Of a DNA stretch of 55,541 nucleotides, positions 1 to 55,541 are shown piece after piece (position 1 is the stretch's first letter; every line of letters begins with the position of its first letter). Position numbers and translations under genes: made by a program. The DNA is from Oscillospiraceae bacterium (GTDB taxonomy: Bacteria > Bacillota > Clostridia > Oscillospirales > Oscillospiraceae): the NCBI GenBank assembly GCA_017458085.1, contig JAFTGE010000004.1, forward strand, positions 1-55,541, given 5' to 3'. Below the pieces are notes generated by a model. That model ran no database searches, was not told where the DNA came from, and saw nothing but the letters and a program-made list of their open reading frames with translations.

Positions 1-1793
1 ACCTCTCCAGCCTCTGCAACCAGATGGTGAACTTCCTCGGGATCATGCAGAACGAATGGGCGGGCGCGCAGGCGTTCTCCTCCTTCGACACCTACCTTGC
101 TCCCTTCGTCCGGGTGGACAACCTCTCCTACAAGGAAGTCAAGCAGTGCATCGAATCTTTCATCTTCGGCGTGAACACCCCGTCCCGCTGGGGCACCCAG
201 GCGCCGTTTTCCAACATCACCCTCGACTGGACCGTGCCCGCGGACCTGAAGGATCTGCCGGCCATCGTCGGCGGCAAGGAGATGGACTTCACCTACGGCG
301 ACTGCAAGAAGGAAATGGACATGGTCAACAAGGCCTTCATCGACATCATGATCGAGGGCGACGCCAACGGCCGCGGCTTCCAGTACCCCATCCCCACCTA
401 CTCCATCACCCGTGACTTTGACTGGTCCGAGACCGAGAACAACAAGCTCCTCTTCGAGATGACCGCCAAGTACGGCACCCCCTACTTCTCCAACTACATC
501 AACTCCGACATGGAGCCGAGCGACGTGCGCTCGATGTGCTGCCGTCTGCGCCTGGACCTCCGGGAGCTGCGCAAGAAATCCGGCGGCTTCTTCGGCTCCG
601 GCGAGTCCACCGGCTCTGTCGGCGTCGTGACGCTGAACATGCCGCGCCTGGCTTATCTCGCCGCGGACGAGGCCGACTTCTACAAGCGCCTGGACAAGCT
701 CATGGATCTGGCCGCGCGCTCTCTCAAGGTCAAGCGCGACGTCATCACCAAGCTGCTTGACGCGGGCCTCTACCCCTACACCAAGTACTACCTCGGCACC
801 TTCAACAACCACTTCTCCACCATCGGTCTTGTGGGCATGAACGAGGCGGGCCTGAACGCCAAGTGGCTGCGCTGCGACATGACCGACCCCAAGTGCCAGC
901 AGTTTACCAAGGAAGTGCTCGACCATATGCGCGAGCGCCTGAGCGATTATCAGGAGCTGTACGGCGACCTGTATAACCTCGAGGCTACCCCGGCCGAGTC
1001 CACCTCCTACCGTCTGGCCAAGCACGATGTGGAGACCTATCCCGACATCATCACCGCGGCCGAGCCCGGCGGAACGCCCTACTACACCAACTCCTCCCAC
1101 CTGCCCGTCAGCTATACCGAGGACATCTTCGAGGCGCTGGACATTCAGGACGATCTGCAGACCCGCTACACCTCCGGCACCGTCTTCCATGCCTTCCTGG
1201 GCGAGAAGCTCCCCAGCTGGCAGTCGGCGGCCAACCTCGTGCGCAAGATCGCCGAGAACTACAAGCTGCCCTACTACACCCTCAGCCCCACCTACTCCGT
1301 CTGCAAGAACCACGGCTACCTGACCGGCGAGCAGTTCACCTGCCCCGACTGCGGCGAGACCGCCGAGGTCTACAGCCGTATCACCGGCTACTACCGCCCA
1401 GTGCAGAACTGGAACGTCGGCAAGACCCAGGAGTACAAGGAGCGCAAGGAGTACGTCATCGACCGCTCCGTCCTGCGCCATGAGGGTCCTCTTGCCGAGG
1501 GCGAGAGCGTGCCCCGTCCCGGCCAGGTCGTGGCCGCGGCCAACGCCGCCGCTGTCGCGCCCGAGCAGGCCACGCCCATCCTCTTTGCCACGGCCACCTG
1601 CCCCAACTGCCGCATCGCCTGCAGCTACCTTGACAAGGCGGGCTTTGCCTACAACAAGCTGCTGGCCGATGAAAACGCGGAGCTGGCCGTCAGCTACGGC
1701 GTCAAGCAGGCGCCCACACTTATCGTCCCTAATGCCGAGGGCTTTGAAAATTACGCCGGCGCCGGCGCCATCAAGGCCGTCCTCAGCAAGTAA
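1..1793 (+). CDS. nrdD: Anaerobic (class III) ribonucleoside-triphosphate reductase with fused C-terminal redoxin domain, 5' partial
   Basis: Glycyl-radical enzyme that reduces ribonucleotides to deoxyribonucleotides without oxygen. The reading frame is already open at base 3, so the true start lies upstream; 596 residues are present. Visible family signatures are the central NTPSRWGTQAPFSNITLDW stretch, a zinc-site region (VCKNHGY then CPDCG) and the glycyl-radical segment RITGYYRPVQNWN. After this the protein continues through an Ala/Pro-rich linker into about 75 residues with the redoxin motif CPNC (in ATATCPNCRIACSYLD) and a cis-Pro-like APTLIVP, that is, a fused thioredoxin/NrdH-like domain. 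Class III enzymes of the formate-independent subtype are known to use redoxins, so the fusion plus the downstream thioredoxin reductase suggests a dedicated NADPH-driven electron route (inference). The activase nrdG is not visible here. Confidence 0.95.
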   Translation, partial: LSSLCNQMVNFLGIMQNEWAGAQAFSSFDTYLAPFVRVDNLSYKEVKQCIESFIFGVNTPSRWGTQAPFSNITLDWTVPADLKDLPAIVGGKEMDFTYGDCKKEMDMVNKAFIDIMIEGDANGRGFQYPIPTYSITRDFDWSETENNKLLFEMTAKYGTPYFSNYINSDMEPSDVRSMCCRLRLDLRELRKKSGGFFGSGESTGSVGVVTLNMPRLAYLAADEADFYKRLDKLMDLAARSLKVKRDVITKLLDAGLYPYTKYYLGTFNNHFSTIGLVGMNEAGLNAKWLRCDMTDPKCQQFTKEVLDHMRERLSDYQELYGDLYNLEATPAESTSYRLAKHDVETYPDIITAAEPGGTPYYTNSSHLPVSYTEDIFEALDIQDDLQTRYTSGTVFHAFLGEKLPSWQSAANLVRKIAENYKLPYYTLSPTYSVCKNHGYLTGEQFTCPDCGETAEVYSRITGYYRPVQNWNVGKTQEYKERKEYVIDRSVLRHEGPLAEGESVPRPGQVVAAANAAAVAPEQATPILFATATCPNCRIACSYLDKAGFAYNKLLADENAELAVSYGVKQAPTLIVPNAEGFENYAGAGAIKAVLSK

Positions 1794-1819
1794 CGACCCG
1801 GCTGCCCGGTAAGGAAAAG

Positions 1820-1941
1820 CGGATTGCCGCGCCAGTGTGCGCACTGGCTCGCAATGACAAACGATAGGGTAAACGCGCTTGCCGCAAAAGCCCTTTCCGT
1901 CATTGCGAACCAGTGACCGAGGTCACTGGTGTGGCAATCCG
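1820..1941. repeat. Palindromic repeat, GTCATTGCGA family, copy 1
   Basis: Two inverted modules fill the nrdD-trxB gap. The first (1820-1858) reads CGGATTGCC...GCAATGAC and the second (1899-1941) GTCATTGCGA...GGCAATCCG, so the outer ends are CGGATT/AATCCG. Each module also holds an inner CCAGTG/CACTGG stem. Two further copies lie at 37284-37391 and 45902-46051. Confidence 0.85.
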
Positions 1942-1985
1942 TAAGCCTTTTGTGGCAAGCGACAACATATAAGGAGACAACGCGC

Positions 1986-2891
1986 ATGCTTTACGATATC
2001 ATCATCATCGGCGGCGGCCCGGCGGGGCTGACAGCCGCCACTTATGCCCGCCGCGCGGGAAAAAGTGTGCTGGTCATCGAAAAGAACGCCTTCGGCGGCC
2101 AGATCACCTGGAGCCCCCGAGTGGAGAATTTCCCCGGCTTTGTGTCCATCTCCGGCACGGAGCTGGGTGATAAGCTCCTGGAGCAGGCCATGGAGCAGGG
2201 GGCCGAGGTCGAGCTGGAGGAGGTCACCGCCATGCGTGAGGCCGACGGCGTCAAGACGGTCGTCTGCGAATCCGGCGCCGCATTTCAGGGCCGCGCCCTG
2301 ATCGTCGCCGTCGGCGCGCGTCCGCGTATGCTGGGCCTTGCCCGTGAGGAAGCGCTCGTCGGCAGCGGCGTGTGCTACTGCGCCGTGTGTGACGGGGCCT
2401 TTTACAAGGGCCAGGATGTGGCCGTCAACGGCGGCGGCAACAGCGCCCTGCAGGACGCCCTGCTTTTGAGCGAGACCTGCCGTAAGGTCTACCTGATCCA
2501 CCGGCGGGATTCCTTCCGGGGTGAGCAGAAGCTGGTCGAAGCCCTGGAGAAGAAGGAAAATGTGGAGTTCGTACTGGGCGCGACTGTGACGGAGCTTCTC
2601 GGTGACGGGGAGCTGACCGGCATCGCCGTTACGCAGAACGGTCAGCGCCGTGAGATCTCACTCGGCGGCCTGTTTGTCGCTATCGGCCACGCGCCGGATA
2701 ACGGAACCTATGCCGATTTTATGGAGCTGGACCGCGCGGGCTACGCCGCCGCGGGCGAGGACTGCCGCACCAGGACGCCGGGCGTTTTTGTGGCGGGTGA
2801 CTGCCGCACCAAGTCCGTGCGCCAGCTGACCACCGCCGTGGCCGACGGCGCGGTCGCCGCCCTCGCCGCCTGCGACTGGCTGGACGCGTAA
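1986..2891 (+). CDS. trxB: Thioredoxin reductase (NAD(P)H, FAD-dependent)
   Basis: Flavoprotein of 301 residues that passes electrons from NAD(P)H to a thioredoxin-type disulfide. The N-terminal FAD-binding motif IIGGGPAGLTAATYARRAG, the redox-active CAVC (in CYCAVCDGAFYKG, near residue 134), a second nucleotide-binding GGGNSALQDALLL and the C-terminal FAD motif GVFVAGDCRTK are all present, in the usual low-molecular-weight TrxR order. ATG 1986 is chosen because AAGGAG at 1971-1976 precedes it by nine bases. It follows nrdD on the same strand with only a palindromic repeat between them. No free thioredoxin is visible nearby, so the redoxin domain fused to NrdD is a reasonable partner (inference). 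Whether the cofactor is NADPH or, as in some clostridia, ferredoxin cannot be judged by eye. Confidence 0.93.
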   Translation: MLYDIIIIGGGPAGLTAATYARRAGKSVLVIEKNAFGGQITWSPRVENFPGFVSISGTELGDKLLEQAMEQGAEVELEEVTAMREADGVKTVVCESGAAFQGRALIVAVGARPRMLGLAREEALVGSGVCYCAVCDGAFYKGQDVAVNGGGNSALQDALLLSETCRKVYLIHRRDSFRGEQKLVEALEKKENVEFVLGATVTELLGDGELTGIAVTQNGQRREISLGGLFVAIGHAPDNGTYADFMELDRAGYAAAGEDCRTRTPGVFVAGDCRTKSVRQLTTAVADGAVAALAACDWLDA

Positions 2892-2900
2892 GGGTAAACA

Positions 2901-2934
2901 AAAAAAGAGAACCGTTGATCGGTTCTCTTTTTTC
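2901..2934. terminator. Bidirectional rho-independent terminator between trxB and cinA
   Basis: AAAAAGAGAACC and GGTTCTCTTTTTT form a stem around a short loop, with A-run and T-run on the two sides. It lies between convergent trxB and cinA, so it can serve both strands. Confidence 0.85.
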
Positions 2935-2936
2935 GT

Positions 2937-4199
2937 TTACTCCGTGAGTACCGGCAGGCCGCTCATGTAGCGGCGCATCATGTCAAAGGCATGGTTGCCG
3001 GCCATGCGGCGGATGAAGCTGCGGGTGCGATTGATGCCCATGAAGGTCTCGCGGACATAGGTCTGCCCCTCCACCGCCAGGGCGATGAACACCGTGCCCA
3101 CGGGGTGCACGCCGTCGCCGTCCGGCCCGGCCAGCCCCGTCACGCTTACAGCCATGTCAGTGCCCAGACGCTCCCGGATGCCCTCAGCCATGGCCTTGGC
3201 GACCTCGAAGCTCACCGCGCCCTTTTCCTCCAGCAGCACCGGGTCGACGCCCAGCAGGGCCGTCTTGACCTCATTGGTGTAGGTCACGGCGCCGCCCTTG
3301 AAGAAGGCGCTGGCCCCGGGCAGATCGGTGAAGCGGTGGGCAATGTCGCCGCCGGTGCAGCTCTCGGCGGTGGAGAAGGTCAACTTCTGCTCCTTCAAGA
3401 GGGCCATGACCGCCTCCTCCACGCATTCGATATCCACACCGTAGACCACATCGCCCAGCTTGTCCATCACGTGCTGCATCACAGGGGCGATCATCTCCTC
3501 GGCCTCGGCCTCGCTTCCCGCCTTGGCGGTGATCTGCAGCAGGCAGTCGCACTCCTTGGCGTAGGGGGCCATGGTGGGGTTGATCATGGCGTTCATTTCC
3601 TCGGCGAAGATCTGATCCACCGCGCTCTCGCCCATGCCGAAGATGCGCACGGAGTGGGAGACGATCTGCTCGCCGGAGAGCTTTTTGAGGTAGGGGATGG
3701 CGCAGTTCTCGAACATCGGGTCGCACTCCTTGGGCGGGCCCGGCATCATCACGACGATCTTGCCGTCCTTTTCAAAGCCGCAGCCCGGCGCGGTGCCCCA
3801 GTTGTTGTGGAACACTGTGCAGCCTTCGGGCAGCATGGCCTGCACATAGTTGTTCTCGGTGAGCTTGCGGCCGTAGTTGATATATTCGTAGAGGCCCTGG
3901 TACTCGGTCTCGTTGCGCACCAGCTTCACCCCGAAGCACTCGGCCAGGATCTGCTTGGTCAGATCGTCGCAGGTGGGGCCGAGGCCGCCGGTGGTGATGA
4001 TGATGTCTGCGCGCTCCCCGGCGATGCGCACGCATTCGCGCAGGCGCTCGGGGTTATCGCCCACCACGGTGTGGTACTTGACGTTGATGCCGATTTTCGA
4101 GAGCATCTCGGAGATGTCCCGTGCGTCGGTGTTGGTCACGTGACCGAGCAGCAGCTCGGTGCCGACGGAGATGATCTCCGTGTTGTAGGTCTTACTCAT
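2937..4199 (-). CDS. cinA: CinA family: competence/damage-inducible protein, NMN amidohydrolase type
   Basis: A 420-residue protein with the two CinA domains. The N-terminal molybdopterin-binding-like (MoaB/MogA) domain carries GTELLLGHVTNTDA, TTGGLGPTCDDLT and MPGPPKE. The C-terminal PncC-type domain carries the active-site segment STAESCTGGDIAHRFTD and VTGLAGPDGDG. Family members act as NMN deamidase and ADP-ribose pyrophosphatase in NAD recycling. Start ATG 4199 gives MSKTYNTEIISVGTE, the normal CinA beginning; an in-frame upstream extension is Arg/Pro-rich and lies inside thiI. The first 8 bases overlap the end of thiI, so the two are translationally coupled. A shared terminator with trxB follows the stop. 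Confidence 0.93.
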   Translation of the reverse strand: MSKTYNTEIISVGTELLLGHVTNTDARDISEMLSKIGINVKYHTVVGDNPERLRECVRIAGERADIIITTGGLGPTCDDLTKQILAECFGVKLVRNETEYQGLYEYINYGRKLTENNYVQAMLPEGCTVFHNNWGTAPGCGFEKDGKIVVMMPGPPKECDPMFENCAIPYLKKLSGEQIVSHSVRIFGMGESAVDQIFAEEMNAMINPTMAPYAKECDCLLQITAKAGSEAEAEEMIAPVMQHVMDKLGDVVYGVDIECVEEAVMALLKEQKLTFSTAESCTGGDIAHRFTDLPGASAFFKGGAVTYTNEVKTALLGVDPVLLEEKGAVSFEVAKAMAEGIRERLGTDMAVSVTGLAGPDGDGVHPVGTVFIALAVEGQTYVRETFMGINRTRSFIRRMAGNHAFDMMRRYMSGLPVLTE

Positions 4200-5364
4200 G
4201 CTCGATCGCGATCCTTTCCAGGCCCTGCATGGCCTCGTCCACCAGCGCCTGGATGTCCAGGGCGCTTTCGGCCTGCTCCACCTCGGCAATGGTCGGGTGG
4301 GTGCGCGGATGGCGCGGGGTGAACACGGTGCAGCAGTCCTCGTAGGGCAGGATCGAGGTGTCAAAGGTGCCGATTTTCCGCGCCATGGCGACGATCTCGC
4401 CCTTGTCCATGCCGATCAGCGGCTGCAAGACCGGCAGGTCGGTGACCGCCTGGGTGGAGGCCATGGCCTCCATGGTCTGGCTTGCCACCTGGCCGAGATT
4501 CTCGCCCGTGACGATGGCCTTGGCGCCGTTATCCTTGGCAATGCGCTCGGCAATGCGCATCATGAAGCGGCGCATGATCAGCGTGAAATACTCCTCGGGG
4601 CACTTGGCGCGGATCTCCTCCTGAATGTGCGTGAAGGGCACGACCTCCATGCGCATGCGCCCGCAGTAGGGCGTCAGCAGCCGGGCCAGCTCCACCACCT
4701 TGTCCTTGGCCTGCTGGGAGGTATAGGGGAAGGAGAAGAAGTGGATCGGGATCAGGCGTACGCCGCGCTTGGCGATCATATAGGTGGACACGGGGCTGTC
4801 GATCCCGCCGGAGAGCAGCGTCACCGCCACGCCGTTGGAGCCGACGGGCATGCCGCCCGCGCCGGGGATGGGCGCGCCGTGGACATAGGCGGCCAGATCC
4901 CGCACCTCCACGTGCACCGTGAGCTCCGGGTTGTGTACGTCCACCTCCACGTCGGGGAAGGCGTCGCTAAGCTCGCCGCCCACATACTGGCTCAGCTCCA
5001 CGCTGGTCATGGGGAAAGCCTTGTCCGAGCGCTTGGACTCCACCTTGAAGCTCTTGACGCGCTGCATATCCTCGCGCACGTATTCCTTGGCCAGGGCGAC
5101 GATGGCGTCCTTATCCTTTTCGCAGGCGGCAGCCCGGCTCATGCTGACGATGCCGAAGACCTTCTGCAGCGCCTCGAAGGCAGCGTCCATGTCGGCCCCG
5201 TCCTCGCCCTCCACGTAGACCGTGGACTGCATCAGATACACGCGGTACTTGCCCAGCTTGGACAGGCGGCGGCGGATATTGTTCAGCAGCTTCTGCTCAA
5301 AGCTGCGGCGGTTTAAGCCCTTGAGGATGATTTCCCCGATCTTTAACAGGATAATATCGTTCAT
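4192..5364 (-). CDS. thiI: tRNA 4-thiouridine synthetase ThiI
   Basis: Adenylates U8 of tRNA for 4-thiouridine formation and supplies sulfur in thiazole synthesis. The 390-residue protein has an N-terminal ferredoxin-like/THUMP region (about residues 1-165) and a PP-loop ATPase domain whose ATP motif LLSGGIDSPVS starts near residue 183. The length matches ThiI forms without the C-terminal rhodanese domain found in E. coli, so the persulfide donor must be a separate protein. ATG 5364 is preceded by AAAGGAAG, and upstream codons look non-coding. The stop overlaps the cinA start by 8 bases, giving a thiI-cinA operon. It diverges from the TauE-type gene across a 141-bp gap. Confidence 0.94.
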   Translation of the reverse strand: MNDIILLKIGEIILKGLNRRSFEQKLLNNIRRRLSKLGKYRVYLMQSTVYVEGEDGADMDAAFEALQKVFGIVSMSRAAACEKDKDAIVALAKEYVREDMQRVKSFKVESKRSDKAFPMTSVELSQYVGGELSDAFPDVEVDVHNPELTVHVEVRDLAAYVHGAPIPGAGGMPVGSNGVAVTLLSGGIDSPVSTYMIAKRGVRLIPIHFFSFPYTSQQAKDKVVELARLLTPYCGRMRMEVVPFTHIQEEIRAKCPEEYFTLIMRRFMMRIAERIAKDNGAKAIVTGENLGQVASQTMEAMASTQAVTDLPVLQPLIGMDKGEIVAMARKIGTFDTSILPYEDCCTVFTPRHPRTHPTIAEVEQAESALDIQALVDEAMQGLERIAIEHE

Positions 5365-5445
5365 TCGGTTCTTCCTTTTCTGCGGTTTTGCCGGAATATT
5401 GTACCACAAAGCGCATGAAAGCGCCACGCCTTTTGCGAATTTTTA

Positions 5446-5474
5446 TTGCCTGCGGCGGCGGACTGTGGTAGGAT
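5446..5474 (+). promoter_or_regulatory. Sigma-A-type promoter for the TauE/SafE gene
   Basis: TTGCCT (5446-5451), 17-base spacer, TAGGAT (5469-5474), ending about 30 bases before the start codon at 5506. Confidence 0.5.
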
Positions 5475-5505
5475 GTCGGGAGAAAAGCAAAAGGAGGGCA
5501 GATGG

Positions 5506-6231
5506 ATGACCGGCCCGTTTTTTATCATCGCGCTGATTGTGCTCATGGGGGGCATTTCCCAGGGGGTCTGCGGCTTTGGCAGCGGGATTTTTGCCACGCT
5601 GGTCTATTCGGCCTATCTGCCGGTACCCCAGGCCGCGGCGGTCACCTCCATCATCAACGTATTTCTGACACTGCCTCTTGCCCTGCGCTATCGTCGGTAT
5701 TTGACGCCGCGCAAGATCATCGTGCCCTTTCTGGTCTATTCCGTGAGCTCCCTGCTCATTATCCGTGCCTCTCTGGATCTGGACGGAGCGCTGCTCAAGC
5801 GGATTTTCGGCGGCTTTTTGCTCTTGCTGTGCCTGTATCATTTCACGCTATCGGGCAAACAGGTGCGGCGGTGGACACCCTGGATGGCGGCTGGCACCTT
5901 CATAATCTCCGGCCTCGGCAGCGGCCTGTTTGCCGTGGGTGGGCCGCTGATGGTGCTGTACTTCCTCGCGCACACGGACAGCCACGAGGAATTTCTGGCC
6001 GACACGCAGATGATCTTTACCATCAACACCGCGCCCACCCTGGTCCTGCGGCTGAGCTCCGACCTTCTGAACGCGGGGCATATCCGCTATCTGGTTCCCG
6101 GTCTTTTCGGTACGGTTATTGGGTTTATTTTGGCGGGGCGCATTGTGGGACATATCAGCAAGGAGCGTCTGACAAAAATTGTGTACATCGCCGTCGGACT
6201 CAGCGGTATGCTGTATCTGCTCGGCTTCTGA
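5506..6231 (+). CDS. TauE/SafE family sulfite/organosulfur permease-like membrane protein
   Basis: A 241-residue polytopic membrane protein. It opens with the family-typical FFIIALIVLMGGISQGVCGFGSGIF segment (shown to the eye as a hydrophobic helix followed by GxxxGxxGxGSG) and repeats a similar GLGSGLFAVGGPLMVLYF motif in the second half, reflecting the internal duplication of TauE/SafE proteins. About seven to eight hydrophobic helices are visible. Family members export or import sulfite, sulfoacetate, taurine-derived or similar anions; the substrate here cannot be deduced. ATG 5506 has AAGGAGG at 5491-5497. The gene stands alone, with its own promoter and a strong terminator at 6241-6272. 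Confidence 0.85.
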   Translation: MTGPFFIIALIVLMGGISQGVCGFGSGIFATLVYSAYLPVPQAAAVTSIINVFLTLPLALRYRRYLTPRKIIVPFLVYSVSSLLIIRASLDLDGALLKRIFGGFLLLLCLYHFTLSGKQVRRWTPWMAAGTFIISGLGSGLFAVGGPLMVLYFLAHTDSHEEFLADTQMIFTINTAPTLVLRLSSDLLNAGHIRYLVPGLFGTVIGFILAGRIVGHISKERLTKIVYIAVGLSGMLYLLGF

Positions 6232-6240
6232 CGGACAACG

Positions 6241-6272
6241 CAAACCCCTGCGGCAAACGCCGCAGGGGTTTG
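6241..6272. terminator. Strong hairpin terminator after the TauE gene
   Basis: CAAACCCCTGCGGC and GCCGCAGGGGTTTG form a perfect 14-bp stem with loop AAAC, between convergent genes. T-rich sequence follows on the plus strand. Confidence 0.8.
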
Positions 6273-6285
6273 TACTTTTGTGCCA

Positions 6286-8253
6286 TTAGAACACTTTCTT
6301 TTTCTTCATCACGATCAGGGCCGCGGCCAGGATGACCAGCGACGCCGCGCCAAGCTCTGTCCAGAGGGGCATGTTGGCGTTGTCCCCGGTGCGGGGGCTG
6401 GAGCCGATGTACTGCATGACCGCCGTATAGGTCGCGTCGCTCGTGCTGCTCCAGACGACAAAGCTGGGGATCTCGCCGTCCTTGACGTCCTTCACGACCT
6501 TGTTGCCGTCGGTGATGACGCGGGAGGTGCGGTAATTTTTGCTGGGCGTGATCACGAACTGGACGCTGTAGCCGTCGGGCACAAGGTAATTGCCGTTTGT
6601 GTCCTTGGTCGGTTTATAGGTGCTTGCCTTTCCGTTGCTGTCCAGCACCTGACCGACGGAGACGGTGCCCCGGTTGGAGGGATAGGCCACTACCTTGACC
6701 TTGTGGACGGCCTCGGTGGTGATCGTCAGGGCGTTGCTTGAGCGCGTGCCGGTCTGCACATTGCTGGTGACGTCGCAGGTGATGGCCTTGCCCACGTCGG
6801 CGCTGCGGGTGACGTAGGTGCTCCCGGTCTCGCCGGTGATGGCGGTTCCGGCGCGCTTCCACTGATAGCTGAGATTGCCGGTGTTATTCGTGTCGGTGAC
6901 CTTGGCCGTCAGCGTGCTGCCCACGGTGGTGGAGCCGCTGATTTTCACCGTGCCGGTCAGCGGCGCGGGTGTTGCCGTCAGGACATAGGGGGAGAACTTG
7001 GTGCCGTATACGTGCACGCCGTCGGCCAGGGCGTTGAAGCTGACAGACTCGGTGCCGTTGTGCTTGACGTCGTAGGTATGGCTGGCGGAGGTCATGCCGG
7101 AGGGGTAGGACAGGACGAATTCGACCTTGGTGCTGCCGGTATCGGATACGGCGTTGCCGGAAGCGTCCTTCACCGTGACATCGTAAGAGTAGACGCCGTT
7201 CTTGACCAGGCTGGGCGCACCGACGGAGACGGTATAGCTGGGCGCGGCCTGCTTCTCAAAGGTTACGACGACCCTTGTATCCTGACTCATCGAGGAGATG
7301 GCGTAAGAGGTGATCGCACCCTGGCTTACGTTGTTTACCAGCACATCCTTCACGGCATAGCCGCCATCGGGCGTGATCGTCAAATTGACCTTGCTGCCCT
7401 CATCGACGGCGAGTCCTTTTCCGGCGGGGAAGGTGCTGCTTTCCGCGCCGTCAACCGAATAGGAAACCTTGCCGCCGGCATTGTAATTGACAGACAGGCT
7501 GTAGGTTTTAGCCGGCGTTTTTTCGATCGTCACGCTCCCGCTGGTCAGCTTGCCGTTTTGATCCGAGGTGGTCACCACGCAGATAAGGGCTTTGCCGACG
7601 TCTGTCTCTTTGACTGTGTAGCTTTCGCTCGTAGCGCCCTCGATGCTGCCTCCGCCGCTGTAGCCCCACTCATAGAAGATGCTGCCCGTGGCGTTGCTGT
7701 TTTCAAGATCCGCCGTCAGGGTTTCGCCGGGATAGGGCGAACCGAGGATGACGACCTCACCGGTCAGGGCAGCCGTGTAGTCGGGGTCAGCCTCCCCGCA
7801 GACGGTGCATTTGCCGTCCTGGAAGGTGTGCGCGGCCAGCTCAAGCGCAGCCGGAGCCGTAATTTCCGTTGTACCGGCGGCGTCGGAGAAGAGCTTGTGG
7901 CACTCGCTGCACTCCCAGTAAGCCGCTGTTCCCTGATCCTTGCAGGTGGAGGCGACAGCGTCATGCTCGACGAGCTTGTGGCCGGCCGGGATAACCGGCA
8001 TGGTCCCCGTGTAGCCGGAGCGGTCCGTGATCTCTGCGCCGATCTCGCCTGTTTCGGTGGGGTCGCTCAGATAGACATCGCCGTTGGTATCAAGCCAGTA
8101 TTTTTTCATACCGTCTGTGGTGCATGTCGCGGGAACCTCATTGACAATTTCCTTCAATGTGGCGCCGTCGGCCCAGGCCGCCATTGGCAGCAGCGACAGG
8201 CACATCAGCAGGACCAGCAGCACCGCGCAGATGCGAATTCCTTTTTTACTCAT
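6286..8253 (-). CDS. Secreted, sortase-anchored surface protein with Ig-like repeats
   Basis: A 655-residue exported protein. It has a Sec signal peptide (basic KKGIR, hydrophobic stretch, cleavage near AWAD). A Cys-containing repeat region follows with ATCTTDG, YWECSECHKLFSDA and CTVCGE. Next come two Ig-like blocks that begin LTGEVVILGSPYPGETLTA and LTGTVKISGSTTVGSTLTA; both end in a VGKAxxCxVT-like strand. InlB-like stretches lie around them. The C-terminus is a sortase signal: SPRTG, a hydrophobic helix and a KKKK tail, so it should be attached to the cell wall. ATG 8253 is used because AAAGGAAAG lies just upstream. No adjacent sortase is visible. The ligand is unknown; adhesion or glycan binding would be typical. 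Confidence 0.85.
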   Translation of the reverse strand: MSKKGIRICAVLLVLLMCLSLLPMAAWADGATLKEIVNEVPATCTTDGMKKYWLDTNGDVYLSDPTETGEIGAEITDRSGYTGTMPVIPAGHKLVEHDAVASTCKDQGTAAYWECSECHKLFSDAAGTTEITAPAALELAAHTFQDGKCTVCGEADPDYTAALTGEVVILGSPYPGETLTADLENSNATGSIFYEWGYSGGGSIEGATSESYTVKETDVGKALICVVTTSDQNGKLTSGSVTIEKTPAKTYSLSVNYNAGGKVSYSVDGAESSTFPAGKGLAVDEGSKVNLTITPDGGYAVKDVLVNNVSQGAITSYAISSMSQDTRVVVTFEKQAAPSYTVSVGAPSLVKNGVYSYDVTVKDASGNAVSDTGSTKVEFVLSYPSGMTSASHTYDVKHNGTESVSFNALADGVHVYGTKFSPYVLTATPAPLTGTVKISGSTTVGSTLTAKVTDTNNTGNLSYQWKRAGTAITGETGSTYVTRSADVGKAITCDVTSNVQTGTRSSNALTITTEAVHKVKVVAYPSNRGTVSVGQVLDSNGKASTYKPTKDTNGNYLVPDGYSVQFVITPSKNYRTSRVITDGNKVVKDVKDGEIPSFVVWSSTSDATYTAVMQYIGSSPRTGDNANMPLWTELGAASLVILAAALIVMKKKKVF

Positions 8254-8461
8254 CGTCTTTCCTTTCCGTCTCTCCGACTTCTCCGTGGTCATACAATGCT
8301 TTATAGTATTTTACTGCGTTGGTTTGTTTCCCATCAACCACAAAGCGGAAACAAATAGTCACCAAAAGTTACAATATCTGGGAGAGACTACTGATAAGAC
8401 AGAAAACGGCCCCAAAAGGTTCCCGTTTCAATTCTTAAAATTGCCTGGTAAATATTTCCGC

Positions 8462-8480
8462 AAAAAAGAACGCCTGAAAA

Positions 8481-8490
<10 letters not shown>
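8462..8490 (-). terminator. Terminator overlapping the end of comM
   Basis: GAACGCCTGA and TCAGGCGTTC pair around AAA, followed on the minus strand by TTTTTT. The comM stop codon (8481-8483) lies inside the stem. It ends the long minus-strand run. Confidence 0.8.
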
Positions 8491-9989
<1,499 letters not shown>

Positions 9990-10017
9990 AAACGCCGTCT
10001 CCCTCTCCTGTGGTGTG

Positions 10018-11805
10018 TTATTCTTCCGTGTCGCCCACTACCGCGATGTGCAGTTCGTCGAGCTGCTTTTTTGTTACCTCGGAGGGGGCGCCCATCAGGA
10101 CGTCCTGGGCGTTCTTGTTCATGGGGAAGGGGATGACCTCGCGGATGGAGTCCTCGCCCGCCAGGAGCATGACCATGCGGTCCACGCCCGGGGCGATGCC
10201 GGCGTGCGGGGGCGCGCCGTAGCAGAAGGCGTTGTACATGGCGGGGAACTTCTTCTTGACGTCCTCCTCGCCCAGACGCACCATCTCGAAGGCCTTGATC
10301 ATGATCTCGGGATCGTGGTTGCGCACCGCGCCGGAAGAAAGCTCCACACCGTTGCAGACCAGATCGTACTGGTCGGCGGTGATGGTGAGAGGGTCGACCT
10401 CGCCGCGCTCGGCCTTGAGCAGCACGTCCAGCCCGCCCGAGGGCATGGAGAACGGGTTGTGGCAGAATTCCAGCTCGCCGGACTCCTCGCCGATCTCGTA
10501 CATGGGGAAGTCGACGATCCAGCAGAATTCGTAGCGCTCCTTGTCCATATGGCCGGGCACCGCGGCGCCCAGTATCTTGCGCAGCACGCCCGCGGTCTTG
10601 AGGGCCTGATCGCGCTTGCCCGCGGCCACGCCCACCAGCGTGCCGGGCTTGAGACCCAGGGCCGTCACCACGGTGTCCCTGCGGTCGGCCAGGAACTTGG
10701 CAACGCCGCCGGCCAGCTCCCCGTTCTCGTCCACCTTGAACCAGAAGGGCTTGGCCCCGGCCTGCACTTCCACGTCGGCGCAGAGCTTGTCGATCTGCTT
10801 GCGGGTCAGCGCGCAGTTTTCCACCACGATGGCCTTGACCGTGTTGCCCGCGGCGAAGGGGCCGAAGTCCGAGCCCTCCACCAGGGCGGTCATATCCTGC
10901 AGCTTGAGATCGATGCGCAGATCGGGCTTGTCGGAGCCGTAGGTCTCCATCGCCTCGAGATAGGGGATGCGCTTGAAGGGCGCGGCGGAGGCGATGTCAT
11001 AGGTGCCGAATTTAGCGAAGATCGGGGGCAGCACGTCCTCCAGCACCGCAAACACGTCCTCCTGCGTGGCGAAAGCCATCTCCATATCCAGCTGGTAGAA
11101 CTCGCCGGGGGAGCGGTCGCCGCGGGCGTCCTCGTCGCGGAAGCAGGGCGCGATCTGGAAGTAGCGGTCAAAGCCAGAGGTCATCAGCAGCTGCTTGAAC
11201 TGCTGGGGCGCTTGGGGCAGAGCGTAGAACTTGCCGGGGTGCTTGCGGGCCGGGACCAGATAGTCGCGCGCGCCCTCGGGGGAGGAGGCGGTGAGGATCG
11301 GGGTGGTGATCTCCAAAAAGCCGTGCTCGGTCATGGCCTGGCGCAGGGCGGAGACCACGTTGCAGCGCAGGATGATGTTCTTCTTGACCGCGGGATTTCT
11401 GAGGTCGAGGTAGCGGTACTTGAGGCGCTGCATTTCGTCGGCGTCGCGGCTGCGGTTGATTTCAAAGGGCAGCTCGTTGTAGCGGCAGCGGCCGAGCACC
11501 TCGATCTTTTCGGGCACGACCTCGATGTCGCCGGTGTCGAGCTTGGGGTTCTTGCTGGCGCGCTCGCGCACCGTGCCCTCCACGGAGATGGTGGACTCCT
11601 TGTTGATGGCCTTGACGGCGCGCATCATCTCCTCGGTCTCCACCACGATCTGGGTGGTGCCGTAGAAGTCGCGCAGGACGACGAAGGCAAAGTTGCTGCC
11701 GACCTCGCGGACGTTCTCCATCCAGCCGACCAGCTTGACCTTCTGACCGACATTTTCAAGCCGCAGCTCGTTACAGGTATGTGTTCTGGACTGTGTCATT
11801 CTCAT
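10018..11805 (-). CDS. aspS: Aspartyl-tRNA synthetase
   Basis: Class II synthetase of 595 residues, the normal bacterial length. An N-terminal OB-fold anticodon-binding domain (VKLVGWMENVREVGSNFAFV) is followed by the catalytic core with motif 2 CFRDEDARGDRSPGEFYQLD, a bacterial GAD insertion (about residues 290-410) and motif 3 GVDRMVMLLAGEDSIREVIPF. It charges tRNA-Asp; whether it also charges tRNA-Asn cannot be judged by eye. ATG 11805 follows GAGGAAGA; a second in-frame ATG at 11799 is an alternative. hisS lies 30 bases upstream, the common hisS-aspS pair of Firmicutes. Confidence 0.96.
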   Translation of the reverse strand: MRMTQSRTHTCNELRLENVGQKVKLVGWMENVREVGSNFAFVVLRDFYGTTQIVVETEEMMRAVKAINKESTISVEGTVRERASKNPKLDTGDIEVVPEKIEVLGRCRYNELPFEINRSRDADEMQRLKYRYLDLRNPAVKKNIILRCNVVSALRQAMTEHGFLEITTPILTASSPEGARDYLVPARKHPGKFYALPQAPQQFKQLLMTSGFDRYFQIAPCFRDEDARGDRSPGEFYQLDMEMAFATQEDVFAVLEDVLPPIFAKFGTYDIASAAPFKRIPYLEAMETYGSDKPDLRIDLKLQDMTALVEGSDFGPFAAGNTVKAIVVENCALTRKQIDKLCADVEVQAGAKPFWFKVDENGELAGGVAKFLADRRDTVVTALGLKPGTLVGVAAGKRDQALKTAGVLRKILGAAVPGHMDKERYEFCWIVDFPMYEIGEESGELEFCHNPFSMPSGGLDVLLKAERGEVDPLTITADQYDLVCNGVELSSGAVRNHDPEIMIKAFEMVRLGEEDVKKKFPAMYNAFCYGAPPHAGIAPGVDRMVMLLAGEDSIREVIPFPMNKNAQDVLMGAPSEVTKKQLDELHIAVVGDTEE

Positions 11806-11835
11806 TCTTCCTCTTTTCCTCTATCGAAAATGTGC

Positions 11836-13191
11836 TTATTCTCTAATAACCGCGCCGCGGTTGCGTTCGTCGACGCGCTGGCGGATATAGGCCGCGGCCT
11901 CATCGGGGCTGAGCTTGACCTGCTCGCCGGACTGCATATCCTTGACGGACAGCACGCCCGCGGCGATCTCGTCCTCACCGATGAGCACGGCAAAGGGGAC
12001 GCCCAGCTTGTCGGCGTAGCTCATCTTGGCCTTGAACTTTTTCTTTTCGCCGTAAAGCTGTGTGCGCACCCCGGCGGCACGCAGGGCGGTGGCTGCGGCG
12101 ATGGCGCTTCCCAGCTCCTCCGTCATGGGCAGCACCAGCGCGTCGCAGGGGGCGGTAATCAGCTCGTCGGACAACAGCCCCTGCTCATTGAGCACGTAGA
12201 ACAGGCGGGTCAGGCCGATGGAGATGCCCACGCCGGGCAGCTGCTTGTCGGTGTAGTACTCGGCCAGATTGTCATAGCGTCCGCCGGAGCAGACGGAGCC
12301 GATCTCGGGGTGCTCGGTCATCTCGGTCTCGTAGACGGTGCCCGTGTAGTAGTCCAGGCCACGGGCGATGGTCAGGTCGACGGCGAAGTTTTCCTCCGGC
12401 ACGCCGAAATCCTTGAGGCAGCCTGTCACGGTTTTCAGCTCGTCGAGACCCTGGTCAAAGGTCTCGTTCATGCCGCGGAAGCGCTCCAGCCCCTCGATCA
12501 CCTCGGCATTCGACCCGGTGATGGCCATGAAGTCCAGCACGTTCTCGGCCTTGTAGGGCAGCATTTTGACCTCCTCGATCAAGAGCTGCTTGACCTTCTC
12601 GGCGCCGATCTTGTCGAGCTTGTCCACGGTGCGCATGATCTCGCCGGCCTTCTCGCTCATGCCGTTCATGGCGTAGAAGCCGTTGAGGATCTTGCGGTTG
12701 TTGACCTTGATCTTGAACCTGGTGATCCCCAGGCGGGTGAAGGTGTTGTAGATGATGGCGGGGATCTCCGCCTCGTTGAGGATGTCGAGCTTCCCGTCGC
12801 CGATGACGTCGATGTCGGCCTGGTAAAACTCGCGGAAGCGGCCGCGCTGGGCGCGCTCCCCGCGGTAGACCTTGCCGATCTGGTAGCGGCGGAAGGGGAA
12901 GGACAGCTCACTGTAGTGCCCTGCCACGTACTTGGCCAGCGGCACCGTCAGGTCAAAGCGCAGCGCCAAGTCGCTGTCACCCTTAGAAAAGCGGTAGATC
13001 TGCTTTTCGGTCTCGCCACCGCCCTTGGCCAGCAGCACCTCCGCCGACTCGATGATCGGCGTGTCGAGGGGGGTAAAGCCGTAGAGGGCGTAGCTGTCGC
13101 GCAGAACAGACATCATGCGCTCCATCTTCATCTGCTGCGCCGGCAGCAGCTCCATAAAGCCGGACAGCGTCCGGGGGGATACTTTCGCCAT
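11836..13191 (-). CDS. hisS: Histidyl-tRNA synthetase
   Basis: Class II synthetase of 451 residues. Motif 1 region (SGFMELLPAQQMKMERM), motif 2 (FRRYQIGKVYRGERAQRGRFREFYQADID), the two HisRS signature segments (LTIARGLDYYTGTVYE and GSVCSGGRYDNL) and a C-terminal anticodon-binding domain (ALVLPMTEELGSAIAAAT onward) are visible in order. The start is placed at ATG 13191 because GAAAGGGAA lies about 7 bases before it; ATG 13197 is nearly on top of that site. A longer upstream frame overlaps mgsA and is not credible. A 26-base hairpin (13217-13242) sits in the leader. Confidence 0.96.
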   Translation of the reverse strand: MAKVSPRTLSGFMELLPAQQMKMERMMSVLRDSYALYGFTPLDTPIIESAEVLLAKGGGETEKQIYRFSKGDSDLALRFDLTVPLAKYVAGHYSELSFPFRRYQIGKVYRGERAQRGRFREFYQADIDVIGDGKLDILNEAEIPAIIYNTFTRLGITRFKIKVNNRKILNGFYAMNGMSEKAGEIMRTVDKLDKIGAEKVKQLLIEEVKMLPYKAENVLDFMAITGSNAEVIEGLERFRGMNETFDQGLDELKTVTGCLKDFGVPEENFAVDLTIARGLDYYTGTVYETEMTEHPEIGSVCSGGRYDNLAEYYTDKQLPGVGISIGLTRLFYVLNEQGLLSDELITAPCDALVLPMTEELGSAIAAATALRAAGVRTQLYGEKKKFKAKMSYADKLGVPFAVLIGEDEIAAGVLSVKDMQSGEQVKLSPDEAAAYIRQRVDERNRGAVIRE

Positions 13192-13216
13192 AGTCATTTC
13201 CCTTTCAAACGGAATA

Positions 13217-13242
13217 GATGACTGCGCCAAAGCGCAGTCATC
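13217..13242 (-). other. Perfect hairpin between mgsA-like gene and hisS
   Basis: GATGACTGCGC and GCGCAGTCATC pair perfectly (11 bp) around CAAA. No T-run follows on the minus strand, so it looks more like an mRNA processing or stabilising hairpin than a terminator. No T-box features fit in the 77-base gap. Confidence 0.6.
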
Positions 13243-13268
13243 CCTCTTTGTTTCAATAAAGACAGCCC

Positions 13269-13673
13269 TTACTTTTTCTGGGGGTTTACGATGTTGCGCC
13301 AATCCAGGTCGCCGCGGCGCAGACCCTGCACCAGCACCTCCGCAGTCGCGGCGTTGGTGGCGAAGGGGATCTGATACTGATCGCACAGGCGCTCGATCTT
13401 GTTGATGTCGTCGAAGCCCTTGGGGTTGGTGGGATCGCAGAAGAACAGCACCAGGTCGATCTCGTTGAAGGAGATGCGCGCACCGATCTGCTGGGCGCCG
13501 CCCTGCTCGGCGTGGAGGTACAGGGTAATGGGCAGGCCGGTCGCCTCGGAGACCAGCTTCCCGGTGACATGGGTCGCGCACAGGGAGTGCTCGGCCAGGA
13601 TGCCGCAGTAGGCGATGCAGAACTGCACCATCAGCTCTTTCTTTCTGTCGTGTGCCATTAACGCAATGTTCAT
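13269..13673 (-). CDS. Methylglyoxal synthase homologue with substituted active site
   Basis: A 134-residue protein aligning along its whole length with MgsA (IALMAHDRKKELMVQFCIAY, LVSEATGLPI, IPFATNAATAEVLVQGL), an enzyme that turns dihydroxyacetone phosphate into methylglyoxal. However, the usual GGDQQ is GGAQQ: Ala60 replaces the catalytic Asp (Asp71 in E. coli). The PHxPD segment reads GFDD, so the catalytic His98 is replaced by Phe87. The phosphate-binding ATGTTG is ATHVTG, and the Ser-Gly of the second phosphate loop is His-Ala. His8, Asp9 and Asp80 remain. Synthase activity is therefore doubtful, and a binding or regulatory role is possible (inference). ATG 13673 has CGGAGAG upstream. 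Location after the mre/PBP2 genes matches mgsA placement in clostridia. Confidence 0.85.
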   Translation of the reverse strand: MNIALMAHDRKKELMVQFCIAYCGILAEHSLCATHVTGKLVSEATGLPITLYLHAEQGGAQQIGARISFNEIDLVLFFCDPTNPKGFDDINKIERLCDQYQIPFATNAATAEVLVQGLRRGDLDWRNIVNPQKK

Positions 13674-13721
13674 TCGTTCTCTCCGTTTCCAATAAAAACC
13701 AACTGATTTCTTATCTGTATA

Positions 13722-13750
13722 ATTATATACACATTGCGAAAAAACTGCAA
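13722..13750 (-). promoter_or_regulatory. Sigma-A-type promoter for mgsA-like gene/hisS/aspS/comM
   Basis: On the minus strand: TTGCAG (13750-13745), 17-base spacer, TATAAT (13727-13722). It lies about 50 bases before the MgsA start codon, so the translation genes can be expressed independently of the cell-wall genes upstream. Confidence 0.7.
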
Positions 13751-13756
13751 GATTTC

Positions 13757-13790
13757 TCTGTTAAAAAATTGCTTTTAATTATTTAAGCAA
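13757..13790 (-). terminator. Possible weak terminator at the end of PBP2
   Basis: TTGCTT and AAGCAA pair on the minus strand followed by six T residues. The stem is short, AT-rich and overlaps the last codons, so read-through is likely. Confidence 0.4.
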
Positions 13791-15893
13791 AGCCATCTCC
13801 GGGTCGGAGGTATCGCTGTAGCCGCGGATGGTGATGTAGGCGTCCATGATCTGGCGGGCGATGAACTGCACGTCGGCGCCGGCGCCGCCGCGCTCGACCA
13901 CCACGAAGATGGCGACCTCAGGGTCCTTATAGGGGCCGTAGCACATGAAGATACCGTCGTTCTGGATGCCCTCGCCCTTCTGGGCAGTGCCGGTCTTGCC
14001 GGCGCAGCGCCAGGCGCAGGGGACCCAGATGTTGGCGTTGTTCTCGTTGACGTAGTCGTTAAGCACCAGCCACATCCCCTCGTGCACCGCGTCCCAGTTG
14101 TACTGGGCGGTCTCGACGGTGGACATGACCACGGGCTCGCGCTCGTAGAGCTTCTCGGAGTAGTCAAAGTTGCGGATGGTCTTAATAATGGAGGCGGAGT
14201 AGCGGGTGCCGCCGTTGGCGACGGCGGCGCAGTACTCGGCCATCTGGATGGGGGTGAACACGGAGTCGGACTGGCCGATGGCGGCCTGCAGCGTGTCACC
14301 GATGCGCCACTCGGCGCCGGCGTAGTCCTGGTGGTTGTACTGGTTGGACATGTTGCCCTTGGCCTCCACCAGCTCGATGCCGCTGTACTGGCCCAGGCCG
14401 AAGGCGGCGGCAAATTCACCCATGTCGTCAACGCCCAGATCGTGGCCCACGGTGTAGAAGAAGTAGTTGCACGAGTCGCGGATGGCGGTGGTGACGGTCT
14501 CCTCCGGGTGGGTCAGGTGCTCCTTGGGGTTGGCGTTCCAGATCCAGCATTCCGGGGCGTAGCCTTCAGCGGCGTACTTGGTAAACACGCCCTGGCACTT
14601 GATCTTGGTCTCGGTGTTGATGATGCCCTTGGTCAGCCCCGCGATGGCGGTGCAGGGCTTGAAGGTGGAGCCGGGGGCGTAGGTGCCCAGCAGCGCCCGG
14701 TTGAACAGCGGCGCGTTCTCGGCCTCCAGCAGGTCCTGGTAGTCCTCGATGATGGTGCGCACGTCGTAGGTCGGCCAGCTGGCCAGGGCCAGCGGCTCGC
14801 CGGTCTTGACGTTGACCACCACGGCGGAAGCGCCGGTGATGTTGTCCTTGAGATCCACGTTGTAGTCGCCGCGGGCCGTACCCTCGGCGCGCTTCTGGGC
14901 GATGTTCTTTTTCAGGATCTCCACGCCGTTGCCCAAAATACGCTCGGTCTGCTCCTGCAGCACCATGTCGATGGTCAGGTAGATGTGGTTGCCGGGCACC
15001 GGCTCCTCGGTGTAGACGGTGGAGAGGATGGTACCGGCGGCGTTGCGGGTCTCCTCCACCTTGCCGTCCTGGCCGTGGAGGTAGTTTTCGAAGGCGTACT
15101 CGATGCCGTCCTTGCCGACCATGGCGTCGGTGGAGTACTTGAGCAGGGAGTACTTCTCGTACTCCTCCTGGGTCATCAGACCCACGTAGCCCAGAATGTG
15201 GGCGGCATATTCGGTGGAATACTGGCGGATATAGGCGCGCTTGACCTCGATGCCCACCAGCTTGTTCTCCATGATGGAGGAGATCAGGTTCATGCTGGCG
15301 TCCTCGACGAAGATGTAGTCGGCGGTATTGATGGCGTAGCGCACGTTGATGGAGTAGCGCACGCCCGCGATCAGGCGCATGTCGGCGGCGGAGTAGCTGT
15401 TGTCGATGCCGTAGCGGGTGCGCATATAGCTCATCAGCTCCACCGCCGTGCAGTTGGGGTCCAGCCCCTGGCGCACGAAGTAGGCTTCCAGCATGGTGCG
15501 CTGGATGGCGGTCATGTTCTCGTCGTATTCAAAGGGCGGCTCCTTGGTGATGGGCAGATCGTCCGTGTACTCGTCGCCGTAGCCGCGCACCATGTCCACC
15601 AGCTCCAGGATGACGGCGTTGGGGTCGTCGTTGGCAAAGAGCTTGTCGGTGTCGATCTTGAGGTTGTAGCACTCGGCGTTGGAGACCAGCACGCGGCCGT
15701 AGCGGTCGAGGATATTGCCCCGGGCGGCGGTGACGGTGCGCTCGGTCTTGGTCAGCGCCTCGTTGGCGTGGTAGTATGCCTCGCCCTGGACGATCTGCAG
15801 CTGATACAGGAAGTACAGATACGCGGCCAGGATCACCACCACGGCGATCGCCATGGCCAGCAGCCGTCCGGGTCGGATCAAACGATTGTTCAT
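13779..15893 (-). CDS. mrdA: Penicillin-binding protein 2 (class B PBP, elongation transpeptidase)
   Basis: A 704-residue class B PBP that cross-links peptidoglycan during cell elongation. An N-terminal membrane anchor (LLAMAIAVVVILAAYLYFL) is followed by a dimerisation domain beginning TVTAARGNILDRYGRVLV and the transpeptidase domain with SxxK as STFK (APGSTFKPCTAIAGL), SxN as SCN (RDSCNYFFYTVGHDLG) and KTG as KTGTAQKGEG. All catalytic motifs are intact. The start ATG 15893 has AGAAAGGAA upstream. It lies downstream of mreC-mreD, the usual rod-complex arrangement, separated from mreD by a palindromic repeat that fills the whole gap. rodA and minCDE, often next in clostridia, are absent. Confidence 0.95.
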   Translation of the reverse strand: MNNRLIRPGRLLAMAIAVVVILAAYLYFLYQLQIVQGEAYYHANEALTKTERTVTAARGNILDRYGRVLVSNAECYNLKIDTDKLFANDDPNAVILELVDMVRGYGDEYTDDLPITKEPPFEYDENMTAIQRTMLEAYFVRQGLDPNCTAVELMSYMRTRYGIDNSYSAADMRLIAGVRYSINVRYAINTADYIFVEDASMNLISSIMENKLVGIEVKRAYIRQYSTEYAAHILGYVGLMTQEEYEKYSLLKYSTDAMVGKDGIEYAFENYLHGQDGKVEETRNAAGTILSTVYTEEPVPGNHIYLTIDMVLQEQTERILGNGVEILKKNIAQKRAEGTARGDYNVDLKDNITGASAVVVNVKTGEPLALASWPTYDVRTIIEDYQDLLEAENAPLFNRALLGTYAPGSTFKPCTAIAGLTKGIINTETKIKCQGVFTKYAAEGYAPECWIWNANPKEHLTHPEETVTTAIRDSCNYFFYTVGHDLGVDDMGEFAAAFGLGQYSGIELVEAKGNMSNQYNHQDYAGAEWRIGDTLQAAIGQSDSVFTPIQMAEYCAAVANGGTRYSASIIKTIRNFDYSEKLYEREPVVMSTVETAQYNWDAVHEGMWLVLNDYVNENNANIWVPCAWRCAGKTGTAQKGEGIQNDGIFMCYGPYKDPEVAIFVVVERGGAGADVQFIARQIMDAYITIRGYSDTSDPEMALLK

Positions 15894-15910
15894 TTAGGGG
15901 TTCCTTTCTC

Positions 15911-16086
15911 TCAGAGTGGAGAGTGGAGAGTTGAGAGTGAAGTTGTGGAGCGCCTTCGGCGCGATTTTAAATCGCACGCTTCGCGACGGCACACAAAAAG
16001 GCGAAGCCTTTCTTTAAACGTGCCTGGTCCCTTTAGGGGCGGACACAACAACTCCACTCTTCAAACTCCAAACTCCACTCTCACTC
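15911..16086. repeat. GAGAGTGG-family inverted repeat, copy 1
   Basis: The left end has tandem GAGAGTGGAGAG-like units and the right end CTCCACTC/CTCCAAACTC units in inverted orientation. Inside are several mini-hairpins such as GCGCCTTCGGCGC and AAGGCGAAGCCTT. The right end supplies the mreD stop codon. Related copies are at 18021-18136 and 54636-54750. Confidence 0.85.
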
Positions 16087-16578
16087 CCGGCTCCACCTTG
16101 CGGGCAGCGGGTAGGCCAGCGCCGCCGGCGGCAGCGACCACAGGGTCTGCAGCAGGGCCACCGTGAGCATATCGCCGCTCCACACGTCGCCGGCCAGGGT
16201 TTTGAACATCTGCAAAAACGCCGTGATCAGCAGCGTTAAAAGCGCCACGCCCATAAAGGCGAAGAAGCGCCGGTTGATAAAAAACTGCGACACGAAGGCC
16301 GACAGCAGGCTCAACAGCGGCAGCACGATCAGGAAGAACACGTCGTGCTCCACGAAGGACATATCCGCGAAGTAGCCCATGATCAGGCTGAACACCGGGC
16401 CCCAGGTGGCGCCCTCGAACATGCCCACCGCGGCGGCCGCGGCCGGCAGGATCATCGGGCACACGCCCAGCGGCCGGATGTGGCTGAGCACCATGTTCTG
16501 AAACATCAGCGTCAGGAACATGAACAGGGCGTATCGCAGAACGCGGTTGAGGTCGAATTTTTCAAAGAAATCTTTCAC
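16081..16578 (-). CDS. mreD: Rod shape-determining protein MreD
   Basis: A 165-residue integral membrane protein with about five hydrophobic helices (LRYALFMFLTLMFQNMVL, MILPAAAAAVGMFEG, FSLIMGYFADMSF, FFLIVLPLLSLLSAFVSQFF, VALLTLLITAFLQMF), the size and layout of MreD. MreD links MreC and PBP2/RodA in the elongasome. The start is GTG 16578, three bases after the mreC stop, with GGTGG upstream, so translation is coupled. The final Glu-stop (GAG TGA) lies in the GAGAGTGG repeat. Sequence conservation in MreD is low; the call rests on position, size and topology. Confidence 0.85.
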   Translation of the reverse strand: MKDFFEKFDLNRVLRYALFMFLTLMFQNMVLSHIRPLGVCPMILPAAAAAVGMFEGATWGPVFSLIMGYFADMSFVEHDVFFLIVLPLLSLLSAFVSQFFINRRFFAFMGVALLTLLITAFLQMFKTLAGDVWSGDMLTVALLQTLWSLPPAALAYPLPARWSRE

Positions 16579-16581
16579 GGC

Positions 16582-17424
16582 TTATTCCACCACCGTAAAG
16601 TCCTTAATGATAAATACCTGCACCAGGGAGTCGAGGTTGGCCTGGGGCGCGACGATGCCGTATTCGATCTGGCCGCCGGCCTCGGTCTGCACCGCGGTGA
16701 GCGTGCCGATCATCAGCCCCGCGGGAAACGCGCCGCCGGAGCCGGAGGTGAGCACGTCGTCGCCCACGAAGATCTGCGCGCCGTCGGCCAGATAGGTGAG
16801 CTTGGCCTGCTTTTCGCGCATCATGGCGTATTCGCCGACCACCATGCCGGAGTTGCCGGTGGCGCCGACGAAGGCGCCCACGCTCATGTCCACGTCGATC
16901 AGCGTCGAGACGGTGGCCCAGTTGGTGCCGAGCTCGGTGATCTGACCGACCACCGCGCCGTACTCGGTGATGACCGGGTCGCCCAGCTCGATGCCGCTGG
17001 ACGAGCCCTTGCTGATCGTAAAGGCCGAGGACCAGTTGGACGAGGACCACAGCACCACCTTGGCCGACTCCAGCACGTAGTCGGTGTGCTTTTCCCGCAG
17101 CTCCAGCAGCTGGCGCAGACGGGAGTTTTCCTCGGAGGCTTCGATGCCGTCGCGGGCGGATTTCTGCGCGTCGGCCAGCTGGGAGCGGAGCGATTCATTC
17201 TCCGCCATCAGCGAGTCGTACTTGTACAGGTATCCGTACATACTGTCAAACCAGTTGACCGTGGAGCTGAGGACCTTCTGGATCGGGGATTTGACGATCC
17301 CGGCCACATTCTGCACGAAGCCGATGCGCCCGTCACGCGCCGCAGCGCCGAGTCCGATGATCAGGGCGGCGGCGGCCACGATGATGCCGACGCGCAGCCC
17401 GTTTTTTCTCAAGTATTCTTTCAA
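16582..17424 (-). CDS. mreC: Rod shape-determining protein MreC
   Basis: A 280-residue periplasmic-facing scaffold of the elongasome. It has a short cytoplasmic tail, one membrane segment (VGIIVAAAALIIGLGAAA, residues 10-27), a coiled-coil region (about 65-115, heptad-rich LRSQLADAQKSARDG... LRQLLELREK) and the beta-rich MreC core with VITEYGAVVGQITELG and VLTSGSGGAFPAGLMIG. The start is TTG 17424, overlapping the maf stop as TTGA and preceded by AAGGGG; a longer frame upstream would run through maf and is rejected. It is followed immediately by mreD. mreB is not in the cluster. Confidence 0.92.
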   Translation of the reverse strand: MKEYLRKNGLRVGIIVAAAALIIGLGAAARDGRIGFVQNVAGIVKSPIQKVLSSTVNWFDSMYGYLYKYDSLMAENESLRSQLADAQKSARDGIEASEENSRLRQLLELREKHTDYVLESAKVVLWSSSNWSSAFTISKGSSSGIELGDPVITEYGAVVGQITELGTNWATVSTLIDVDMSVGAFVGATGNSGMVVGEYAMMREKQAKLTYLADGAQIFVGDDVLTSGSGGAFPAGLMIGTLTAVQTEAGGQIEYGIVAPQANLDSLVQVFIIKDFTVVE

Positions 17425-17993
17425 AGAAGCACAACCCCTTGCTCTTTCAGCATTTGCCCGAGTCGGCACAGCGGCAGGCCCATGACGTTGAAGAAGTCGC
17501 CGTCGATCCCCTCCACAAAGAGGGCGGCTTTCCCTTGGGCGCCGTAGGCCCCGGCCTTGTCCATGGGCTCGCCGGTGGCGATATAGGCGGCGATCTCGTC
17601 GTCTGTGAGGGTGCGAAAGCGCACGTAGCTCATCTCGTATTCGGTCAGCTCCACACCGCCGCGCAGGACGCACACCCCGGTGTAAACCTGGTGCCGTTTC
17701 CCCGACAGACTGCGCAGCATATGGGCGGCCTCCGCCTCATCGTGGGGCTTGCCGTAGACCCTGCCCTGGTGCCAGACGATGGTGTCGGCGGCGACGATGA
17801 CGTCGTCCGGGCCGCACTTTTCGGCCACCTCGCGCCCCTTGTGGGCGGCCAGGGCCATGACCAGCGCTTCGGGCGGCAGGCCGTCGGCGGCCTTCTCCTC
17901 GCCGACGGCGGGGAGGATTTTCAAATCTTTGACGCCGAGCATCTGCATAAGTTCCTTCCGCCTCGGCGACGCGGAAGCCAGAATGATAGACAT
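17421..17993 (-). CDS. maf: Maf-like nucleoside triphosphate pyrophosphatase
   Basis: A 190-residue house-cleaning pyrophosphatase (dTTP/UTP or modified nucleotide type). The N-terminal signature LASASPRRKELMQMLG, the catalytic-region VAADTIVWHQGRVYGKP and the C-terminal YGAQGKAALFVEGIDGDFFNVMGLPL are all intact. Maf genes commonly sit with mreBCD, as here. ATG 17993 has GGAGAAAA upstream. The stop overlaps the mreC TTG start, so maf-mreC-mreD form a tightly coupled unit. Confidence 0.94.
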   Translation of the reverse strand: MSIILASASPRRKELMQMLGVKDLKILPAVGEEKAADGLPPEALVMALAAHKGREVAEKCGPDDVIVAADTIVWHQGRVYGKPHDEAEAAHMLRSLSGKRHQVYTGVCVLRGGVELTEYEMSYVRFRTLTDDEIAAYIATGEPMDKAGAYGAQGKAALFVEGIDGDFFNVMGLPLCRLGQMLKEQGVVLL

Positions 17994-18020
17994 GGTACGA
18001 TTTTCTCCAATTCGGTATTT

Positions 18021-18136
18021 TCAGAGTGGAGAGTTGAGAGTGGAGAGTGAAGTTGTTGTGTCCCCTTCGGGGACGAGTGAAATTGCGCCGAAGGCGCACC
18101 ATATCTCCACTCTCCACTCTTCACACTCCAAACTCA
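18021..18136. repeat. GAGAGTGG-family inverted repeat, copy 2
   Basis: Left end has GAGAGTTGAGAGTGGAGAG and the right end CTCCACTCTCCACTC plus CTCCAAACTC in inverse orientation. Mini-hairpins GTCCCCTTCGGGGAC and TGCGCCGAAGGCGCA lie inside. It fills the U32-maf gap, and its edge supplies the TGA stop of the U32 gene. Confidence 0.85.
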
Positions 18137-20218
18137 TTCTACCCCGCGGTAGTACAGGCCGCGCGTCAGCACGTTCGGCTGATAATCCGACAGGCCCAGA
18201 TAGACCTTGGCGACCTCCACGCATTCGCGCGGGCTTTCGGTGGTAAACAGCATCCGCATACCCCAGAGATTGGCCGCGTACAGATCCTCCTTCTTGTCGG
18301 CGAGGAAAAGCTTGTGGGCGTTGTAGATCACGTTGCGGCAGCCGAACTCCTTGACCACCGGGAACACGGCGCCCATGCGGTCGGCCATCTGGGCGGGGGT
18401 CTGGCAGGAGCAGCGGCCGGAGCTGTGGCTGATGACGCACTGGTCGGACACCATCAGCGGCAGCCGTCCGTAGACGATCATCTCCGTGTCCAGCGTCTTC
18501 GACAAATCCCGGATCTGGGCCAGGCGCAGCTCAAAGGAGGCGGTGGCGGACAGAAAGCCCGCCTGCCGGATCATGTCCAGCGTCAGGGAGTTGAAGACGT
18601 TGAGGCCGAAGTCGCCGCGCACATACATGCCCGCGGCGCGCGCCAGCATCGCGTGGCCGAGGTTCCCGACCAGGGCCTCGTTGATGCCGCGGTCGAAGAG
18701 CCCCACCAGCGTGTCGTAGACCAGCTTGGTCTCCGAGTCGGTGATAACGCGGGGCAGCACCGCCACGGGGACGGTGCCCTGCTCGATAAAAGGGGCGAGC
18801 AGCTCGAAGCTCTCGGCCATGACCGTCATGGGCACATAGAGATACTGGGGCCGCAGTGCGGCCAGCTCCGGGGTCAGCTGCTCGGCGGTGAGCACCTGGA
18901 AGATCATCACGGGGTCGGTGCCCCGCGGCTGTCCCTTCGGCTTGGAGGGGATCACACCCACGCGGCGCCTGGGCGGGTGGGAGCGCTGTTCGTTCAGTTC
19001 TGCGATCAGATTGCGCCGAAGCTCGTTGATGGCGGCGGCGGGCAGATACAGGCCGGGATCGGTCTGGGCGCGGTTTTCCACGCAGTTGTAGGGCGTGCCG
19101 CCGGTTTTGAACATCTGCTCGGTCAGGTAGGTGGCCGTCAGCCCCTGGCCGCGGGCCTTCTCGGGCACACGCCCGGCGGTGACGGCCTTGTTGCCGTCGT
19201 CGTCGAAGGCGATGGCCTTGATGGGCTGGCCTTTTTCGGCCACGGTGTAAAAGTGCACCGGCACCCTTCTGAGCTCACCCTCGGAGTAGCCCTTGCGGGC
19301 CAGGGTGAACAGCCGCTCGGAGTCGGGGTCGGCCTCGCCGCGCACGCCGTACATGTCCTGCTTGTCGCCTGTGAAGTAGCCCTGGGTGAAGCCCTGCCGG
19401 GAGAAGGCCTTTTCCAGCGATTCCATCTCCTCCGGCGTGGGCTGGCGGTGCTCCTTGAGCGCGTTGGAATAAATCTTTGTGACAATGGCCGTATATTCGG
19501 GCCGCTTCATGCGGCCTTCGATCTTGACGCAGGCCACGCCCGCCTCCTCCAGCTCCTGCAAATGATCCACCAGGCAGTTGTCGCGCAGGGAGAGGGGGTG
19601 GTCGTCCATCCGTCCGCCGAGGCTGTATTGCAGGCGGCAGGGCTGGGCGCACATGCCGCGGTTGCCGCTGCGCTGGCCGATGAGGGCGGACATATAGCAC
19701 TGGCCCGAGTGACAGAAGCACAAGGCCCCGTGTACAAAGACCTCCGTCTCGATGGGGGAATTTTTGGCAATGAAGCGGATCTGCTCCAGGCTCAGCTCCC
19801 GTGCCAGCACCGCGCGGGTCATTCCCAGCTCCGCGGCGGCTTCCGCGCCCTTGAGGTTGTGGATCGACATCTGTGTGCTCGCGTGCAGCGGGATGTCGGG
19901 CAGGTACTGGCGGATCGCGGCGGCCAGGCCCAGATCCTGCACCAGGATCGCGTCGGCCCCGGCCTCGCTTGCCAGGCGTGCGCTCTTGAGGGCGCTCTCC
20001 ACCTCCCGGTCGTTGACCAGGGTGTTGAGCGTCACATACACCTTGCAGCCGCGGATGCGGCAGTAACGGACCGCACGCTCAAACTCCTCGTCGGAGAAGT
20101 TTTTGGCGCCGCGGCGGGCGTTGAAATTGCCCATTCCCATATAGACAGCGTCCGCGCCGTTCTGCACCGCGGCGATGACAGCCTCGGGCGATCCGGCGGG
20201 CGACAGCAGTTCCATCAT
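18134..20218 (-). CDS. U32 family peptidase homologue, RlhA-type (23S rRNA hydroxylation)
   Basis: A 694-residue protein. The N-terminal U32 domain opens MMELLSPAGSPEAVIAAVQNGADAVYMG and carries the family signature region EVFVHGALCFCHSGQCYMSALIGQRSGNRGMCAQPCR (written here across two motifs: the Cys-rich CFCHSGQCYMS and RSGNRGMCAQPCR), whose cysteines are thought to hold a cofactor. A long C-terminal extension with further cysteines (SSGRCSCQTP) fits the E. coli RlhA (YdcP) layout, a 23S rRNA C2501 hydroxylation protein; peptidase activity is unproven. Start ATG 20218 (second ATG at 20215) has GAGGAG seven bases upstream. It heads the minus-strand run through maf, mre genes and PBP2. Confidence 0.88.
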   Translation of the reverse strand: MMELLSPAGSPEAVIAAVQNGADAVYMGMGNFNARRGAKNFSDEEFERAVRYCRIRGCKVYVTLNTLVNDREVESALKSARLASEAGADAILVQDLGLAAAIRQYLPDIPLHASTQMSIHNLKGAEAAAELGMTRAVLARELSLEQIRFIAKNSPIETEVFVHGALCFCHSGQCYMSALIGQRSGNRGMCAQPCRLQYSLGGRMDDHPLSLRDNCLVDHLQELEEAGVACVKIEGRMKRPEYTAIVTKIYSNALKEHRQPTPEEMESLEKAFSRQGFTQGYFTGDKQDMYGVRGEADPDSERLFTLARKGYSEGELRRVPVHFYTVAEKGQPIKAIAFDDDGNKAVTAGRVPEKARGQGLTATYLTEQMFKTGGTPYNCVENRAQTDPGLYLPAAAINELRRNLIAELNEQRSHPPRRRVGVIPSKPKGQPRGTDPVMIFQVLTAEQLTPELAALRPQYLYVPMTVMAESFELLAPFIEQGTVPVAVLPRVITDSETKLVYDTLVGLFDRGINEALVGNLGHAMLARAAGMYVRGDFGLNVFNSLTLDMIRQAGFLSATASFELRLAQIRDLSKTLDTEMIVYGRLPLMVSDQCVISHSSGRCSCQTPAQMADRMGAVFPVVKEFGCRNVIYNAHKLFLADKKEDLYAANLWGMRMLFTTESPRECVEVAKVYLGLSDYQPNVLTRGLYYRGVE

Positions 20219-20278
20219 ATCTGTGCTCCTCTGTTTATGTCGGCGAAAATGATCGTTTCCGCGCAAAGATACAGGGTA

Positions 20279-20308
20279 AGTATATCACAAACACAAGTAT
20301 TGCGACAA
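20279..20308 (-). promoter_or_regulatory. Sigma-A-type promoter for the U32-maf-mre run
   Basis: Minus strand: TTGTCG (20308-20303), 18-base spacer, TATACT (20284-20279). It overlaps the divergent promoter of the dnaD-type gene, so the two may compete. Confidence 0.6.
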
Positions 20309-20328
20309 GAGGATTTTCGTGTTATACT
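20300..20328 (+). promoter_or_regulatory. Sigma-A-type promoter for the dnaD-type gene
   Basis: TTGCGA (20300-20305), 17-base spacer, TATACT (20323-20328), about 57 bases before the start codon at 20386. Confidence 0.7.
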
Positions 20329-20385
20329 GTCCCTACCCGTGAACAAAGCTTAAACATTCCGTGAAATATACAGAGAGGCGCCGCC

Positions 20386-21285
20386 ATGCAGGGTCTTACC
20401 GAGGACAAGTTCATATCCGCTGCCGACCGGCTGCTTTCGGCCCATGACGGCGACGTGGCCCTGCTGTATCTGTATCTGCGGCGGCATGGCGCCTTCGATG
20501 CGGAGGATGCCGCGCGCCTGCTCTGCCGCACGCGGCGGGAAATCGACGCGGCCTGGGAAAAGCTCCGGCGCATGGGCCTGACGGAGGCGGACGCCCCCGC
20601 GGAGGAAGCGCCCGCGCCCTTAAAGCTGCCCCCGGCGGACGAGCTGCCGGAGTACAAGGCGGAGGATCTGGTCCTGCGCAGCAAGGAGGACCCGGCCTTT
20701 TCCGCCCTCATCGGTGAGGCGCAGCGCGTGCTGGGCCACGCGCTTTCCAGCCCCGACCTCAAGCGCCTGTTCGGGATCTATGACTATCTCGCGCTCCCGG
20801 CGGAGGTGGTGATGGTGCTGCTCAACTACTGCGTGTCCATCGCCAAGGGCCGCGCGCCCTCCATGCGCTACATTGAAAAACAGGCATACATCTGGGCCAA
20901 CCGTGAGATTCTGACCCTGGAGCAGGCCGAGGAGTACATCGCCGACAGCCGCCGCCGGGCCGAGCAGACCGCGCAGATCGGCGCGGCCCTGGGGCTGACG
21001 GGCCGGGACCTGACCCCGACCGAGCGGCGCTATATCGAGTCCTGGCTCGACATGGGCTATGACGCCGAGACCATCGCCCTGGCCTATGACCGGACGGTCA
21101 CCAACACCGGCGCCCTCAAGTGGAGCTATATGAACAAGATCATCCAGAGCTGGCAGGAAAAGGGTCTGCGCACTGTATCGGAGATCGAGGAAAAGGACAG
21201 CCGCCGTCGGCCGCCGCGCCCCGCGGGGAAAACGGAGCGGGTTGCCGATATGGACAGGCTGCTGGACGCATTGGATAAAATATAA
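20386..21285 (+). CDS. dnaD: DnaD-domain primosomal protein
   Basis: A 299-residue protein. An N-terminal winged-helix-like region (residues 1-75, with LLYLYLRRHGAFDAEDAARLLCRTRREI) is followed by two DnaD C-terminal helical domains: one around FGIYDYLALPAEVVMVLLNYCV... YIEKQAYIWANREI and one around ERRYIESWLDMGYDAETIALAYD...NTGALKWSYMNKIIQSWQEKG, the latter holding the YxxxI-type DNA-binding motif. Firmicute DnaD works with DnaB and DnaI in restarting and initiating replication. It is followed 29 bases later by a DnaI-type helicase loader, which supports this role. ATG 20386 follows GAGAGG. Confidence 0.88.
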   Translation: MQGLTEDKFISAADRLLSAHDGDVALLYLYLRRHGAFDAEDAARLLCRTRREIDAAWEKLRRMGLTEADAPAEEAPAPLKLPPADELPEYKAEDLVLRSKEDPAFSALIGEAQRVLGHALSSPDLKRLFGIYDYLALPAEVVMVLLNYCVSIAKGRAPSMRYIEKQAYIWANREILTLEQAEEYIADSRRRAEQTAQIGAALGLTGRDLTPTERRYIESWLDMGYDAETIALAYDRTVTNTGALKWSYMNKIIQSWQEKGLRTVSEIEEKDSRRRPPRPAGKTERVADMDRLLDALDKI

Positions 21286-21314
21286 TAAATATAATGTAGA
21301 AGCGGAGTCAGCTT

Positions 21315-22307
21315 ATGGCATATGACGGAAAACTCCTGGCCCGGGCCAGAGCACAATTGGATAGTCAGCGCGCCGCCAACCGGGACGAGCAGCAGCGCCG
21401 CCAGGATGAGGTCTACGCCCGCGTGCCGGAGATCCGCCGCATCGACCAGACCCTGCGCGCGCACATGGCGGCGCTGGTGCGCCTGACCATCGGCAGGGGG
21501 CCGGACATGGCCGAAAAGCTTGCCGCTCTGCGGGAGGAGAATCTGGATCTCCAGATGCGCCGGGCGGAGCTGCTGACGGCCTCCGGTTTTGGCGCGGACT
21601 ATCTGGACGAGATCGTCTCCTGCCCCAAATGCCGGGACAGCGGCATCTTCGAGGGCGGCGTCTGCACCTGCCTTGACCGGCTGTATAACGCGGAGCTGAC
21701 CAAGGAGCTGGGCACGCTCATGCGCCGCGGGGACGAGAGCTTTGCGCGCTTTGATCTTACGCTTTATCCCGACACGCCGGACAGCGCGACGGGCCTTGTT
21801 GCGCGGGACGTGATGCGCCGCGTGTCCTCCGCCTGCCAGCGCTATGCCGAGAGCTTTTCCCCAGCCTCCCGCAACCTGCTGTTTCAGGGCGGCACGGGCC
21901 TGGGCAAGACCTATCTCTCCGCCTGCATCGCCCGTGTGGTGGCCGGGCGCGGCTTCTCCGTCTGCTATGAGACGGCCGCGGCCGCGCTGGACAATTACGA
22001 GCGGGCCAAATTCTCCCGCGACAGCGAGGAGGGCGAGGCCGCTGCCACCCGCATCCGCCGCATGGAGAGCTGCGATCTCATGATCCTCGACGATTTGGGC
22101 ACCGAGATGGTCACCCCCATGTCCCAGAGCGCGCTGTATACCCTGATCAACAACCGGCTCGTGGGCGGAAAAAAGACCATTATCAGCACCAATCTTTCCG
22201 ATGACGAGCTGACGAAAAAGTATACGCCGCAGATTTCCTCCCGCATCCTGGGCGAATTCCAGTGCTTCCCCTTTGCCGGGCGGGATATCCGGCAGCTGAA
22301 AAAATAA
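21315..22307 (+). CDS. dnaI: DnaI/DnaC-type helicase loader ATPase
   Basis: A 330-residue AAA+ protein. The N-terminal part holds a helical region and a zinc-binding site CPKCRDSGIFEGGVCTCLD (near residue 101), as in DnaI. The ATPase domain has Walker A GGTGLGKTYLSA, Walker B LMILDDLGTEMV and sensor 1 IISTNLS, with an arginine finger region SSRILGEFQ. It should load the replicative helicase together with the DnaD-type protein encoded just upstream. ATG 21315 is preceded by an AGCGGAG-like site. IstB transposition ATPases share the fold, but there is no transposase here and the zinc site favours DnaI. Confidence 0.88.
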   Translation: MAYDGKLLARARAQLDSQRAANRDEQQRRQDEVYARVPEIRRIDQTLRAHMAALVRLTIGRGPDMAEKLAALREENLDLQMRRAELLTASGFGADYLDEIVSCPKCRDSGIFEGGVCTCLDRLYNAELTKELGTLMRRGDESFARFDLTLYPDTPDSATGLVARDVMRRVSSACQRYAESFSPASRNLLFQGGTGLGKTYLSACIARVVAGRGFSVCYETAAAALDNYERAKFSRDSEEGEAAATRIRRMESCDLMILDDLGTEMVTPMSQSALYTLINNRLVGGKKTIISTNLSDDELTKKYTPQISSRILGEFQCFPFAGRDIRQLKK

Positions 22308-22323
22308 GAAAGGGGCCAGTGCC

Positions 22324-23346
22324 ATGCAGCATGAGATCACAAGAGCCGTCCCGTTGCTCAACGCGCGGGGTGAGCTGACCGAGCCGGGCTATGCCAAAAG
22401 CCTCCTGCCTGTCTACCGCCGGGCGGATATCAAGGCCAGCCCGCTGCGAGTCAAGGAGTGGGACTATTACCTCATCAACAACGGGCGCTTTGCCCTGGCC
22501 CTCACCGTGGCCGACAACGGCTATATGGGGCTCGACTCCGTCTCCCTGCTGGACTTTGAAAACGGCTGGGAGATCACCAAAAGCCCCATGAGCGTTCTGC
22601 CCCTGGGGAAGACCGGCCTGCCCGAAACCTCTGCTTCCGGCGTCACCGAGCACAGCGGCAAGGGCTATTACCTCCGCTTTGAGGTGGCAAACGCCCGGCG
22701 CGACCTGCATGCCCATATGGACGCCTTCGGGCCGGAGGGCTCCCTCGACGCCCATGTAGTGCTCACCGACGAGCCGGCCGAGAGCATGGTCATCTGTACG
22801 CCCTTTGACAAACCCCATCATTTTTACTTCAACCAGAAGATCAACTGCCTGCGCGCCGAGGGCTTTGTCCGCTACGGCGGCAAGACCTATGACTTTCAGC
22901 CTGCCGACAGCTTCGGCGTGCTGGACTGGGGCCGTGGCGTCTGGACCTACCATAACACCTGGTACTGGGGCTCGGCCTCCTGGCAGGTGGACGGCGTGCC
23001 CTTCGGCTGGAACATCGGCTACGGCTTTGGCGATTGCTCCGCCGCCAGTGAGAACATGCTCTTTTATGACGGTAAGGCCCACAAGCTCAATGGGGTGACC
23101 TTCCATATCCCCGGCGGCGAGAAGGACTTCCTTGCCCCCTGGACCTTCACCTCCGACGACGGGCGCTTTGAGATGGAATTTACCCCCGTGCTCGACCGCG
23201 CCTCCTGCACCGACTTCAAGGTGCTCAAATCTGACCAGCACCAGGTTTTCGGCCGCTTCACGGGCCGGGCTGTCCTGGATGACGGACGGGTCATTGAAGT
23301 CAAAGACCTCCCCGGCTTTGCCGAAAAGGTCGAAAACAAGTGGTAA
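22324..23346 (+). CDS. DUF2804 domain protein
   Basis: A 340-residue soluble protein of the DUF2804 family, recognised by SFGVLDWGRGVWTYHNTWYW and the surrounding beta-rich, Trp-rich sequence. No biochemical function is established for the family that I can state; the fold resembles lipocalin-like/AttH-type beta-barrel proteins, and no catalytic motif stands out. ATG 22324 follows GAAAGGGG and lies 16 bases after the dnaI-type stop, so the gene is probably carried on the same transcript. A terminator ends the unit at 23347-23374. There is no sign of a signal peptide or membrane segment. Confidence 0.82.
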   Translation: MQHEITRAVPLLNARGELTEPGYAKSLLPVYRRADIKASPLRVKEWDYYLINNGRFALALTVADNGYMGLDSVSLLDFENGWEITKSPMSVLPLGKTGLPETSASGVTEHSGKGYYLRFEVANARRDLHAHMDAFGPEGSLDAHVVLTDEPAESMVICTPFDKPHHFYFNQKINCLRAEGFVRYGGKTYDFQPADSFGVLDWGRGVWTYHNTWYWGSASWQVDGVPFGWNIGYGFGDCSAASENMLFYDGKAHKLNGVTFHIPGGEKDFLAPWTFTSDDGRFEMEFTPVLDRASCTDFKVLKSDQHQVFGRFTGRAVLDDGRVIEVKDLPGFAEKVENKW

Positions 23347-23374
23347 AAAACGGCTTCCGAAAGGAAGCCGTTTT
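23347..23374 (+). terminator. Terminator after the DUF2804 gene
   Basis: AAAACGGCTTCC and GGAAGCCGTTTT pair perfectly around GAAA immediately after the stop codon. Confidence 0.85.
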
Positions 23375-23479
23375 AAGTAACGCACATTTCCGCGAAAATA
23401 CGCAGACGGCATATCACGCCTTGACCGCGCAGGGTGATATTTTCCCGCATTTCCCCGCGCCTTCCGACAGAATACGCGG

Positions 23480-23511
23480 CCTCCTGTGGCTATACTGACA
23501 GCCACAGGAGG
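23480..23511 (+). promoter_or_regulatory. Perfect hairpin enclosing the ribosome-binding site of the SleB-like gene
   Basis: CCTCCTGTGGCT and AGCCACAGGAGG form a 12-bp perfect stem with an 8-base loop. The AGGAGG at its 3' edge is the Shine-Dalgarno site of the start codon at 23519. If the whole stem is transcribed, translation would be blocked until it opens; TATACT in the loop could instead be a -10 box. Confidence 0.6.
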
Positions 23512-23518
23512 TGTTTTT

Positions 23519-24247
23519 ATGAAAAAAGCAACCGCGTGTTTTGCCGTCTGGTGCTTGCTGCTGGCAATTCCCATGCGCTCCTATGCCGAGGAAATCGAGG
23601 CCGAAGAACCGGACGCGCCGCCGGTCGAGGAGGCCGAGCCGGCGGAACTGCCCGCGCCGCCGGTCGAGGTTGTTGCGGCGGAGGACAGCCCGCTGTATGC
23701 CCTGCTGGTCGAAAACGCCGTGGATTACCCGGTGGACATGGCCGCCTACTATCTGACAGAGATGACCGAGGCCGCAATGGCCGGGGATGTCGCAGCCGGC
23801 CAAACGGCGGAGGCCAACCGCAACGCCGCCATCGAAGCGGGGATCGAGGCCGAGCCGATCTCCTTTGATGACCTGTACCTGCTCGCCCGGGTGATCGACG
23901 CCATGGCGGGCAGCGACTGGCTCAGCGACGAATTTCGCATGTGTGTGGGCGAGGTGGTGCTCAACCGGGTGGCCTCGCCGGAGTTCCCGGATACGCTGCA
24001 TGACGTGGTGTACCAGAAGGGACAGTACACGGTGGTCAACATGGCGCGCTTTGCCGCGCTGACCCCGCGGAAGGAGTGCGTGGACATAGCGCTGCGCCTG
24101 CTGCAGGGCGAGCGGCGCATGGTGCCGAGCGTGGTGTACCAGGCGGATTATCTGCAGGGCGAGCTGTTCACCATGTACAGCGACTGGCGGCTCGGCAATA
24201 CCTACTTCTGCCTCAGCGCCAACCTCGATCTCTATCCGATCGACTGA
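23519..24247 (+). CDS. SleB/CwlJ-type cell-wall hydrolase homologue, exported, catalytic Glu not conserved
   Basis: A 242-residue exported protein with a Sec signal peptide (KKATACFAVWCLLLAIPMRSYA), an acidic Pro/Glu-rich linker (residues 25-55) and a C-terminal Hydrolase_2 (SleB) fold recognised by VGEVVLNRVASPEFPDTLHDVVYQKGQY (split motif VVLNRVASPEFPDTL and VVYQKGQY). SleB-type enzymes are lytic transglycosylases of spore cortex or cell wall. The family Glu-rich signature (AEARGE) is DAMAGSDW here (residues 127-134), so the usual catalytic Glu position is Met129. It may be inactive or use another acid. ATG 23519 follows AGGAGG. It has no close partner gene. Confidence 0.72.
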   Translation: MKKATACFAVWCLLLAIPMRSYAEEIEAEEPDAPPVEEAEPAELPAPPVEVVAAEDSPLYALLVENAVDYPVDMAAYYLTEMTEAAMAGDVAAGQTAEANRNAAIEAGIEAEPISFDDLYLLARVIDAMAGSDWLSDEFRMCVGEVVLNRVASPEFPDTLHDVVYQKGQYTVVNMARFAALTPRKECVDIALRLLQGERRMVPSVVYQADYLQGELFTMYSDWRLGNTYFCLSANLDLYPID

Positions 24248-24394
24248 CACGGTTTTCAGAAAAGCGATGTTTTTATTCGGTTTTCACCGGGATTTTCTGG
24301 ATATTATTCATTATACATTAGAAAATCACATGGAAAAATTACATCTTTTCATGAGTAAATCGATAAAAAATTCTCCGCCCGTTCGCCGGATTTC

Positions 24395-24423
24395 TTGACA
24401 TTGCCCTGCCGTGGTGATATTAT
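24395..24423 (+). promoter_or_regulatory. Consensus sigma-A promoter for the transporter/M20D cluster
   Basis: TTGACA (24395-24400), 17-base spacer, TATTAT (24418-24423). It is one of the strongest promoters in the window and leaves a leader of about 65 bases before the start codon at 24496. Confidence 0.85.
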
Positions 24424-24495
24424 GACATGTGTCCATTCCGGGGGTGTAAGGTGAAGCATTCCCCACGGAACGGATAATAGAAAAGGAGGATACAT

Positions 24496-25710
24496 ATGTA
24501 CAATTTCGCACTGGCTTTTGTCATCTGCTGTGTTGCCTACCTGATTGGTGACGCAGTGTCCAACCTGACCAAGGCGTGGGTCCCCTCCGTGTTCGTCACG
24601 GCCGTCGTTCTGCTCATTGGTTACTGGACCGTTATCCCCGCCGATGTGGTTTCGGACTCCAAGCTGATCCCCTTCGGCAGCACCATCGGCATTTACCTGC
24701 TCATCACCCACATGGGTACCATCATCAGCCTCAAGCAGCTGGGTGAGCAGTGGAAGACCATCGTTGTGTGTCTGGCCGGTCTGGCCGGCATGTGCCTGGC
24801 CAGCTGGCTGATCGCCATCCCCATCATCGGCAAGGAATTCGTCGTTGCCGGTCTGCCTCCCCTCACCGGCGGTATCGTCGCTGCTGTCACCATGCAGAGC
24901 GCTGCCCAGGAGAAGGGCCTTGAGGCCGCCGCGCTGTTTGCCATCGCCATGTACTGCGTACAGGGCTTCGCCGGCTACCCCCTCACCGCCGTCTGCCTCC
25001 AGCTCGAAGGCAAGAAGCTGCTGAAGGGCTACCGCGCCAATGGCGGCAAGGTTGACAAGGCTGCCATCGACAAGGCCAACAAGCTCGAAGAGGGCACCGC
25101 TGCCAAGACCGAAAAGAAGAAGCTCATCCCCGAGCTGCCCGCCAAGTGGAACGGCCCCGTCATGATCTTCCTCAAGCTCGGTATCGTTGCGTGGATCGCC
25201 ACCCAGCTCGGCACCATCGCCTTCCCCGGTATCGGCAAGATCTCCGGCGCTGTCTGGGCTCTGGTCCTCGGCGTTATCGGCACCACCATCGGCTTCCTGG
25301 ATGTCAACTCCCTCAACAAGGCCAACTCCTACGGCATCATCATGTTCGCCCTGATGATGTACGTTTTCGACGGTCTGAAGACCGCCACCCCCGCGATGCT
25401 CGGCTCCGTCATCGGCCCCATGATCATTCTCATCATCATCGGTGTCGCTGGCATGGCTATCTTCGAGTTCATCGTTGCCAAGCTGCTTAAGATCGACTAT
25501 GCGCTGGCCCTGGCCAACGGCCTGACCGCCCTCTACGGCTTCCCCCCCAACGCCATCATCACCGAGAACACCTGCAAGGCTCTGGGCGAGAACCAGGACG
25601 AGGTCGATTACCTCATGAGCGAGATGTACCCCAGCATGATCGTCGGCGGCTTCACCACCGTTACGATCACCTCCGTCATCATTGCCGGTCTGTTCACCAA
25701 CCTGCTCTGA
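24496..25710 (+). CDS. Polytopic membrane transporter (GltS/DUF3100-like), probable uptake component of the M20D cluster
   Basis: A 404-residue protein with about ten to eleven hydrophobic helices and a charged cytoplasmic loop (residues about 165-215, rich in Lys/Glu). Two related re-entrant-type segments, PPLTGGIVAAVTMQSAAQEK in the first half and LTALYGFPPNAIITENTCKA in the second, suggest an internally duplicated secondary transporter; I place it only tentatively near the GltS/2-hydroxycarboxylate or DUF3100 group. Codons are strongly biased to AAG, CTG, ATC and GCC, more than in neighbouring genes, suggesting high expression. ATG 24496 follows AAAAGGAGG. It heads a unit with three M20D amidohydrolases and a UPF0597 protein, so an N-acyl amino acid or peptide substrate is plausible (inference). 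Confidence 0.75.
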   Translation: MYNFALAFVICCVAYLIGDAVSNLTKAWVPSVFVTAVVLLIGYWTVIPADVVSDSKLIPFGSTIGIYLLITHMGTIISLKQLGEQWKTIVVCLAGLAGMCLASWLIAIPIIGKEFVVAGLPPLTGGIVAAVTMQSAAQEKGLEAAALFAIAMYCVQGFAGYPLTAVCLQLEGKKLLKGYRANGGKVDKAAIDKANKLEEGTAAKTEKKKLIPELPAKWNGPVMIFLKLGIVAWIATQLGTIAFPGIGKISGAVWALVLGVIGTTIGFLDVNSLNKANSYGIIMFALMMYVFDGLKTATPAMLGSVIGPMIILIIIGVAGMAIFEFIVAKLLKIDYALALANGLTALYGFPPNAIITENTCKALGENQDEVDYLMSEMYPSMIVGGFTTVTITSVIIAGLFTNLL

Positions 25711-25742
25711 TTTTCGGACGAACCGAATACACATGATTTCAA

Positions 25743-25772
25743 GGGGTATTGCGCCTTTCGGCGCAATACCCC
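25743..25772 (+). other. Strong intercistronic hairpin without a T-run
   Basis: GGGGTATTGCGCC and GGCGCAATACCCC pair perfectly (13 bp) around TTTC between the transporter and the first M20D gene. No U-tract follows directly, so partial termination, processing or 3'-end protection is more likely than full termination. Confidence 0.6.
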
Positions 25773-25818
25773 AAGGCCGTCAAAAAGCCTTTTACTTTAG
25801 TCAAAGGAAGTGTACCGC

Positions 25819-26997
25819 TTGAACATTAAGGAAACCGCGCAGAAGTACAGCGATTACGTCGTTGAGATGCGCCGGAAGATCCATATGAATCCGGAGCTGA
25901 GCACCCAGGAGTTTGAAACCAGCAAGCTCGTCTGCGAGGAGCTGGATAAGATCGGCGTATCCTACGAGAGGATCGGTGAGCTTGGGACCGCCGTTCTGGC
26001 CACGATCCGGGGCGCGCTGCCCGGCAAGACCATCCTTGTTCGCGGTGACATGGACGCGCTGCCCGTGGTCGAGGAGGTCGACGTCCCCTTCAAATCGCAG
26101 AAGGAGGGCTGCATGCACGCCTGCGGCCATGACTGCCATACTGCGACTCTGCTGACCGCGGCCCATATCCTCAACGATCTCAAGGACGAGCTGCACGGCA
26201 CGGTGAAGCTGGCCTTCCAGCCCGCCGAGGAGACTGCCCAGGGCGCCAAGGATATGATCGCTGCCGGCGCCATGGAGGGTGTGGACGGCGTCTACGGTAT
26301 GCATGTACAGAGCCCGATCCCCGTTGGTATGGCCTGCGCCGCTCCCGGCGGCCGGATGGCCAGCGCCGGGATGTTCGAGATTTGGGTTCAGGGCAAGGGC
26401 GGCCATGGCGCCGAGCCTGCCAACTGCATCGACGCCATCACCTGCACCACGGCCATTGTCAATTCTTTGCAGACCATCGTCTCCCGTGAGTTCCGTCCGA
26501 TCGACGCCGCGGTTTTGACCGTCGGCCGTATCGACGCGGGCTTCCGCTGGAACGTCATTGCCGACAAAGCCTATATCTCCGGCACGACCCGCTGCTTTGA
26601 CAATGAGATCAACAAGGCCTTCCCCGAGAAGATCGAGCGTATCGTCAAGGGTGTGGCCGAGGCTTACCGCTGCACGGTAGAGTGCAAGTTCACCGATCTG
26701 GTTCCGCCGACGGTGAATCACCCCGTCATGTCCGCGATCGCGGAGAACGCCATCAAGAAGATTTTCGGTGAGGACAGCCTGTATGCCGCAGACCCCACCA
26801 CCGGCGGCGAGGATTTCGCCTATTTCATCAATGCCGCTCCCGATCATCTGGGCGCGATGGCGCTTGTCGGTGTGCGCAATGAGGCCATCGACTGTTGTTA
26901 TGAGCACCACAGCCCCAAGTTCAAGGTCGACGAAGCCGCCCTTTTGAACGCTGCGGCGCTGTATGCCCAGGTCGCTGACGACTTCAACAAGCAGTAA
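25819..26997 (+). CDS. M20D family amidohydrolase (HipO/IAA-amino acid hydrolase type), paralogue 1
   Basis: A 392-residue zinc/manganese aminoacylase-type enzyme. The M20D metal and catalytic motifs are intact: RGDMDALPV, HACGHDCH, the Glu pair in FQPAEETAQGAKDMI, YGMHVQS and a C-terminal HHSPKF. The dimerisation (lid) domain lies in the middle. These enzymes remove acyl groups from N-acyl amino acids or cleave related amides. The start is taken as TTG 25819, eight bases after AAAGGAAG; the GTG at 25810 is inside that site. It begins NIKETAQKYSDYVVEMRRKIH, closely matching paralogue 2 (DIRALAEKYSDYIIERRRYYH) encoded 64 bases downstream. Confidence 0.92.
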   Translation: MNIKETAQKYSDYVVEMRRKIHMNPELSTQEFETSKLVCEELDKIGVSYERIGELGTAVLATIRGALPGKTILVRGDMDALPVVEEVDVPFKSQKEGCMHACGHDCHTATLLTAAHILNDLKDELHGTVKLAFQPAEETAQGAKDMIAAGAMEGVDGVYGMHVQSPIPVGMACAAPGGRMASAGMFEIWVQGKGGHGAEPANCIDAITCTTAIVNSLQTIVSREFRPIDAAVLTVGRIDAGFRWNVIADKAYISGTTRCFDNEINKAFPEKIERIVKGVAEAYRCTVECKFTDLVPPTVNHPVMSAIAENAIKKIFGEDSLYAADPTTGGEDFAYFINAAPDHLGAMALVGVRNEAIDCCYEHHSPKFKVDEAALLNAAALYAQVADDFNKQ

Positions 26998-27061
26998 TCC
27001 AAAACGGGACGGCGTAACAACGGTTATGGCGTCCCTGTTTTCATTTTATAAGGAGGCAATT

Positions 27062-28234
27062 ATGGATATCAGAGCTCTTGCAGAAAAGTATTCCGATTAC
27101 ATCATTGAGCGCAGACGGTACTACCACCAGCACCCGGAGCTGAGCCTCAAGGAGTGGGAGACCACCAAGGCCCTGCTTGAGGATGTCAAGGCCATGGGTC
27201 TTGAGGTACAGACCTTTGACGATTATCCCGGCTTCGTCGCCACGCTGGATACCGGCAAGCCCGGCCGCACCATCATGCTTCGTACCGACATCGACGCCCT
27301 GCCCGTGCAGGAGAAGACCGAACTGCCCTTCGCGTCCGTCAACGACGGCGTCATGCACGCCTGCGGCCACGATAACCATATGGCCATGCTCCTCGGCGCC
27401 ATGAAGATCCTCTGCGAGGTCAAGGATGAGATCCCCGGCGGCAAGGTCAAGTTCATCTTCCAGTCCGCGGAAGAGATCGGCTACGGCTCCCGCTACTATG
27501 TGGAGCACGGTGTGCTCGACGGTGTGGACGCCATCTTCGGCATGCACATCTGGGGCACGCTCGAGGCGCCCTTTGTCAGCGTCGATCCGGGCAACCGCAT
27601 GGCCAGCATGGATAACTTCACCATCAAGGTCAAGGGCTTCCAGTCCCACGGCTCGGCACCCCAGGACGGCCACGACGCCATCGTTGCCGCCTCCGCCATC
27701 GTGCTGGCGCTGCAGACCTTCGTCTCCCGCAAGAATAACCCCATCAACCCCCTGGTCCTCTCCGTCGGCAAGTTCCACGGCGGCGCCATGTACAACATCA
27801 TCTGCCCCGATGTCGAGCTGGTCGGCACCATCCGCACCTACTCCCGTGAGCTGCGCGCCGAGATGGAGAAGGATTTGAACACCATCATCAAGAACACCGC
27901 CGCAGCCCACGACTGCGAGGCCGAGCTGATCTTCAGCCCCATGCTCCCCGCCGTCATCAACGAGGACCCCGAGCTCAACGAGATCGGCCGCGAGGCTGCC
28001 CTCAAGCTCTTTGGACCCGAGGGCGTCAAGGAGTTCCCCGCCCTGATGGGCAGCGAGGACTTCGCTCTGTTCATGGAGAAGATCCCCGGCTTCTTCGCCT
28101 TCCTTGGCACCAAGAACCCGGAGAAGGGTCTGATCTACACCAACCACAACGAGAAGTTCACCTCCGACGAGGATGTGCTCTTCCGCGGCAGCGCGCTAGC
28201 CGCCCAGTTCGCCGTCGATTTCCTGAGCAAGTAA
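27062..28234 (+). CDS. M20D family amidohydrolase, paralogue 2
   Basis: A 390-residue enzyme with intact M20D motifs: RTDIDALPV, HACGHDNH, FQSAEEIGYGSRYY, FGMHIWG and a C-terminal TNHNEKF. Compared with paralogue 1 it has a different lid sequence and differs just after the Glu pair (IGYGSRYYVEHG against TAQGAKDMIAAG), which suggests a different acyl or side-chain preference. ATG 27062 follows TAAGGAGGC. Codon use is very biased and similar to the transporter. It lies between paralogue 1 and the UPF0597 gene, with a GC-rich hairpin (28273-28305) downstream. Confidence 0.92.
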   Translation: MDIRALAEKYSDYIIERRRYYHQHPELSLKEWETTKALLEDVKAMGLEVQTFDDYPGFVATLDTGKPGRTIMLRTDIDALPVQEKTELPFASVNDGVMHACGHDNHMAMLLGAMKILCEVKDEIPGGKVKFIFQSAEEIGYGSRYYVEHGVLDGVDAIFGMHIWGTLEAPFVSVDPGNRMASMDNFTIKVKGFQSHGSAPQDGHDAIVAASAIVLALQTFVSRKNNPINPLVLSVGKFHGGAMYNIICPDVELVGTIRTYSRELRAEMEKDLNTIIKNTAAAHDCEAELIFSPMLPAVINEDPELNEIGREAALKLFGPEGVKEFPALMGSEDFALFMEKIPGFFAFLGTKNPEKGLIYTNHNEKFTSDEDVLFRGSALAAQFAVDFLSK

Positions 28235-28272
28235 AGCATCTTCCAGGCATAAGAGAGAGAAAACCGGAAGCC

Positions 28273-28305
28273 GCCCGCCTGATCGACCGAAACGGTCAGG
28301 CGGGC
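28273..28305 (+). other. GC-rich intercistronic hairpin
   Basis: GCCCGCCTGA and TCAGGCGGGC pair before the UPF0597 gene, with an alternative inner GACCG/CGGTC stem. There is no T-run, so it probably adjusts mRNA stability or read-through within the cluster. Confidence 0.55.
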
Positions 28306-28346
28306 CGGTTCCCGAAGTAAAAATGAAAAAAGAAACGAGGGTTATC

Positions 28347-29621
28347 ATGAACAGAAAGACTTATGATACCTATGTTTCCATACTGAAGGCGGAGCTGACC
28401 ATGGCGACCGGCTGTACCGAGCCGATCGCGATTGCTTACGCAGGCGCAAAGGTGAAAGAGGTACTCGAGGAAGTACCCGATCACTGTACCGTCTATTGCA
28501 GCGGAAACATAGTCAAGAACGTAATGGCCGTGACCGTCCCCAATTCGGGCGGTTCCCGCGGCATCGACACCGCGGCGATGCTCGGCATCGTCGGCGGCGA
28601 CGCCAACGCCACGCTGGATGTGCTCCACGCAATCACGCCGGAGCATATCGACCTGATGAAAAAGCTGATCGCCGAAGGGCGTTGCAGCACCGAGCTGGTG
28701 GAGGGCGTTGCCAACCTTTACATTCGCATTGAGGCTGTGGCCGGTGAAAACACCGCCCTGGTCGAGATCAAAGACTATCACTCCAACATCACGCGGATCG
28801 AGAAAAACGGCGAGGTGCTGTTCGACGCGGCGCAGACCGAGGCCACGGGCGTTGCCGCCCCGGACAAGAGTCTGCTCAACGTCAGGGACATCCTCACCTT
28901 TGCCGATGAGGTCGATCTCGACGACGTGAGGGATGTGCTGGAAAACCAGGTCCGCTGCAATAGCGCCATCGCGGAAGAGGGCCTCAAAAACAACTGGGGC
29001 GCCCAGGTCGGCAAGAGCATCCTCGAGGGTGAGGACGGCTATGGCCTTGTCAACCGCGCCCGCGCCTGGGCCGCCGCCGGCTCCGACGCCCGCATGAACG
29101 GCTGCCCGATGCCCGTGGTCATCAACTCCGGCTCCGGCAACCAGGGCATCACCGTGTCCATGCCGGTGTATGTCTACGCCAAGGAATACGGCGTGGACCA
29201 TGACAAATTCCTGCGCGCACTGGTGGTGTCGAACCTCATCTCCCTGCACCAGAAACGCTATATCGGCAGCCTTTCCGCCTACTGCGGCGCCGTCAGCGCC
29301 GGCACCGGCGCTGCCGCCGGTATCGCCTATATGCTGGGCGAGGGCTACGATGTGATTTGCGGCGTCATCTCCAACAACATCAATATCGACGGCGGCATGG
29401 TCTGCGACGGGGCCAAGTCCTCGTGCGCTGCCAAGATCGCCACGGCGGTCGGCACGGGCCTGCTGAGCCTGGATATGGCGCGTAAGGGCCGCGTCTTCCT
29501 GCCGGGCGAGGGCCTGGTGGAGGACAACATCGAGGACACCATCGCCAGCGTCGGACGTATGGGCCGCGACGGTATGAAGAGCACCGACGTCGAGATCCTG
29601 AAAATCATGCTTGGAAAATAA
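28347..29621 (+). CDS. UPF0597 / L-cysteine desulfidase (CyuA)-type, serine dehydratase alpha-like protein
   Basis: A 424-residue member of the UPF0597 family, related to the alpha chain of iron-sulfur L-serine dehydratase and to cysteine desulfidases that release sulfide, ammonia and pyruvate. Signatures are ELTMATGCTEPIAIAYAG near the start, RMNGCPMPVVINSGSGNQG, SAYCGAVSAGTGAAAG and VCDGAKSSCAAKIATA; the conserved cysteines are the likely Fe-S ligands. ATG 28347 is used because CGAGGG precedes it; an earlier ATG at 28323 has no ribosome site. The position between M20D genes suggests it degrades the amino acid they release. Cysteine is favoured from family knowledge; serine or threonine cannot be excluded. 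Confidence 0.87.
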   Translation: MNRKTYDTYVSILKAELTMATGCTEPIAIAYAGAKVKEVLEEVPDHCTVYCSGNIVKNVMAVTVPNSGGSRGIDTAAMLGIVGGDANATLDVLHAITPEHIDLMKKLIAEGRCSTELVEGVANLYIRIEAVAGENTALVEIKDYHSNITRIEKNGEVLFDAAQTEATGVAAPDKSLLNVRDILTFADEVDLDDVRDVLENQVRCNSAIAEEGLKNNWGAQVGKSILEGEDGYGLVNRARAWAAAGSDARMNGCPMPVVINSGSGNQGITVSMPVYVYAKEYGVDHDKFLRALVVSNLISLHQKRYIGSLSAYCGAVSAGTGAAAGIAYMLGEGYDVICGVISNNINIDGGMVCDGAKSSCAAKIATAVGTGLLSLDMARKGRVFLPGEGLVEDNIEDTIASVGRMGRDGMKSTDVEILKIMLGK

Positions 29622-29650
29622 GCCCCTATCTTTTCCCGGGAGGAATACCA

Positions 29651-30859
29651 ATGTTCAAAGAATTAGCAGAACAGTACTACGAAGAGGCCAAGGCCATCCG
29701 CGAGGATATACACCGCCATCCCGAAATGTCCTATAAAGAGTTCCGCACCGCAGAGCTTGTGGAGAAGAAGCTGAAGGAATACGGCGTCGACTCCATGGAG
29801 CGGATGTTCGACACCGGCGTTGTGGCCCTCATCCACGGCAGCAAGGGCCCCGGCAAATGCATCGCCATCCGCGCGGACATCGACGCCCTGCCTGGCGACG
29901 AGGCCACCGGCGTGGAATTCAGCTCCGAGAACCCCGGCGTCATGCACGCCTGCGGCCATGACATCCACACCGCCAACCTGCTAACCATTGCCCATATGCT
30001 GTGCGAGAACCGCGACAAGTTCCCCGGCACCGTCAAGCTGATCTTCCAGCCCGCCGAGGAAGCCGCCTGCCCCGACAGGCCGCACGCCGGCGCCTGGAAC
30101 ATGGTCCAGTGCGGCTGCATGGAGAACCCCCACGTGGACGCCATGATCGGCCTGCACAACAACCCCGCCGCCAGCGGTCACGGCACCTTCGGCCTGCGCA
30201 AGGGCGTGTGCACTTCGGGCTTTGACCTCTACCGCTTCGACGTGCACGGCAAGACGGCCCACGGCTCCCAGCCCCACACCGGCAACGACGCGATCCTGGC
30301 CATCAGCCAGCTGATCGTCCTGCTGCAGCAGGTGGTCAGCCGCAACATCGATCCGCTCAAGACCGGCATTCTGTCCGTCGGCACGATTCAGGGCGGCACC
30401 GTGGTCAACATCATCCCCGACTACGCCACCGCCGGCGGTTGCTTCCGCTACTATGACAACGGCACGGCCAAGGTCATTCGGGAGCGCACCCTGGCCATCG
30501 CCAGAGGCGTGGAGGAGGTTTCCGGCTGCAAGATCGACGTCACCGCCCATACCGGCTACGCCTGCGTGGAGAATGACGACGCGCTGACCGAGCTTGCCGA
30601 GGCCGCCCTCAAGGAGGAGCTGGGCGAGGACAGCTGCTACTACATGGACGCGCCCGCCACCGGCTCCGAGGACTTCAGTGAGTACCATCTGGTCACCGGC
30701 GTGCCCACCACCTTCATGTGGCTCAACACCCGCCCGATGGAGGGACATGAGGTGATGCCTCTGCACTCGAATAAGTGGTGCCCGGACGCCGATATCATCA
30801 AGTACGGCGCGCCCGGCATGGCCGCCATCGCCGTCAAGTACCTCAACGACAACGCCTGA
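29651..30859 (+). CDS. M20D family amidohydrolase, paralogue 3
   Basis: A 402-residue enzyme more distant from the other two copies. Motifs present are RADIDALPG, HACGHDIH, FQPAEEAACPDRPHAGAWNM, IGLHNNPAASGHGTFG, HGKTAHGSQPHTGNDAI and a C-terminal LHSNKW. The segment after the Glu pair has an insertion with an extra Cys and His (CPDRPH), so the substrate pocket should differ from paralogues 1 and 2. ATG 29651 follows GGGAGGAA. It is the last gene of the cluster and is followed by a strong terminator. Three M20D enzymes in one unit imply several substrates or sequential cuts (inference). Confidence 0.92.
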   Translation: MFKELAEQYYEEAKAIREDIHRHPEMSYKEFRTAELVEKKLKEYGVDSMERMFDTGVVALIHGSKGPGKCIAIRADIDALPGDEATGVEFSSENPGVMHACGHDIHTANLLTIAHMLCENRDKFPGTVKLIFQPAEEAACPDRPHAGAWNMVQCGCMENPHVDAMIGLHNNPAASGHGTFGLRKGVCTSGFDLYRFDVHGKTAHGSQPHTGNDAILAISQLIVLLQQVVSRNIDPLKTGILSVGTIQGGTVVNIIPDYATAGGCFRYYDNGTAKVIRERTLAIARGVEEVSGCKIDVTAHTGYACVENDDALTELAEAALKEELGEDSCYYMDAPATGSEDFSEYHLVTGVPTTFMWLNTRPMEGHEVMPLHSNKWCPDADIIKYGAPGMAAIAVKYLNDNA

Positions 30860-30873
30860 TACGATGCCTGAAC

Positions 30874-30907
30874 AAAAAAACGGACTGCGAAAGCAGTCCG
30901 TTTTTTG
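30874..30907. terminator. Bidirectional terminator after the M20D cluster
   Basis: AAAAAACGGACTGC and GCAGTCCGTTTTTT pair perfectly around GAAA, between convergent genes. Confidence 0.9.
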
Positions 30908-30909
30908 CC

Positions 30910-31542
30910 CTATATGCCCGCTTTGACCCGGGCCTGCACCTGCCCGGCGCAGTCGGTAAGCGGCACGCGGCGGGAGAGAAAGTCATCACTGGAGAGGATC
31001 TGAATGCCGACGCGGGCCATGTCCTCCAGATTGGCCCGCTGCACAGCTTCCGAAACGGAGGAGGTGCAGTCGGACAGCACCGCCACATTGTATTCCAGGG
31101 AGATGCCGTCATAGGCGGTGGTGCGGATGCAGTTGGGCGTGGTCGTCCCGGCCAGGAGCACGGTGTCCCGCCCCAGCCGCCGCAGCATCAGGTCCACCGG
31201 CGTTTGGAAAAAGGCGGAAAAGCGCGGCTTATAGACGAGATAGTCCCCCTCGCAAACGCCGAATGCCTCCGGCATGGCGGCGCTGATTGCCTCCGGACAG
31301 CCGGGGGAGAGGGGCTTGCCCCCGTCAAGCCAGCTGTGAAAGCGGGTGTGCTCTACGTCGCTGCCGTCGGCGCGGTAGAGCCGGGTGACAAAGAAGACGG
31401 GAATGCCGCGTTCCCGGCAGCTTTGAATCACCGTCGCGCAGGCGGGCACGGTGGCCGCGGCCCCGGCGATATATTGCGGGGAGGCAGGGGAGAGAAAGCC
31501 GTTTTGCATATCGATGACGATCAGGGCGGTGCGGGAATCCAT
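30910..31542 (-). CDS. Isochorismatase-family cysteine hydrolase
   Basis: A 210-residue alpha/beta hydrolase of the isochorismatase/nicotinamidase superfamily. The catalytic triad is recognisable: Asp in ALIVIDMQNGF (about residue 11), Lys in YLVYKPRFSAFF and Cys in AGTTTPNCIRTTAYDG. Family members include nicotinamidase, N-carbamoylsarcosine amidase and true isochorismatase; the triad alone does not decide, and the nicotinamidase metal-site histidines are not evident. ATG 31542 follows AAAGGAG. It is a single-gene unit with its own promoter (31575-31603) and shares a terminator with the M20D cluster. Confidence 0.88.
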   Translation of the reverse strand: MDSRTALIVIDMQNGFLSPASPQYIAGAAATVPACATVIQSCRERGIPVFFVTRLYRADGSDVEHTRFHSWLDGGKPLSPGCPEAISAAMPEAFGVCEGDYLVYKPRFSAFFQTPVDLMLRRLGRDTVLLAGTTTPNCIRTTAYDGISLEYNVAVLSDCTSSVSEAVQRANLEDMARVGIQILSSDDFLSRRVPLTDCAGQVQARVKAGI

Positions 31543-31574
31543 AGGGCGCGCTCCTTTCCGATTCTGGTGTCCTT

Positions 31575-31603
31575 ATTATAACGGATTATACGACAGACCG
31601 CAA
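31575..31603 (-). promoter_or_regulatory. Sigma-A promoter for the isochorismatase-family gene
   Basis: Minus strand: TTGCGG (31603-31598), 17-base spacer, TATAAT (31580-31575), about 30 bases from the start codon. Confidence 0.8.
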
Positions 31604-31613
31604 GCTGAGCGTC

Positions 31614-31643
31614 TTGACAGGGGGCGAACCGGGTCCGTATAAT
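31614..31643 (+). promoter_or_regulatory. Consensus sigma-A promoter for the 142-residue membrane protein
   Basis: TTGACA (31614-31619), 18-base spacer, TATAAT (31638-31643); both hexamers are perfect. It is divergent to the isochorismatase promoter. Confidence 0.85.
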
Positions 31644-31671
31644 ACAGGCAGAAAACAGAGGAGGGATATCC

Positions 31672-32100
31672 ATGGAGAAAAAGCTGGAGGACATGAATGA
31701 GCAGGAGCTGCTGCGGGAGCTGACCAAGCGGCAGGGAAAGAGCGCGCGCAGCGGGCGGATCATTGCCCTTGCCGCCGTGGTGCTGGCGGCGGCGCTGCTG
31801 ATCGCGGTATGCGTGCTGGTGCCGTCGCTTCTGCGTACGCTGGATCAGGCCTATGCCACGCTGGACCAGGCAAGCGTCACCCTGAGCGAGGCGCAGACCA
31901 TGGTCGAGTCGGCGCAAAAGTCCCTCGCGGGCATTGACGTGATGGTTGACAATGTCAACACACTGGTGGAGGACAATACCGAAAGCCTCAGCAGCGCCGT
32001 CGAAAAGCTCAACGCCATCGATTTTGACAAGCTCAACAGCTCGATTGCCGACCTCAACGCGGTCGTTGAACCCCTGGCCCGGCTGTTCGGCCGGGGATAA
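31672..32100 (+). CDS. Small membrane protein with extracytoplasmic coiled coil, function unknown
   Basis: A 142-residue protein I do not recognise. A charged cytoplasmic N-terminus (EKKLEDMNEQELLRELTKRQ) is followed by one membrane helix (residues about 31-52, IIALAAVVLAAALLIAVCVLV) and then about 85 residues of heptad-like sequence (LRTLDQAYATLDQASVTLSEAQTM and onward) predicted to form a coiled coil outside the membrane. The layout resembles the signal-sensing stalk of chemoreceptors or a YlaH/DUF948-like spacer, without signalling domains. ATG 31672 follows AGGAGGG. It has its own perfect-consensus promoter, so it is probably well expressed. Confidence 0.75.
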   Translation: MEKKLEDMNEQELLRELTKRQGKSARSGRIIALAAVVLAAALLIAVCVLVPSLLRTLDQAYATLDQASVTLSEAQTMVESAQKSLAGIDVMVDNVNTLVEDNTESLSSAVEKLNAIDFDKLNSSIADLNAVVEPLARLFGRG

Positions 32101-32141
32101 GGGAACAAGCTGCCCGCAGGGAAGGAAAGTTCTTTCCCAAC

Positions 32142-32170
32142 TTGGCAAGCCCACCGTCTCATGATACAAT
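32142..32170 (+). promoter_or_regulatory. Sigma-A promoter for the envelope operon
   Basis: TTGGCA (32142-32147), 17-base spacer, TACAAT (32165-32170), about 48 bases before the start codon at 32218. Confidence 0.7.
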
Positions 32171-32217
32171 ATACGGAAGCTTCTGTTAAAAACACTATAC
32201 TTACGTGGGAGAATCCG

Positions 32218-33846
32218 ATGAAAGCTTTCAAACAGATCATTGCTCTGTTCGCGGCTCTGGCGCTGTGTCTGGCGCAGGGCCTGTGCGCCTGTGCCGACGA
32301 CGGGACGGACGAGCTCTCCGATACCCCGGACTGGGATGGGATCGTGGCGGGCCTGATGACCGATTATCAGGTCGAGCCCTCCTTCATCGCCGCCGGCTAC
32401 CGCAACCTGATCACGGGCGAGGAGCACTATTTTAACCCCGACGCCGCCTTTGAAGCGGCCAGTATGTACAAGGTTCCTCTGTGCATGTACGTCGGGGAAC
32501 ACATTGCCAGCGGGGAGCTCGACTGGTCCCCGTACGCCTACCTCGGAGAATATGAGGCGGTGCAGGACGCCGTGCTGATCCAGTCTGACGACAGGCTGGC
32601 CGCGTCCTTAAACACGGTTTTGGGCGGCTACAACAGCTCTCACGCCAAAACCGCGGCGTACATGGGCATTGATACGGATACGGCCCGGGACTCGCTCTAC
32701 CTCAACAACTGGTACACGCCCGAACAGATCCTCAACTGCCTGGAGCTGCTGTATAACGAGAGCGACCGCTTCCCCGGCGTGATCGAGGATATGCAGCAGG
32801 CCAGCCGCGACCGCTATTTTCTCCTGTACGAGACGCGCTTTGACATCGCCCACAAGTACGGAGACTATCAGGATCGGCTCAACAGCGGCCCGCATTATAT
32901 CAATGACTGCGCCATCTGCTTCACCGATCAGCCGATCGCCATCGTCCTCTTTACCCGTGCGACGTACGAGGCGGAGAGCTTCATGACCGCTTACTGCACC
33001 GCCATGTGCGAGTATGCCGAGCGCACGGCGAAGCGCAGCGAGTCTGCCCCGGAGCCGACGCCCGTGCCCACGCCGCGCGCGACGAGCTTCCCGAGTGCTG
33101 CGGCGGAGAGCACCGAAACGGACACCGCTGCGGCCGAAGTCCCCATCCTGCTCCCGGTCGGGCTGATCGCGCTGTTTCTGGTTCTGGGCATCCTGACGGC
33201 CCGACGCGTAAGCGCCCGCATGAAGACGCGCTCAAGCCTGCTGATGCTGGCCGTGCTGGTCAGCGCGGCGGCCATGCTGCTGAGCGTTGTCGGCCTGAAA
33301 AACGGCACGGTCTTTGCCAGACCCGGCGGCGACCCGGCCCGGACCGCGGCGGACTTCTTCGACGCGCTGGAGGCCGGGGATTATCCCCGCGCCTACGCCG
33401 CGCTGGGCGACTACTCCGATCTCGGCCTGGACAGCGAACCCAACTCCGAGGCGGGCAGAATCCTTGCCGACGCCCTGCGGGGGAGCTATTCCTATCAGCT
33501 CAACGGCCCCTGCCGGGTGGAGAAGCTGACGGCGCAGCAGCCGGTCCGGTTCGTGTTTTTAAACCTTCCTTCCATGGAGGAGGCTGTGGCGGAGGAGACC
33601 CAGCGGCAGCTGGAGGAGATCGTCCGCAGCCGCCCGGTCAGCGAGGTCTATGACGACAGCCAGCGCGTTCTCTCCGCGGTGACGGAGGAAGCCTATCTGA
33701 CCGCGCTGAACCGGGTGCTGGAGGGCGCGGAGACTTACTACAGCGTCGTGGATTTTGATCTGATCATGAATTATGCCGACGGCCGCTGGCAGATTCAGAC
33801 TAGCCCCGGCCTTCTCAGCGCGCTCAACGGCGGCGCCGGGTACTGA
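32218..33846 (+). CDS. Exported beta-lactamase/PBP-fold serine hydrolase with membrane segments and C-terminal sensor-like domain
   Basis: A 542-residue protein. After a signal peptide (residues 1-25) comes a class A beta-lactamase-like domain with SxxK as Ser82-Met-Tyr-Lys85, an SDN-like Ser123-Asp-Asp and a KxG-like Lys213-Tyr-Gly in place of KTG. A Pro/Thr-rich linker leads to two hydrophobic helices (ILLPVGLIALFLVLGIL and SLLMLAVLVSAAAMLLSVVG) and an outer domain of about 150 residues starting DPARTAADFFDALEAGDYPRAYAAL, NTF2-like in appearance. The degenerate KTG and SDN suggest a peptidoglycan-binding or esterase role rather than beta-lactam resistance. ATG 32218 follows GTGGGAG. The NAGPA-domain gene starts 16 bases later. 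Confidence 0.8.
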   Translation: MKAFKQIIALFAALALCLAQGLCACADDGTDELSDTPDWDGIVAGLMTDYQVEPSFIAAGYRNLITGEEHYFNPDAAFEAASMYKVPLCMYVGEHIASGELDWSPYAYLGEYEAVQDAVLIQSDDRLAASLNTVLGGYNSSHAKTAAYMGIDTDTARDSLYLNNWYTPEQILNCLELLYNESDRFPGVIEDMQQASRDRYFLLYETRFDIAHKYGDYQDRLNSGPHYINDCAICFTDQPIAIVLFTRATYEAESFMTAYCTAMCEYAERTAKRSESAPEPTPVPTPRATSFPSAAAESTETDTAAAEVPILLPVGLIALFLVLGILTARRVSARMKTRSSLLMLAVLVSAAAMLLSVVGLKNGTVFARPGGDPARTAADFFDALEAGDYPRAYAALGDYSDLGLDSEPNSEAGRILADALRGSYSYQLNGPCRVEKLTAQQPVRFVFLNLPSMEEAVAEETQRQLEEIVRSRPVSEVYDDSQRVLSAVTEEAYLTALNRVLEGAETYYSVVDFDLIMNYADGRWQIQTSPGLLSALNGGAGY

Positions 33847-33862
33847 TAGGGAGAATACAAGC

Positions 33863-35026
33863 ATGAGGAATACAAGTCACGATGCACAGAGCGCACCCGC
33901 AAGGACGGTCGACAAACGGCCGCTGAACCTGCTGCTGTTTCTGGTCTGCGCCGCGGTGATGGCGTGGACGCTGCTGAACCTGCATCCGGCCTCCGGCACG
34001 ACCACCACGCCGGTTGGCGGGGCGCGTCTGAACCTCAGCGACAAGCTGGACGTATACGCGCACAACGCCAGCGCCGACGCGCTGGGCGACATGGCCCAGA
34101 CCCGCAAGATATACACCCTGCAGGAGAGCGCGACAAAAGCGCCGGCGCCGAATCCCGCCGGCTTCGGCACGACCTATGATCCCGCCACCATCGCCGATGT
34201 CATCCAGCGGGCGACGCCGCTGCTGGACGGGCAGGCGGTCGCCTTCGATCCCACGGTGGAGTTCGTCCCCGGCGAGCCGATCCGCTATTATCTGGACGAT
34301 ACCATTCTGGTCATCGCCTGGAAGGAGTATATCAACGACAGCTGCTGCACCCTGGCCGAGGTGAAGATCGCCCACGGCTCCCAGCTGCGCCGTAAGCTGG
34401 CGGAGGACGTCTACGGCTCGAGCGTGCAGTTCTACGCAACCGAGCTTGCCAAAACGGTCAACGCGGTCATCGCCTCCAACGCCGACTACTATGCCTACCG
34501 GGACCAGGGCATCACGGTCTATCAGCGCAAGCTCTACCGCAACAAGCCCGCGCTGGTGGACACCTGCTTTTTCACCGCCTCCGGCGATATGCTCTTCTCC
34601 CACGCCGGGGAGCTGATGGGCGAGGGTGAGGCACAGCGATTCATTGACGATAACGACGTGGTTTTCTCCTGCTCCTTCGGACCCATTCTGGTGGAGGACG
34701 GCGTGGTGGAATACCATAAAGACTACGTACTGGGGGAGATCAACATCCCCGATTCCCGCACCTGCATTGCCATGACGGACAGCCTGCATTATCTGCTCAT
34801 GACGGTCAACGAGACTGTCAGCGGCCGTCCGCGCATCAATATCAACCAGCTGGCGGACTTTATCAGCTCGAAAAACGTCATTAAAGCCTACGCCCTTGAC
34901 GGCGGCCAGACCTCTGAGCTTGTCATGATGGGCGGTCCCATCAACCGCATAGACTTTGGCTGTGAGCGCACCGTCAGCGATATCATTTACTTCGCCACCG
35001 CGATCCCCGAGGAGGTGTGGAAATGA
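33863..35026 (+). CDS. Membrane-anchored phosphodiester glycosidase (NAGPA-domain) protein
   Basis: A 387-residue protein with one N-terminal membrane anchor (LNLLLFLVCAAVMAWTLL, residues 19-36), a low-complexity linker and a C-terminal NAGPA domain. This is recognised by VNAVIASNADYYAYRDQGITVY, DVVFSCSFGPILVEDGVV and the closing AYALDGGQTSELVMMGGPINR. The family is named after the enzyme that uncovers mannose-6-phosphate; bacterial members occur outside the membrane with cell-wall or polysaccharide genes and are thought to act on phosphodiester-linked sugars. ATG 33863 follows AGGGAG. Its stop overlaps the next start as ATGA, so it is coupled to the Lgt-like protein. Confidence 0.87.
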   Translation: MRNTSHDAQSAPARTVDKRPLNLLLFLVCAAVMAWTLLNLHPASGTTTTPVGGARLNLSDKLDVYAHNASADALGDMAQTRKIYTLQESATKAPAPNPAGFGTTYDPATIADVIQRATPLLDGQAVAFDPTVEFVPGEPIRYYLDDTILVIAWKEYINDSCCTLAEVKIAHGSQLRRKLAEDVYGSSVQFYATELAKTVNAVIASNADYYAYRDQGITVYQRKLYRNKPALVDTCFFTASGDMLFSHAGELMGEGEAQRFIDDNDVVFSCSFGPILVEDGVVEYHKDYVLGEINIPDSRTCIAMTDSLHYLLMTVNETVSGRPRININQLADFISSKNVIKAYALDGGQTSELVMMGGPINRIDFGCERTVSDIIYFATAIPEEVWK

Positions 35027-36027
35027 GCCCCATCGCCCTGTGTATCGGCTCCACGGTGATCTACTGGAGCGCGTTTGTGATCACGCTGGGCCTGCTGGCC
35101 GCGCTGCTGATGACGCTGTATCTCCAGCAGGCCAGCGGCGGCCGGCGCGCCACCGCCCTGCTCTTTATGATCCTGACGCTGGTCCTCTCGGTGCCTCTCT
35201 GCCGTGCCATCCACTGGTACTGTCACATCGAGCAGTATGACAGCCTGCGGGAGGCGCTGACCAACTATTCCTCCGGCAGCTATGTGCTCTCCGGCGCGAT
35301 GCTGGGCGCATGGCTGGCGGCGCTGATCGCCTCCCGCTTTGACAGGCGCAGCAGCACCGCCTCCCTGCTGGATGCTTTTGCCCCCGGCGCGGCCCTGGCC
35401 GTTGCCTTTATCCGGCTCAGCGCCCTGTTCAACAGCTCCTGCCGCAGCAAGATCGTCTTCCATTCTCCGGCACTGCGGCATCTGCCGCTGGCATCCGGCG
35501 TGATCAATACCGCCGGGCAGGTGGAGTACCGCTTCGCCACCTTCTTTGTGCAGTTTCTGCTGATGCTGGTGATCTGCTGGCTGCTGCTGCGCTTTTTCAG
35601 CCGGCGGCGGGCGGTGCCCATGAAGTCCGGCGCGGCGGCGGGCAACACCGCGCGCATGTTTCTGCTGTACTATGGCGCCTGTGAGCTGCTGATGGATTCT
35701 ACCCGCTACGACTCCAGCTTCATGCATTTCAACGGCTTTGTCAGTATGGTGCAGATCATCGCCGCGGTGAGTATTCTCGCGCTTCTGGTTTACTACAGCG
35801 TCCATTCCGTCCGCGCTGCCGGAGGACGGCCGACCGGGCGGCACTGGAGATTCTGGGGCGGCTGGTTCCTGGCGCTGGTCATCGTGGGCATGTCGGAGTA
35901 TCTGGTCCAGCGCTTTGGGGACTGGTATCTGCCCTGCTACAGCGCGATGGCGGTCGGCTGCCTGCTGATGGTCTTCGTCGTCTACCGTGTCTATCAAAGC
36001 TGCTGCGCCGAGGATGACCGGCCATAA
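35023..36027 (+). CDS. Prolipoprotein diacylglyceryl transferase (Lgt)-like membrane protein with altered signature
   Basis: A 334-residue polytopic protein resembling Lgt: LLDAFAPGAALAVAFIRLSALFNSS aligns with the Lgt signature region (LDLLAPG...GRxGNFxN) and ARMFLLYYGACELLMDSTRYDS with the conserved C-terminal segment that ends in an essential Arg. In the signature the Arg is kept, but the usual Gly-Asn is Ser-Ala, so the invariant Asn is lost, and the loop is Cys-rich (SSCRSK). Two extra helices follow at the C-terminus. It may therefore transfer another lipid group or have lost activity (inference). ATG 35023 follows GGAGG at 35011-35015 and overlaps the NAGPA stop. It is not the housekeeping Lgt. 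Confidence 0.75.
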   Translation: MSPIALCIGSTVIYWSAFVITLGLLAALLMTLYLQQASGGRRATALLFMILTLVLSVPLCRAIHWYCHIEQYDSLREALTNYSSGSYVLSGAMLGAWLAALIASRFDRRSSTASLLDAFAPGAALAVAFIRLSALFNSSCRSKIVFHSPALRHLPLASGVINTAGQVEYRFATFFVQFLLMLVICWLLLRFFSRRRAVPMKSGAAAGNTARMFLLYYGACELLMDSTRYDSSFMHFNGFVSMVQIIAAVSILALLVYYSVHSVRAAGGRPTGRHWRFWGGWFLALVIVGMSEYLVQRFGDWYLPCYSAMAVGCLLMVFVVYRVYQSCCAEDDRP

Positions 36028-36075
36028 AACCGATCGATAATTGAAAAATTTACAGCTCATCAGGAGAAGACAGAC

Positions 36076-37242
36076 ATGCTTAAAAAAATCGGAAAGATAT
36101 TGTTTATCACGTTGGGCGTGATCGGTATCCTGTTTCTGATCCTTGTTATAATCGCAATGGTGACGGACAGTCAGGAGACCATGCCCGAGGAAACCGGATC
36201 AGGGGAAAGTGCGCAGCAGATCGAGGCGGCAGCCATGGAATATGATGAAGAAGCGCTGCGTGAATGGATATATGACGGCGCAGCCCGTAACTGCATGAGT
36301 ATCAGCTGCAATATCAAATCAGATGATCTGAGCATAAACGATATTCAGACCAGGCTGAACGAAATGGTCAACGAATTCTACGTGTCAGACCCCTTTTTCG
36401 CCTATACGGTCGAGACGGTGAACACCACCACCTGGGATTACGAGGACTATGCAAAGGTAGAGCTCAGCTACACATATAACGACAATCCGATACCCTTTGA
36501 TCAACTGCCCCGGGCGGACGATAAGAACGAGCTTCTCCGTCAACTTCAGGAGCAGCTGAATGCCGGCGGGACAAGCTATGTCTTTCTGCTCAAGGGAAGA
36601 GTGAGCGACGAGGATGTCGCGCAGATTACACGGGAGCTGAACAGCAACAATGTTGAGGTCGCGGCCGAAAGCAGCTCCTATATCTATTACCTGACTGTGG
36701 GCGCGGGCGATTATGACCTCGTGCGGATTGAACTGAACTACTCGGTGGAGCGGGAGCGTCTGGAAAAAGCTTCGGAGGAAATGCGCGAGACCCTGGATCG
36801 AATGGCGCAGGAAATCCGTGACCGGGGGATCGGCGATCGGTTGGAACTGTACCGCGCGGCGGCCAGGGCCGTGATTGCCAGCGCCGAGTACGACGACGAT
36901 ACGAGAGTCGCCACCTACACAGAAAGTCTCAGCGATGAGCAGAAGATCATGCGTTCGGCCTACGGCGCGGTGGTCAGCGGGAGGACAATCTGCACCGGCT
37001 ACGCGATGGCCTTCAAGGCCCTCTGCGACCGGCTCGATCTGCCCTGCTGGGTTGTCAGCGGCTTTAACGGCGATGGCCCGCACGCCTGGAATATGATCGA
37101 GCTCAACGGCGAGACGCTGTACATGGACTGCACCTTTGCCGATACCGCCTATGACGAGTGGTTTTTGTTCATGGACGAACAGGAGCTGGCGGATGCGGAC
37201 TATTACTACTCCGTTAACCAGCTCTGCCCCTGGGCCGCGTGA
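36076..37242 (+). CDS. Membrane-anchored transglutaminase-core (protease-like) protein
   Basis: A 388-residue protein with an N-terminal membrane helix (ILFITLGVIGILFLILVIIAMV), a variable region and a C-terminal transglutaminase-like domain. The Cys-His-Asp triad is visible: Cys in GRTICTGYAMAFKALCDRL, His in GDGPHAWNMIEL and Asp in LYMDCTFADT. Bacterial proteins of this kind are usually cysteine proteases or peptidoglycan-associated amidases outside the membrane. ATG 36076 follows AGGAGAAG, 48 bases after the Lgt-like gene, with no obvious promoter between them, so it may be the last gene of that operon. The GC content is a little lower than in its neighbours. A 167-bp MITE follows. Confidence 0.85.
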   Translation: MLKKIGKILFITLGVIGILFLILVIIAMVTDSQETMPEETGSGESAQQIEAAAMEYDEEALREWIYDGAARNCMSISCNIKSDDLSINDIQTRLNEMVNEFYVSDPFFAYTVETVNTTTWDYEDYAKVELSYTYNDNPIPFDQLPRADDKNELLRQLQEQLNAGGTSYVFLLKGRVSDEDVAQITRELNSNNVEVAAESSSYIYYLTVGAGDYDLVRIELNYSVERERLEKASEEMRETLDRMAQEIRDRGIGDRLELYRAAARAVIASAEYDDDTRVATYTESLSDEQKIMRSAYGAVVSGRTICTGYAMAFKALCDRLDLPCWVVSGFNGDGPHAWNMIELNGETLYMDCTFADTAYDEWFLFMDEQELADADYYYSVNQLCPWAA

Positions 37243-37255
37243 ACAAGCGGAGAGT

Positions 37256-37422
37256 AAGGGGCTGTCTCAAAACGTCCGATCCCGTCATTGCGAAGCCCCG
37301 CAAGGGGCTGTGGCAATCCGTTTTCTCTCTGTAAGAGACGGATTCCCACGCAAAAACGACCGCTTTTGCGGTCGTTTTTGCTCGGAATGACAGGAGGGGG
37401 GTGTATTTTGAGACAGCCCCTT
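37256..37422. mobile_element. 167-bp MITE with perfect 17-bp terminal inverted repeats
   Basis: AAGGGGCTGTCTCAAAA at 37256-37272 is exactly inverted at 37406-37422. The ends resemble IS-element termini, but no transposase is present. No clear target duplication is visible. A GTCATTGCGA-family repeat (37284-37391) is nested inside, including a perfect 14-bp hairpin (GCAAAAACGACCGC, 37350-37381) able to act as a terminator. Confidence 0.85.
37284..37391. repeat. Palindromic repeat, GTCATTGCGA family, copy 2 (nested in MITE)
   Basis: A forward module GTCATTGCGA...GGCAATCCG is followed by an inverted module of the second type (CGGATTCCC...GGAATGAC), in which the paired bases are exchanged together. 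Confidence 0.85.
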
Positions 37423-37500
37423 CTGATTAATATACAAAAAAACAGCCATTTTTAAGCTAAAAATTTTTCAAAAAGTCGCGCATCATTACCTCGTATTCAT

Positions 37501-37980
37501 TCAAGGTTTGCCGCCTGCCTGCTCCTCATCTTCCTCCGGCTCAGAGTTCAAGGCCGCCTGCCGCTTTTTGGTGATGCGGCCCGCAATGCTGATGGCGGCA
37601 AAGCACAGCACAAAGGTGACGCCTGTCAAAATGGCCGCGCCCCAGAGGGAGCCCACCGGCTTGTGAAAACGCAGATAGGTGAAGGCGAACTGGAACAGCC
37701 CCACGCAGAGCGCCGCGATCAGCGAGATCACCAGGTTGACCTTCCAGCTGTTGCTCAGCCGCCGGTCCCAGATGCCCGCGTGCATGCAGGCGACGCCCAT
37801 ATATAGCGCCAGGGCCATGAATACCAGCCACTCCCCGGCCACAGCCTGCGGCTCCGCTCCCGTGAGCAATTGGATCACCATCGCCGCCAGCAGCCCCCAA
37901 AAGGCGCCCCAGCAGCCGTTATGTTCGATCTTCAAGAGCTTCTGCTCCTGCATTTCATCCAGCTTGTTATTTTTAAGCAT
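37501..37980 (-). CDS. DUF6773-type integral membrane protein
   Basis: A 159-residue protein with four hydrophobic helices (WGAFWGLLAAMVIQLL, WLVFMALALYMGVAC, LVISLIAALCVGLFQFAF, AAILTGVTFVLCFAAISIA), a cytoplasmic N-terminus rich in Lys/Glu and a Glu-rich tail. I recognise it as the small membrane protein often paired with a short Xre regulator in Firmicutes; its function is unknown. ATG 37980 overlaps the stop of that regulator gene by 8 bases, so the two are co-translated from the promoter at 38204-38232. Confidence 0.75.
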   Translation of the reverse strand: MLKNNKLDEMQEQKLLKIEHNGCWGAFWGLLAAMVIQLLTGAEPQAVAGEWLVFMALALYMGVACMHAGIWDRRLSNSWKVNLVISLIAALCVGLFQFAFTYLRFHKPVGSLWGAAILTGVTFVLCFAAISIAGRITKKRQAALNSEPEEDEEQAGGKP

Positions 37981-38179
37981 TGTCCTCTTCCTCCCAAAAG
38001 ATATCGTTGAGCGTTACGCCAAGGGCCTTGCAGATGGCCACGCAGAGCTTGATGGATGGGTTAAACTCTCCCGCCTCGATGAGCCCGATGGTCTGGCGCG
38101 TAACCCCAGCCTTCTGGGCCAGCTCCGTCTGGCTCATATTCAGCTCGATTCGTCGAAATTTCATTTTCAGATTTCTCAA
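37973..38179 (-). CDS. Short Xre-family transcriptional regulator
   Basis: A 68-residue helix-turn-helix protein that is nearly all HTH: SQTELAQKAGVTRQTIGLIE, followed by the family tail KLCVAICKALGVTLNDIFWEEE. The start is TTG 38179 (protein begins MRNLKMKFRRIELNMSQ), with AAGGGGTGA six bases upstream; this N-terminus is typical of the group, so the later ATG 38164 is less likely. A palindrome over its own promoter suggests autoregulation. It probably controls the membrane protein encoded downstream. Confidence 0.9.
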   Translation of the reverse strand: MRNLKMKFRRIELNMSQTELAQKAGVTRQTIGLIEAGEFNPSIKLCVAICKALGVTLNDIFWEEEDNA

Positions 38180-38196
38180 GATGGATCACCCCTTAC

Positions 38197-38232
38197 GATG
38201 CAAAGTATATCTTGCATCTCGAAGTATGTCAA
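38197..38232 (-). promoter_or_regulatory. Promoter with palindromic operator for the Xre/membrane-protein pair
   Basis: Minus strand: TTGACA (38232-38227), 17-base spacer, TATACT (38209-38204). A dyad GATGCAA-N8-TTGCATC (38197-38218) covers the -10 box, the placement expected for repression by the adjacent Xre protein. Confidence 0.75.
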
Positions 38233-38346
38233 GTATATTTTACAATTATTTTTTATAAATTGCAAAATCCCTATTTATCTGTCATCTCCGGGAACTGGCG
38301 CAGGCGTACAGGCAACCGTTTTTTCTTTTCGCGACCGCTTGCGCAA

Positions 38347-38422
38347 AAAAACAGACGCCTCCGAGGAGACGTCTGTAAAAGCTTGACTTTTAGCGCTTCG
38401 AGAACTGAGGAGCACGACGGGC
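38347..38422 (-). pseudogene. Duplicate of the rpsI 3' end and its terminator
   Basis: This 76-base stretch matches 38469-38544 at an offset of 122 bases. It encodes the last ten S9 residues ([10 protein letters not shown] then stop, 38390-38422) with different synonymous codons (TCG AAG CGC against AGC AAA CGT), followed by the same ACAGACG...CGTCTGT terminator hairpin. It has no start and is not a working gene. The remaining 46 bases before the true copy hold a GGAGC/GCTCC stem and nothing else; 38233-38346 holds no gene. Confidence 0.85.
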
Positions 38423-38511
38423 CGGAGCAGCCCTGCGGGCGCTCCGATGATTGTATTAGCCGCCCTGTAAAAACAGACGCCTCCAAAGAGACGTCTGTAA
38501 AAGCTTGACTT

Positions 38512-38922
38512 TTAACGTTTGCTGAACTGAGGAGCACGACGGGCGGCCTTGAGACCGTACTTTTTACGCTCTTTCATACGAGGATCGCGGGTCAGGAAAC
38601 CGGCGGCCTTGAGGGAAGCGCGGTAGCTCTCATCGACAAGCAGGAGGGCGCGGGCGATGCCGTGGCGGATCGCACCGGCCTGGCCGGAGACGCCGCCGCC
38701 GGCGACGGTGGCCTCGATGTCGACCTTGCCGAGGGTGTTGGTGGTGACCAGGGGCTGACGGACGATGAGCTTCAGGGTCTCGAGACCGAAGTAATCGTCG
38801 ATGTCACGGCCGTTGATGGTGATGACGCCGCTGCCGTTGGGGATGAGGTGGACGCGGGCAACAGAGGACTTTCTGCGGCCGGTGCCGTACATATAGGGCT
38901 TCTTGGTCTTGTAGGTTGCCAT
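38512..38922 (-). CDS. rpsI: Ribosomal protein S9
   Basis: A 136-residue small-subunit protein with the S9 signatures [19 protein letters not shown] and [20 protein letters not shown] and the basic tail [17 protein letters not shown] that reaches the P site. The start is ATG 38922, nine bases after AGGAGG; an ATG two codons earlier (38928) is only three bases from it. It lies 16 bases after rplM, the conserved L13-S9 operon. A terminator hairpin ACAGACG/CGTCTGT follows, and then the duplicated tail. Confidence 0.97.
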
Positions 38923-38938
38923 ATTCATTTACCTCCTC

Positions 38939-39367
38939 TTAGCGATCCCAGACTTCGGGCTTCTGGGCGGCGTGGGTATGCTCGGCGCCGGCGAAGATGC
39001 GCAGACGCTTGAGCTGCCACTGGGCGATGGTGTTCTTCTGCAGCATGCCGCGGACAGCCAGACGCATGGCCAGCTCGGGCTTCTTGAGCATCAGGGTCTT
39101 GTACTGGGTCTCCTTGAGACCGCCGGGATAACCGGAGTGAGTGCGATAGTACTTCTGCTCGAGCTTCTTGCCGGTGAGGACAGCGTCCTTGGCGTTGATG
39201 ATGATGACGTAATCGCCGCAGTCAACGTTGGGGGTGTAGTCGGTCTTGAGCTTGCCGCGCAGCAGATCGGCGGCCAGAGCGGCGGTCTTGCCCATGGGCT
39301 TGCCGGCCGCGTCAAGGACATACCATTTGCGCTCAACGGTCTCCTTGGTGAGCATAGTTGTGGACAT
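38939..39367 (-). CDS. rplM: Ribosomal protein L13
   Basis: A 142-residue large-subunit protein with typical sequence: ERKWYVLDAAGKPMGKTAA, DCGDYVIIINAKDAVLTGKK and YRTHSGYPGGLKE, then RLAVRGMLQKN. ATG 39367 follows GGAGGC. The promoter is at 39455-39483, and the leader contains a hairpin that may be the site of L13 autoregulation. It forms an operon with rpsI. Confidence 0.97.
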   Translation of the reverse strand: MSTTMLTKETVERKWYVLDAAGKPMGKTAALAADLLRGKLKTDYTPNVDCGDYVIIINAKDAVLTGKKLEQKYYRTHSGYPGGLKETQYKTLMLKKPELAMRLAVRGMLQKNTIAQWQLKRLRIFAGAEHTHAAQKPEVWDR

Positions 39368-39415
39368 AGTCTTGCCTCCATATAGAATAATAAATGTTTT
39401 GACATTTCAAGCGCC

Positions 39416-39440
39416 GGTCAGTACAATATTCCCGCTGACC
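39416..39440 (-). promoter_or_regulatory. Leader hairpin upstream of rplM
   Basis: GGTCAG and CTGACC pair within the roughly 80-base leader, flanked by GCGC/GCGC. L13 operons of Firmicutes carry a leader RNA bound by L13; this could be a version of it, but I cannot match the consensus by eye. Confidence 0.45.
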
Positions 39441-39454
39441 AAACGCGCTTTATC

Positions 39455-39483
39455 TTTATAACACAGCTTTCGGACACTGTCAA
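39455..39483 (-). promoter_or_regulatory. Sigma-A promoter for rplM-rpsI
   Basis: Minus strand: TTGACA (39483-39478), 17-base spacer, TATAAA (39460-39455). Confidence 0.85.
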
Positions 39484-39581
39484 CAGGAATTTTAATTCTG
39501 ATTTTCAAAACTCGAAAATTCTCCAAAAATCTCGTGAATACTTTGGAAATCTGAATTTCGATTTTTAAAAAGGAGACTGCC

Positions 39582-40328
39582 ATGCAGCCTGCGCTGAATG
39601 CTTTTACCGGTACGGTGCGCCGTGCCGTGGACGATTACGATATGATCCAGGAGGGGGACCGCGTGGCGGTGGGCGTCTCCGGCGGCAAGGACAGCATGGT
39701 GCTGCTGCTGGCGCTCAAGCATCTGCAAAGCTACTACCCCAGACAGTTTGAGCTGGAGGCCGTGACCGTCGAGCTGGGCTTTGAGGGCATGGACTTTACG
39801 CCTGTGCGGGAGCTGTGCCAGGCGCTGGACATTCCTTATACCTGCCTGAAGACGGACATCAAGGAGGTCGTCTTTGACGTACGCAAGGAGGACAATCCCT
39901 GCTCGCTGTGCGCCAAGATGCGCCGCGGTGCGCTCAGCAATCTGCTGCAAGAGCGCGGGATCAACAAGCTGGCGCTTGGCCACCACTTCGACGATGCGGT
40001 GGAGACCTTTCTGATGAGCCTGCTGTTTGAGGGGCGGCTGAGCTGCTTTCAGCCGGTGACCTATCTGGACCGCTCCGGCGTGACCCAAATCCGCCCGCTG
40101 ATCTACGCGGGCGAGCAGAAGATCACGAACCTGGCGCGGGAGCTTCAGGTGCCCATCGTGGAAAACCCCTGTCCCCAGGACAAGAGCAGCAAGCGCTATG
40201 AGATCAAGCAGCTGCTGAAAACCATGAGCAGCGACTACCCGGACATGAAGTCGAAAATCTTTGGCGCGATGCAGCGCCAGCCCCTCCCCGGCTGGGAGCC
40301 GCGGGACAACCGGCGGCGGGGGAAATAG
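39582..40328 (+). CDS. ttcA: TtcA-type tRNA 2-thiocytidine synthetase / PP-loop ATPase
   Basis: A 248-residue PP-loop enzyme. The ATP motif is VGVSGGKDSMVLLLAL (near residue 32), followed by the paired cysteines CSLCAKMRRGALSNLLQE, LGHHFDDAVETFLMSLLFEG and a late Cys in VENPCPQDKSSKR. The CxxC plus distal Cys are the [Fe-S] ligands of the TtcA/TtuA group, which thiolate tRNA; C32 is the E. coli target. ATG 39582 follows AAAAGGAG. It diverges from rplM and ends at a perfect hairpin (40341-40362). The specific nucleotide modified here is inferred, since several TtcA-like subgroups exist in clostridia. Confidence 0.87.
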   Translation: MQPALNAFTGTVRRAVDDYDMIQEGDRVAVGVSGGKDSMVLLLALKHLQSYYPRQFELEAVTVELGFEGMDFTPVRELCQALDIPYTCLKTDIKEVVFDVRKEDNPCSLCAKMRRGALSNLLQERGINKLALGHHFDDAVETFLMSLLFEGRLSCFQPVTYLDRSGVTQIRPLIYAGEQKITNLARELQVPIVENPCPQDKSSKRYEIKQLLKTMSSDYPDMKSKIFGAMQRQPLPGWEPRDNRRRGK

Positions 40329-40340
40329 AATAATCAGAAA

Positions 40341-40362
40341 GGGGAGGGCCAAGGCCCTCCCC
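40341..40362. terminator. GC-rich hairpin between convergent ttcA and Xre gene
   Basis: GGGGAGGGCC and GGCCCTCCCC pair perfectly around AA. The Xre gene stop codon begins at its edge. There is no long T-run on either side. Confidence 0.6.
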
Positions 40363-40604
40363 TACTTGATCTCCTGTTCCAATGCATCAAACTCCGGCGT
40401 GGAGAAAAAATCCCCCAGGGTAATATCCAAACCGTCACAGATCATCTTGATGGTCAACAGCTTCGGATTGTTGCTTTTCCCATAGAGAATATTCTTAATA
40501 CTCGATGGCGGCAATGCGCAGACTGTTGCCAGCTTATTGATGCTCATTTTTCGTTCATCACACAATTGAAGAATCCTGTTTTTAACTGCCACAACCGTTT
40601 CCAT
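40362..40604 (-). CDS. Xre-family helix-turn-helix regulator
   Basis: An 80-residue protein with a central HTH (MSINKLATVCALPPSSIKNILYGKSNNP) and the tail LLTIKMICDGLDITLGDFFSTPEF, typical of small Cro/CI-type regulators of Firmicutes. ATG 40604 follows GGAGGAGG. It is divergent to a 61-residue protein gene, and the 109-base region between holds a promoter and two direct repeats that could be its operator. The AT content is higher than in neighbouring genes, suggesting possible transfer. Confidence 0.88.
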   Translation of the reverse strand: METVVAVKNRILQLCDERKMSINKLATVCALPPSSIKNILYGKSNNPKLLTIKMICDGLDITLGDFFSTPEFDALEQEIK

Positions 40605-40650
40605 ATGCCACCTCCTCCGGCTCTTTATGTAAAAGAATACCGAAAAACAG

Positions 40651-40689
40651 TGGACTTTATAGGCTATGCGTGCTACTATATGGGCTATG
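40651..40689 (+). promoter_or_regulatory. Promoter and direct-repeat operator candidate for the 61-residue protein
   Basis: TGGACT (40651-40656), 17-base spacer, TACTAT (40674-40679). TATAGGCTATG (40658-40668) and TATGGGCTATG (40679-40689) repeat at a 21-base step, two helical turns, around the -10 box. Confidence 0.5.
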
Positions 40690-40713
40690 TATAGACGAAT
40701 TGGGAGGCCGTCG

Positions 40714-40899
40714 ATGGCTGATTACAGACGAATGTATTTACTGCTCTGCAAGGCGGTGGATGAAGCAATTACTTTACTGGAGCGGACGCCGCAGGCCGGA
40801 CCTGTGGCACAACACCTGAAAAGGGCGCTCTTGCAGGCGGAGGAAATATATATAGCGACATGCGAGAATGACATACCACAGGGAGGGTCACATCGATAA
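40714..40899 (+). CDS. Small conserved-type protein of 61 residues, function unknown
   Basis: Begins MADYRRMYLLLCKAVDEAIT and is mostly helical, with a hydrophobic face. Short proteins of this pattern (DYxxMYxxLxxAxxxAIxxLE, ending in AEEIYI) occur widely in Firmicutes next to small regulators; no function is known to me. ATG 40714 follows GGGAGG; an earlier ATG at 40666 lies inside the promoter. The stop codon lies within the following hairpin. It is transcribed away from the Xre gene and may be its target. Confidence 0.7.
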   Translation: MADYRRMYLLLCKAVDEAITLLERTPQAGPVAQHLKRALLQAEEIYIATCENDIPQGGSHR

Positions 40900-40915
40900 C
40901 GGGTGTGGCCCTCCC
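40881..40915 (+). terminator. Hairpin after the 61-residue protein
   Basis: GGGAGGGTCACA and TGTGGCCCTCCC pair (one G-T wobble). The stop codon lies in the loop. Only a short T-run follows at 40928. Confidence 0.55.
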
Positions 40916-40927
40916 GCGGTAATACTA

Positions 40928-41070
40928 TTTTCCAATTAAAAGTAGGCACTTTTAATCGGAAAGGCGCCGCTTAACGCGTCGCCCATCTGTGCGAAAGCAC
41001 AGATGACGTCTCATGCAGACTCCAACGCGCTTACGCGCTATTAAAAGTAGACTTTGTCTACTTTTAATAG
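40928..41070. repeat. Cluster of five consecutive palindromes
   Basis: Stems in order: TTTCC-ATTAAAAGT/ACTTTTAAT-GGAAA (40928-40963), CATCTGTGC/GCACAGATG around GAAA (40984-41005), GTCT/AGAC (41008-41020), GCGC/GCGC (41027-41038) and a perfect 14-bp CTATTAAAAGTAGA/TCTACTTTTAATAG (41038-41070). The first and last share ATTAAAAGTAG. There is no open frame of note. Confidence 0.75.
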
Positions 41071-41096
41071 GAGTCTAGTATAAAATGCGGGATGTT

Positions 41097-43352
41097 TCAG
41101 CCTTTAAACAGGCGAATATCGTTTCCGTAGCAGACGGCGGTGACGGTGTCGCCGGTGGCGATGCTGCCGTCGAGGAGCATCTCGGCGGCGCGGTCCACGA
41201 TCTCCCGCTGGATGGTACGGCGCAAAGGCCGCGCGCCGTAGCTGTCGCTGTGGCCCAGGCGGGCAATCAGCCGCGCCGTGTCCTCCGGCACCGTCAATGT
41301 CAGCCCCAGGGCGGCAAAGCGCTCCTTGACCGAGGTGAGCAGGGTCTGGGTGATGGCAAGCATGTCGCGATCGTTCAAGCGGCGGAAGATGATCGTCTCA
41401 TCCACGCGGTTGAGAAACTCGGGCTTAAAGGTGGCGCGGATCTCGGCGGTAACGGCGTCACGCATGGCGGCCTCGTCGGTCACTTCGCCGGCGGCAAAGC
41501 CCAGGGGCGGCCGCTTTTCCGTGATGGTCTTGGCCCCGATGTTGGAGGTCATGACAATGACCGTGTTGGAAAAGTCCACCCGCCGCCCGGTGGAATCGGT
41601 CAGGTGTCCGTCGTCCATGATCTGCAAAAGAATACTCCACACATCCTCGTGCGCCTTCTCGATCTCATCAAACAGCACCACCGACCAGGGCTTGCGCCGC
41701 ACCTTCTCCGTCAGCTGGCCGCCGTCCTCGTAACCCACATAGCCGGGGGGCGAGCCGATGAGACGGCTGACCGAGTGCTTTTCCATATACTCGGACATGT
41801 CCAGCCGGATGATCGCGCCGGGTTCTCCGTAGACCGCGTCGGCCAGCGCCCGGCACAGCTCTGTTTTGCCCACGCCGGTGGGACCGCAGAAGAGGAAGGA
41901 GCCGACGGGCCGGGCCGGGTCCTTGAGTCCCACGCGGCCGCGGCGAATGGCCCGCGCGACGGCGGAGACGGCCTCGTCCTGGCCGATGACCCGCCGCCGC
42001 AGCCGTTCCTCCAGCCCGGACAGCCGCTCGGTCTCGCTCTGGTTCAGGCCGGTGACGGGAATGCCGGTCCAGACGGAGAGCACCTGAGCCACATCCTCGG
42101 CCTCCACCGTGCTGCCGCCGCTGACATGGACGGCGGAGGCGGCCTCGTCGATGAGGTCGATGGCCTTGTCGGGCAGGAAGCGGTCGCTGATATACCGGGA
42201 GGAAAGTGTGCAGGCCGACTCGAGCGAGCCGGGGGCAAAGCGCACGTGGTGGTGCCGCTCCAGCGCGGGACGCAGCGCGGCGAGCATTTGCAGGGCCTGA
42301 TCCTGATCCGGCTCGGCCACCTGCACGGGCTGAAAGCGGCGCTCCAGCGCGGCGTCCTTTTCGATGTGACGGCGGTACTCCTCCGGGGTGGTGGCGCCGA
42401 TGATCTGCACCTCACCGCGGCCCAGGGCGGGCTTGAGAATGTTGGCCGCGTCGATGGCGCCCTCGGCGCTGCCGGCGCCGACAATGGTGTGCAGCTCGTC
42501 GATAAAGAGAATGATATCTCCGGCGCGGCGCACATCGCGCAGCACGGACTTGACCCGGTCCTCAAAGTCGCCGCGGTACTTGGTTCCGGCCAGCATGGCG
42601 GGGATATCGAGGGAGACGATGCGCTTGCCGCACAGCTCCTCCGGCGCCTGGCCGCGGCTGACGCAGAGGGCGAGGCCCTCGGCCACGGCGGTCTTGCCGA
42701 CACCCGGCTCACCCACGAGAACGGGGTTGTTCTTGCGCCGCCGGGAGAGGATCTGAATGGCGCGCCGGATCTCCGCCGTGCGGCCGATCACCGGATCGAT
42801 GGAGCCGGAGAGCGCCATGTCCGTCAAATCGCGGCTATACTGGTCGAGGACCTTGGTGTCCGCGTGACGGATGGGACTGCGGACAGCACCGGTCTGGGCG
42901 CGGCCATGAGGATCGGGGCTGCCAAAGACGTCAAAGATGGCGGCGCACACCGCGTCCAGATCCACGTTGATCTCCCGCAGCGCCCGCGCTCCGCCGCAGT
43001 CGGGCATGCGCAGGAGGCCCAGCAGCAGATGCTCGGTGCCGATGCAGTAATGGCGCAGCGCCTTGGACTCTGCGGCCGCGCGCTCCACGGCGGCGCGGGC
43101 GTTGGCGGTCAGACCCTGGCCGGGAACGCCGGGGCAGCCCATGCCGTTTTCACGGACGATGATCCGCCGCAGCGGTTCCTCCGTAACCCCCTGCTGCCGC
43201 AGGATGCGGGCGCCCAGCCCGTCCTGCTCCGCCAGAATGCCCAGCAGCAAATGCTCGGTGCCGATGTAGCCGTGGCCCAGCTCGCCCGCCGCGATCCGCG
43301 CGCACTCGATGGCCAGCTCTGCCCGCTGTGTAAACTTCTCATTGCTCCTCAA
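41097..43352 (-). CDS. clpC: ClpC/ClpA-type ATP-dependent protease ATPase lacking the middle domain
   Basis: A 751-residue Hsp100 unfoldase. Two N-terminal Clp_N repeats each carry GTEHLLLGI/L. D1 has Walker A GEPGVGKTAVAEG, and D2 has GPTGVGKTELCRAL with Walker B VVLFDEIEKAH. A ClpP-docking loop PLGF is present, so it should feed ClpP. Between D1 and D2 the sequence runs from AIDLIDEAASAVHVSGGSTV straight to AEDVAQVLSVWTGIPV: the coiled-coil M/UVR region of ClpC, used by MecA/McsB adaptors, is missing, giving ClpA-like size and layout. The start is taken as TTG 43352, seven bases after AAAGGGGG; ATG 43373 has no good site. It is a single gene. Confidence 0.9.
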   Translation of the reverse strand: MRSNEKFTQRAELAIECARIAAGELGHGYIGTEHLLLGILAEQDGLGARILRQQGVTEEPLRRIIVRENGMGCPGVPGQGLTANARAAVERAAAESKALRHYCIGTEHLLLGLLRMPDCGGARALREINVDLDAVCAAIFDVFGSPDPHGRAQTGAVRSPIRHADTKVLDQYSRDLTDMALSGSIDPVIGRTAEIRRAIQILSRRRKNNPVLVGEPGVGKTAVAEGLALCVSRGQAPEELCGKRIVSLDIPAMLAGTKYRGDFEDRVKSVLRDVRRAGDIILFIDELHTIVGAGSAEGAIDAANILKPALGRGEVQIIGATTPEEYRRHIEKDAALERRFQPVQVAEPDQDQALQMLAALRPALERHHHVRFAPGSLESACTLSSRYISDRFLPDKAIDLIDEAASAVHVSGGSTVEAEDVAQVLSVWTGIPVTGLNQSETERLSGLEERLRRRVIGQDEAVSAVARAIRRGRVGLKDPARPVGSFLFCGPTGVGKTELCRALADAVYGEPGAIIRLDMSEYMEKHSVSRLIGSPPGYVGYEDGGQLTEKVRRKPWSVVLFDEIEKAHEDVWSILLQIMDDGHLTDSTGRRVDFSNTVIVMTSNIGAKTITEKRPPLGFAAGEVTDEAAMRDAVTAEIRATFKPEFLNRVDETIIFRRLNDRDMLAITQTLLTSVKERFAALGLTLTVPEDTARLIARLGHSDSYGARPLRRTIQREIVDRAAEMLLDGSIATGDTVTAVCYGNDIRLFKG

Positions 43353-43423
43353 AGGTATGCCCCCTTTACGCATGGGTATTATCGCCCAGGTATCCCGCCA
43401 AAACGCGCGAACCATGGTTTGTA

Positions 43424-43441
43424 TTCCCAGTGACTGGGGAC
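43424..43441 (-). promoter_or_regulatory. Palindrome upstream of clpC
   Basis: TCCCAGT and ACTGGGG abut to form a near-perfect dyad about 75 bases before the clpC start. It does not match CtsR or CIRCE operators; a different repressor site is possible. Confidence 0.35.
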
Positions 43442-43481
43442 ATTATGGCCAGATTATTTACAATTTATATGCAAATGGTGA

Positions 43482-43509
43482 TTGATTTTCGGAACAGATG
43501 TGTTACAAT
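43482..43509 (+). promoter_or_regulatory. Sigma-A-type promoter for the ferredoxin gene
   Basis: TTGATT (43482-43487), 16-base spacer, TACAAT (43504-43509), about 47 bases before the start codon. Confidence 0.65.
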
Positions 43510-43555
43510 GAGCCTGGATCGAGAGAGGTCCAAATCTACATATGGAGGGTTCATC

Positions 43556-43726
43556 ATGGCTTTTGTTATCACCGATGAGTGCCTGTCCTGCGGTTCCTGC
43601 GCAGCACAGTGTCCTGCCGAAGCGATCGACATGGGCGATATGCACTATGAGATCGACGCCGAGAAGTGTCTTGAGTGCGGTGCCTGCGCTGCGCAGTGTC
43701 CCGCCGAGGCCATTATCGCCGAGTAA
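43556..43726 (+). CDS. Clostridial-type 2x[4Fe-4S] ferredoxin
   Basis: A 56-residue protein, the normal size of clostridial ferredoxin. Two cluster-binding motifs, CLSCGSCAAQCP and CLECGACAAQCP, each give CxxCxxCxxxCP. It carries low-potential electrons between enzymes such as pyruvate:ferredoxin oxidoreductase and hydrogenase. ATG 43556 follows GGAGGG; a longer in-frame extension has no homology. It stands alone with its own promoter and terminator, as expected for a highly expressed housekeeping carrier. Confidence 0.96.
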   Translation: MAFVITDECLSCGSCAAQCPAEAIDMGDMHYEIDAEKCLECGACAAQCPAEAIIAE

Positions 43727-43736
43727 TCTGAACTTG

Positions 43737-43775
43737 TACAAAAAGGGACGATGTTCTGCATCGTCCCTTTTTGTA
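43737..43775 (+). terminator. Strong terminator after ferredoxin
   Basis: TACAAAAAGGGACGATG and CATCGTCCCTTTTTGTA pair perfectly (17 bp) around TTCTG. Confidence 0.9.
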
Positions 43776-43837
43776 TGGGTTGATCATCGGTGAAGCTTAG
43801 CTGTTCGCCATGACAAAGCTGCGTATAGCAAGACCCA

Positions 43838-44232
43838 TTTCTCTTTTCTTATCTTGCGAGAAAAGAGAAACGGTTCTTGTACTCCAAAGAGAAAAGCGCG
43901 CTAAACGCGGATATCGTTAACAAAGACGATCCATATCGCCCGCGGATACCAAGCAGGGCATTTGTCTGGTACAGCTCTATACCGGATCGCCCTTCTTTCC
44001 GCGCAAGGGCTTCGCGGCGCTGCCTGGACAAGTGACCAGCCAGCGGCGCGACCGAAGGGAGCCTTCCGCGGACGGTTTCGTGGGCAGGTATAGACACGGA
44101 CTAGACCGGCACAATGTACGACGATCGCGATGACCAGCCTATGGCCTGTGACCACGTTCAGCGCGTTTAGCGCCCTTTCTTTCTTACACCGGGCGCGGCG
44201 CGTTCTTTCTTTCGGCAAGACGAAAGAAAGAA
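43838..44232. repeat. About 395-bp non-coding element with structured inverted ends
   Basis: Each end is itself a hairpin: TTTCTCTTTTCT/AGAAAAGAGAAA (43838-43870) and TTCTTTCTTTCG/CGAAAGAAAGAA (44203-44232), whose loops (TCTTGC, GCAAGA) are complementary to each other. Inside, GCGCTAAACGCG (43891-43906) and CGCGTTTAGCGC (44163-44175) are inverted. The 240-base core has no credible gene: open frames show no domain and no ribosome site. The flanks 43776-43837 and 44233-44297 hold nothing recognisable. Confidence 0.65.
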
Positions 44233-44297
44233 TGGGGGGCGCATTCACGCAGGGCATGCCTTGTGAACAGCTAAACTGGCTGCTGAACCCGATCCCC

Positions 44298-44819
44298 TCA
44301 CCCCCACAGCCAGCGGCTGACCCAGGCCGCGGAGACGAAGCAGGCCAGATCTGCGCACAGCGCGGCGGGTACGGCCCAGCGGCTGCGCTCGACCCCGGCG
44401 GCGGAAAAGTAAACCGCGACGACGTAGAAGGTCGTCTCGCTTGCGCCGAGCATGACCGCCGCGGTTCGTCCGACGAGGGAATCCGCGCCGTAGGCGGCCA
44501 TCAGCGCCGACACCTCGGAAAGCGCCGCGCTGCCCGACAGCGGCCGCAGCAGGAGCAGCAGCGCCGTCTCCCCGGGAATGCCCAGCCGCTGCAGCAGCGG
44601 GTCGAGCAGACGGCCGAGCAGCGTCGGCAGACCCGACGCCCGAAACAGCGCGATAGCCGGCAGCAGCACCAGCAGCGCCGGGAGAATATCGGCCATGGTC
44701 CGCAGCCCTTTTTTCGCACCTGCCAGCATTGCGTCATAGACGTCCGTTCCCCGCGGCAGCGCGGCCAGGCATATCGCCGCGATCAGCAGCGGAGCGGCGA
44801 GCTGCCCCAGCATACTCAT
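44298..44819 (-). CDS. spmB: Spore maturation protein B
   Basis: A 173-residue membrane protein of the SpmB/nucleoside-recognition (Gate) family, with LPALLVLLPAIALFRASGL, ALLLLLRPLSGSAALSEV and the conserved GASETTFYVVAVYFSAAGV. In B. subtilis SpmA and SpmB are needed for normal core dehydration. Start ATG 44819 overlaps the spmA stop as ATGA; an alternative ATG is at 44813. It is convergent to nothing close: the non-coding element lies downstream. Confidence 0.92.
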   Translation of the reverse strand: MSMLGQLAAPLLIAAICLAALPRGTDVYDAMLAGAKKGLRTMADILPALLVLLPAIALFRASGLPTLLGRLLDPLLQRLGIPGETALLLLLRPLSGSAALSEVSALMAAYGADSLVGRTAAVMLGASETTFYVVAVYFSAAGVERSRWAVPAALCADLACFVSAAWVSRWLWG

Positions 44820-45379
44820 CGCCACACCCGCCGCAGCAGCGCCGCGGCCACGAGCCCCGCCGCCACCGAGCAGACCGAGCTGATCCATACCGCAGGCGTA
44901 ATGTCAAAGGGCGCGGCCGCCCCATACGCTGCCCGCAGCGAGGCCGCCATGGTGGGCAGCAGCTGGATGGACGCGGTGTTGAGCACCACCAGCAAGCCCA
45001 GGCCGTCCCCGTCGTTTAAGCGGCGCAGACCCTTCGCCGCGCGGATTCCCGCCGGGGTCGCGGCATTGCCGAGGCCGAGCAGATTCGCGCTGACATTCTC
45101 TGACAGCGCCGCCATCGTCTCCTCATCCACCGCCGCCCGCGGAAACAGCCGCCCCAGCAGCGGGGCCAGCGCGCGGGAGAGCAGCGCCGCGCCGCCGCAG
45201 CGCTCCAGCACCTCCATCACCGCGCTCCACAGGCACACCGCCCCGGTCAGCCGGAGCGTGAGCTGGACTGCTTCCTCTGCCCCGGTCATCACCGCGGCGC
45301 CCGCGGCAGTACCCTGCCCCGTAGCCGCCGCAAATAAAACTGAAAAAATATACAAAGAAATAACAATGTAACTCAGCAA
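44816..45379 (-). CDS. spmA: Spore maturation protein A
   Basis: A 187-residue membrane protein with SpmA signatures VQLTLRLTGAVCLWSAVMEVLE, NVSANLLGLGNAATPAGIRAAKGL and LVVLNTASIQLLPTMAASLRAAYG. It acts with SpmB in spore core dehydration and heat resistance. The start is placed at TTG 45379, six bases after GCGGAG; ATG 45385 directly abuts that site and is the alternative. The ATGA overlap couples it to spmB. Presence of the pair is strong evidence for a spore-former. Confidence 0.93.
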   Translation of the reverse strand: MLSYIVISLYIFSVLFAAATGQGTAAGAAVMTGAEEAVQLTLRLTGAVCLWSAVMEVLERCGGAALLSRALAPLLGRLFPRAAVDEETMAALSENVSANLLGLGNAATPAGIRAAKGLRRLNDGDGLGLLVVLNTASIQLLPTMAASLRAAYGAAAPFDITPAVWISSVCSVAAGLVAAALLRRVWR

Positions 45380-45458
45380 AACCATCTCCGCTTTCTTTTG
45401 GCCATTGGCATGATATTAAAACAATTTATGAACAATCTGAACCGCCTGACGGAAGCTA

Positions 45459-45487
45459 TTGATTTTTTAAGGGGAAAATGGTATAAA
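45459..45487 (+). promoter_or_regulatory. Sigma-A promoter for the AbrB-type gene
   Basis: TTGATT (45459-45464), 17-base spacer, TATAAA (45482-45487), in an AT-rich region. Confidence 0.7.
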
Positions 45488-45583
45488 TAAGTATATTTAT
45501 GTACGAATATGGAATATTTTTCCATTAATTGTCAATTCATGCCGCTGCTGCCGGCAACTACCCCCCTTAAAGGAGTGACCATT

Positions 45584-45829
45584 TTGAAGTCCACCGGTAT
45601 CGTTCGTAAGGTTGATGAGCTTGGTCGAATCGTCCTCCCGATTGAGATGAGACGTACGCTCAACATTGGCGAGAAGGATTCACTTGAGATATATGTTGAC
45701 GGCGACAGCATTATTCTCCGCAAATACCAGGCCGCCTGCGTATTTTGTGAAAGCACAAAAAAGATCGTGAATTATCGCGGAAAGAACGTATGTCCCGACT
45801 GCATTGCCAAGCTGAAGGAACTCTACTGA
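45584..45829 (+). CDS. abrB: AbrB-family transition-state regulator with C-terminal CxxC pair
   Basis: An 81-residue DNA-binding protein. The N-terminal swapped-hairpin domain reads STGIVRKVDELGRIVLPIEM, closely matching AbrB, and continues NIGEKDSLEIYVDGDSIILRKY. The C-terminal part has two cysteine pairs, CVFC and CPDC, 22 residues apart, which look like a zinc site and are common in clostridial AbrB-like proteins but absent from B. subtilis AbrB. AbrB proteins repress stationary-phase and sporulation genes. The start is TTG 45584, following AAAGGAG. A terminator follows directly. It is divergent from spmA. Confidence 0.92.
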   Translation: MKSTGIVRKVDELGRIVLPIEMRRTLNIGEKDSLEIYVDGDSIILRKYQAACVFCESTKKIVNYRGKNVCPDCIAKLKELY

Positions 45830-45840
45830 GAAAGCTGAAA

Positions 45841-45874
45841 ACGGCCCCTGTCCCAACGGACAGGGGCCGTTTTT
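45841..45874 (+). terminator. Terminator after abrB
   Basis: ACGGCCCCTGTCC and GGACAGGGGCCGT pair perfectly around CAAC and are followed by five T residues. Confidence 0.92.
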
Positions 45875-45901
45875 CATGTGTTGACAAACCTCAAAAAGAG
45901 C

Positions 45902-46051
45902 GTCATTCCGAGCCAGTGCTCACACTGGCGTGGGAATCCGTTTTCCAATAATGTGCCGAAAATATGCGACTTTCGGGGAATACGGATTGTACCCGCAGGG
46001 CGTACACACCCGCAGGGCGTACACCACGTCGCTTGCGCTCCTCGCAATGAC
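45902..46051. repeat. Palindromic repeat, GTCATTGCGA family, copy 3
   Basis: A forward module of the second type (GTCATTCCGAG...GTGGGAATCCG, 45902-45940) is followed by an inverted first-type module ending CTCGCAATGAC. The inverted module contains a tandem pair of ACCCGCAGGGCGTACAC. Its edge is 9 bases from the methyltransferase stop codon. Confidence 0.85.
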
Positions 46052-46060
46052 AGATGTTTT

Positions 46061-46774
46061 TCATCTGTGATAGATCCGCTTGACCTCGGCGGATTCGTTT
46101 CCGTCGGCGTCCTGCAAAAGGAGCGGCGGCTCGATGCGAAGCCCGGGTCTTCCCCCGCGCCGTGCCTCCACCAGTACAAGACTCGGCGCGCTCTCCGGCC
46201 GCGGGCAGACCAGCCGCAGGCGCTTTGGCTCCAGGCCGCAGCCGGTCAGACAGCACAGCAGCTCGCTCAGTCGTTCCGGCTTGTGCACAAGGCAGGCGCT
46301 GCCGCCGGTGCGGCAGAGGAAGGCCGCCGCGGTGCACAGCTCCTCCAGCGTGCATGTGAGCTCGCCTCTCGCCAGCGCGCGCTCCGCGTTCGCCGGGAGC
46401 GTGCCGCTGCCCACCGGGTAGTAGGGGGGATTTGCCACCACCAGGTCAAAGCTGCCCGCGCGAAAGAGCTTCCGGTGCTCCCGGATGTCGCCGGTGACGA
46501 CCTCTCCCCGGGTGCCCAACGCATTTGCCGCGAGGTTTTCGCGCGCGCATTCTGCCGCCTCCGGCAGCAGCTCCACCCCCGTCATGTGCAGCCTTTCCGT
46601 GCGTGAGAGCAGGAGCAGCATGGCCGCGCCCGAAGCGCAGCCCAGGTCAATGCCGCGCCTGGCCCCCGCCGTATTGACAAAATCGGCCAGCAGCACGCAG
46701 TCGGTTCCCAGCCGAAAATGCGCCGCCTGGCAAAAAACCGGTCCTCCCGGCCAGAGCTGTTCAAAAGAATTCAT
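46061..46774 (-). CDS. TrmN6-type tRNA (adenine-N6) methyltransferase
   Basis: A 237-residue class I SAM-dependent methyltransferase. The SAM motif is GIDLGCASGAAMLLLLS, an acidic ribose-binding position follows in MTGVELLPEA, and the catalytic N-methylation motif NPPY is in LVVANPPYYPVGSG. This matches the TrmN6/YfiC group that methylates A37 of tRNA-Val in E. coli; other N6-adenine or glutamine targets are possible. ATG 46774 follows AGAGGAGA. The upstream frame (to 46858) has no support. Pairing with a GIY-YIG or RsmI gene, common in Firmicutes, is not seen here. Confidence 0.87.
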   Translation of the reverse strand: MNSFEQLWPGGPVFCQAAHFRLGTDCVLLADFVNTAGARRGIDLGCASGAAMLLLLSRTERLHMTGVELLPEAAECARENLAANALGTRGEVVTGDIREHRKLFRAGSFDLVVANPPYYPVGSGTLPANAERALARGELTCTLEELCTAAAFLCRTGGSACLVHKPERLSELLCCLTGCGLEPKRLRLVCPRPESAPSLVLVEARRGGRPGLRIEPPLLLQDADGNESAEVKRIYHR

Positions 46775-46872
46775 CGTATCTCCTCTCCGGATCGTTGGAA
46801 AAGATAGGTTTGTCGCCGGTGCGGCCGGCGGCAAATGTATCAGGGGTGTCGGGTCCATTCCGCAAAGAAGCC

Positions 46873-47754
46873 CTATTGTTTGCCCTGCTCCGTCACGTAC
46901 CGCACAACGTAGTCGACAAAGCGGCGGGTGGCGGGCCCGGCCTTGTCCCCGGCGGCGATGGCGATGCCGATGGTGCGTTTGGCCTCCGGCACCAGCGGCA
47001 GCACCTGCAATTCATCGTGGCGTCCCTTCAAGAGCAGCTCCGGCATAATGCTGATGCCGAGTCCCTGCTCCACCATAGCGATGACGGCGTAATCGTCCTT
47101 GGTGTAAAAGCGCACGTTGGGCTTGACCCCGGCTGCCTCCAGCGCGCGCCGCGCGTCGTGGTCGGAGCTTTGCAGCAGGCTGATAAAAGGCTCCGTCTCG
47201 CACTCGACCAGCGGGAAGCGCGGATAGCTTTCAAAGCGGCTGTGTTTCGGCAGGATCGCCAGCAGCCGGTCCTCCATCAGCGCGATGCACTCGCAGTCCA
47301 CCGCCGAGGGCAGCGCCACAAAGCCCACGTCTACGCTGCCGTCGCTCAGCCACTGCTCCACATCGTGGTAGTCGCCGTTTAAAAGCTTGAAATCCACCTT
47401 GGGATAATCCCGCTGGAATTCCTTGAGCACCGGCGGCAGCCAGTGCACGGCGACGGAGGTAAAGGCCCCGATCCGCACCGTGCCGGACTCCAGCCCTCGG
47501 ATGGAGGACGCCGTCTGGCTCAGCTGCTCGGCGCTCGAGAGGAGATTGCGCACCGCAGGCAGCAGCCGCTCCCCCTCACCGGTCAGGTGCACACCGGCCC
47601 GGCTGCGCTTTAAGACGGCAAAGCCCAGCTCCTTTTCCAGGCTGTCGATGCTGTGGCTGACGGCGGACTGGGTGCAGCCCAACTGCGCCGCCGCGCGGGT
47701 CAGGCTCCCCGTTTCCACCACGGTCATCAGCGTGCGGTATTTTTCCAGGATCAT
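46873..47754 (-). CDS. LysR-family transcriptional regulator
   Basis: A 293-residue LTTR. The N-terminal winged HTH is LMTVVETGSLTRAAAQLGCTQSAVSHSIDSLE; the remaining residues form the effector-binding domain starting at GTVRIGAFTSVAVHWLPPVL. The ligand is not deducible. ATG 47754 follows AAGGAGG. It is divergent from a sodium/proline-type symporter, the classic layout for a regulator of the facing gene, and the intergenic region holds a 15-base dyad ATGAA-N5-TTCAT (47769-47783) that fits a LysR site. Confidence 0.93.
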   Translation of the reverse strand: MILEKYRTLMTVVETGSLTRAAAQLGCTQSAVSHSIDSLEKELGFAVLKRSRAGVHLTGEGERLLPAVRNLLSSAEQLSQTASSIRGLESGTVRIGAFTSVAVHWLPPVLKEFQRDYPKVDFKLLNGDYHDVEQWLSDGSVDVGFVALPSAVDCECIALMEDRLLAILPKHSRFESYPRFPLVECETEPFISLLQSSDHDARRALEAAGVKPNVRFYTKDDYAVIAMVEQGLGISIMPELLLKGRHDELQVLPLVPEAKRTIGIAIAAGDKAGPATRRFVDYVVRYVTEQGKQ

Positions 47755-47768
47755 GGCAGCCTCCTTAT

Positions 47769-47783
47769 ATGAATTATTTTCAT
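47769..47783. promoter_or_regulatory. Candidate LysR-type operator
   Basis: ATGAA-N5-TTCAT dyad, 15 bases before the LysR start codon and about 100 bases from the symporter promoter, a position typical of autoregulatory LTTR sites. Confidence 0.45.
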
Positions 47784-47863
47784 TTTAACATGAACAAGAT
47801 TATGTTTGATACTATTATAGAAAAAATTCTCCGTTTTTCAAGCGGTTTTTTTGATCTTCCGCA

Positions 47864-47892
47864 TTGCGCGGGCGCGCCGCCGCCCGTATAAT
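47864..47892 (+). promoter_or_regulatory. Sigma-A promoter for the sodium symporter
   Basis: TTGCGC (47864-47869), 17-base GC-rich spacer, TATAAT (47887-47892), about 33 bases before the start codon. Confidence 0.7.
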
Positions 47893-47925
47893 GCATGGCA
47901 TCGGGAAAAGAAAGGAATCTTCACC

Positions 47926-49452
47926 ATGAGCGCTTCCATGATTTGTATTTTGATCGCCGTCATCGTGTATCTGGTCGGTATGCTGTTGATCGGCTTCAAG
48001 TATGCCGACAATCAGACCTCTGAGGATTTCTACCTCGGCGGGCGCAAGCTCGGCCCCATCGTCACCGCCATGAGCACCGAGGCCTCCGACATGAGCGCCT
48101 ATCTGCTGATGGGCGTGCCGGGCCTGGCCTTCTTCTGCGGCGTGGCGGAGGCCGGCTGGACCGCCATCGGTCTGGCCGCGGGTACTTACCTCAACTGGCT
48201 GATCGTGGCCCGGCGTCTGCGCCGCTACTCGGCAAAGACCCATTCCATCACCGTGCCGGACTTCCTGGCTGCCCGCTTCCGGGATAACACCAAGCTCATT
48301 GAGATCCTCGGCGCGCTGACCATCATCGTCTTCTTCGTGCCCTACACCGCCTCGGGCTTCGCCGCCTGCGGCAAGCTGTTCAACAGTCTTTTCGGCTTTG
48401 ACTACATGACCGCCATGATCATCTCCGCCGCGGTCATCGTGGCCTACTGCGCGCTGGGCGGCTTCATGGCGGCCTCGGTTACGAGCCTGATCCAGTCGAT
48501 CGTCATGACCTTTGCGCTGATCGTGGTGCTCTTTTTCGGCATCAACGCCGCCGGCGGCTGGGACGCGGTCGTCTCGAATGCCCGCTCGATCCCCGGCTAC
48601 CTGAGCTTTGCCGCCAGCACCGACATTACCCAATCCGCCGCCGGTGCGTATACGCCCATCATGGTCGTCTCCACCCTGGCCTGGGGCCTTGGCTACTTCG
48701 GTATGCCCCACATCCTGACACACTTCATGGCCGTCGAGGACGAGGAAAAGCTCACCGTCTCCCGCCGGGTCGGGTCGGTCTGGTGCGTGGTATCCCTGGC
48801 CGTCGCGGTGGTCATCGGCATTGTGGGCTTTGCCATGGCGAAGGCCGGCGCGCTGACCATGCCCAGCACCGAGTCCGAGGCTGAGAACATGATCGTCAAC
48901 GTCTCGCGCGTGATTGCCCAGGCCGGTATCCTCCCGGCCATTGTCGCCGGTATCATCATCGCCGGTATTCTCGCGGCCACCATGTCCACCGCCGACGCGC
49001 AGCTGCTGGGCGCCGCCTCCGGTGTGACGCACAACCTGTTAAACGATGTGTTCGGCATCAAGCTCTCCGATAAAAAGACCATGCTCATTGCCCGCCTGAC
49101 GGTCGTCGCCGTGGCGATCCTCGGCGTCATCTTCGCCTCCGATCCCAGCAGCTCCATCTTCCGCGTGGTGTCCTTCGCCTGGGCCGGCTTCGGCGCGACC
49201 TTCGGCCCGGTGATGCTCTTCGCTCTGTTCTGGAAGCGCTGCAACAAGTACGGCGCCATCGCCGGTATGTTCTCCGGCATGGTGATGATCTTCGTCTGGA
49301 AGTACCTGATCGCTCCCATCGGCGGCGTCTTCGCCATCTATGAGCTGCTGCCTGCTTTTGTGGTATCGAGCATCCTGATCGTGGTGGTCTCCCTCTGCAC
49401 CGCCGCGCCGGACGCGGAAATCGTCGCAGAGTTTGAAAATGTGGGAAAATAA
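47926..49452 (+). CDS. putP: Sodium:solute symporter, PutP (sodium/proline) type
   Basis: A 508-residue SSS-family transporter with about 13 hydrophobic helices. Typical sites are SEDFYLGGRKLGPIVTAMSTEASDMSAYLLMGVPG near the N-terminus (written in shorter pieces: YLGGRKLGPIV, STEASDMSAYLLMG), YCALGGFMAASVTSLIQ and GILAATMSTADAQLLGAAS. The Ser-rich helix near residue 55 and the STADAQLL segment are the sodium and substrate regions of PutP. Proline is the most likely substrate, though other amino acids cannot be excluded. ATG 47926 follows AAAGGAA. It faces a LysR regulator and has its own promoter and terminator. Confidence 0.92.
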   Translation: MSASMICILIAVIVYLVGMLLIGFKYADNQTSEDFYLGGRKLGPIVTAMSTEASDMSAYLLMGVPGLAFFCGVAEAGWTAIGLAAGTYLNWLIVARRLRRYSAKTHSITVPDFLAARFRDNTKLIEILGALTIIVFFVPYTASGFAACGKLFNSLFGFDYMTAMIISAAVIVAYCALGGFMAASVTSLIQSIVMTFALIVVLFFGINAAGGWDAVVSNARSIPGYLSFAASTDITQSAAGAYTPIMVVSTLAWGLGYFGMPHILTHFMAVEDEEKLTVSRRVGSVWCVVSLAVAVVIGIVGFAMAKAGALTMPSTESEAENMIVNVSRVIAQAGILPAIVAGIIIAGILAATMSTADAQLLGAASGVTHNLLNDVFGIKLSDKKTMLIARLTVVAVAILGVIFASDPSSSIFRVVSFAWAGFGATFGPVMLFALFWKRCNKYGAIAGMFSGMVMIFVWKYLIAPIGGVFAIYELLPAFVVSSILIVVVSLCTAAPDAEIVAEFENVGK

Positions 49453-49465
49453 TTAAAAATAGCGA

Positions 49466-49500
49466 AAAATAGCACCGTGAAAGTTCACGGTGCTATTTTC
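49466..49500. terminator. Bidirectional terminator between putP and mutY
   Basis: AAAATAGCACCGTGA and TCACGGTGCTATTTT pair perfectly around AAGT, followed by T-rich sequence. The mutY stop codon lies in the right arm. Confidence 0.9.
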
Positions 49501-50537
49501 TTTTTGTATGCTTTTAAGGCCGTCGGCAGCGGGTACTCGGCTTCGATTTGGGCCGGGGTCTTCCAGAGATAGCCGCCGCCTTCCCGCTCCACGTCGACAA
49601 GGTATCCTGTCATGTGCCACTCCACGTGGGTAAAAATATGCTTTGCCGTGCCGCAGGGGGCGATTTTTTGAACGTTTAAGCCCTCTTTCCCGACCAGGGC
49701 CGCAGTCTCGTCGGCAGTCAGAAAGCCCTCCACGTTGGGAAATTCCCACAGCCCGGCGAGCAGACCATTCTCCGGGCGGCGGCGCAGGGCATAGCGCCCT
49801 TTACAGCGAAGCAGGAGCACGGTACGCGCCTCGATCCGGCGGGATTTCGGCAGGGTACGGACGGGGTAGCGGTCGATTTCACCCGAGGCTTCGGCCAGGC
49901 ACAGGCCCTTCAGCGGGCAGGCGGAGCACCGGGCAGGGCCGTTGGGGACGCAGAGGGTCTCCCCCAATTCCATGAGTCCCTCGGTCAGCAGGGCGGCGTC
50001 CTCCCCCCGGGGGTAGCATTCCCGCAGCAGGGCGGCGGTCTCCGTTCTGGTTTTGGCGGCCATGACGTCATCCTCCCGGGCGAGGACGCGCATCATCACC
50101 CGCAGGACGTTGCCGTCCACGGCGGGCTCCGGCTCACCGTAGGCAATGGAGGCGATGGCCCCGGCGGTATAGTCCCCGATGCCGGGCAGGGTTTTGAGCT
50201 CGGCGGCTGTTTTCGGCAGCGCGCCGTTAAAGTCCGTCATGATCCGCACCGCCGCCTTTTTGAGATTGCGGGCACGGCTATAGTAGCCCAGACCCTCCCA
50301 GAGCTTCATCAGCCGGTCATCCTCCACCGCGGCGAGGGACGGGATGTCCGGCAGGGCGGCGAGAAAGCGGGCATAATAGGGGATCACCGCCTCGATGCGG
50401 GTCTGCTGGAGCATGATCTCCGAGATCCAGACATGGTACGGCGTCGGCTCCTCCCGCCAGGGGAGCGGCCGCCGACTGTCCCGATACCAGTCAATGACCC
50501 GCTGTGTGCAGTTTTTGATCAGGCTTGTGTCATCCAT
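49485..50537 (-). CDS. mutY: A/G-specific adenine DNA glycosylase
   Basis: A 350-residue repair enzyme removing adenine mispaired with 8-oxoguanine. The catalytic Glu is in WISEIMLQQTR, the helix-hairpin-helix is LPGIGDYTAGAIASIAYGEP and the catalytic Asp is in AVDGNVLRV. The [4Fe-4S] cysteines are Cys-x6-Cys-x2-Cys-x5-Cys in CVPNGPARCSACPLKGLC. The C-terminal NUDIX-like 8-oxoG-recognition domain (about 235-350) is present. ATG 50537 has only a weak GGAAAA site; the upstream extension lies across a terminator and is rejected. Confidence 0.94.
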   Translation of the reverse strand: MDDTSLIKNCTQRVIDWYRDSRRPLPWREEPTPYHVWISEIMLQQTRIEAVIPYYARFLAALPDIPSLAAVEDDRLMKLWEGLGYYSRARNLKKAAVRIMTDFNGALPKTAAELKTLPGIGDYTAGAIASIAYGEPEPAVDGNVLRVMMRVLAREDDVMAAKTRTETAALLRECYPRGEDAALLTEGLMELGETLCVPNGPARCSACPLKGLCLAEASGEIDRYPVRTLPKSRRIEARTVLLLRCKGRYALRRRPENGLLAGLWEFPNVEGFLTADETAALVGKEGLNVQKIAPCGTAKHIFTHVEWHMTGYLVDVEREGGGYLWKTPAQIEAEYPLPTALKAYKKKIAP

Positions 50538-50545
50538 CGTTTTCC

Positions 50546-50571
50546 AAAAAAGGCGGCTCCAAGGAGCCGCC
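50546..50571 (-). terminator. Terminator of the 279-residue membrane protein gene
   Basis: Minus strand GGCGGCTCC and GGAGCCGCC pair around TT, followed by TTTTTT, just before mutY. Confidence 0.88.
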
Positions 50572-50580
50572 CCGTCACAT

Positions 50581-51420
50581 TTACCGAACCTTCTCAAAGC
50601 CGCCGGCGTCAACCTCGCGGTCATTGGATTTATCCCCCTCCGGGCGCTTCTTTTCCAGATTGCGCACGATGACCCAGACATACAGCGCCAGCTGCATGGC
50701 CGAGGCGAGGAAGATCAGGTGCATGCCCATATAGCGCTCATCCGCCAGGGCCATGATGCACATGGCGGTGCCGAACATGGCGGCAAAGAGCGCCTTGTGC
50801 CCATCCGCGGCGTGGAAGGCAAAGCCCGCCACCCGGAAAAAGCCCAGCAGGGCAAAGATGATGGCGGCGACCTCAACGGCATAGGACCAGGCCACGCTGT
50901 TATAGGCGTTCTGCATATAGCACAGGATCAGCCACAGCGCATACATCAGCACCGGCAGCATCATCCCCAGACGCACCAGCCGCTCATGCGCGAGGTATTC
51001 ATAGTTGGCCTGGCCGAGCACCAGCGGGAAGACCAGACCCGACAGCGCCGCCAGCAGGCACAGCACGCGGATCATCTCCGCCTGGGGATCGGCCTCGGAG
51101 GTCATGAGCAGCAGTGCCGCGCCCAGGATCATGATGACGCCCGCCATCCAGCGCAGAATGGTGAACAGCTTGCCGGGGTTAAACAGCGCGTCACAGAAAT
51201 CCTCGGGCGGATAGTAGCGGCGGTCCTTAAACTGCCGGACAAAATTCTGGAACACCAGCGCGGAGGCCACGATCATCACCGGCACCAGGAGATTGAACAC
51301 ACTTCTTTCGTTCAGCCCCGCCTCGTCAAAGGCCAGCTGATCCTGCAGCCAGCGGAAAAAGACGCCGAAGGCGCCCGCGCCGCAGACATAGCAGATAATT
51401 TCCAAAGGCTTTTTGCGCAT
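50581..51420 (-). CDS. Polytopic membrane protein, function unknown
   Basis: A 279-residue protein with about seven hydrophobic helices, for example FNLLVPVMIVASALVFQNFV, ILRWMAGVIMILGAALLLM, VLCLLAALSGLVFPLVLG and LGMMLPVLMYALWLILCYM. A charged loop after the second helix (KDRRYYPPEDFCDALFNPGK) and a charged C-terminal tail are cytoplasmic by the positive-inside rule. I do not recognise a family. The start is given as ATG 51420; GTG 51426 is two codons earlier, and neither has a good ribosome site. It is divergent from the SpoIID-like gene and ends at its own terminator. Confidence 0.75.
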   Translation of the reverse strand: MRKKPLEIICYVCGAGAFGVFFRWLQDQLAFDEAGLNERSVFNLLVPVMIVASALVFQNFVRQFKDRRYYPPEDFCDALFNPGKLFTILRWMAGVIMILGAALLLMTSEADPQAEMIRVLCLLAALSGLVFPLVLGQANYEYLAHERLVRLGMMLPVLMYALWLILCYMQNAYNSVAWSYAVEVAAIIFALLGFFRVAGFAFHAADGHKALFAAMFGTAMCIMALADERYMGMHLIFLASAMQLALYVWVIVRNLEKKRPEGDKSNDREVDAGGFEKVR

Positions 51421-51526
51421 AATCACAGTCTCGATTCAATAACATGGGATAGTGCCCCCGTTTGGAGGCACGGAGTATTGTACCTTTTTTTGCGCGTACA
51501 GTCAAGCAGGAAGGGAGGGGCGCGAT

Positions 51527-52510
51527 ATGCGAAACAGTCTGTGGGCCGCGTTTCTCGCGCTGGTGCTCACCTTCGCCCTGTGCCGGATGCAGGCGCATCT
51601 GACCGCAGACCGGGAGCCGCCGCGCCCCGCCGCAGCGGTGGAGCCGGAGAAGGCGGCACCTGCCTCCCCGCCGGCGATGTCGGCCCCGGAGACGCTCCGG
51701 GTGCTGCACAAGGGGGAGGTCACGGAGATGGAGCTGGAGGATTATCTCGTGGGCGTGGTGGCGGCGGAGATGCCCGCCGATTTCGAGCCGGAGGCCCTCA
51801 AGGCCCAGGCCGTCGCCGCGCGCAGCTTTGCCCTCTACTGCCGGGACAGCGGGCGGCACGCCGACGCCGACGTCTGTACCGACCCCGGCTGCTGCCAGGC
51901 CTGGAAGAGCGAGGAGGACATGCACAACGGCTGGGGCGCGGACTATGACCGCTGCCACGGGCGTGTGGCCGAGGCCGTTTCCGAGACGGCGGGCGCGGTG
52001 CTGACCTGGGAGGGCAGGCCGATTTTCGCCGCCTTTCACTCCTCCTCGGCGGGCATGACAGAGGACTGCGCCGCAATCTGGGGCGGTGCGCCCTATCTTT
52101 TGAGCGTGTCAAGCCCGGAGAGTGCCGAGAGCGTCCCCGGCTATGTCAGCACGGTTACGCTGACCGCGCTGGACTTCCGGGACACGCTGCTCTCTGTCGC
52201 GCCGGAGGCGGATTTCAGTGGAGAGGCCGAGAGCTGGGTCAGCGCGCTGGATTACGACGCGAGCGGCCGGGCGGCCCAGGCGGTGATCGGCGGCGCAGCC
52301 TTTACCGGCGCTGAGCTGCGCGCGCTCTTTTCTCTGCGCTCGACAGCCTTCAGCCTCGACTATGCCGACGGCGTCTTCACCTTCACTGTCACAGGCTTTG
52401 GCCACGGCGTGGGAATGAGCCAGTACGGGGCAAACGTCATGGCCGCCGAGGGCGCGGACTTTGCCGACATACTGGCTCATTATTATCAGGGGACGGAGCT
52501 TACGATGTGA
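51527..52510 (+). CDS. spoIID: SpoIID/LytB-domain exported protein
   Basis: A 327-residue protein with an N-terminal membrane anchor or signal (LWAAFLALVLTFALCRM), a Pro/Ala linker and a SpoIID domain. The catalytic Glu is in YLVGVVAAEMPADFEPEALK, followed by AQAVAARSFALYC, the Cys pair near VCTDPGCCQAW, FAAFHSSSAGMTED and the closing FGHGVGMSQYGANVMAAEG. SpoIID is a lytic transglycosylase acting on stripped glycan during engulfment in sporulation. ATG 51527 follows GGGAGGGG. The usual partners spoIIQ/spoIIID are not beside it, so it may be one of several paralogues. Confidence 0.88.
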   Translation: MRNSLWAAFLALVLTFALCRMQAHLTADREPPRPAAAVEPEKAAPASPPAMSAPETLRVLHKGEVTEMELEDYLVGVVAAEMPADFEPEALKAQAVAARSFALYCRDSGRHADADVCTDPGCCQAWKSEEDMHNGWGADYDRCHGRVAEAVSETAGAVLTWEGRPIFAAFHSSSAGMTEDCAAIWGGAPYLLSVSSPESAESVPGYVSTVTLTALDFRDTLLSVAPEADFSGEAESWVSALDYDASGRAAQAVIGGAAFTGAELRALFSLRSTAFSLDYADGVFTFTVTGFGHGVGMSQYGANVMAAEGADFADILAHYYQGTELTM

Positions 52511-52519
52511 GGTGGAACG

Positions 52520-52635
52520 CCCTCATCTGTCAGCTGCGCTGACATCTTCCCCCAAAGGGGGAAGAACTTTTTGTAATGCTTTGTGCTTCCCCCAGCGGGG
52601 GAAGCTGGCACGGCGGGAGCCGTGACTGATGAGGG
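52520..52635. repeat. CCCTCATC-family palindromic repeat, full copy
   Basis: A 116-bp element whose ends are CCCTCATC and GATGAGGG. Inside are stems CAGCTGCGCTG, CTTCCCCCAAAGGGGGAAG, CTTCCCCCAGCGGGGGAAG and CACGGCGGGAGCCGTG. Half copies lie at 52747-52797 and 53199-53249. Between this copy and the next (52636-52746) is a short open frame with no recognisable product. Confidence 0.85.
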
Positions 52636-52746
52636 AGAAAGAGGATGGCAAGGGCTGAACACAAAACCGAAAACAGTGCCCAAACCAAAAGCGCTATTGC
52701 GGAGAGTGCTGCGTTTTTGCAGCGTCTTGCGGGGAGGGCGATTTTG

Positions 52747-52797
52747 CCCTCATCTGTCAGCTGCGCTGACATCTTCCCCCAAAGGGGGAAGAACTTT
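52747..52797 (+). repeat. CCCTCATC-family half copy, left of DUF559 gene
   Basis: Identical over 51 bases to the left half of the full copy (CCCTCATCTGTCAGCTGCGC through GAACTTT); the right half is missing. Confidence 0.85.
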
Positions 52798-52819
52798 CTT
52801 GCGGCGTGGAGGCTTACTC

Positions 52820-53170
52820 CTATTTCAGATGCTGCAGGATATCCTCGCAAACGCCGCGGAAATCATGGTCAACATCTACGTTTGCATACCGCAGAACGGT
52901 GAGGCCAAGGCTCCGCAGATATGCGTCACGTCGAGTGTCATATTCCTGCGCCGCGGCCTCATAATGCTGGGAGCCGTCCAGCTCGATCACCAGCTTATGC
53001 GACGCAATATAAAAATCGGCGATGTATGATCCGAAGACCTTCTGTCTGCGCACCGTATGAGGCAGAGCTTTGAAGAAATCAAACCACAAGCGGCGCTCTT
53101 GCCGTGTCATCTCATGCCGCATTTGGCGCGCGTATTGGAGAAGATCGGCATCGGTTTTTCGCGTGCTCAT
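52820..53170 (-). CDS. DUF559 (Vsr/very-short-patch-like) endonuclease-fold protein
   Basis: A 116-residue protein of the DUF559 family with a PD-(D/E)xK-type nuclease core. ARQMRHEMTRQERRLWFDFF leads into RRQKVFGSYIADFYIASHKLVIELDGSQHY; the Asp of IADFY and the Glu-x-Asp of VIELDGSQH are the expected metal-binding residues, followed by DAYLRSLGLTVLRYANVDV. Related to Vsr and Holliday-junction-type nucleases; the cellular role is not established. ATG 53170 follows AAGGAG. It stands alone between two direct half-copies of the CCCTCATC repeat. Its position and the repeat context suggest a mobile or repeat-associated unit (inference). Confidence 0.9.
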   Translation of the reverse strand: MSTRKTDADLLQYARQMRHEMTRQERRLWFDFFKALPHTVRRQKVFGSYIADFYIASHKLVIELDGSQHYEAAAQEYDTRRDAYLRSLGLTVLRYANVDVDHDFRGVCEDILQHLK

Positions 53171-53198
53171 GCTTGCTCCTTATCGTCCGAGAGCTTTG

Positions 53199-53249
53199 CC
53201 CTCATCTGTCAGCTGCGCTGACATCTTCTCCCAGAGGGAGAAGAACTTT
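53199..53249 (+). repeat. CCCTCATC-family half copy, right of DUF559 gene
   Basis: Matches the left half of the full copy with paired changes in the second stem: CTTCTCCCAGAGGGAGAAG instead of CTTCCCCCAAAGGGGGAAG. Its right edge overlaps the folA stop codon (53248-53250). Confidence 0.85.
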
Positions 53250-53745
53250 ATCCGAACTTTACGGCCGTTACACGCCGATAGGTCTGGAAGCAATACCGGA
53301 CCCCGTTTTCCTCCTGCCACCGCTCCGGCTCCAGGGCCTGCCAGTCCGGGGAGGCGTCCAGATTTTCAAAGAAGCTGTCGGACGCGGGAGCAAGGTCGAT
53401 CTTTGTAATATGCACGGTGTCCAGATACGGCAGGAACTGCCGGTACACCGAGGCCCCGCCGATGACCAGCGTGCGGGGATATTTTTTTGCAAGCGCCAGG
53501 GCCTCCCCGGTGCTGTGGGCCACCTCCGCGCCCTCAATCTCAAGATCCTGCCGGGTGACGACGATGTTGTTCCGGCCCTTGAGGGGCCTGCCGCCCGGGA
53601 AGTCGCCCAGCGTGCGGCGGCCGACGATCACGGCGGCGCCAGCGGTAAGCTCGCGGAAGTGGGCGCGGTCAGCCTTGAGGACCACCTGCTGCGTGCCCTC
53701 GCTGCCGATGCCCCAGTCGGAAAAGACGGCGACGATCGCTTCCAT
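53248..53745 (-). CDS. folA: Dihydrofolate reductase
   Basis: A 165-residue enzyme regenerating tetrahydrofolate with NADPH. Motifs: MEAIVAVFSDWGIGSEGTQQ with the WGIG loop and an acidic position following, AAVIVGRRTLGDFPGGRPLKGRNNIVVTR, and VIGGASVYRQFLPYLDTVHITKID. The product is slightly divergent at the substrate loop (RAHFRELTAGAAVIVGR) but of normal length. ATG 53745 lies 12 bases after the thyA stop, giving the usual thyA-folA operon, in which FolA recycles the dihydrofolate made by ThyA. The final TAA is provided by the edge of a repeat. Confidence 0.92.
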   Translation of the reverse strand: MEAIVAVFSDWGIGSEGTQQVVLKADRAHFRELTAGAAVIVGRRTLGDFPGGRPLKGRNNIVVTRQDLEIEGAEVAHSTGEALALAKKYPRTLVIGGASVYRQFLPYLDTVHITKIDLAPASDSFFENLDASPDWQALEPERWQEENGVRYCFQTYRRVTAVKFG

Positions 53746-53757
53746 CGCGCGGCCCCC

Positions 53758-54588
53758 TTACAGCGCCACCGGGATCTTCCCGGCGAAGTCGGAATACTCA
53801 TAGCCCTCGATGGAGAAGCTGTCACGGGTGAACTGATAGAAATCGGTAACGGAGGGGTCGATATGGAATTTGGGCGCGGGCTTCGGCTCGTTTTGAATGA
53901 TCTCCTTCACGGCGTCCACATGGCGGTCATAGATATGCGCGTCGGCAATGACGTGGACAAACTCGCCCGGCTCAAGCCCCGAAACCTGGGCCATCATCAT
54001 GGTCAGCACCGCGTACTGCACCACGTTCCAGTTATTGGCGGTCAGCATATCCTGGGAGCGCTGGTTCAGGATCGCGTTGAGCTTGTTGCCGGTGACGTTG
54101 AAGGTCATGGAGTAGGCGCAGGGATAGAGCGCCATCTCGGACAGATCGGCAAAGGTGTAGATATTGGTCATGATGCGCCGGGAGGCAGGGTTGTGCTTTA
54201 AATCCCAGAGCACCTTGTCCACCTGGTCCATGTCCCCTTCGGGGTAGTGGTGCTTGACGCCGAGCTGGTAGCCGTAGGCCTTGCCGATGGAGCCGTTTTC
54301 GTCGGCCCAGGCGTCCCACACACGGGTGCGCAGCTCATGGACGTTGTTGCTCTTGGCCTGCCAGATCCACAGCAGCTCATCGATGGCGGACTTCCAGAAG
54401 ATGCGGCGCACCGTCAGGATCGGGAATTCCTCCGCCAGATTATAGCGGTTGACCACGCAGAATTTTTTGATGGTGTGGGCCGGGGTGCCGTCCTCCCAGC
54501 GGGTGCGGACAGGCCGGTCCGTGTCCCAGATGCCGTTTTCCAGGATATCCTTGCAGTTTTGGATAAACAGTTCGTCTGCTCTGCTCAT
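53758..54588 (-). CDS. thyA: Thymidylate synthase
   Basis: A 276-residue enzyme methylating dUMP to dTMP. Visible motifs are RTRWEDGTPAHTIKKF, FWKSAIDELLWIWQAKSNNV, the nucleophile Cys in ALYPCAYSMTFNV, ILNQRSQDMLTANNWNVVQYA with the conserved Arg/Asn, and HVIADAHIYDRHVDAV. The residue after the catalytic Cys is Ala rather than the usual His, a variant I recall in a clade of gut clostridia. ATG 54588 (MSRADELFIQNC) is the family-like start; the site AAGGCGG upstream is weak, and the longer frame enters the repeat. It is followed by folA. Confidence 0.94.
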   Translation of the reverse strand: MSRADELFIQNCKDILENGIWDTDRPVRTRWEDGTPAHTIKKFCVVNRYNLAEEFPILTVRRIFWKSAIDELLWIWQAKSNNVHELRTRVWDAWADENGSIGKAYGYQLGVKHHYPEGDMDQVDKVLWDLKHNPASRRIMTNIYTFADLSEMALYPCAYSMTFNVTGNKLNAILNQRSQDMLTANNWNVVQYAVLTMMMAQVSGLEPGEFVHVIADAHIYDRHVDAVKEIIQNEPKPAPKFHIDPSVTDFYQFTRDSFSIEGYEYSDFAGKIPVAL

Positions 54589-54635
54589 GATGCATACCGC
54601 CTTTTTCTCAATTTGCCCCATTGTACCATGACGGG

Positions 54636-54750
54636 AGAGAGAGTTCAAGTGAGAGTGGAGTGTGGAGAGTGGAGATAAGGAGCGCCGAAGGCGCAATTAA
54701 AATCATCCGCGAAGCGGATACCGCAACTCCACTCTTCACTCTCCACACTT
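54636..54750. repeat. GAGAGTGG-family inverted repeat, copy 3
   Basis: Left end GAGAGTGGAGTGTGGAGAG, right end CTCCACTCTTCACTCTCCAC inverted, with mini-hairpins GCGCCGAAGGCGC and ATCCGCGAAGCGGAT between. It fills the gap between divergent thyA and dpaA. Confidence 0.85.
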
Positions 54751-54782
54751 TTTCGGAATAGGATAACCCGGAGGTGGTGCCT

Positions 54783-55541
54783 ATGAAATTTGCGGTCATC
54801 GGCGGCGACCGGCGCGCAGCGATTCTATGCGCGCTGCTCTTGGAGGACGGGCACAGGGTACAGTGCTTCGGCCTGGAAAAGGCGGAGCTGCCGAAAGCGG
54901 TGCAGAAGGCCGGATGCTTACAGAGTGCGGTCTACGGAGCGGACTGGGTGCTGCTGCCTGTGCCGGCGGAAAAGGGAGGAAACATCCTCACGCCGCTGTC
55001 GGTACAGGAACTGAGCGCCCAGGAGCTGCTGGCGGTGCTCTGGCCGGGGCAGGTTCTCTGCGGCGGGGCCCTGGGTCCCGACACCAGCCTGGGGGCGGTG
55101 CGCGCGGGACTGGCGGTATACGATCTGATGCGGCGGCGGGACTTCACGGTCTCCAACGCGGCGGTCACCGCCGAGGGCGCGGCGGAGCTGCTGATGAAGA
55201 GCAGTCCCAAATGTCTGTGGGGCTCGCACGTGCTCATCACCGGCTGGGGTCGGATCGCCTCAATCCTGGCGCCAAAGCTCAAAGCTCTGGGCGCCTATGT
55301 GACAGTGGCCGCGCGCAAGACCGGCGACCGCGCCATGGCTGAGGCCCAGGGGATGGGCAGCTGCCGCTTTGAGGAGCTGCCGCTGATTGTGGAGGATGTG
55401 GACTTCGTGGTCAACACCGTGCCCGCGCCGGTCCTGGACGAGGGGGTACTCCAGCTTCTGCGGCCCGGCACGGTTCTGCTTGAGCTGGCCTCCACGCCGG
55501 GCTGCTTCGACCGGGCGGCCGCCGAAGCGCAGGGTCTCACG
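54783..55541 (+). CDS. dpaA: Dipicolinate synthase subunit A, 3' partial
   Basis: The frame is open to the end of the window; 253 residues are visible, roughly 40 short of full length. MKFAVIGGDRRAAILCALLL at the start, KCLWGSHVLITGWGRIASIL with the Rossmann dinucleotide loop in the middle, and FVVNTVPAPVLDEGVLQLL with ASTPGCFD toward the end match SpoVFA/DpaA. The enzyme oxidises a dihydrodipicolinate-type intermediate to dipicolinic acid in the mother cell, giving spores heat resistance. ATG 54783 follows GGAGGTG. Subunit B is expected just beyond the window. Confidence 0.93.
   Translation, partial: MKFAVIGGDRRAAILCALLLEDGHRVQCFGLEKAELPKAVQKAGCLQSAVYGADWVLLPVPAEKGGNILTPLSVQELSAQELLAVLWPGQVLCGGALGPDTSLGAVRAGLAVYDLMRRRDFTVSNAAVTAEGAAELLMKSSPKCLWGSHVLITGWGRIASILAPKLKALGAYVTVAARKTGDRAMAEAQGMGSCRFEELPLIVEDVDFVVNTVPAPVLDEGVLQLLRPGTVLLELASTPGCFDRAAAEAQGLT

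Follow-up and report, generated by a model that had tools for sequence, protein, structure and literature searches.

Carrier and amide hydrolase are combined in AbgT-AbgAB, a system of p-aminobenzoyl-glutamate import followed by M20D cleavage. Cysteine import and desulfidation are joined in the cyuPA operon of Escherichia coli, which is reported to encode a cysteine importer and the CyuA desulfidase for anaerobic use (PMC9040844). In Bacillus subtilis, M20 enzymes are reported to deacetylate N-acetylcysteine, and the scm, yha and ytn clusters encode the N-acetylcysteine deacetylases ScmP, YhaA and YtnL (PMC12757645). A blocked cysteine is also opened by ATC hydrolase in the ATC-to-cysteine pathway described for Pseudomonas (PMC10821248).

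The window analyzed here, the whole 55,541-nt stretch of contig JAFTGE010000004.1 from an Oscillospiraceae bacterium (GCA_017458085.1), carries a five-gene operon whose genes are labelled, in order, T (carrier), M1 and M2 (M20D amidohydrolases), S (desulfidase) and M3 (M20D amidohydrolase); all coordinates are positions in the window. The operon may scavenge and ferment N-blocked cysteine through import, cytosolic unblocking and desulfuration, a reading to which we give slightly less than an even chance. T, an ESS/GltS-like secondary carrier, would import cysteine with a masked amino group, either as N-acyl-cysteine or within a cysteinyl dipeptide. In the cytosol, the M20D hydrolases M1, M2 and M3 would cleave the amide bond to give free cysteine, which S, a [4Fe-4S] L-cysteine desulfidase, would convert to pyruvate, ammonia and sulfide, and the activity of S would also hold toxic free cysteine low. 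We infer both the substrate, blocked cysteine, and the nature of its blocking group. No description of the five-gene set was found in the open-access literature, among the matches listed.

Operon layout and expression signals

A sigma-70-type promoter (TTGACA-17-TATTAT, with TG before the -10 element; 11 of 12 consensus bases) is confirmed on the forward strand at 24395 to 24423. A chance match is improbable, because two congeners (L136 and L137) keep it, as TTGACA-17-TATCAT and TTGACA-17-TATGAT, despite diverged flanks. The other features lie on the same strand. T, a 404-amino-acid membrane protein, is encoded at 24496 to 25710 behind a ribosome binding site, AAGGAGG (24483 to 24489), which was read from the sequence and is also kept in L136 and L137. 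Between T and M1, a 13-bp hairpin with no T-run directly 3' is predicted (25743 to 25772); its stem is identical in L136 and absent from the short spacer of L137. M1 (25819 to 26997) and M2 (27062 to 28234) are followed by a GC-rich hairpin, predicted by folding, at 28265 to 28314, and then by S (28347 to 29621) and M3 (29651 to 30859). Congeners suggest corrected starts for two genes, namely, TTG at 25819 for M1 (GTG at 25810 in the open reading frame list) and ATG at 28347 for S (28323 in that list). The operon closes with a predicted intrinsic terminator, a hairpin ending in T's (30875 to 30906), which was found by folding and is missing from the scan list; L136 and L137 have terminators of different sequence at the same place. 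The five same-strand genes and the closing terminator are positioned as the sequence-only reading described them.

That reading also called the cluster strongly expressed, with sharper codon bias than its neighbors. This fits three of the five genes, since T (CAI, 0.746), M2 (0.749) and M3 (0.716) alone are at the ribosomal level, taken from 24 genes in the ribosomal region of the same genome, whose CAI averages 0.689. M1 (0.593) and S (0.578) are slightly above the 38 other window genes (mean, 0.528), although the script that selected these genes relied on CAI as well (floor, 0.3).

Amidohydrolases and neighborhoods of the carrier

M1, M2 and M3 score 377.6, 356.9 and 323.8 bits against TIGR01891, all exceeding its curated cut-off (153.75 bits). 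Each contains HACGHDxH, EE, GxH and a C-terminal H, the metal-site and catalytic motifs of M20D. M3 carries five inserted residues next to its catalytic Glu pair. They form three separate M20D lineages in the tree, and the loops beside the catalytic site differ, as expected from the proposal that the enzymes have different pockets. The description of M3 as the divergent member holds by the tree, but pairwise identities show it less clearly (M1-M2, 38%; M1-M3, 39% over 347 positions; M2-M3, 33%). All three stay below the equivalog cut-off of 500 bits for carboxypeptidase CpsA (NF040868; 394.5, 366.1 and 304.3 bits, respectively). Identity to ScmP is 36 to 40%; in the tree, from which YhaA and YtnL were left out, ScmP stands alone on a long branch without specific grouping with M1 to M3. 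Intact mercapturates would be less likely substrates for the M20D step, because ScmP, which is not an orthologue, had no detected activity on N-acetyl-S-(2-succino)cysteine (PMC12757645).

The order T-M1-M2-S-M3 is kept in three congeners and, with the window's own genome included, is complete in 4 of 13 congeneric genomes with a close T; in the other nine, there is no S beside T or the contig edge is reached. The five proteins are 65 to 84% identical to those of two of the three other operon genomes, and T is 85% identical to that of the third. No S was seen in congeners with the order M3-T-M1. Conservation in relatives, on which the sequence-only reading had staked its gene set, was found to this extent, but the set is not a general arrangement: among the loci seen, T with M20D but without S is the common version, and one clade has S added. 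S seems to have joined an operon that already served N-blocked amino acids.

Relatives of T were found by one peptide pattern, and the best 80 of 110 confirmed relatives make up the named loci. In 58 of these 80 loci, an M20 gene is found no more than 3 kb from T, compared with 7 of 112 control places, the count being unthinned for near-duplicates (two Lacrimispora amygdalina, five Listeria and two Tetragenococcus). The partners in other T clades are gamma-glutamyltransferase (GGT), ATC-hydrolase-like proteins or amidohydrolases. Partner enzyme tracks T clade, with 36 changes on the T tree against a shuffled mean of 63.8; the tree is of a quick kind (107 rows) and warns of long branches meeting. 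One of these is the GGT clade; its fork has a support of 87 and is left open in the drawing. L028, L029 and L088 (judged copies or near-copies), L207 and L211 were dropped from it, as were L026, L062 and L096, which have no open T frame of >360 amino acids. Five GGTs adjoining T, those inspected by eye, begin without a hydrophobic leader, and unblocking after import therefore fits.

At least four lineages have S close to T. The T+M20D type comprises the window, G221, G229 and G551, and two assemblies of Lacrimispora amygdalina have T, an ATC-hydrolase-like gene and S. In Sedimentibacter saalensis, S is divergent to T and an ATC-hydrolase-like gene, with a regulator-like gene between; G150 has the order GGT+T+S, and S adjoins a contig-cut T in G310. 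T-adjacent S occupies at least four places on the S tree, with the T+M20D and Lacrimispora types possibly near each other (the fork joining them, 94/85, is not starred). The operon's S is distinct from the ordinary S of the genus and clusters in the tree with the S of G128 and the S of G118, the latter being the last gene of an NRAMP-SDR-M20D-nitroreductase-S cluster without T. Among the named loci, the best 80 of 110, S is present in 3, none with M20D within 3 kb of T. Of the 57 S loci examined with ≤1.5-kb flanks, 2 have M20D beside S, both of the operon type. Of 19 other genomes (sampled at family and class level) containing both T and S, S was found only away from T in 17 by coordinates read by eye, and in three of these genomes S shares the contig of T, 23 to 41 kb off.

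Since the desulfidase also occurs near different unblocking enzymes (GGT and ATC-hydrolase-like proteins) in other T clades, the simplest interpretation is import of blocked cysteine. A plausible but less likely alternative is that the operon scavenges a broad range of N-acyl amino acids or dipeptides, with S added merely to remove cysteine, or its toxicity, among the products. The usual T-M20D form without S is consistent with such general scavenging, the presence of three M20D lineages points to mixed substrates, and the window's own genome has three further M20D genes over the cut-off outside the operon. However, S recurs with different unblocking enzymes across separate T clades, and M3 of the S-bearing operons has an altered active-site loop, although this represents one evolutionary event. 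The sequence of import, unblocking and desulfuration proposed from the DNA alone thus retains the conserved operon, the identity of S, the M20D lineages and the simplicity of blocked-cysteine import in its favor, while the generality of the five-gene set falls away.

A tentative extension is that the T family represents unrecognized, widespread secondary carriers whose substrates are blocked amino acids, the blocking group being indicated by the neighboring enzyme: N-acyl or peptide for M20 hydrolases, gamma-glutamyl for GGT, thiazoline for ATC-hydrolase-like proteins and other peptides for amidohydrolases. One use, in at least four lineages, would be blocked cysteine coupled to desulfidase. 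Conjugated or peptide-bound cysteine in the gut would then be turned into sulfide by a hidden route, one that avoids both free cysteine and the cysteine importers known so far. If blocked cysteine is the substrate, the T family would be an additional entry route for masked cysteine, with its unmasking and degrading enzymes, and could be a further source of sulfide in the gut. The operon provides a testable substrate guess for the family.

Identity of the desulfidase and the carrier

By every residue checked, S is an L-cysteine desulfidase, as the sequence-only reading had suggested. It matches SDH_alpha (PF03313; 214 bits) and the L-cysteine desulfidase entries PDB 9he0 and 9fsl (E values of 6e-19 and 2e-18), and it is 36% identical to E. 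coli CyuA over 428 amino acids (full length). Searches returned these names and in no case UPF0597, the name first given to S. The reference site reported for MmCyuA has three cluster cysteines, with an Arg, an Asn and a Lys close by (PMC12647591). The corresponding Cys313, Cys353, Cys360, Arg249, Asn265 and Lys363 of S are invariant in 67 of 67 rows, as are Cys23 and Glu25 of its GCTE motif (numbering from 28347), and all eight CyuA residues checked are kept. It is improbable that the M20D enzymes instead release serine, or a different small amino acid, for deamination by S: PF03313 includes serine dehydratases, but Cys23 and Glu25, reported as essential in MmCyuA and not conserved in SdaA/B (PMC12647591), are present in S, and the identity to CyuA is full length.

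At the profile level and over most of its length, T is a distant relative of the glutamate symporter GltS. HHalign gives 94.7% over 323 columns (local) and 96.9% (global) against five GltS sequences, whereas the SSF and SDF symporter families reach 0.5% and 0.2%. Alignment of one half of T against the other, made alongside a hydropathy analysis, gives 77%, a weak sign of a two-repeat build. The window T has no Pfam match up to an E value of 10, and none of 55 T members matched PF03616 (GltS/ESS) at an E value of 0.01. The T profile found nothing below an E value of 0.13 among sequences of solved structures, and T found nothing below 0.35 in PHROGs. On these searches, the family of T is a widespread transporter family for which Pfam and NCBIfam, the databases searched, hold no model. 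DUF819 (PF05684) was rejected as its family (0 of 55 members at an E value of 0.01; HHalign, 61% over 101 columns). An Enterococcus faecalis member is named DUF819 in its record, and members in 12 plasmid records are annotated as “hypothetical protein” or “DUF819 family protein” or not at all. No DNA resembling the Klebsiella T locus was found in E. coli genomes at the sensitivity used.

GltS-type carriers are known as importers, and we infer import by T from this relationship. The direction being assumed, T could in principle export while the operon detoxifies a conjugate made inside the cell; this is very unlikely, as GltS-type carriers import and no acyltransferase was found by Pfam among the five genes (T being without any match). 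Equally unlikely is S as a hitchhiker at a neutral site, for although S inside the operon is seen in one clade of the genus only, the order is tight and conserved in four genomes and S lies near T again in other lineages.

Comparison with known systems

Blocked-cysteine import followed by unblocking and desulfuration would combine elements of several described systems. T shares profile similarity with the GltS/ESS Na+-glutamate symporters, but its family lacks a match to their model, and its partners are hydrolases of blocked amino acids. In AbgT-AbgAB, a carrier is paired with M20D and an amide conjugate is imported and then cut inside, as proposed here; unlike that system, the window T matches no Pfam model, and AbgT-AbgAB is not known to have a desulfidase. 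The Pseudomonas ATC pathway has its likeness in Lacrimispora, where a PF14196 protein (the ATC-hydrolase family name) with putative ATC use lies beside T and S, whereas the window carries no ATC-hydrolase-like gene.

As in the scm, yha and ytn clusters, M20 family deacylases would free cysteine from an N-acyl form. In contrast to these clusters, the product would pass to a desulfidase. M1 to M3 showed no specific grouping with the long-branched ScmP in the tree used, and no acetyltransferase, monooxygenase or lyase of the scm/yxe S-alkylcysteine pathway was found by Pfam among the five genes, T being without a match. Like cyuPA, the operon would unite an importer with a cysteine desulfidase, S being recognizably similar to CyuA. 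Nothing places T in the family of CyuP, because T has no Pfam or NCBIfam match (the two were compared by family models only). Unlike cyuPA, the window operon places three amide hydrolases beside import and desulfidation, and the imported molecule is therefore probably not free cysteine.

Operon layout and conservation in the genus

Five plus-strand open reading frames encode a membrane transporter (T, 24496-25710), two M20D amidohydrolases (M1, 25810-26997; M2, 27062-28234), a CyuA-family L-cysteine desulfidase (S, 28323-29621) and a third M20D amidohydrolase (M3, 29651-30859), and confidence that they form a real operon is high. The promoter (TTGACA-17-TATTAT, 24395-24423) has 11 of 12 consensus bases and a TG ahead of the -10 element, and sequence and folding place a closing hairpin with T's at its end at 30875-30906. 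In two congeners, G221 (locus L136) and G229 (L137), the promoter is kept as TTGACA-17-TATCAT and TTGACA-17-TATGAT despite diverged flanks, the Shine-Dalgarno sequence is likewise kept, and a terminator unlike the window's in sequence lies 3' of M3. The T-M1 spacer contains a 13-bp hairpin (25743-25772) that lacks a T-run and might shield the T message or lower downstream transcription; the stem is identical in G221 though the surrounding spacer differs, and the spacer of G229 has 32 bases and no hairpin.

CAI was computed with 24 genes from the ribosomal region of the same genome as reference (their mean, 0.689). T, M2 and M3 reach 0.746, 0.749 and 0.716, and M1 (0.593) and S (0.578) are lower. 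The mean for 38 other window genes is 0.528, possibly biased upward, since the script that chose these genes itself used CAI with a floor of 0.3 and a few may be wrong frames.

T occurs in 17 of the 102 congeneric genomes searched and is 67 to 85% identical to the window's copy in 13 of these 17 (own genome included in each count; one copy contig-cut). The full order T-M1-M2-S-M3 is found in the window, G221, G229 and G551 (L259). The order M3-T-M1, with no S seen, is present in G215, G598, G600, G202 and G597, the contig of G598 stopping just past M1 and that of G202 starting at M3. Other loci are partial: G569 has T-M1 and part of M2 before the contig end, G599 has M3 and a partial T, G213 has T and three M20D genes as far as the contig end, and G232 has a LysR gene, T and M2 close to the contig end. 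A SleB-like and an isochorismatase-like gene flank the operon in G229 as they do in the window, so the G229 copy looks to have been inherited in place.

A minus-strand LysR gene and a divergent plus-strand SSF symporter gene lie 16 kb from the operon (46873-49452) and are 89% and 84% identical, respectively, to the pair just upstream of the five genes in G229. The same arrangement is upstream in G551, with one SleB-like gene between in both G229 and G551. The LysR protein may be the operon's regulator, and the symporter may be a second carrier.

The transporter and its partners

No Pfam, NCBIfam or PHROGs model covers T, and 55 family members gave nothing beyond isolated weak matches to Pfam and NCBIfam models. 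In profile-profile alignment, the profile of these 55 members matched five GltS sequences at 94.7% probability over 323 columns (96.9% in global mode); DUF819 reached 61% across 101 columns (32.4% in global mode), and the SSF and SDF symporters reached 0.5% and 0.2%. The likeness to GltS, together with alignment of one half of the profile to the other (77%), makes a distant ESS/GltS-like secondary carrier the most likely identity of T. The own genome also holds a remote T paralogue (L025:7285-8739, G000:C119; 31% and 27% in two pieces), a long 485-aa frame beside a calcineurin-like phosphoesterase.

The best 80 of 110 confirmed T relatives, found by one peptide pattern, span Bacillota, Synergistota, Pseudomonadota and Thermodesulfobacteriota, and their neighbor families were named from representatives. 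An M20 gene lies ≤3 kb from T at 58 of these 80 loci, versus 7 of 112 control places within the same loci. Within the same distance are ATC-hydrolase-like genes (six loci), gamma-glutamyltransferase (GGT) genes (five) and PF01979-type amidohydrolase genes (three); eight loci have none of the labeled enzymes. Partner labels are strongly clustered on a T tree of 107 rows (36 changes versus a shuffled mean of 63.8): eight GGT loci fall together with weak support, and six ATC-hydrolase loci plus one unlabeled locus form a supported clade. Five GGTs next to T (L021, L100, L102, L103 and L105), read by eye, start without a hydrophobic leader and thus look cytosolic. The shared theme of these neighbors is an amino acid with a masked amino group, and import of such a blocked amino acid by the operon is proposed with moderate confidence.

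Five Listeria species (L084, L085, L087, L091 and L104) share a partner set unlike that of other T loci: a YitT-family gene and a PLP-dependent decarboxylase-like gene flank T in all five, and four of them have an M20-like gene one position beyond. An identical M20D is found beside T in G079 (L016) and in the L029 record, though the isolate names differ, reflecting either transfer or mixed bins.

The hydrolases and the cysteine desulfidase

All three hydrolases score far above the TIGR01891 cut-off and keep the metal-site motifs. A tree of 78 M20D proteins places M1, M2 and M3 in three separate supported groups (with 11, 8 and 9 rows, respectively), each with members near T in other families; a simple recent triplication therefore does not account for the operon. 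M1, M2 and M3 are 38.6, 39.7 and 36.2% identical to Bacillus subtilis ScmP (PDB 1ysj), reported as an N-acetylcysteine deacetylase (PMC12757645), and none of their groups specifically joins ScmP in this tree, from which YhaA and YtnL were left out.

S matches PF03313 and a solved methanogen desulfidase and is 36% identical to Escherichia coli CyuA over 428 aa. PMC12647591 reports that two CyuA residues are essential and that serine dehydratases do not conserve them. S and all 67 rows compared keep both, along with the three cysteines of the cluster and the nearby Arg, Asn and Lys. Confidence that S is a cysteine desulfidase is high.

Cysteine or a general substrate

In the proposed mechanism, T would import N-blocked cysteine, M1 to M3 would release cysteine from it, and S would break the cysteine down to pyruvate, ammonia and sulfide. 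Its chief competitor is an operon for blocked amino acids in general, to which S was added. S is frequent on its own, occurring in 65 of 291 genomes sampled at class level and in 80 of 200 at family level; M20D adjoins it in just 2 of 57 S loci (flanks of ≤1.5 kb), both of the window's operon type. By coordinates read by eye, S is found only away from T in 17 of 19 other sampled family- and class-level genomes having both, and in G375, G388 and G522 it is on T's contig yet 23 to 41 kb off. The operon's S belongs to a supported four-member clade, which groups with S of G118 and G128 and not with the genus's ordinary S. The data mark S as an addition to the operon. Cysteine may be the main substrate or just one of several; the chances that it is the main one are about even.

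S also lies near T outside the window clade. In G150 (L021) the two occur together with GGT, and both Lacrimispora amygdalina assemblies (L066 and L070) have T, an ATC-hydrolase-like gene and S in one strand-wise row. Sedimentibacter saalensis (L071) has a divergent S 2.4 kb away from T and a sigma-54-activator-like gene separating them, and in G310 (L214) S adjoins a T truncated by its contig. T-partnered S occupies at least four places of the S tree, on which the window-clade and Lacrimispora forms may lie near each other. L. amygdalina is a possible model organism for the blocked-cysteine idea.

M3 of all four S-bearing operons has a 5-residue insertion right behind the catalytic Glu pair, missing in 12 of 12 M3 proteins from operons without visible S, three of whose contigs (G598, G202 and G599) break off inside or next to the operon. 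The four operons are one clade, so the insertion counts as a single evolutionary event, and its link to S is only suggestive.

A cluster in G118 (L217), NRAMP-SDR-M20D-nitroreductase-S, lacks T and is closed by the S that groups with the operon's. In G207 a different, distant S has an M20D, an amidohydrolase and an SSF symporter in its vicinity; the M20D proteins of G118 and G207 group together.

The set T-M1-M2-S-M3 was not found described in titles and abstract openings among the open-access matches listed, and the gene combination and T family appear undescribed in the literature searched; the enzyme families and the idea of import plus desulfidase are already known.
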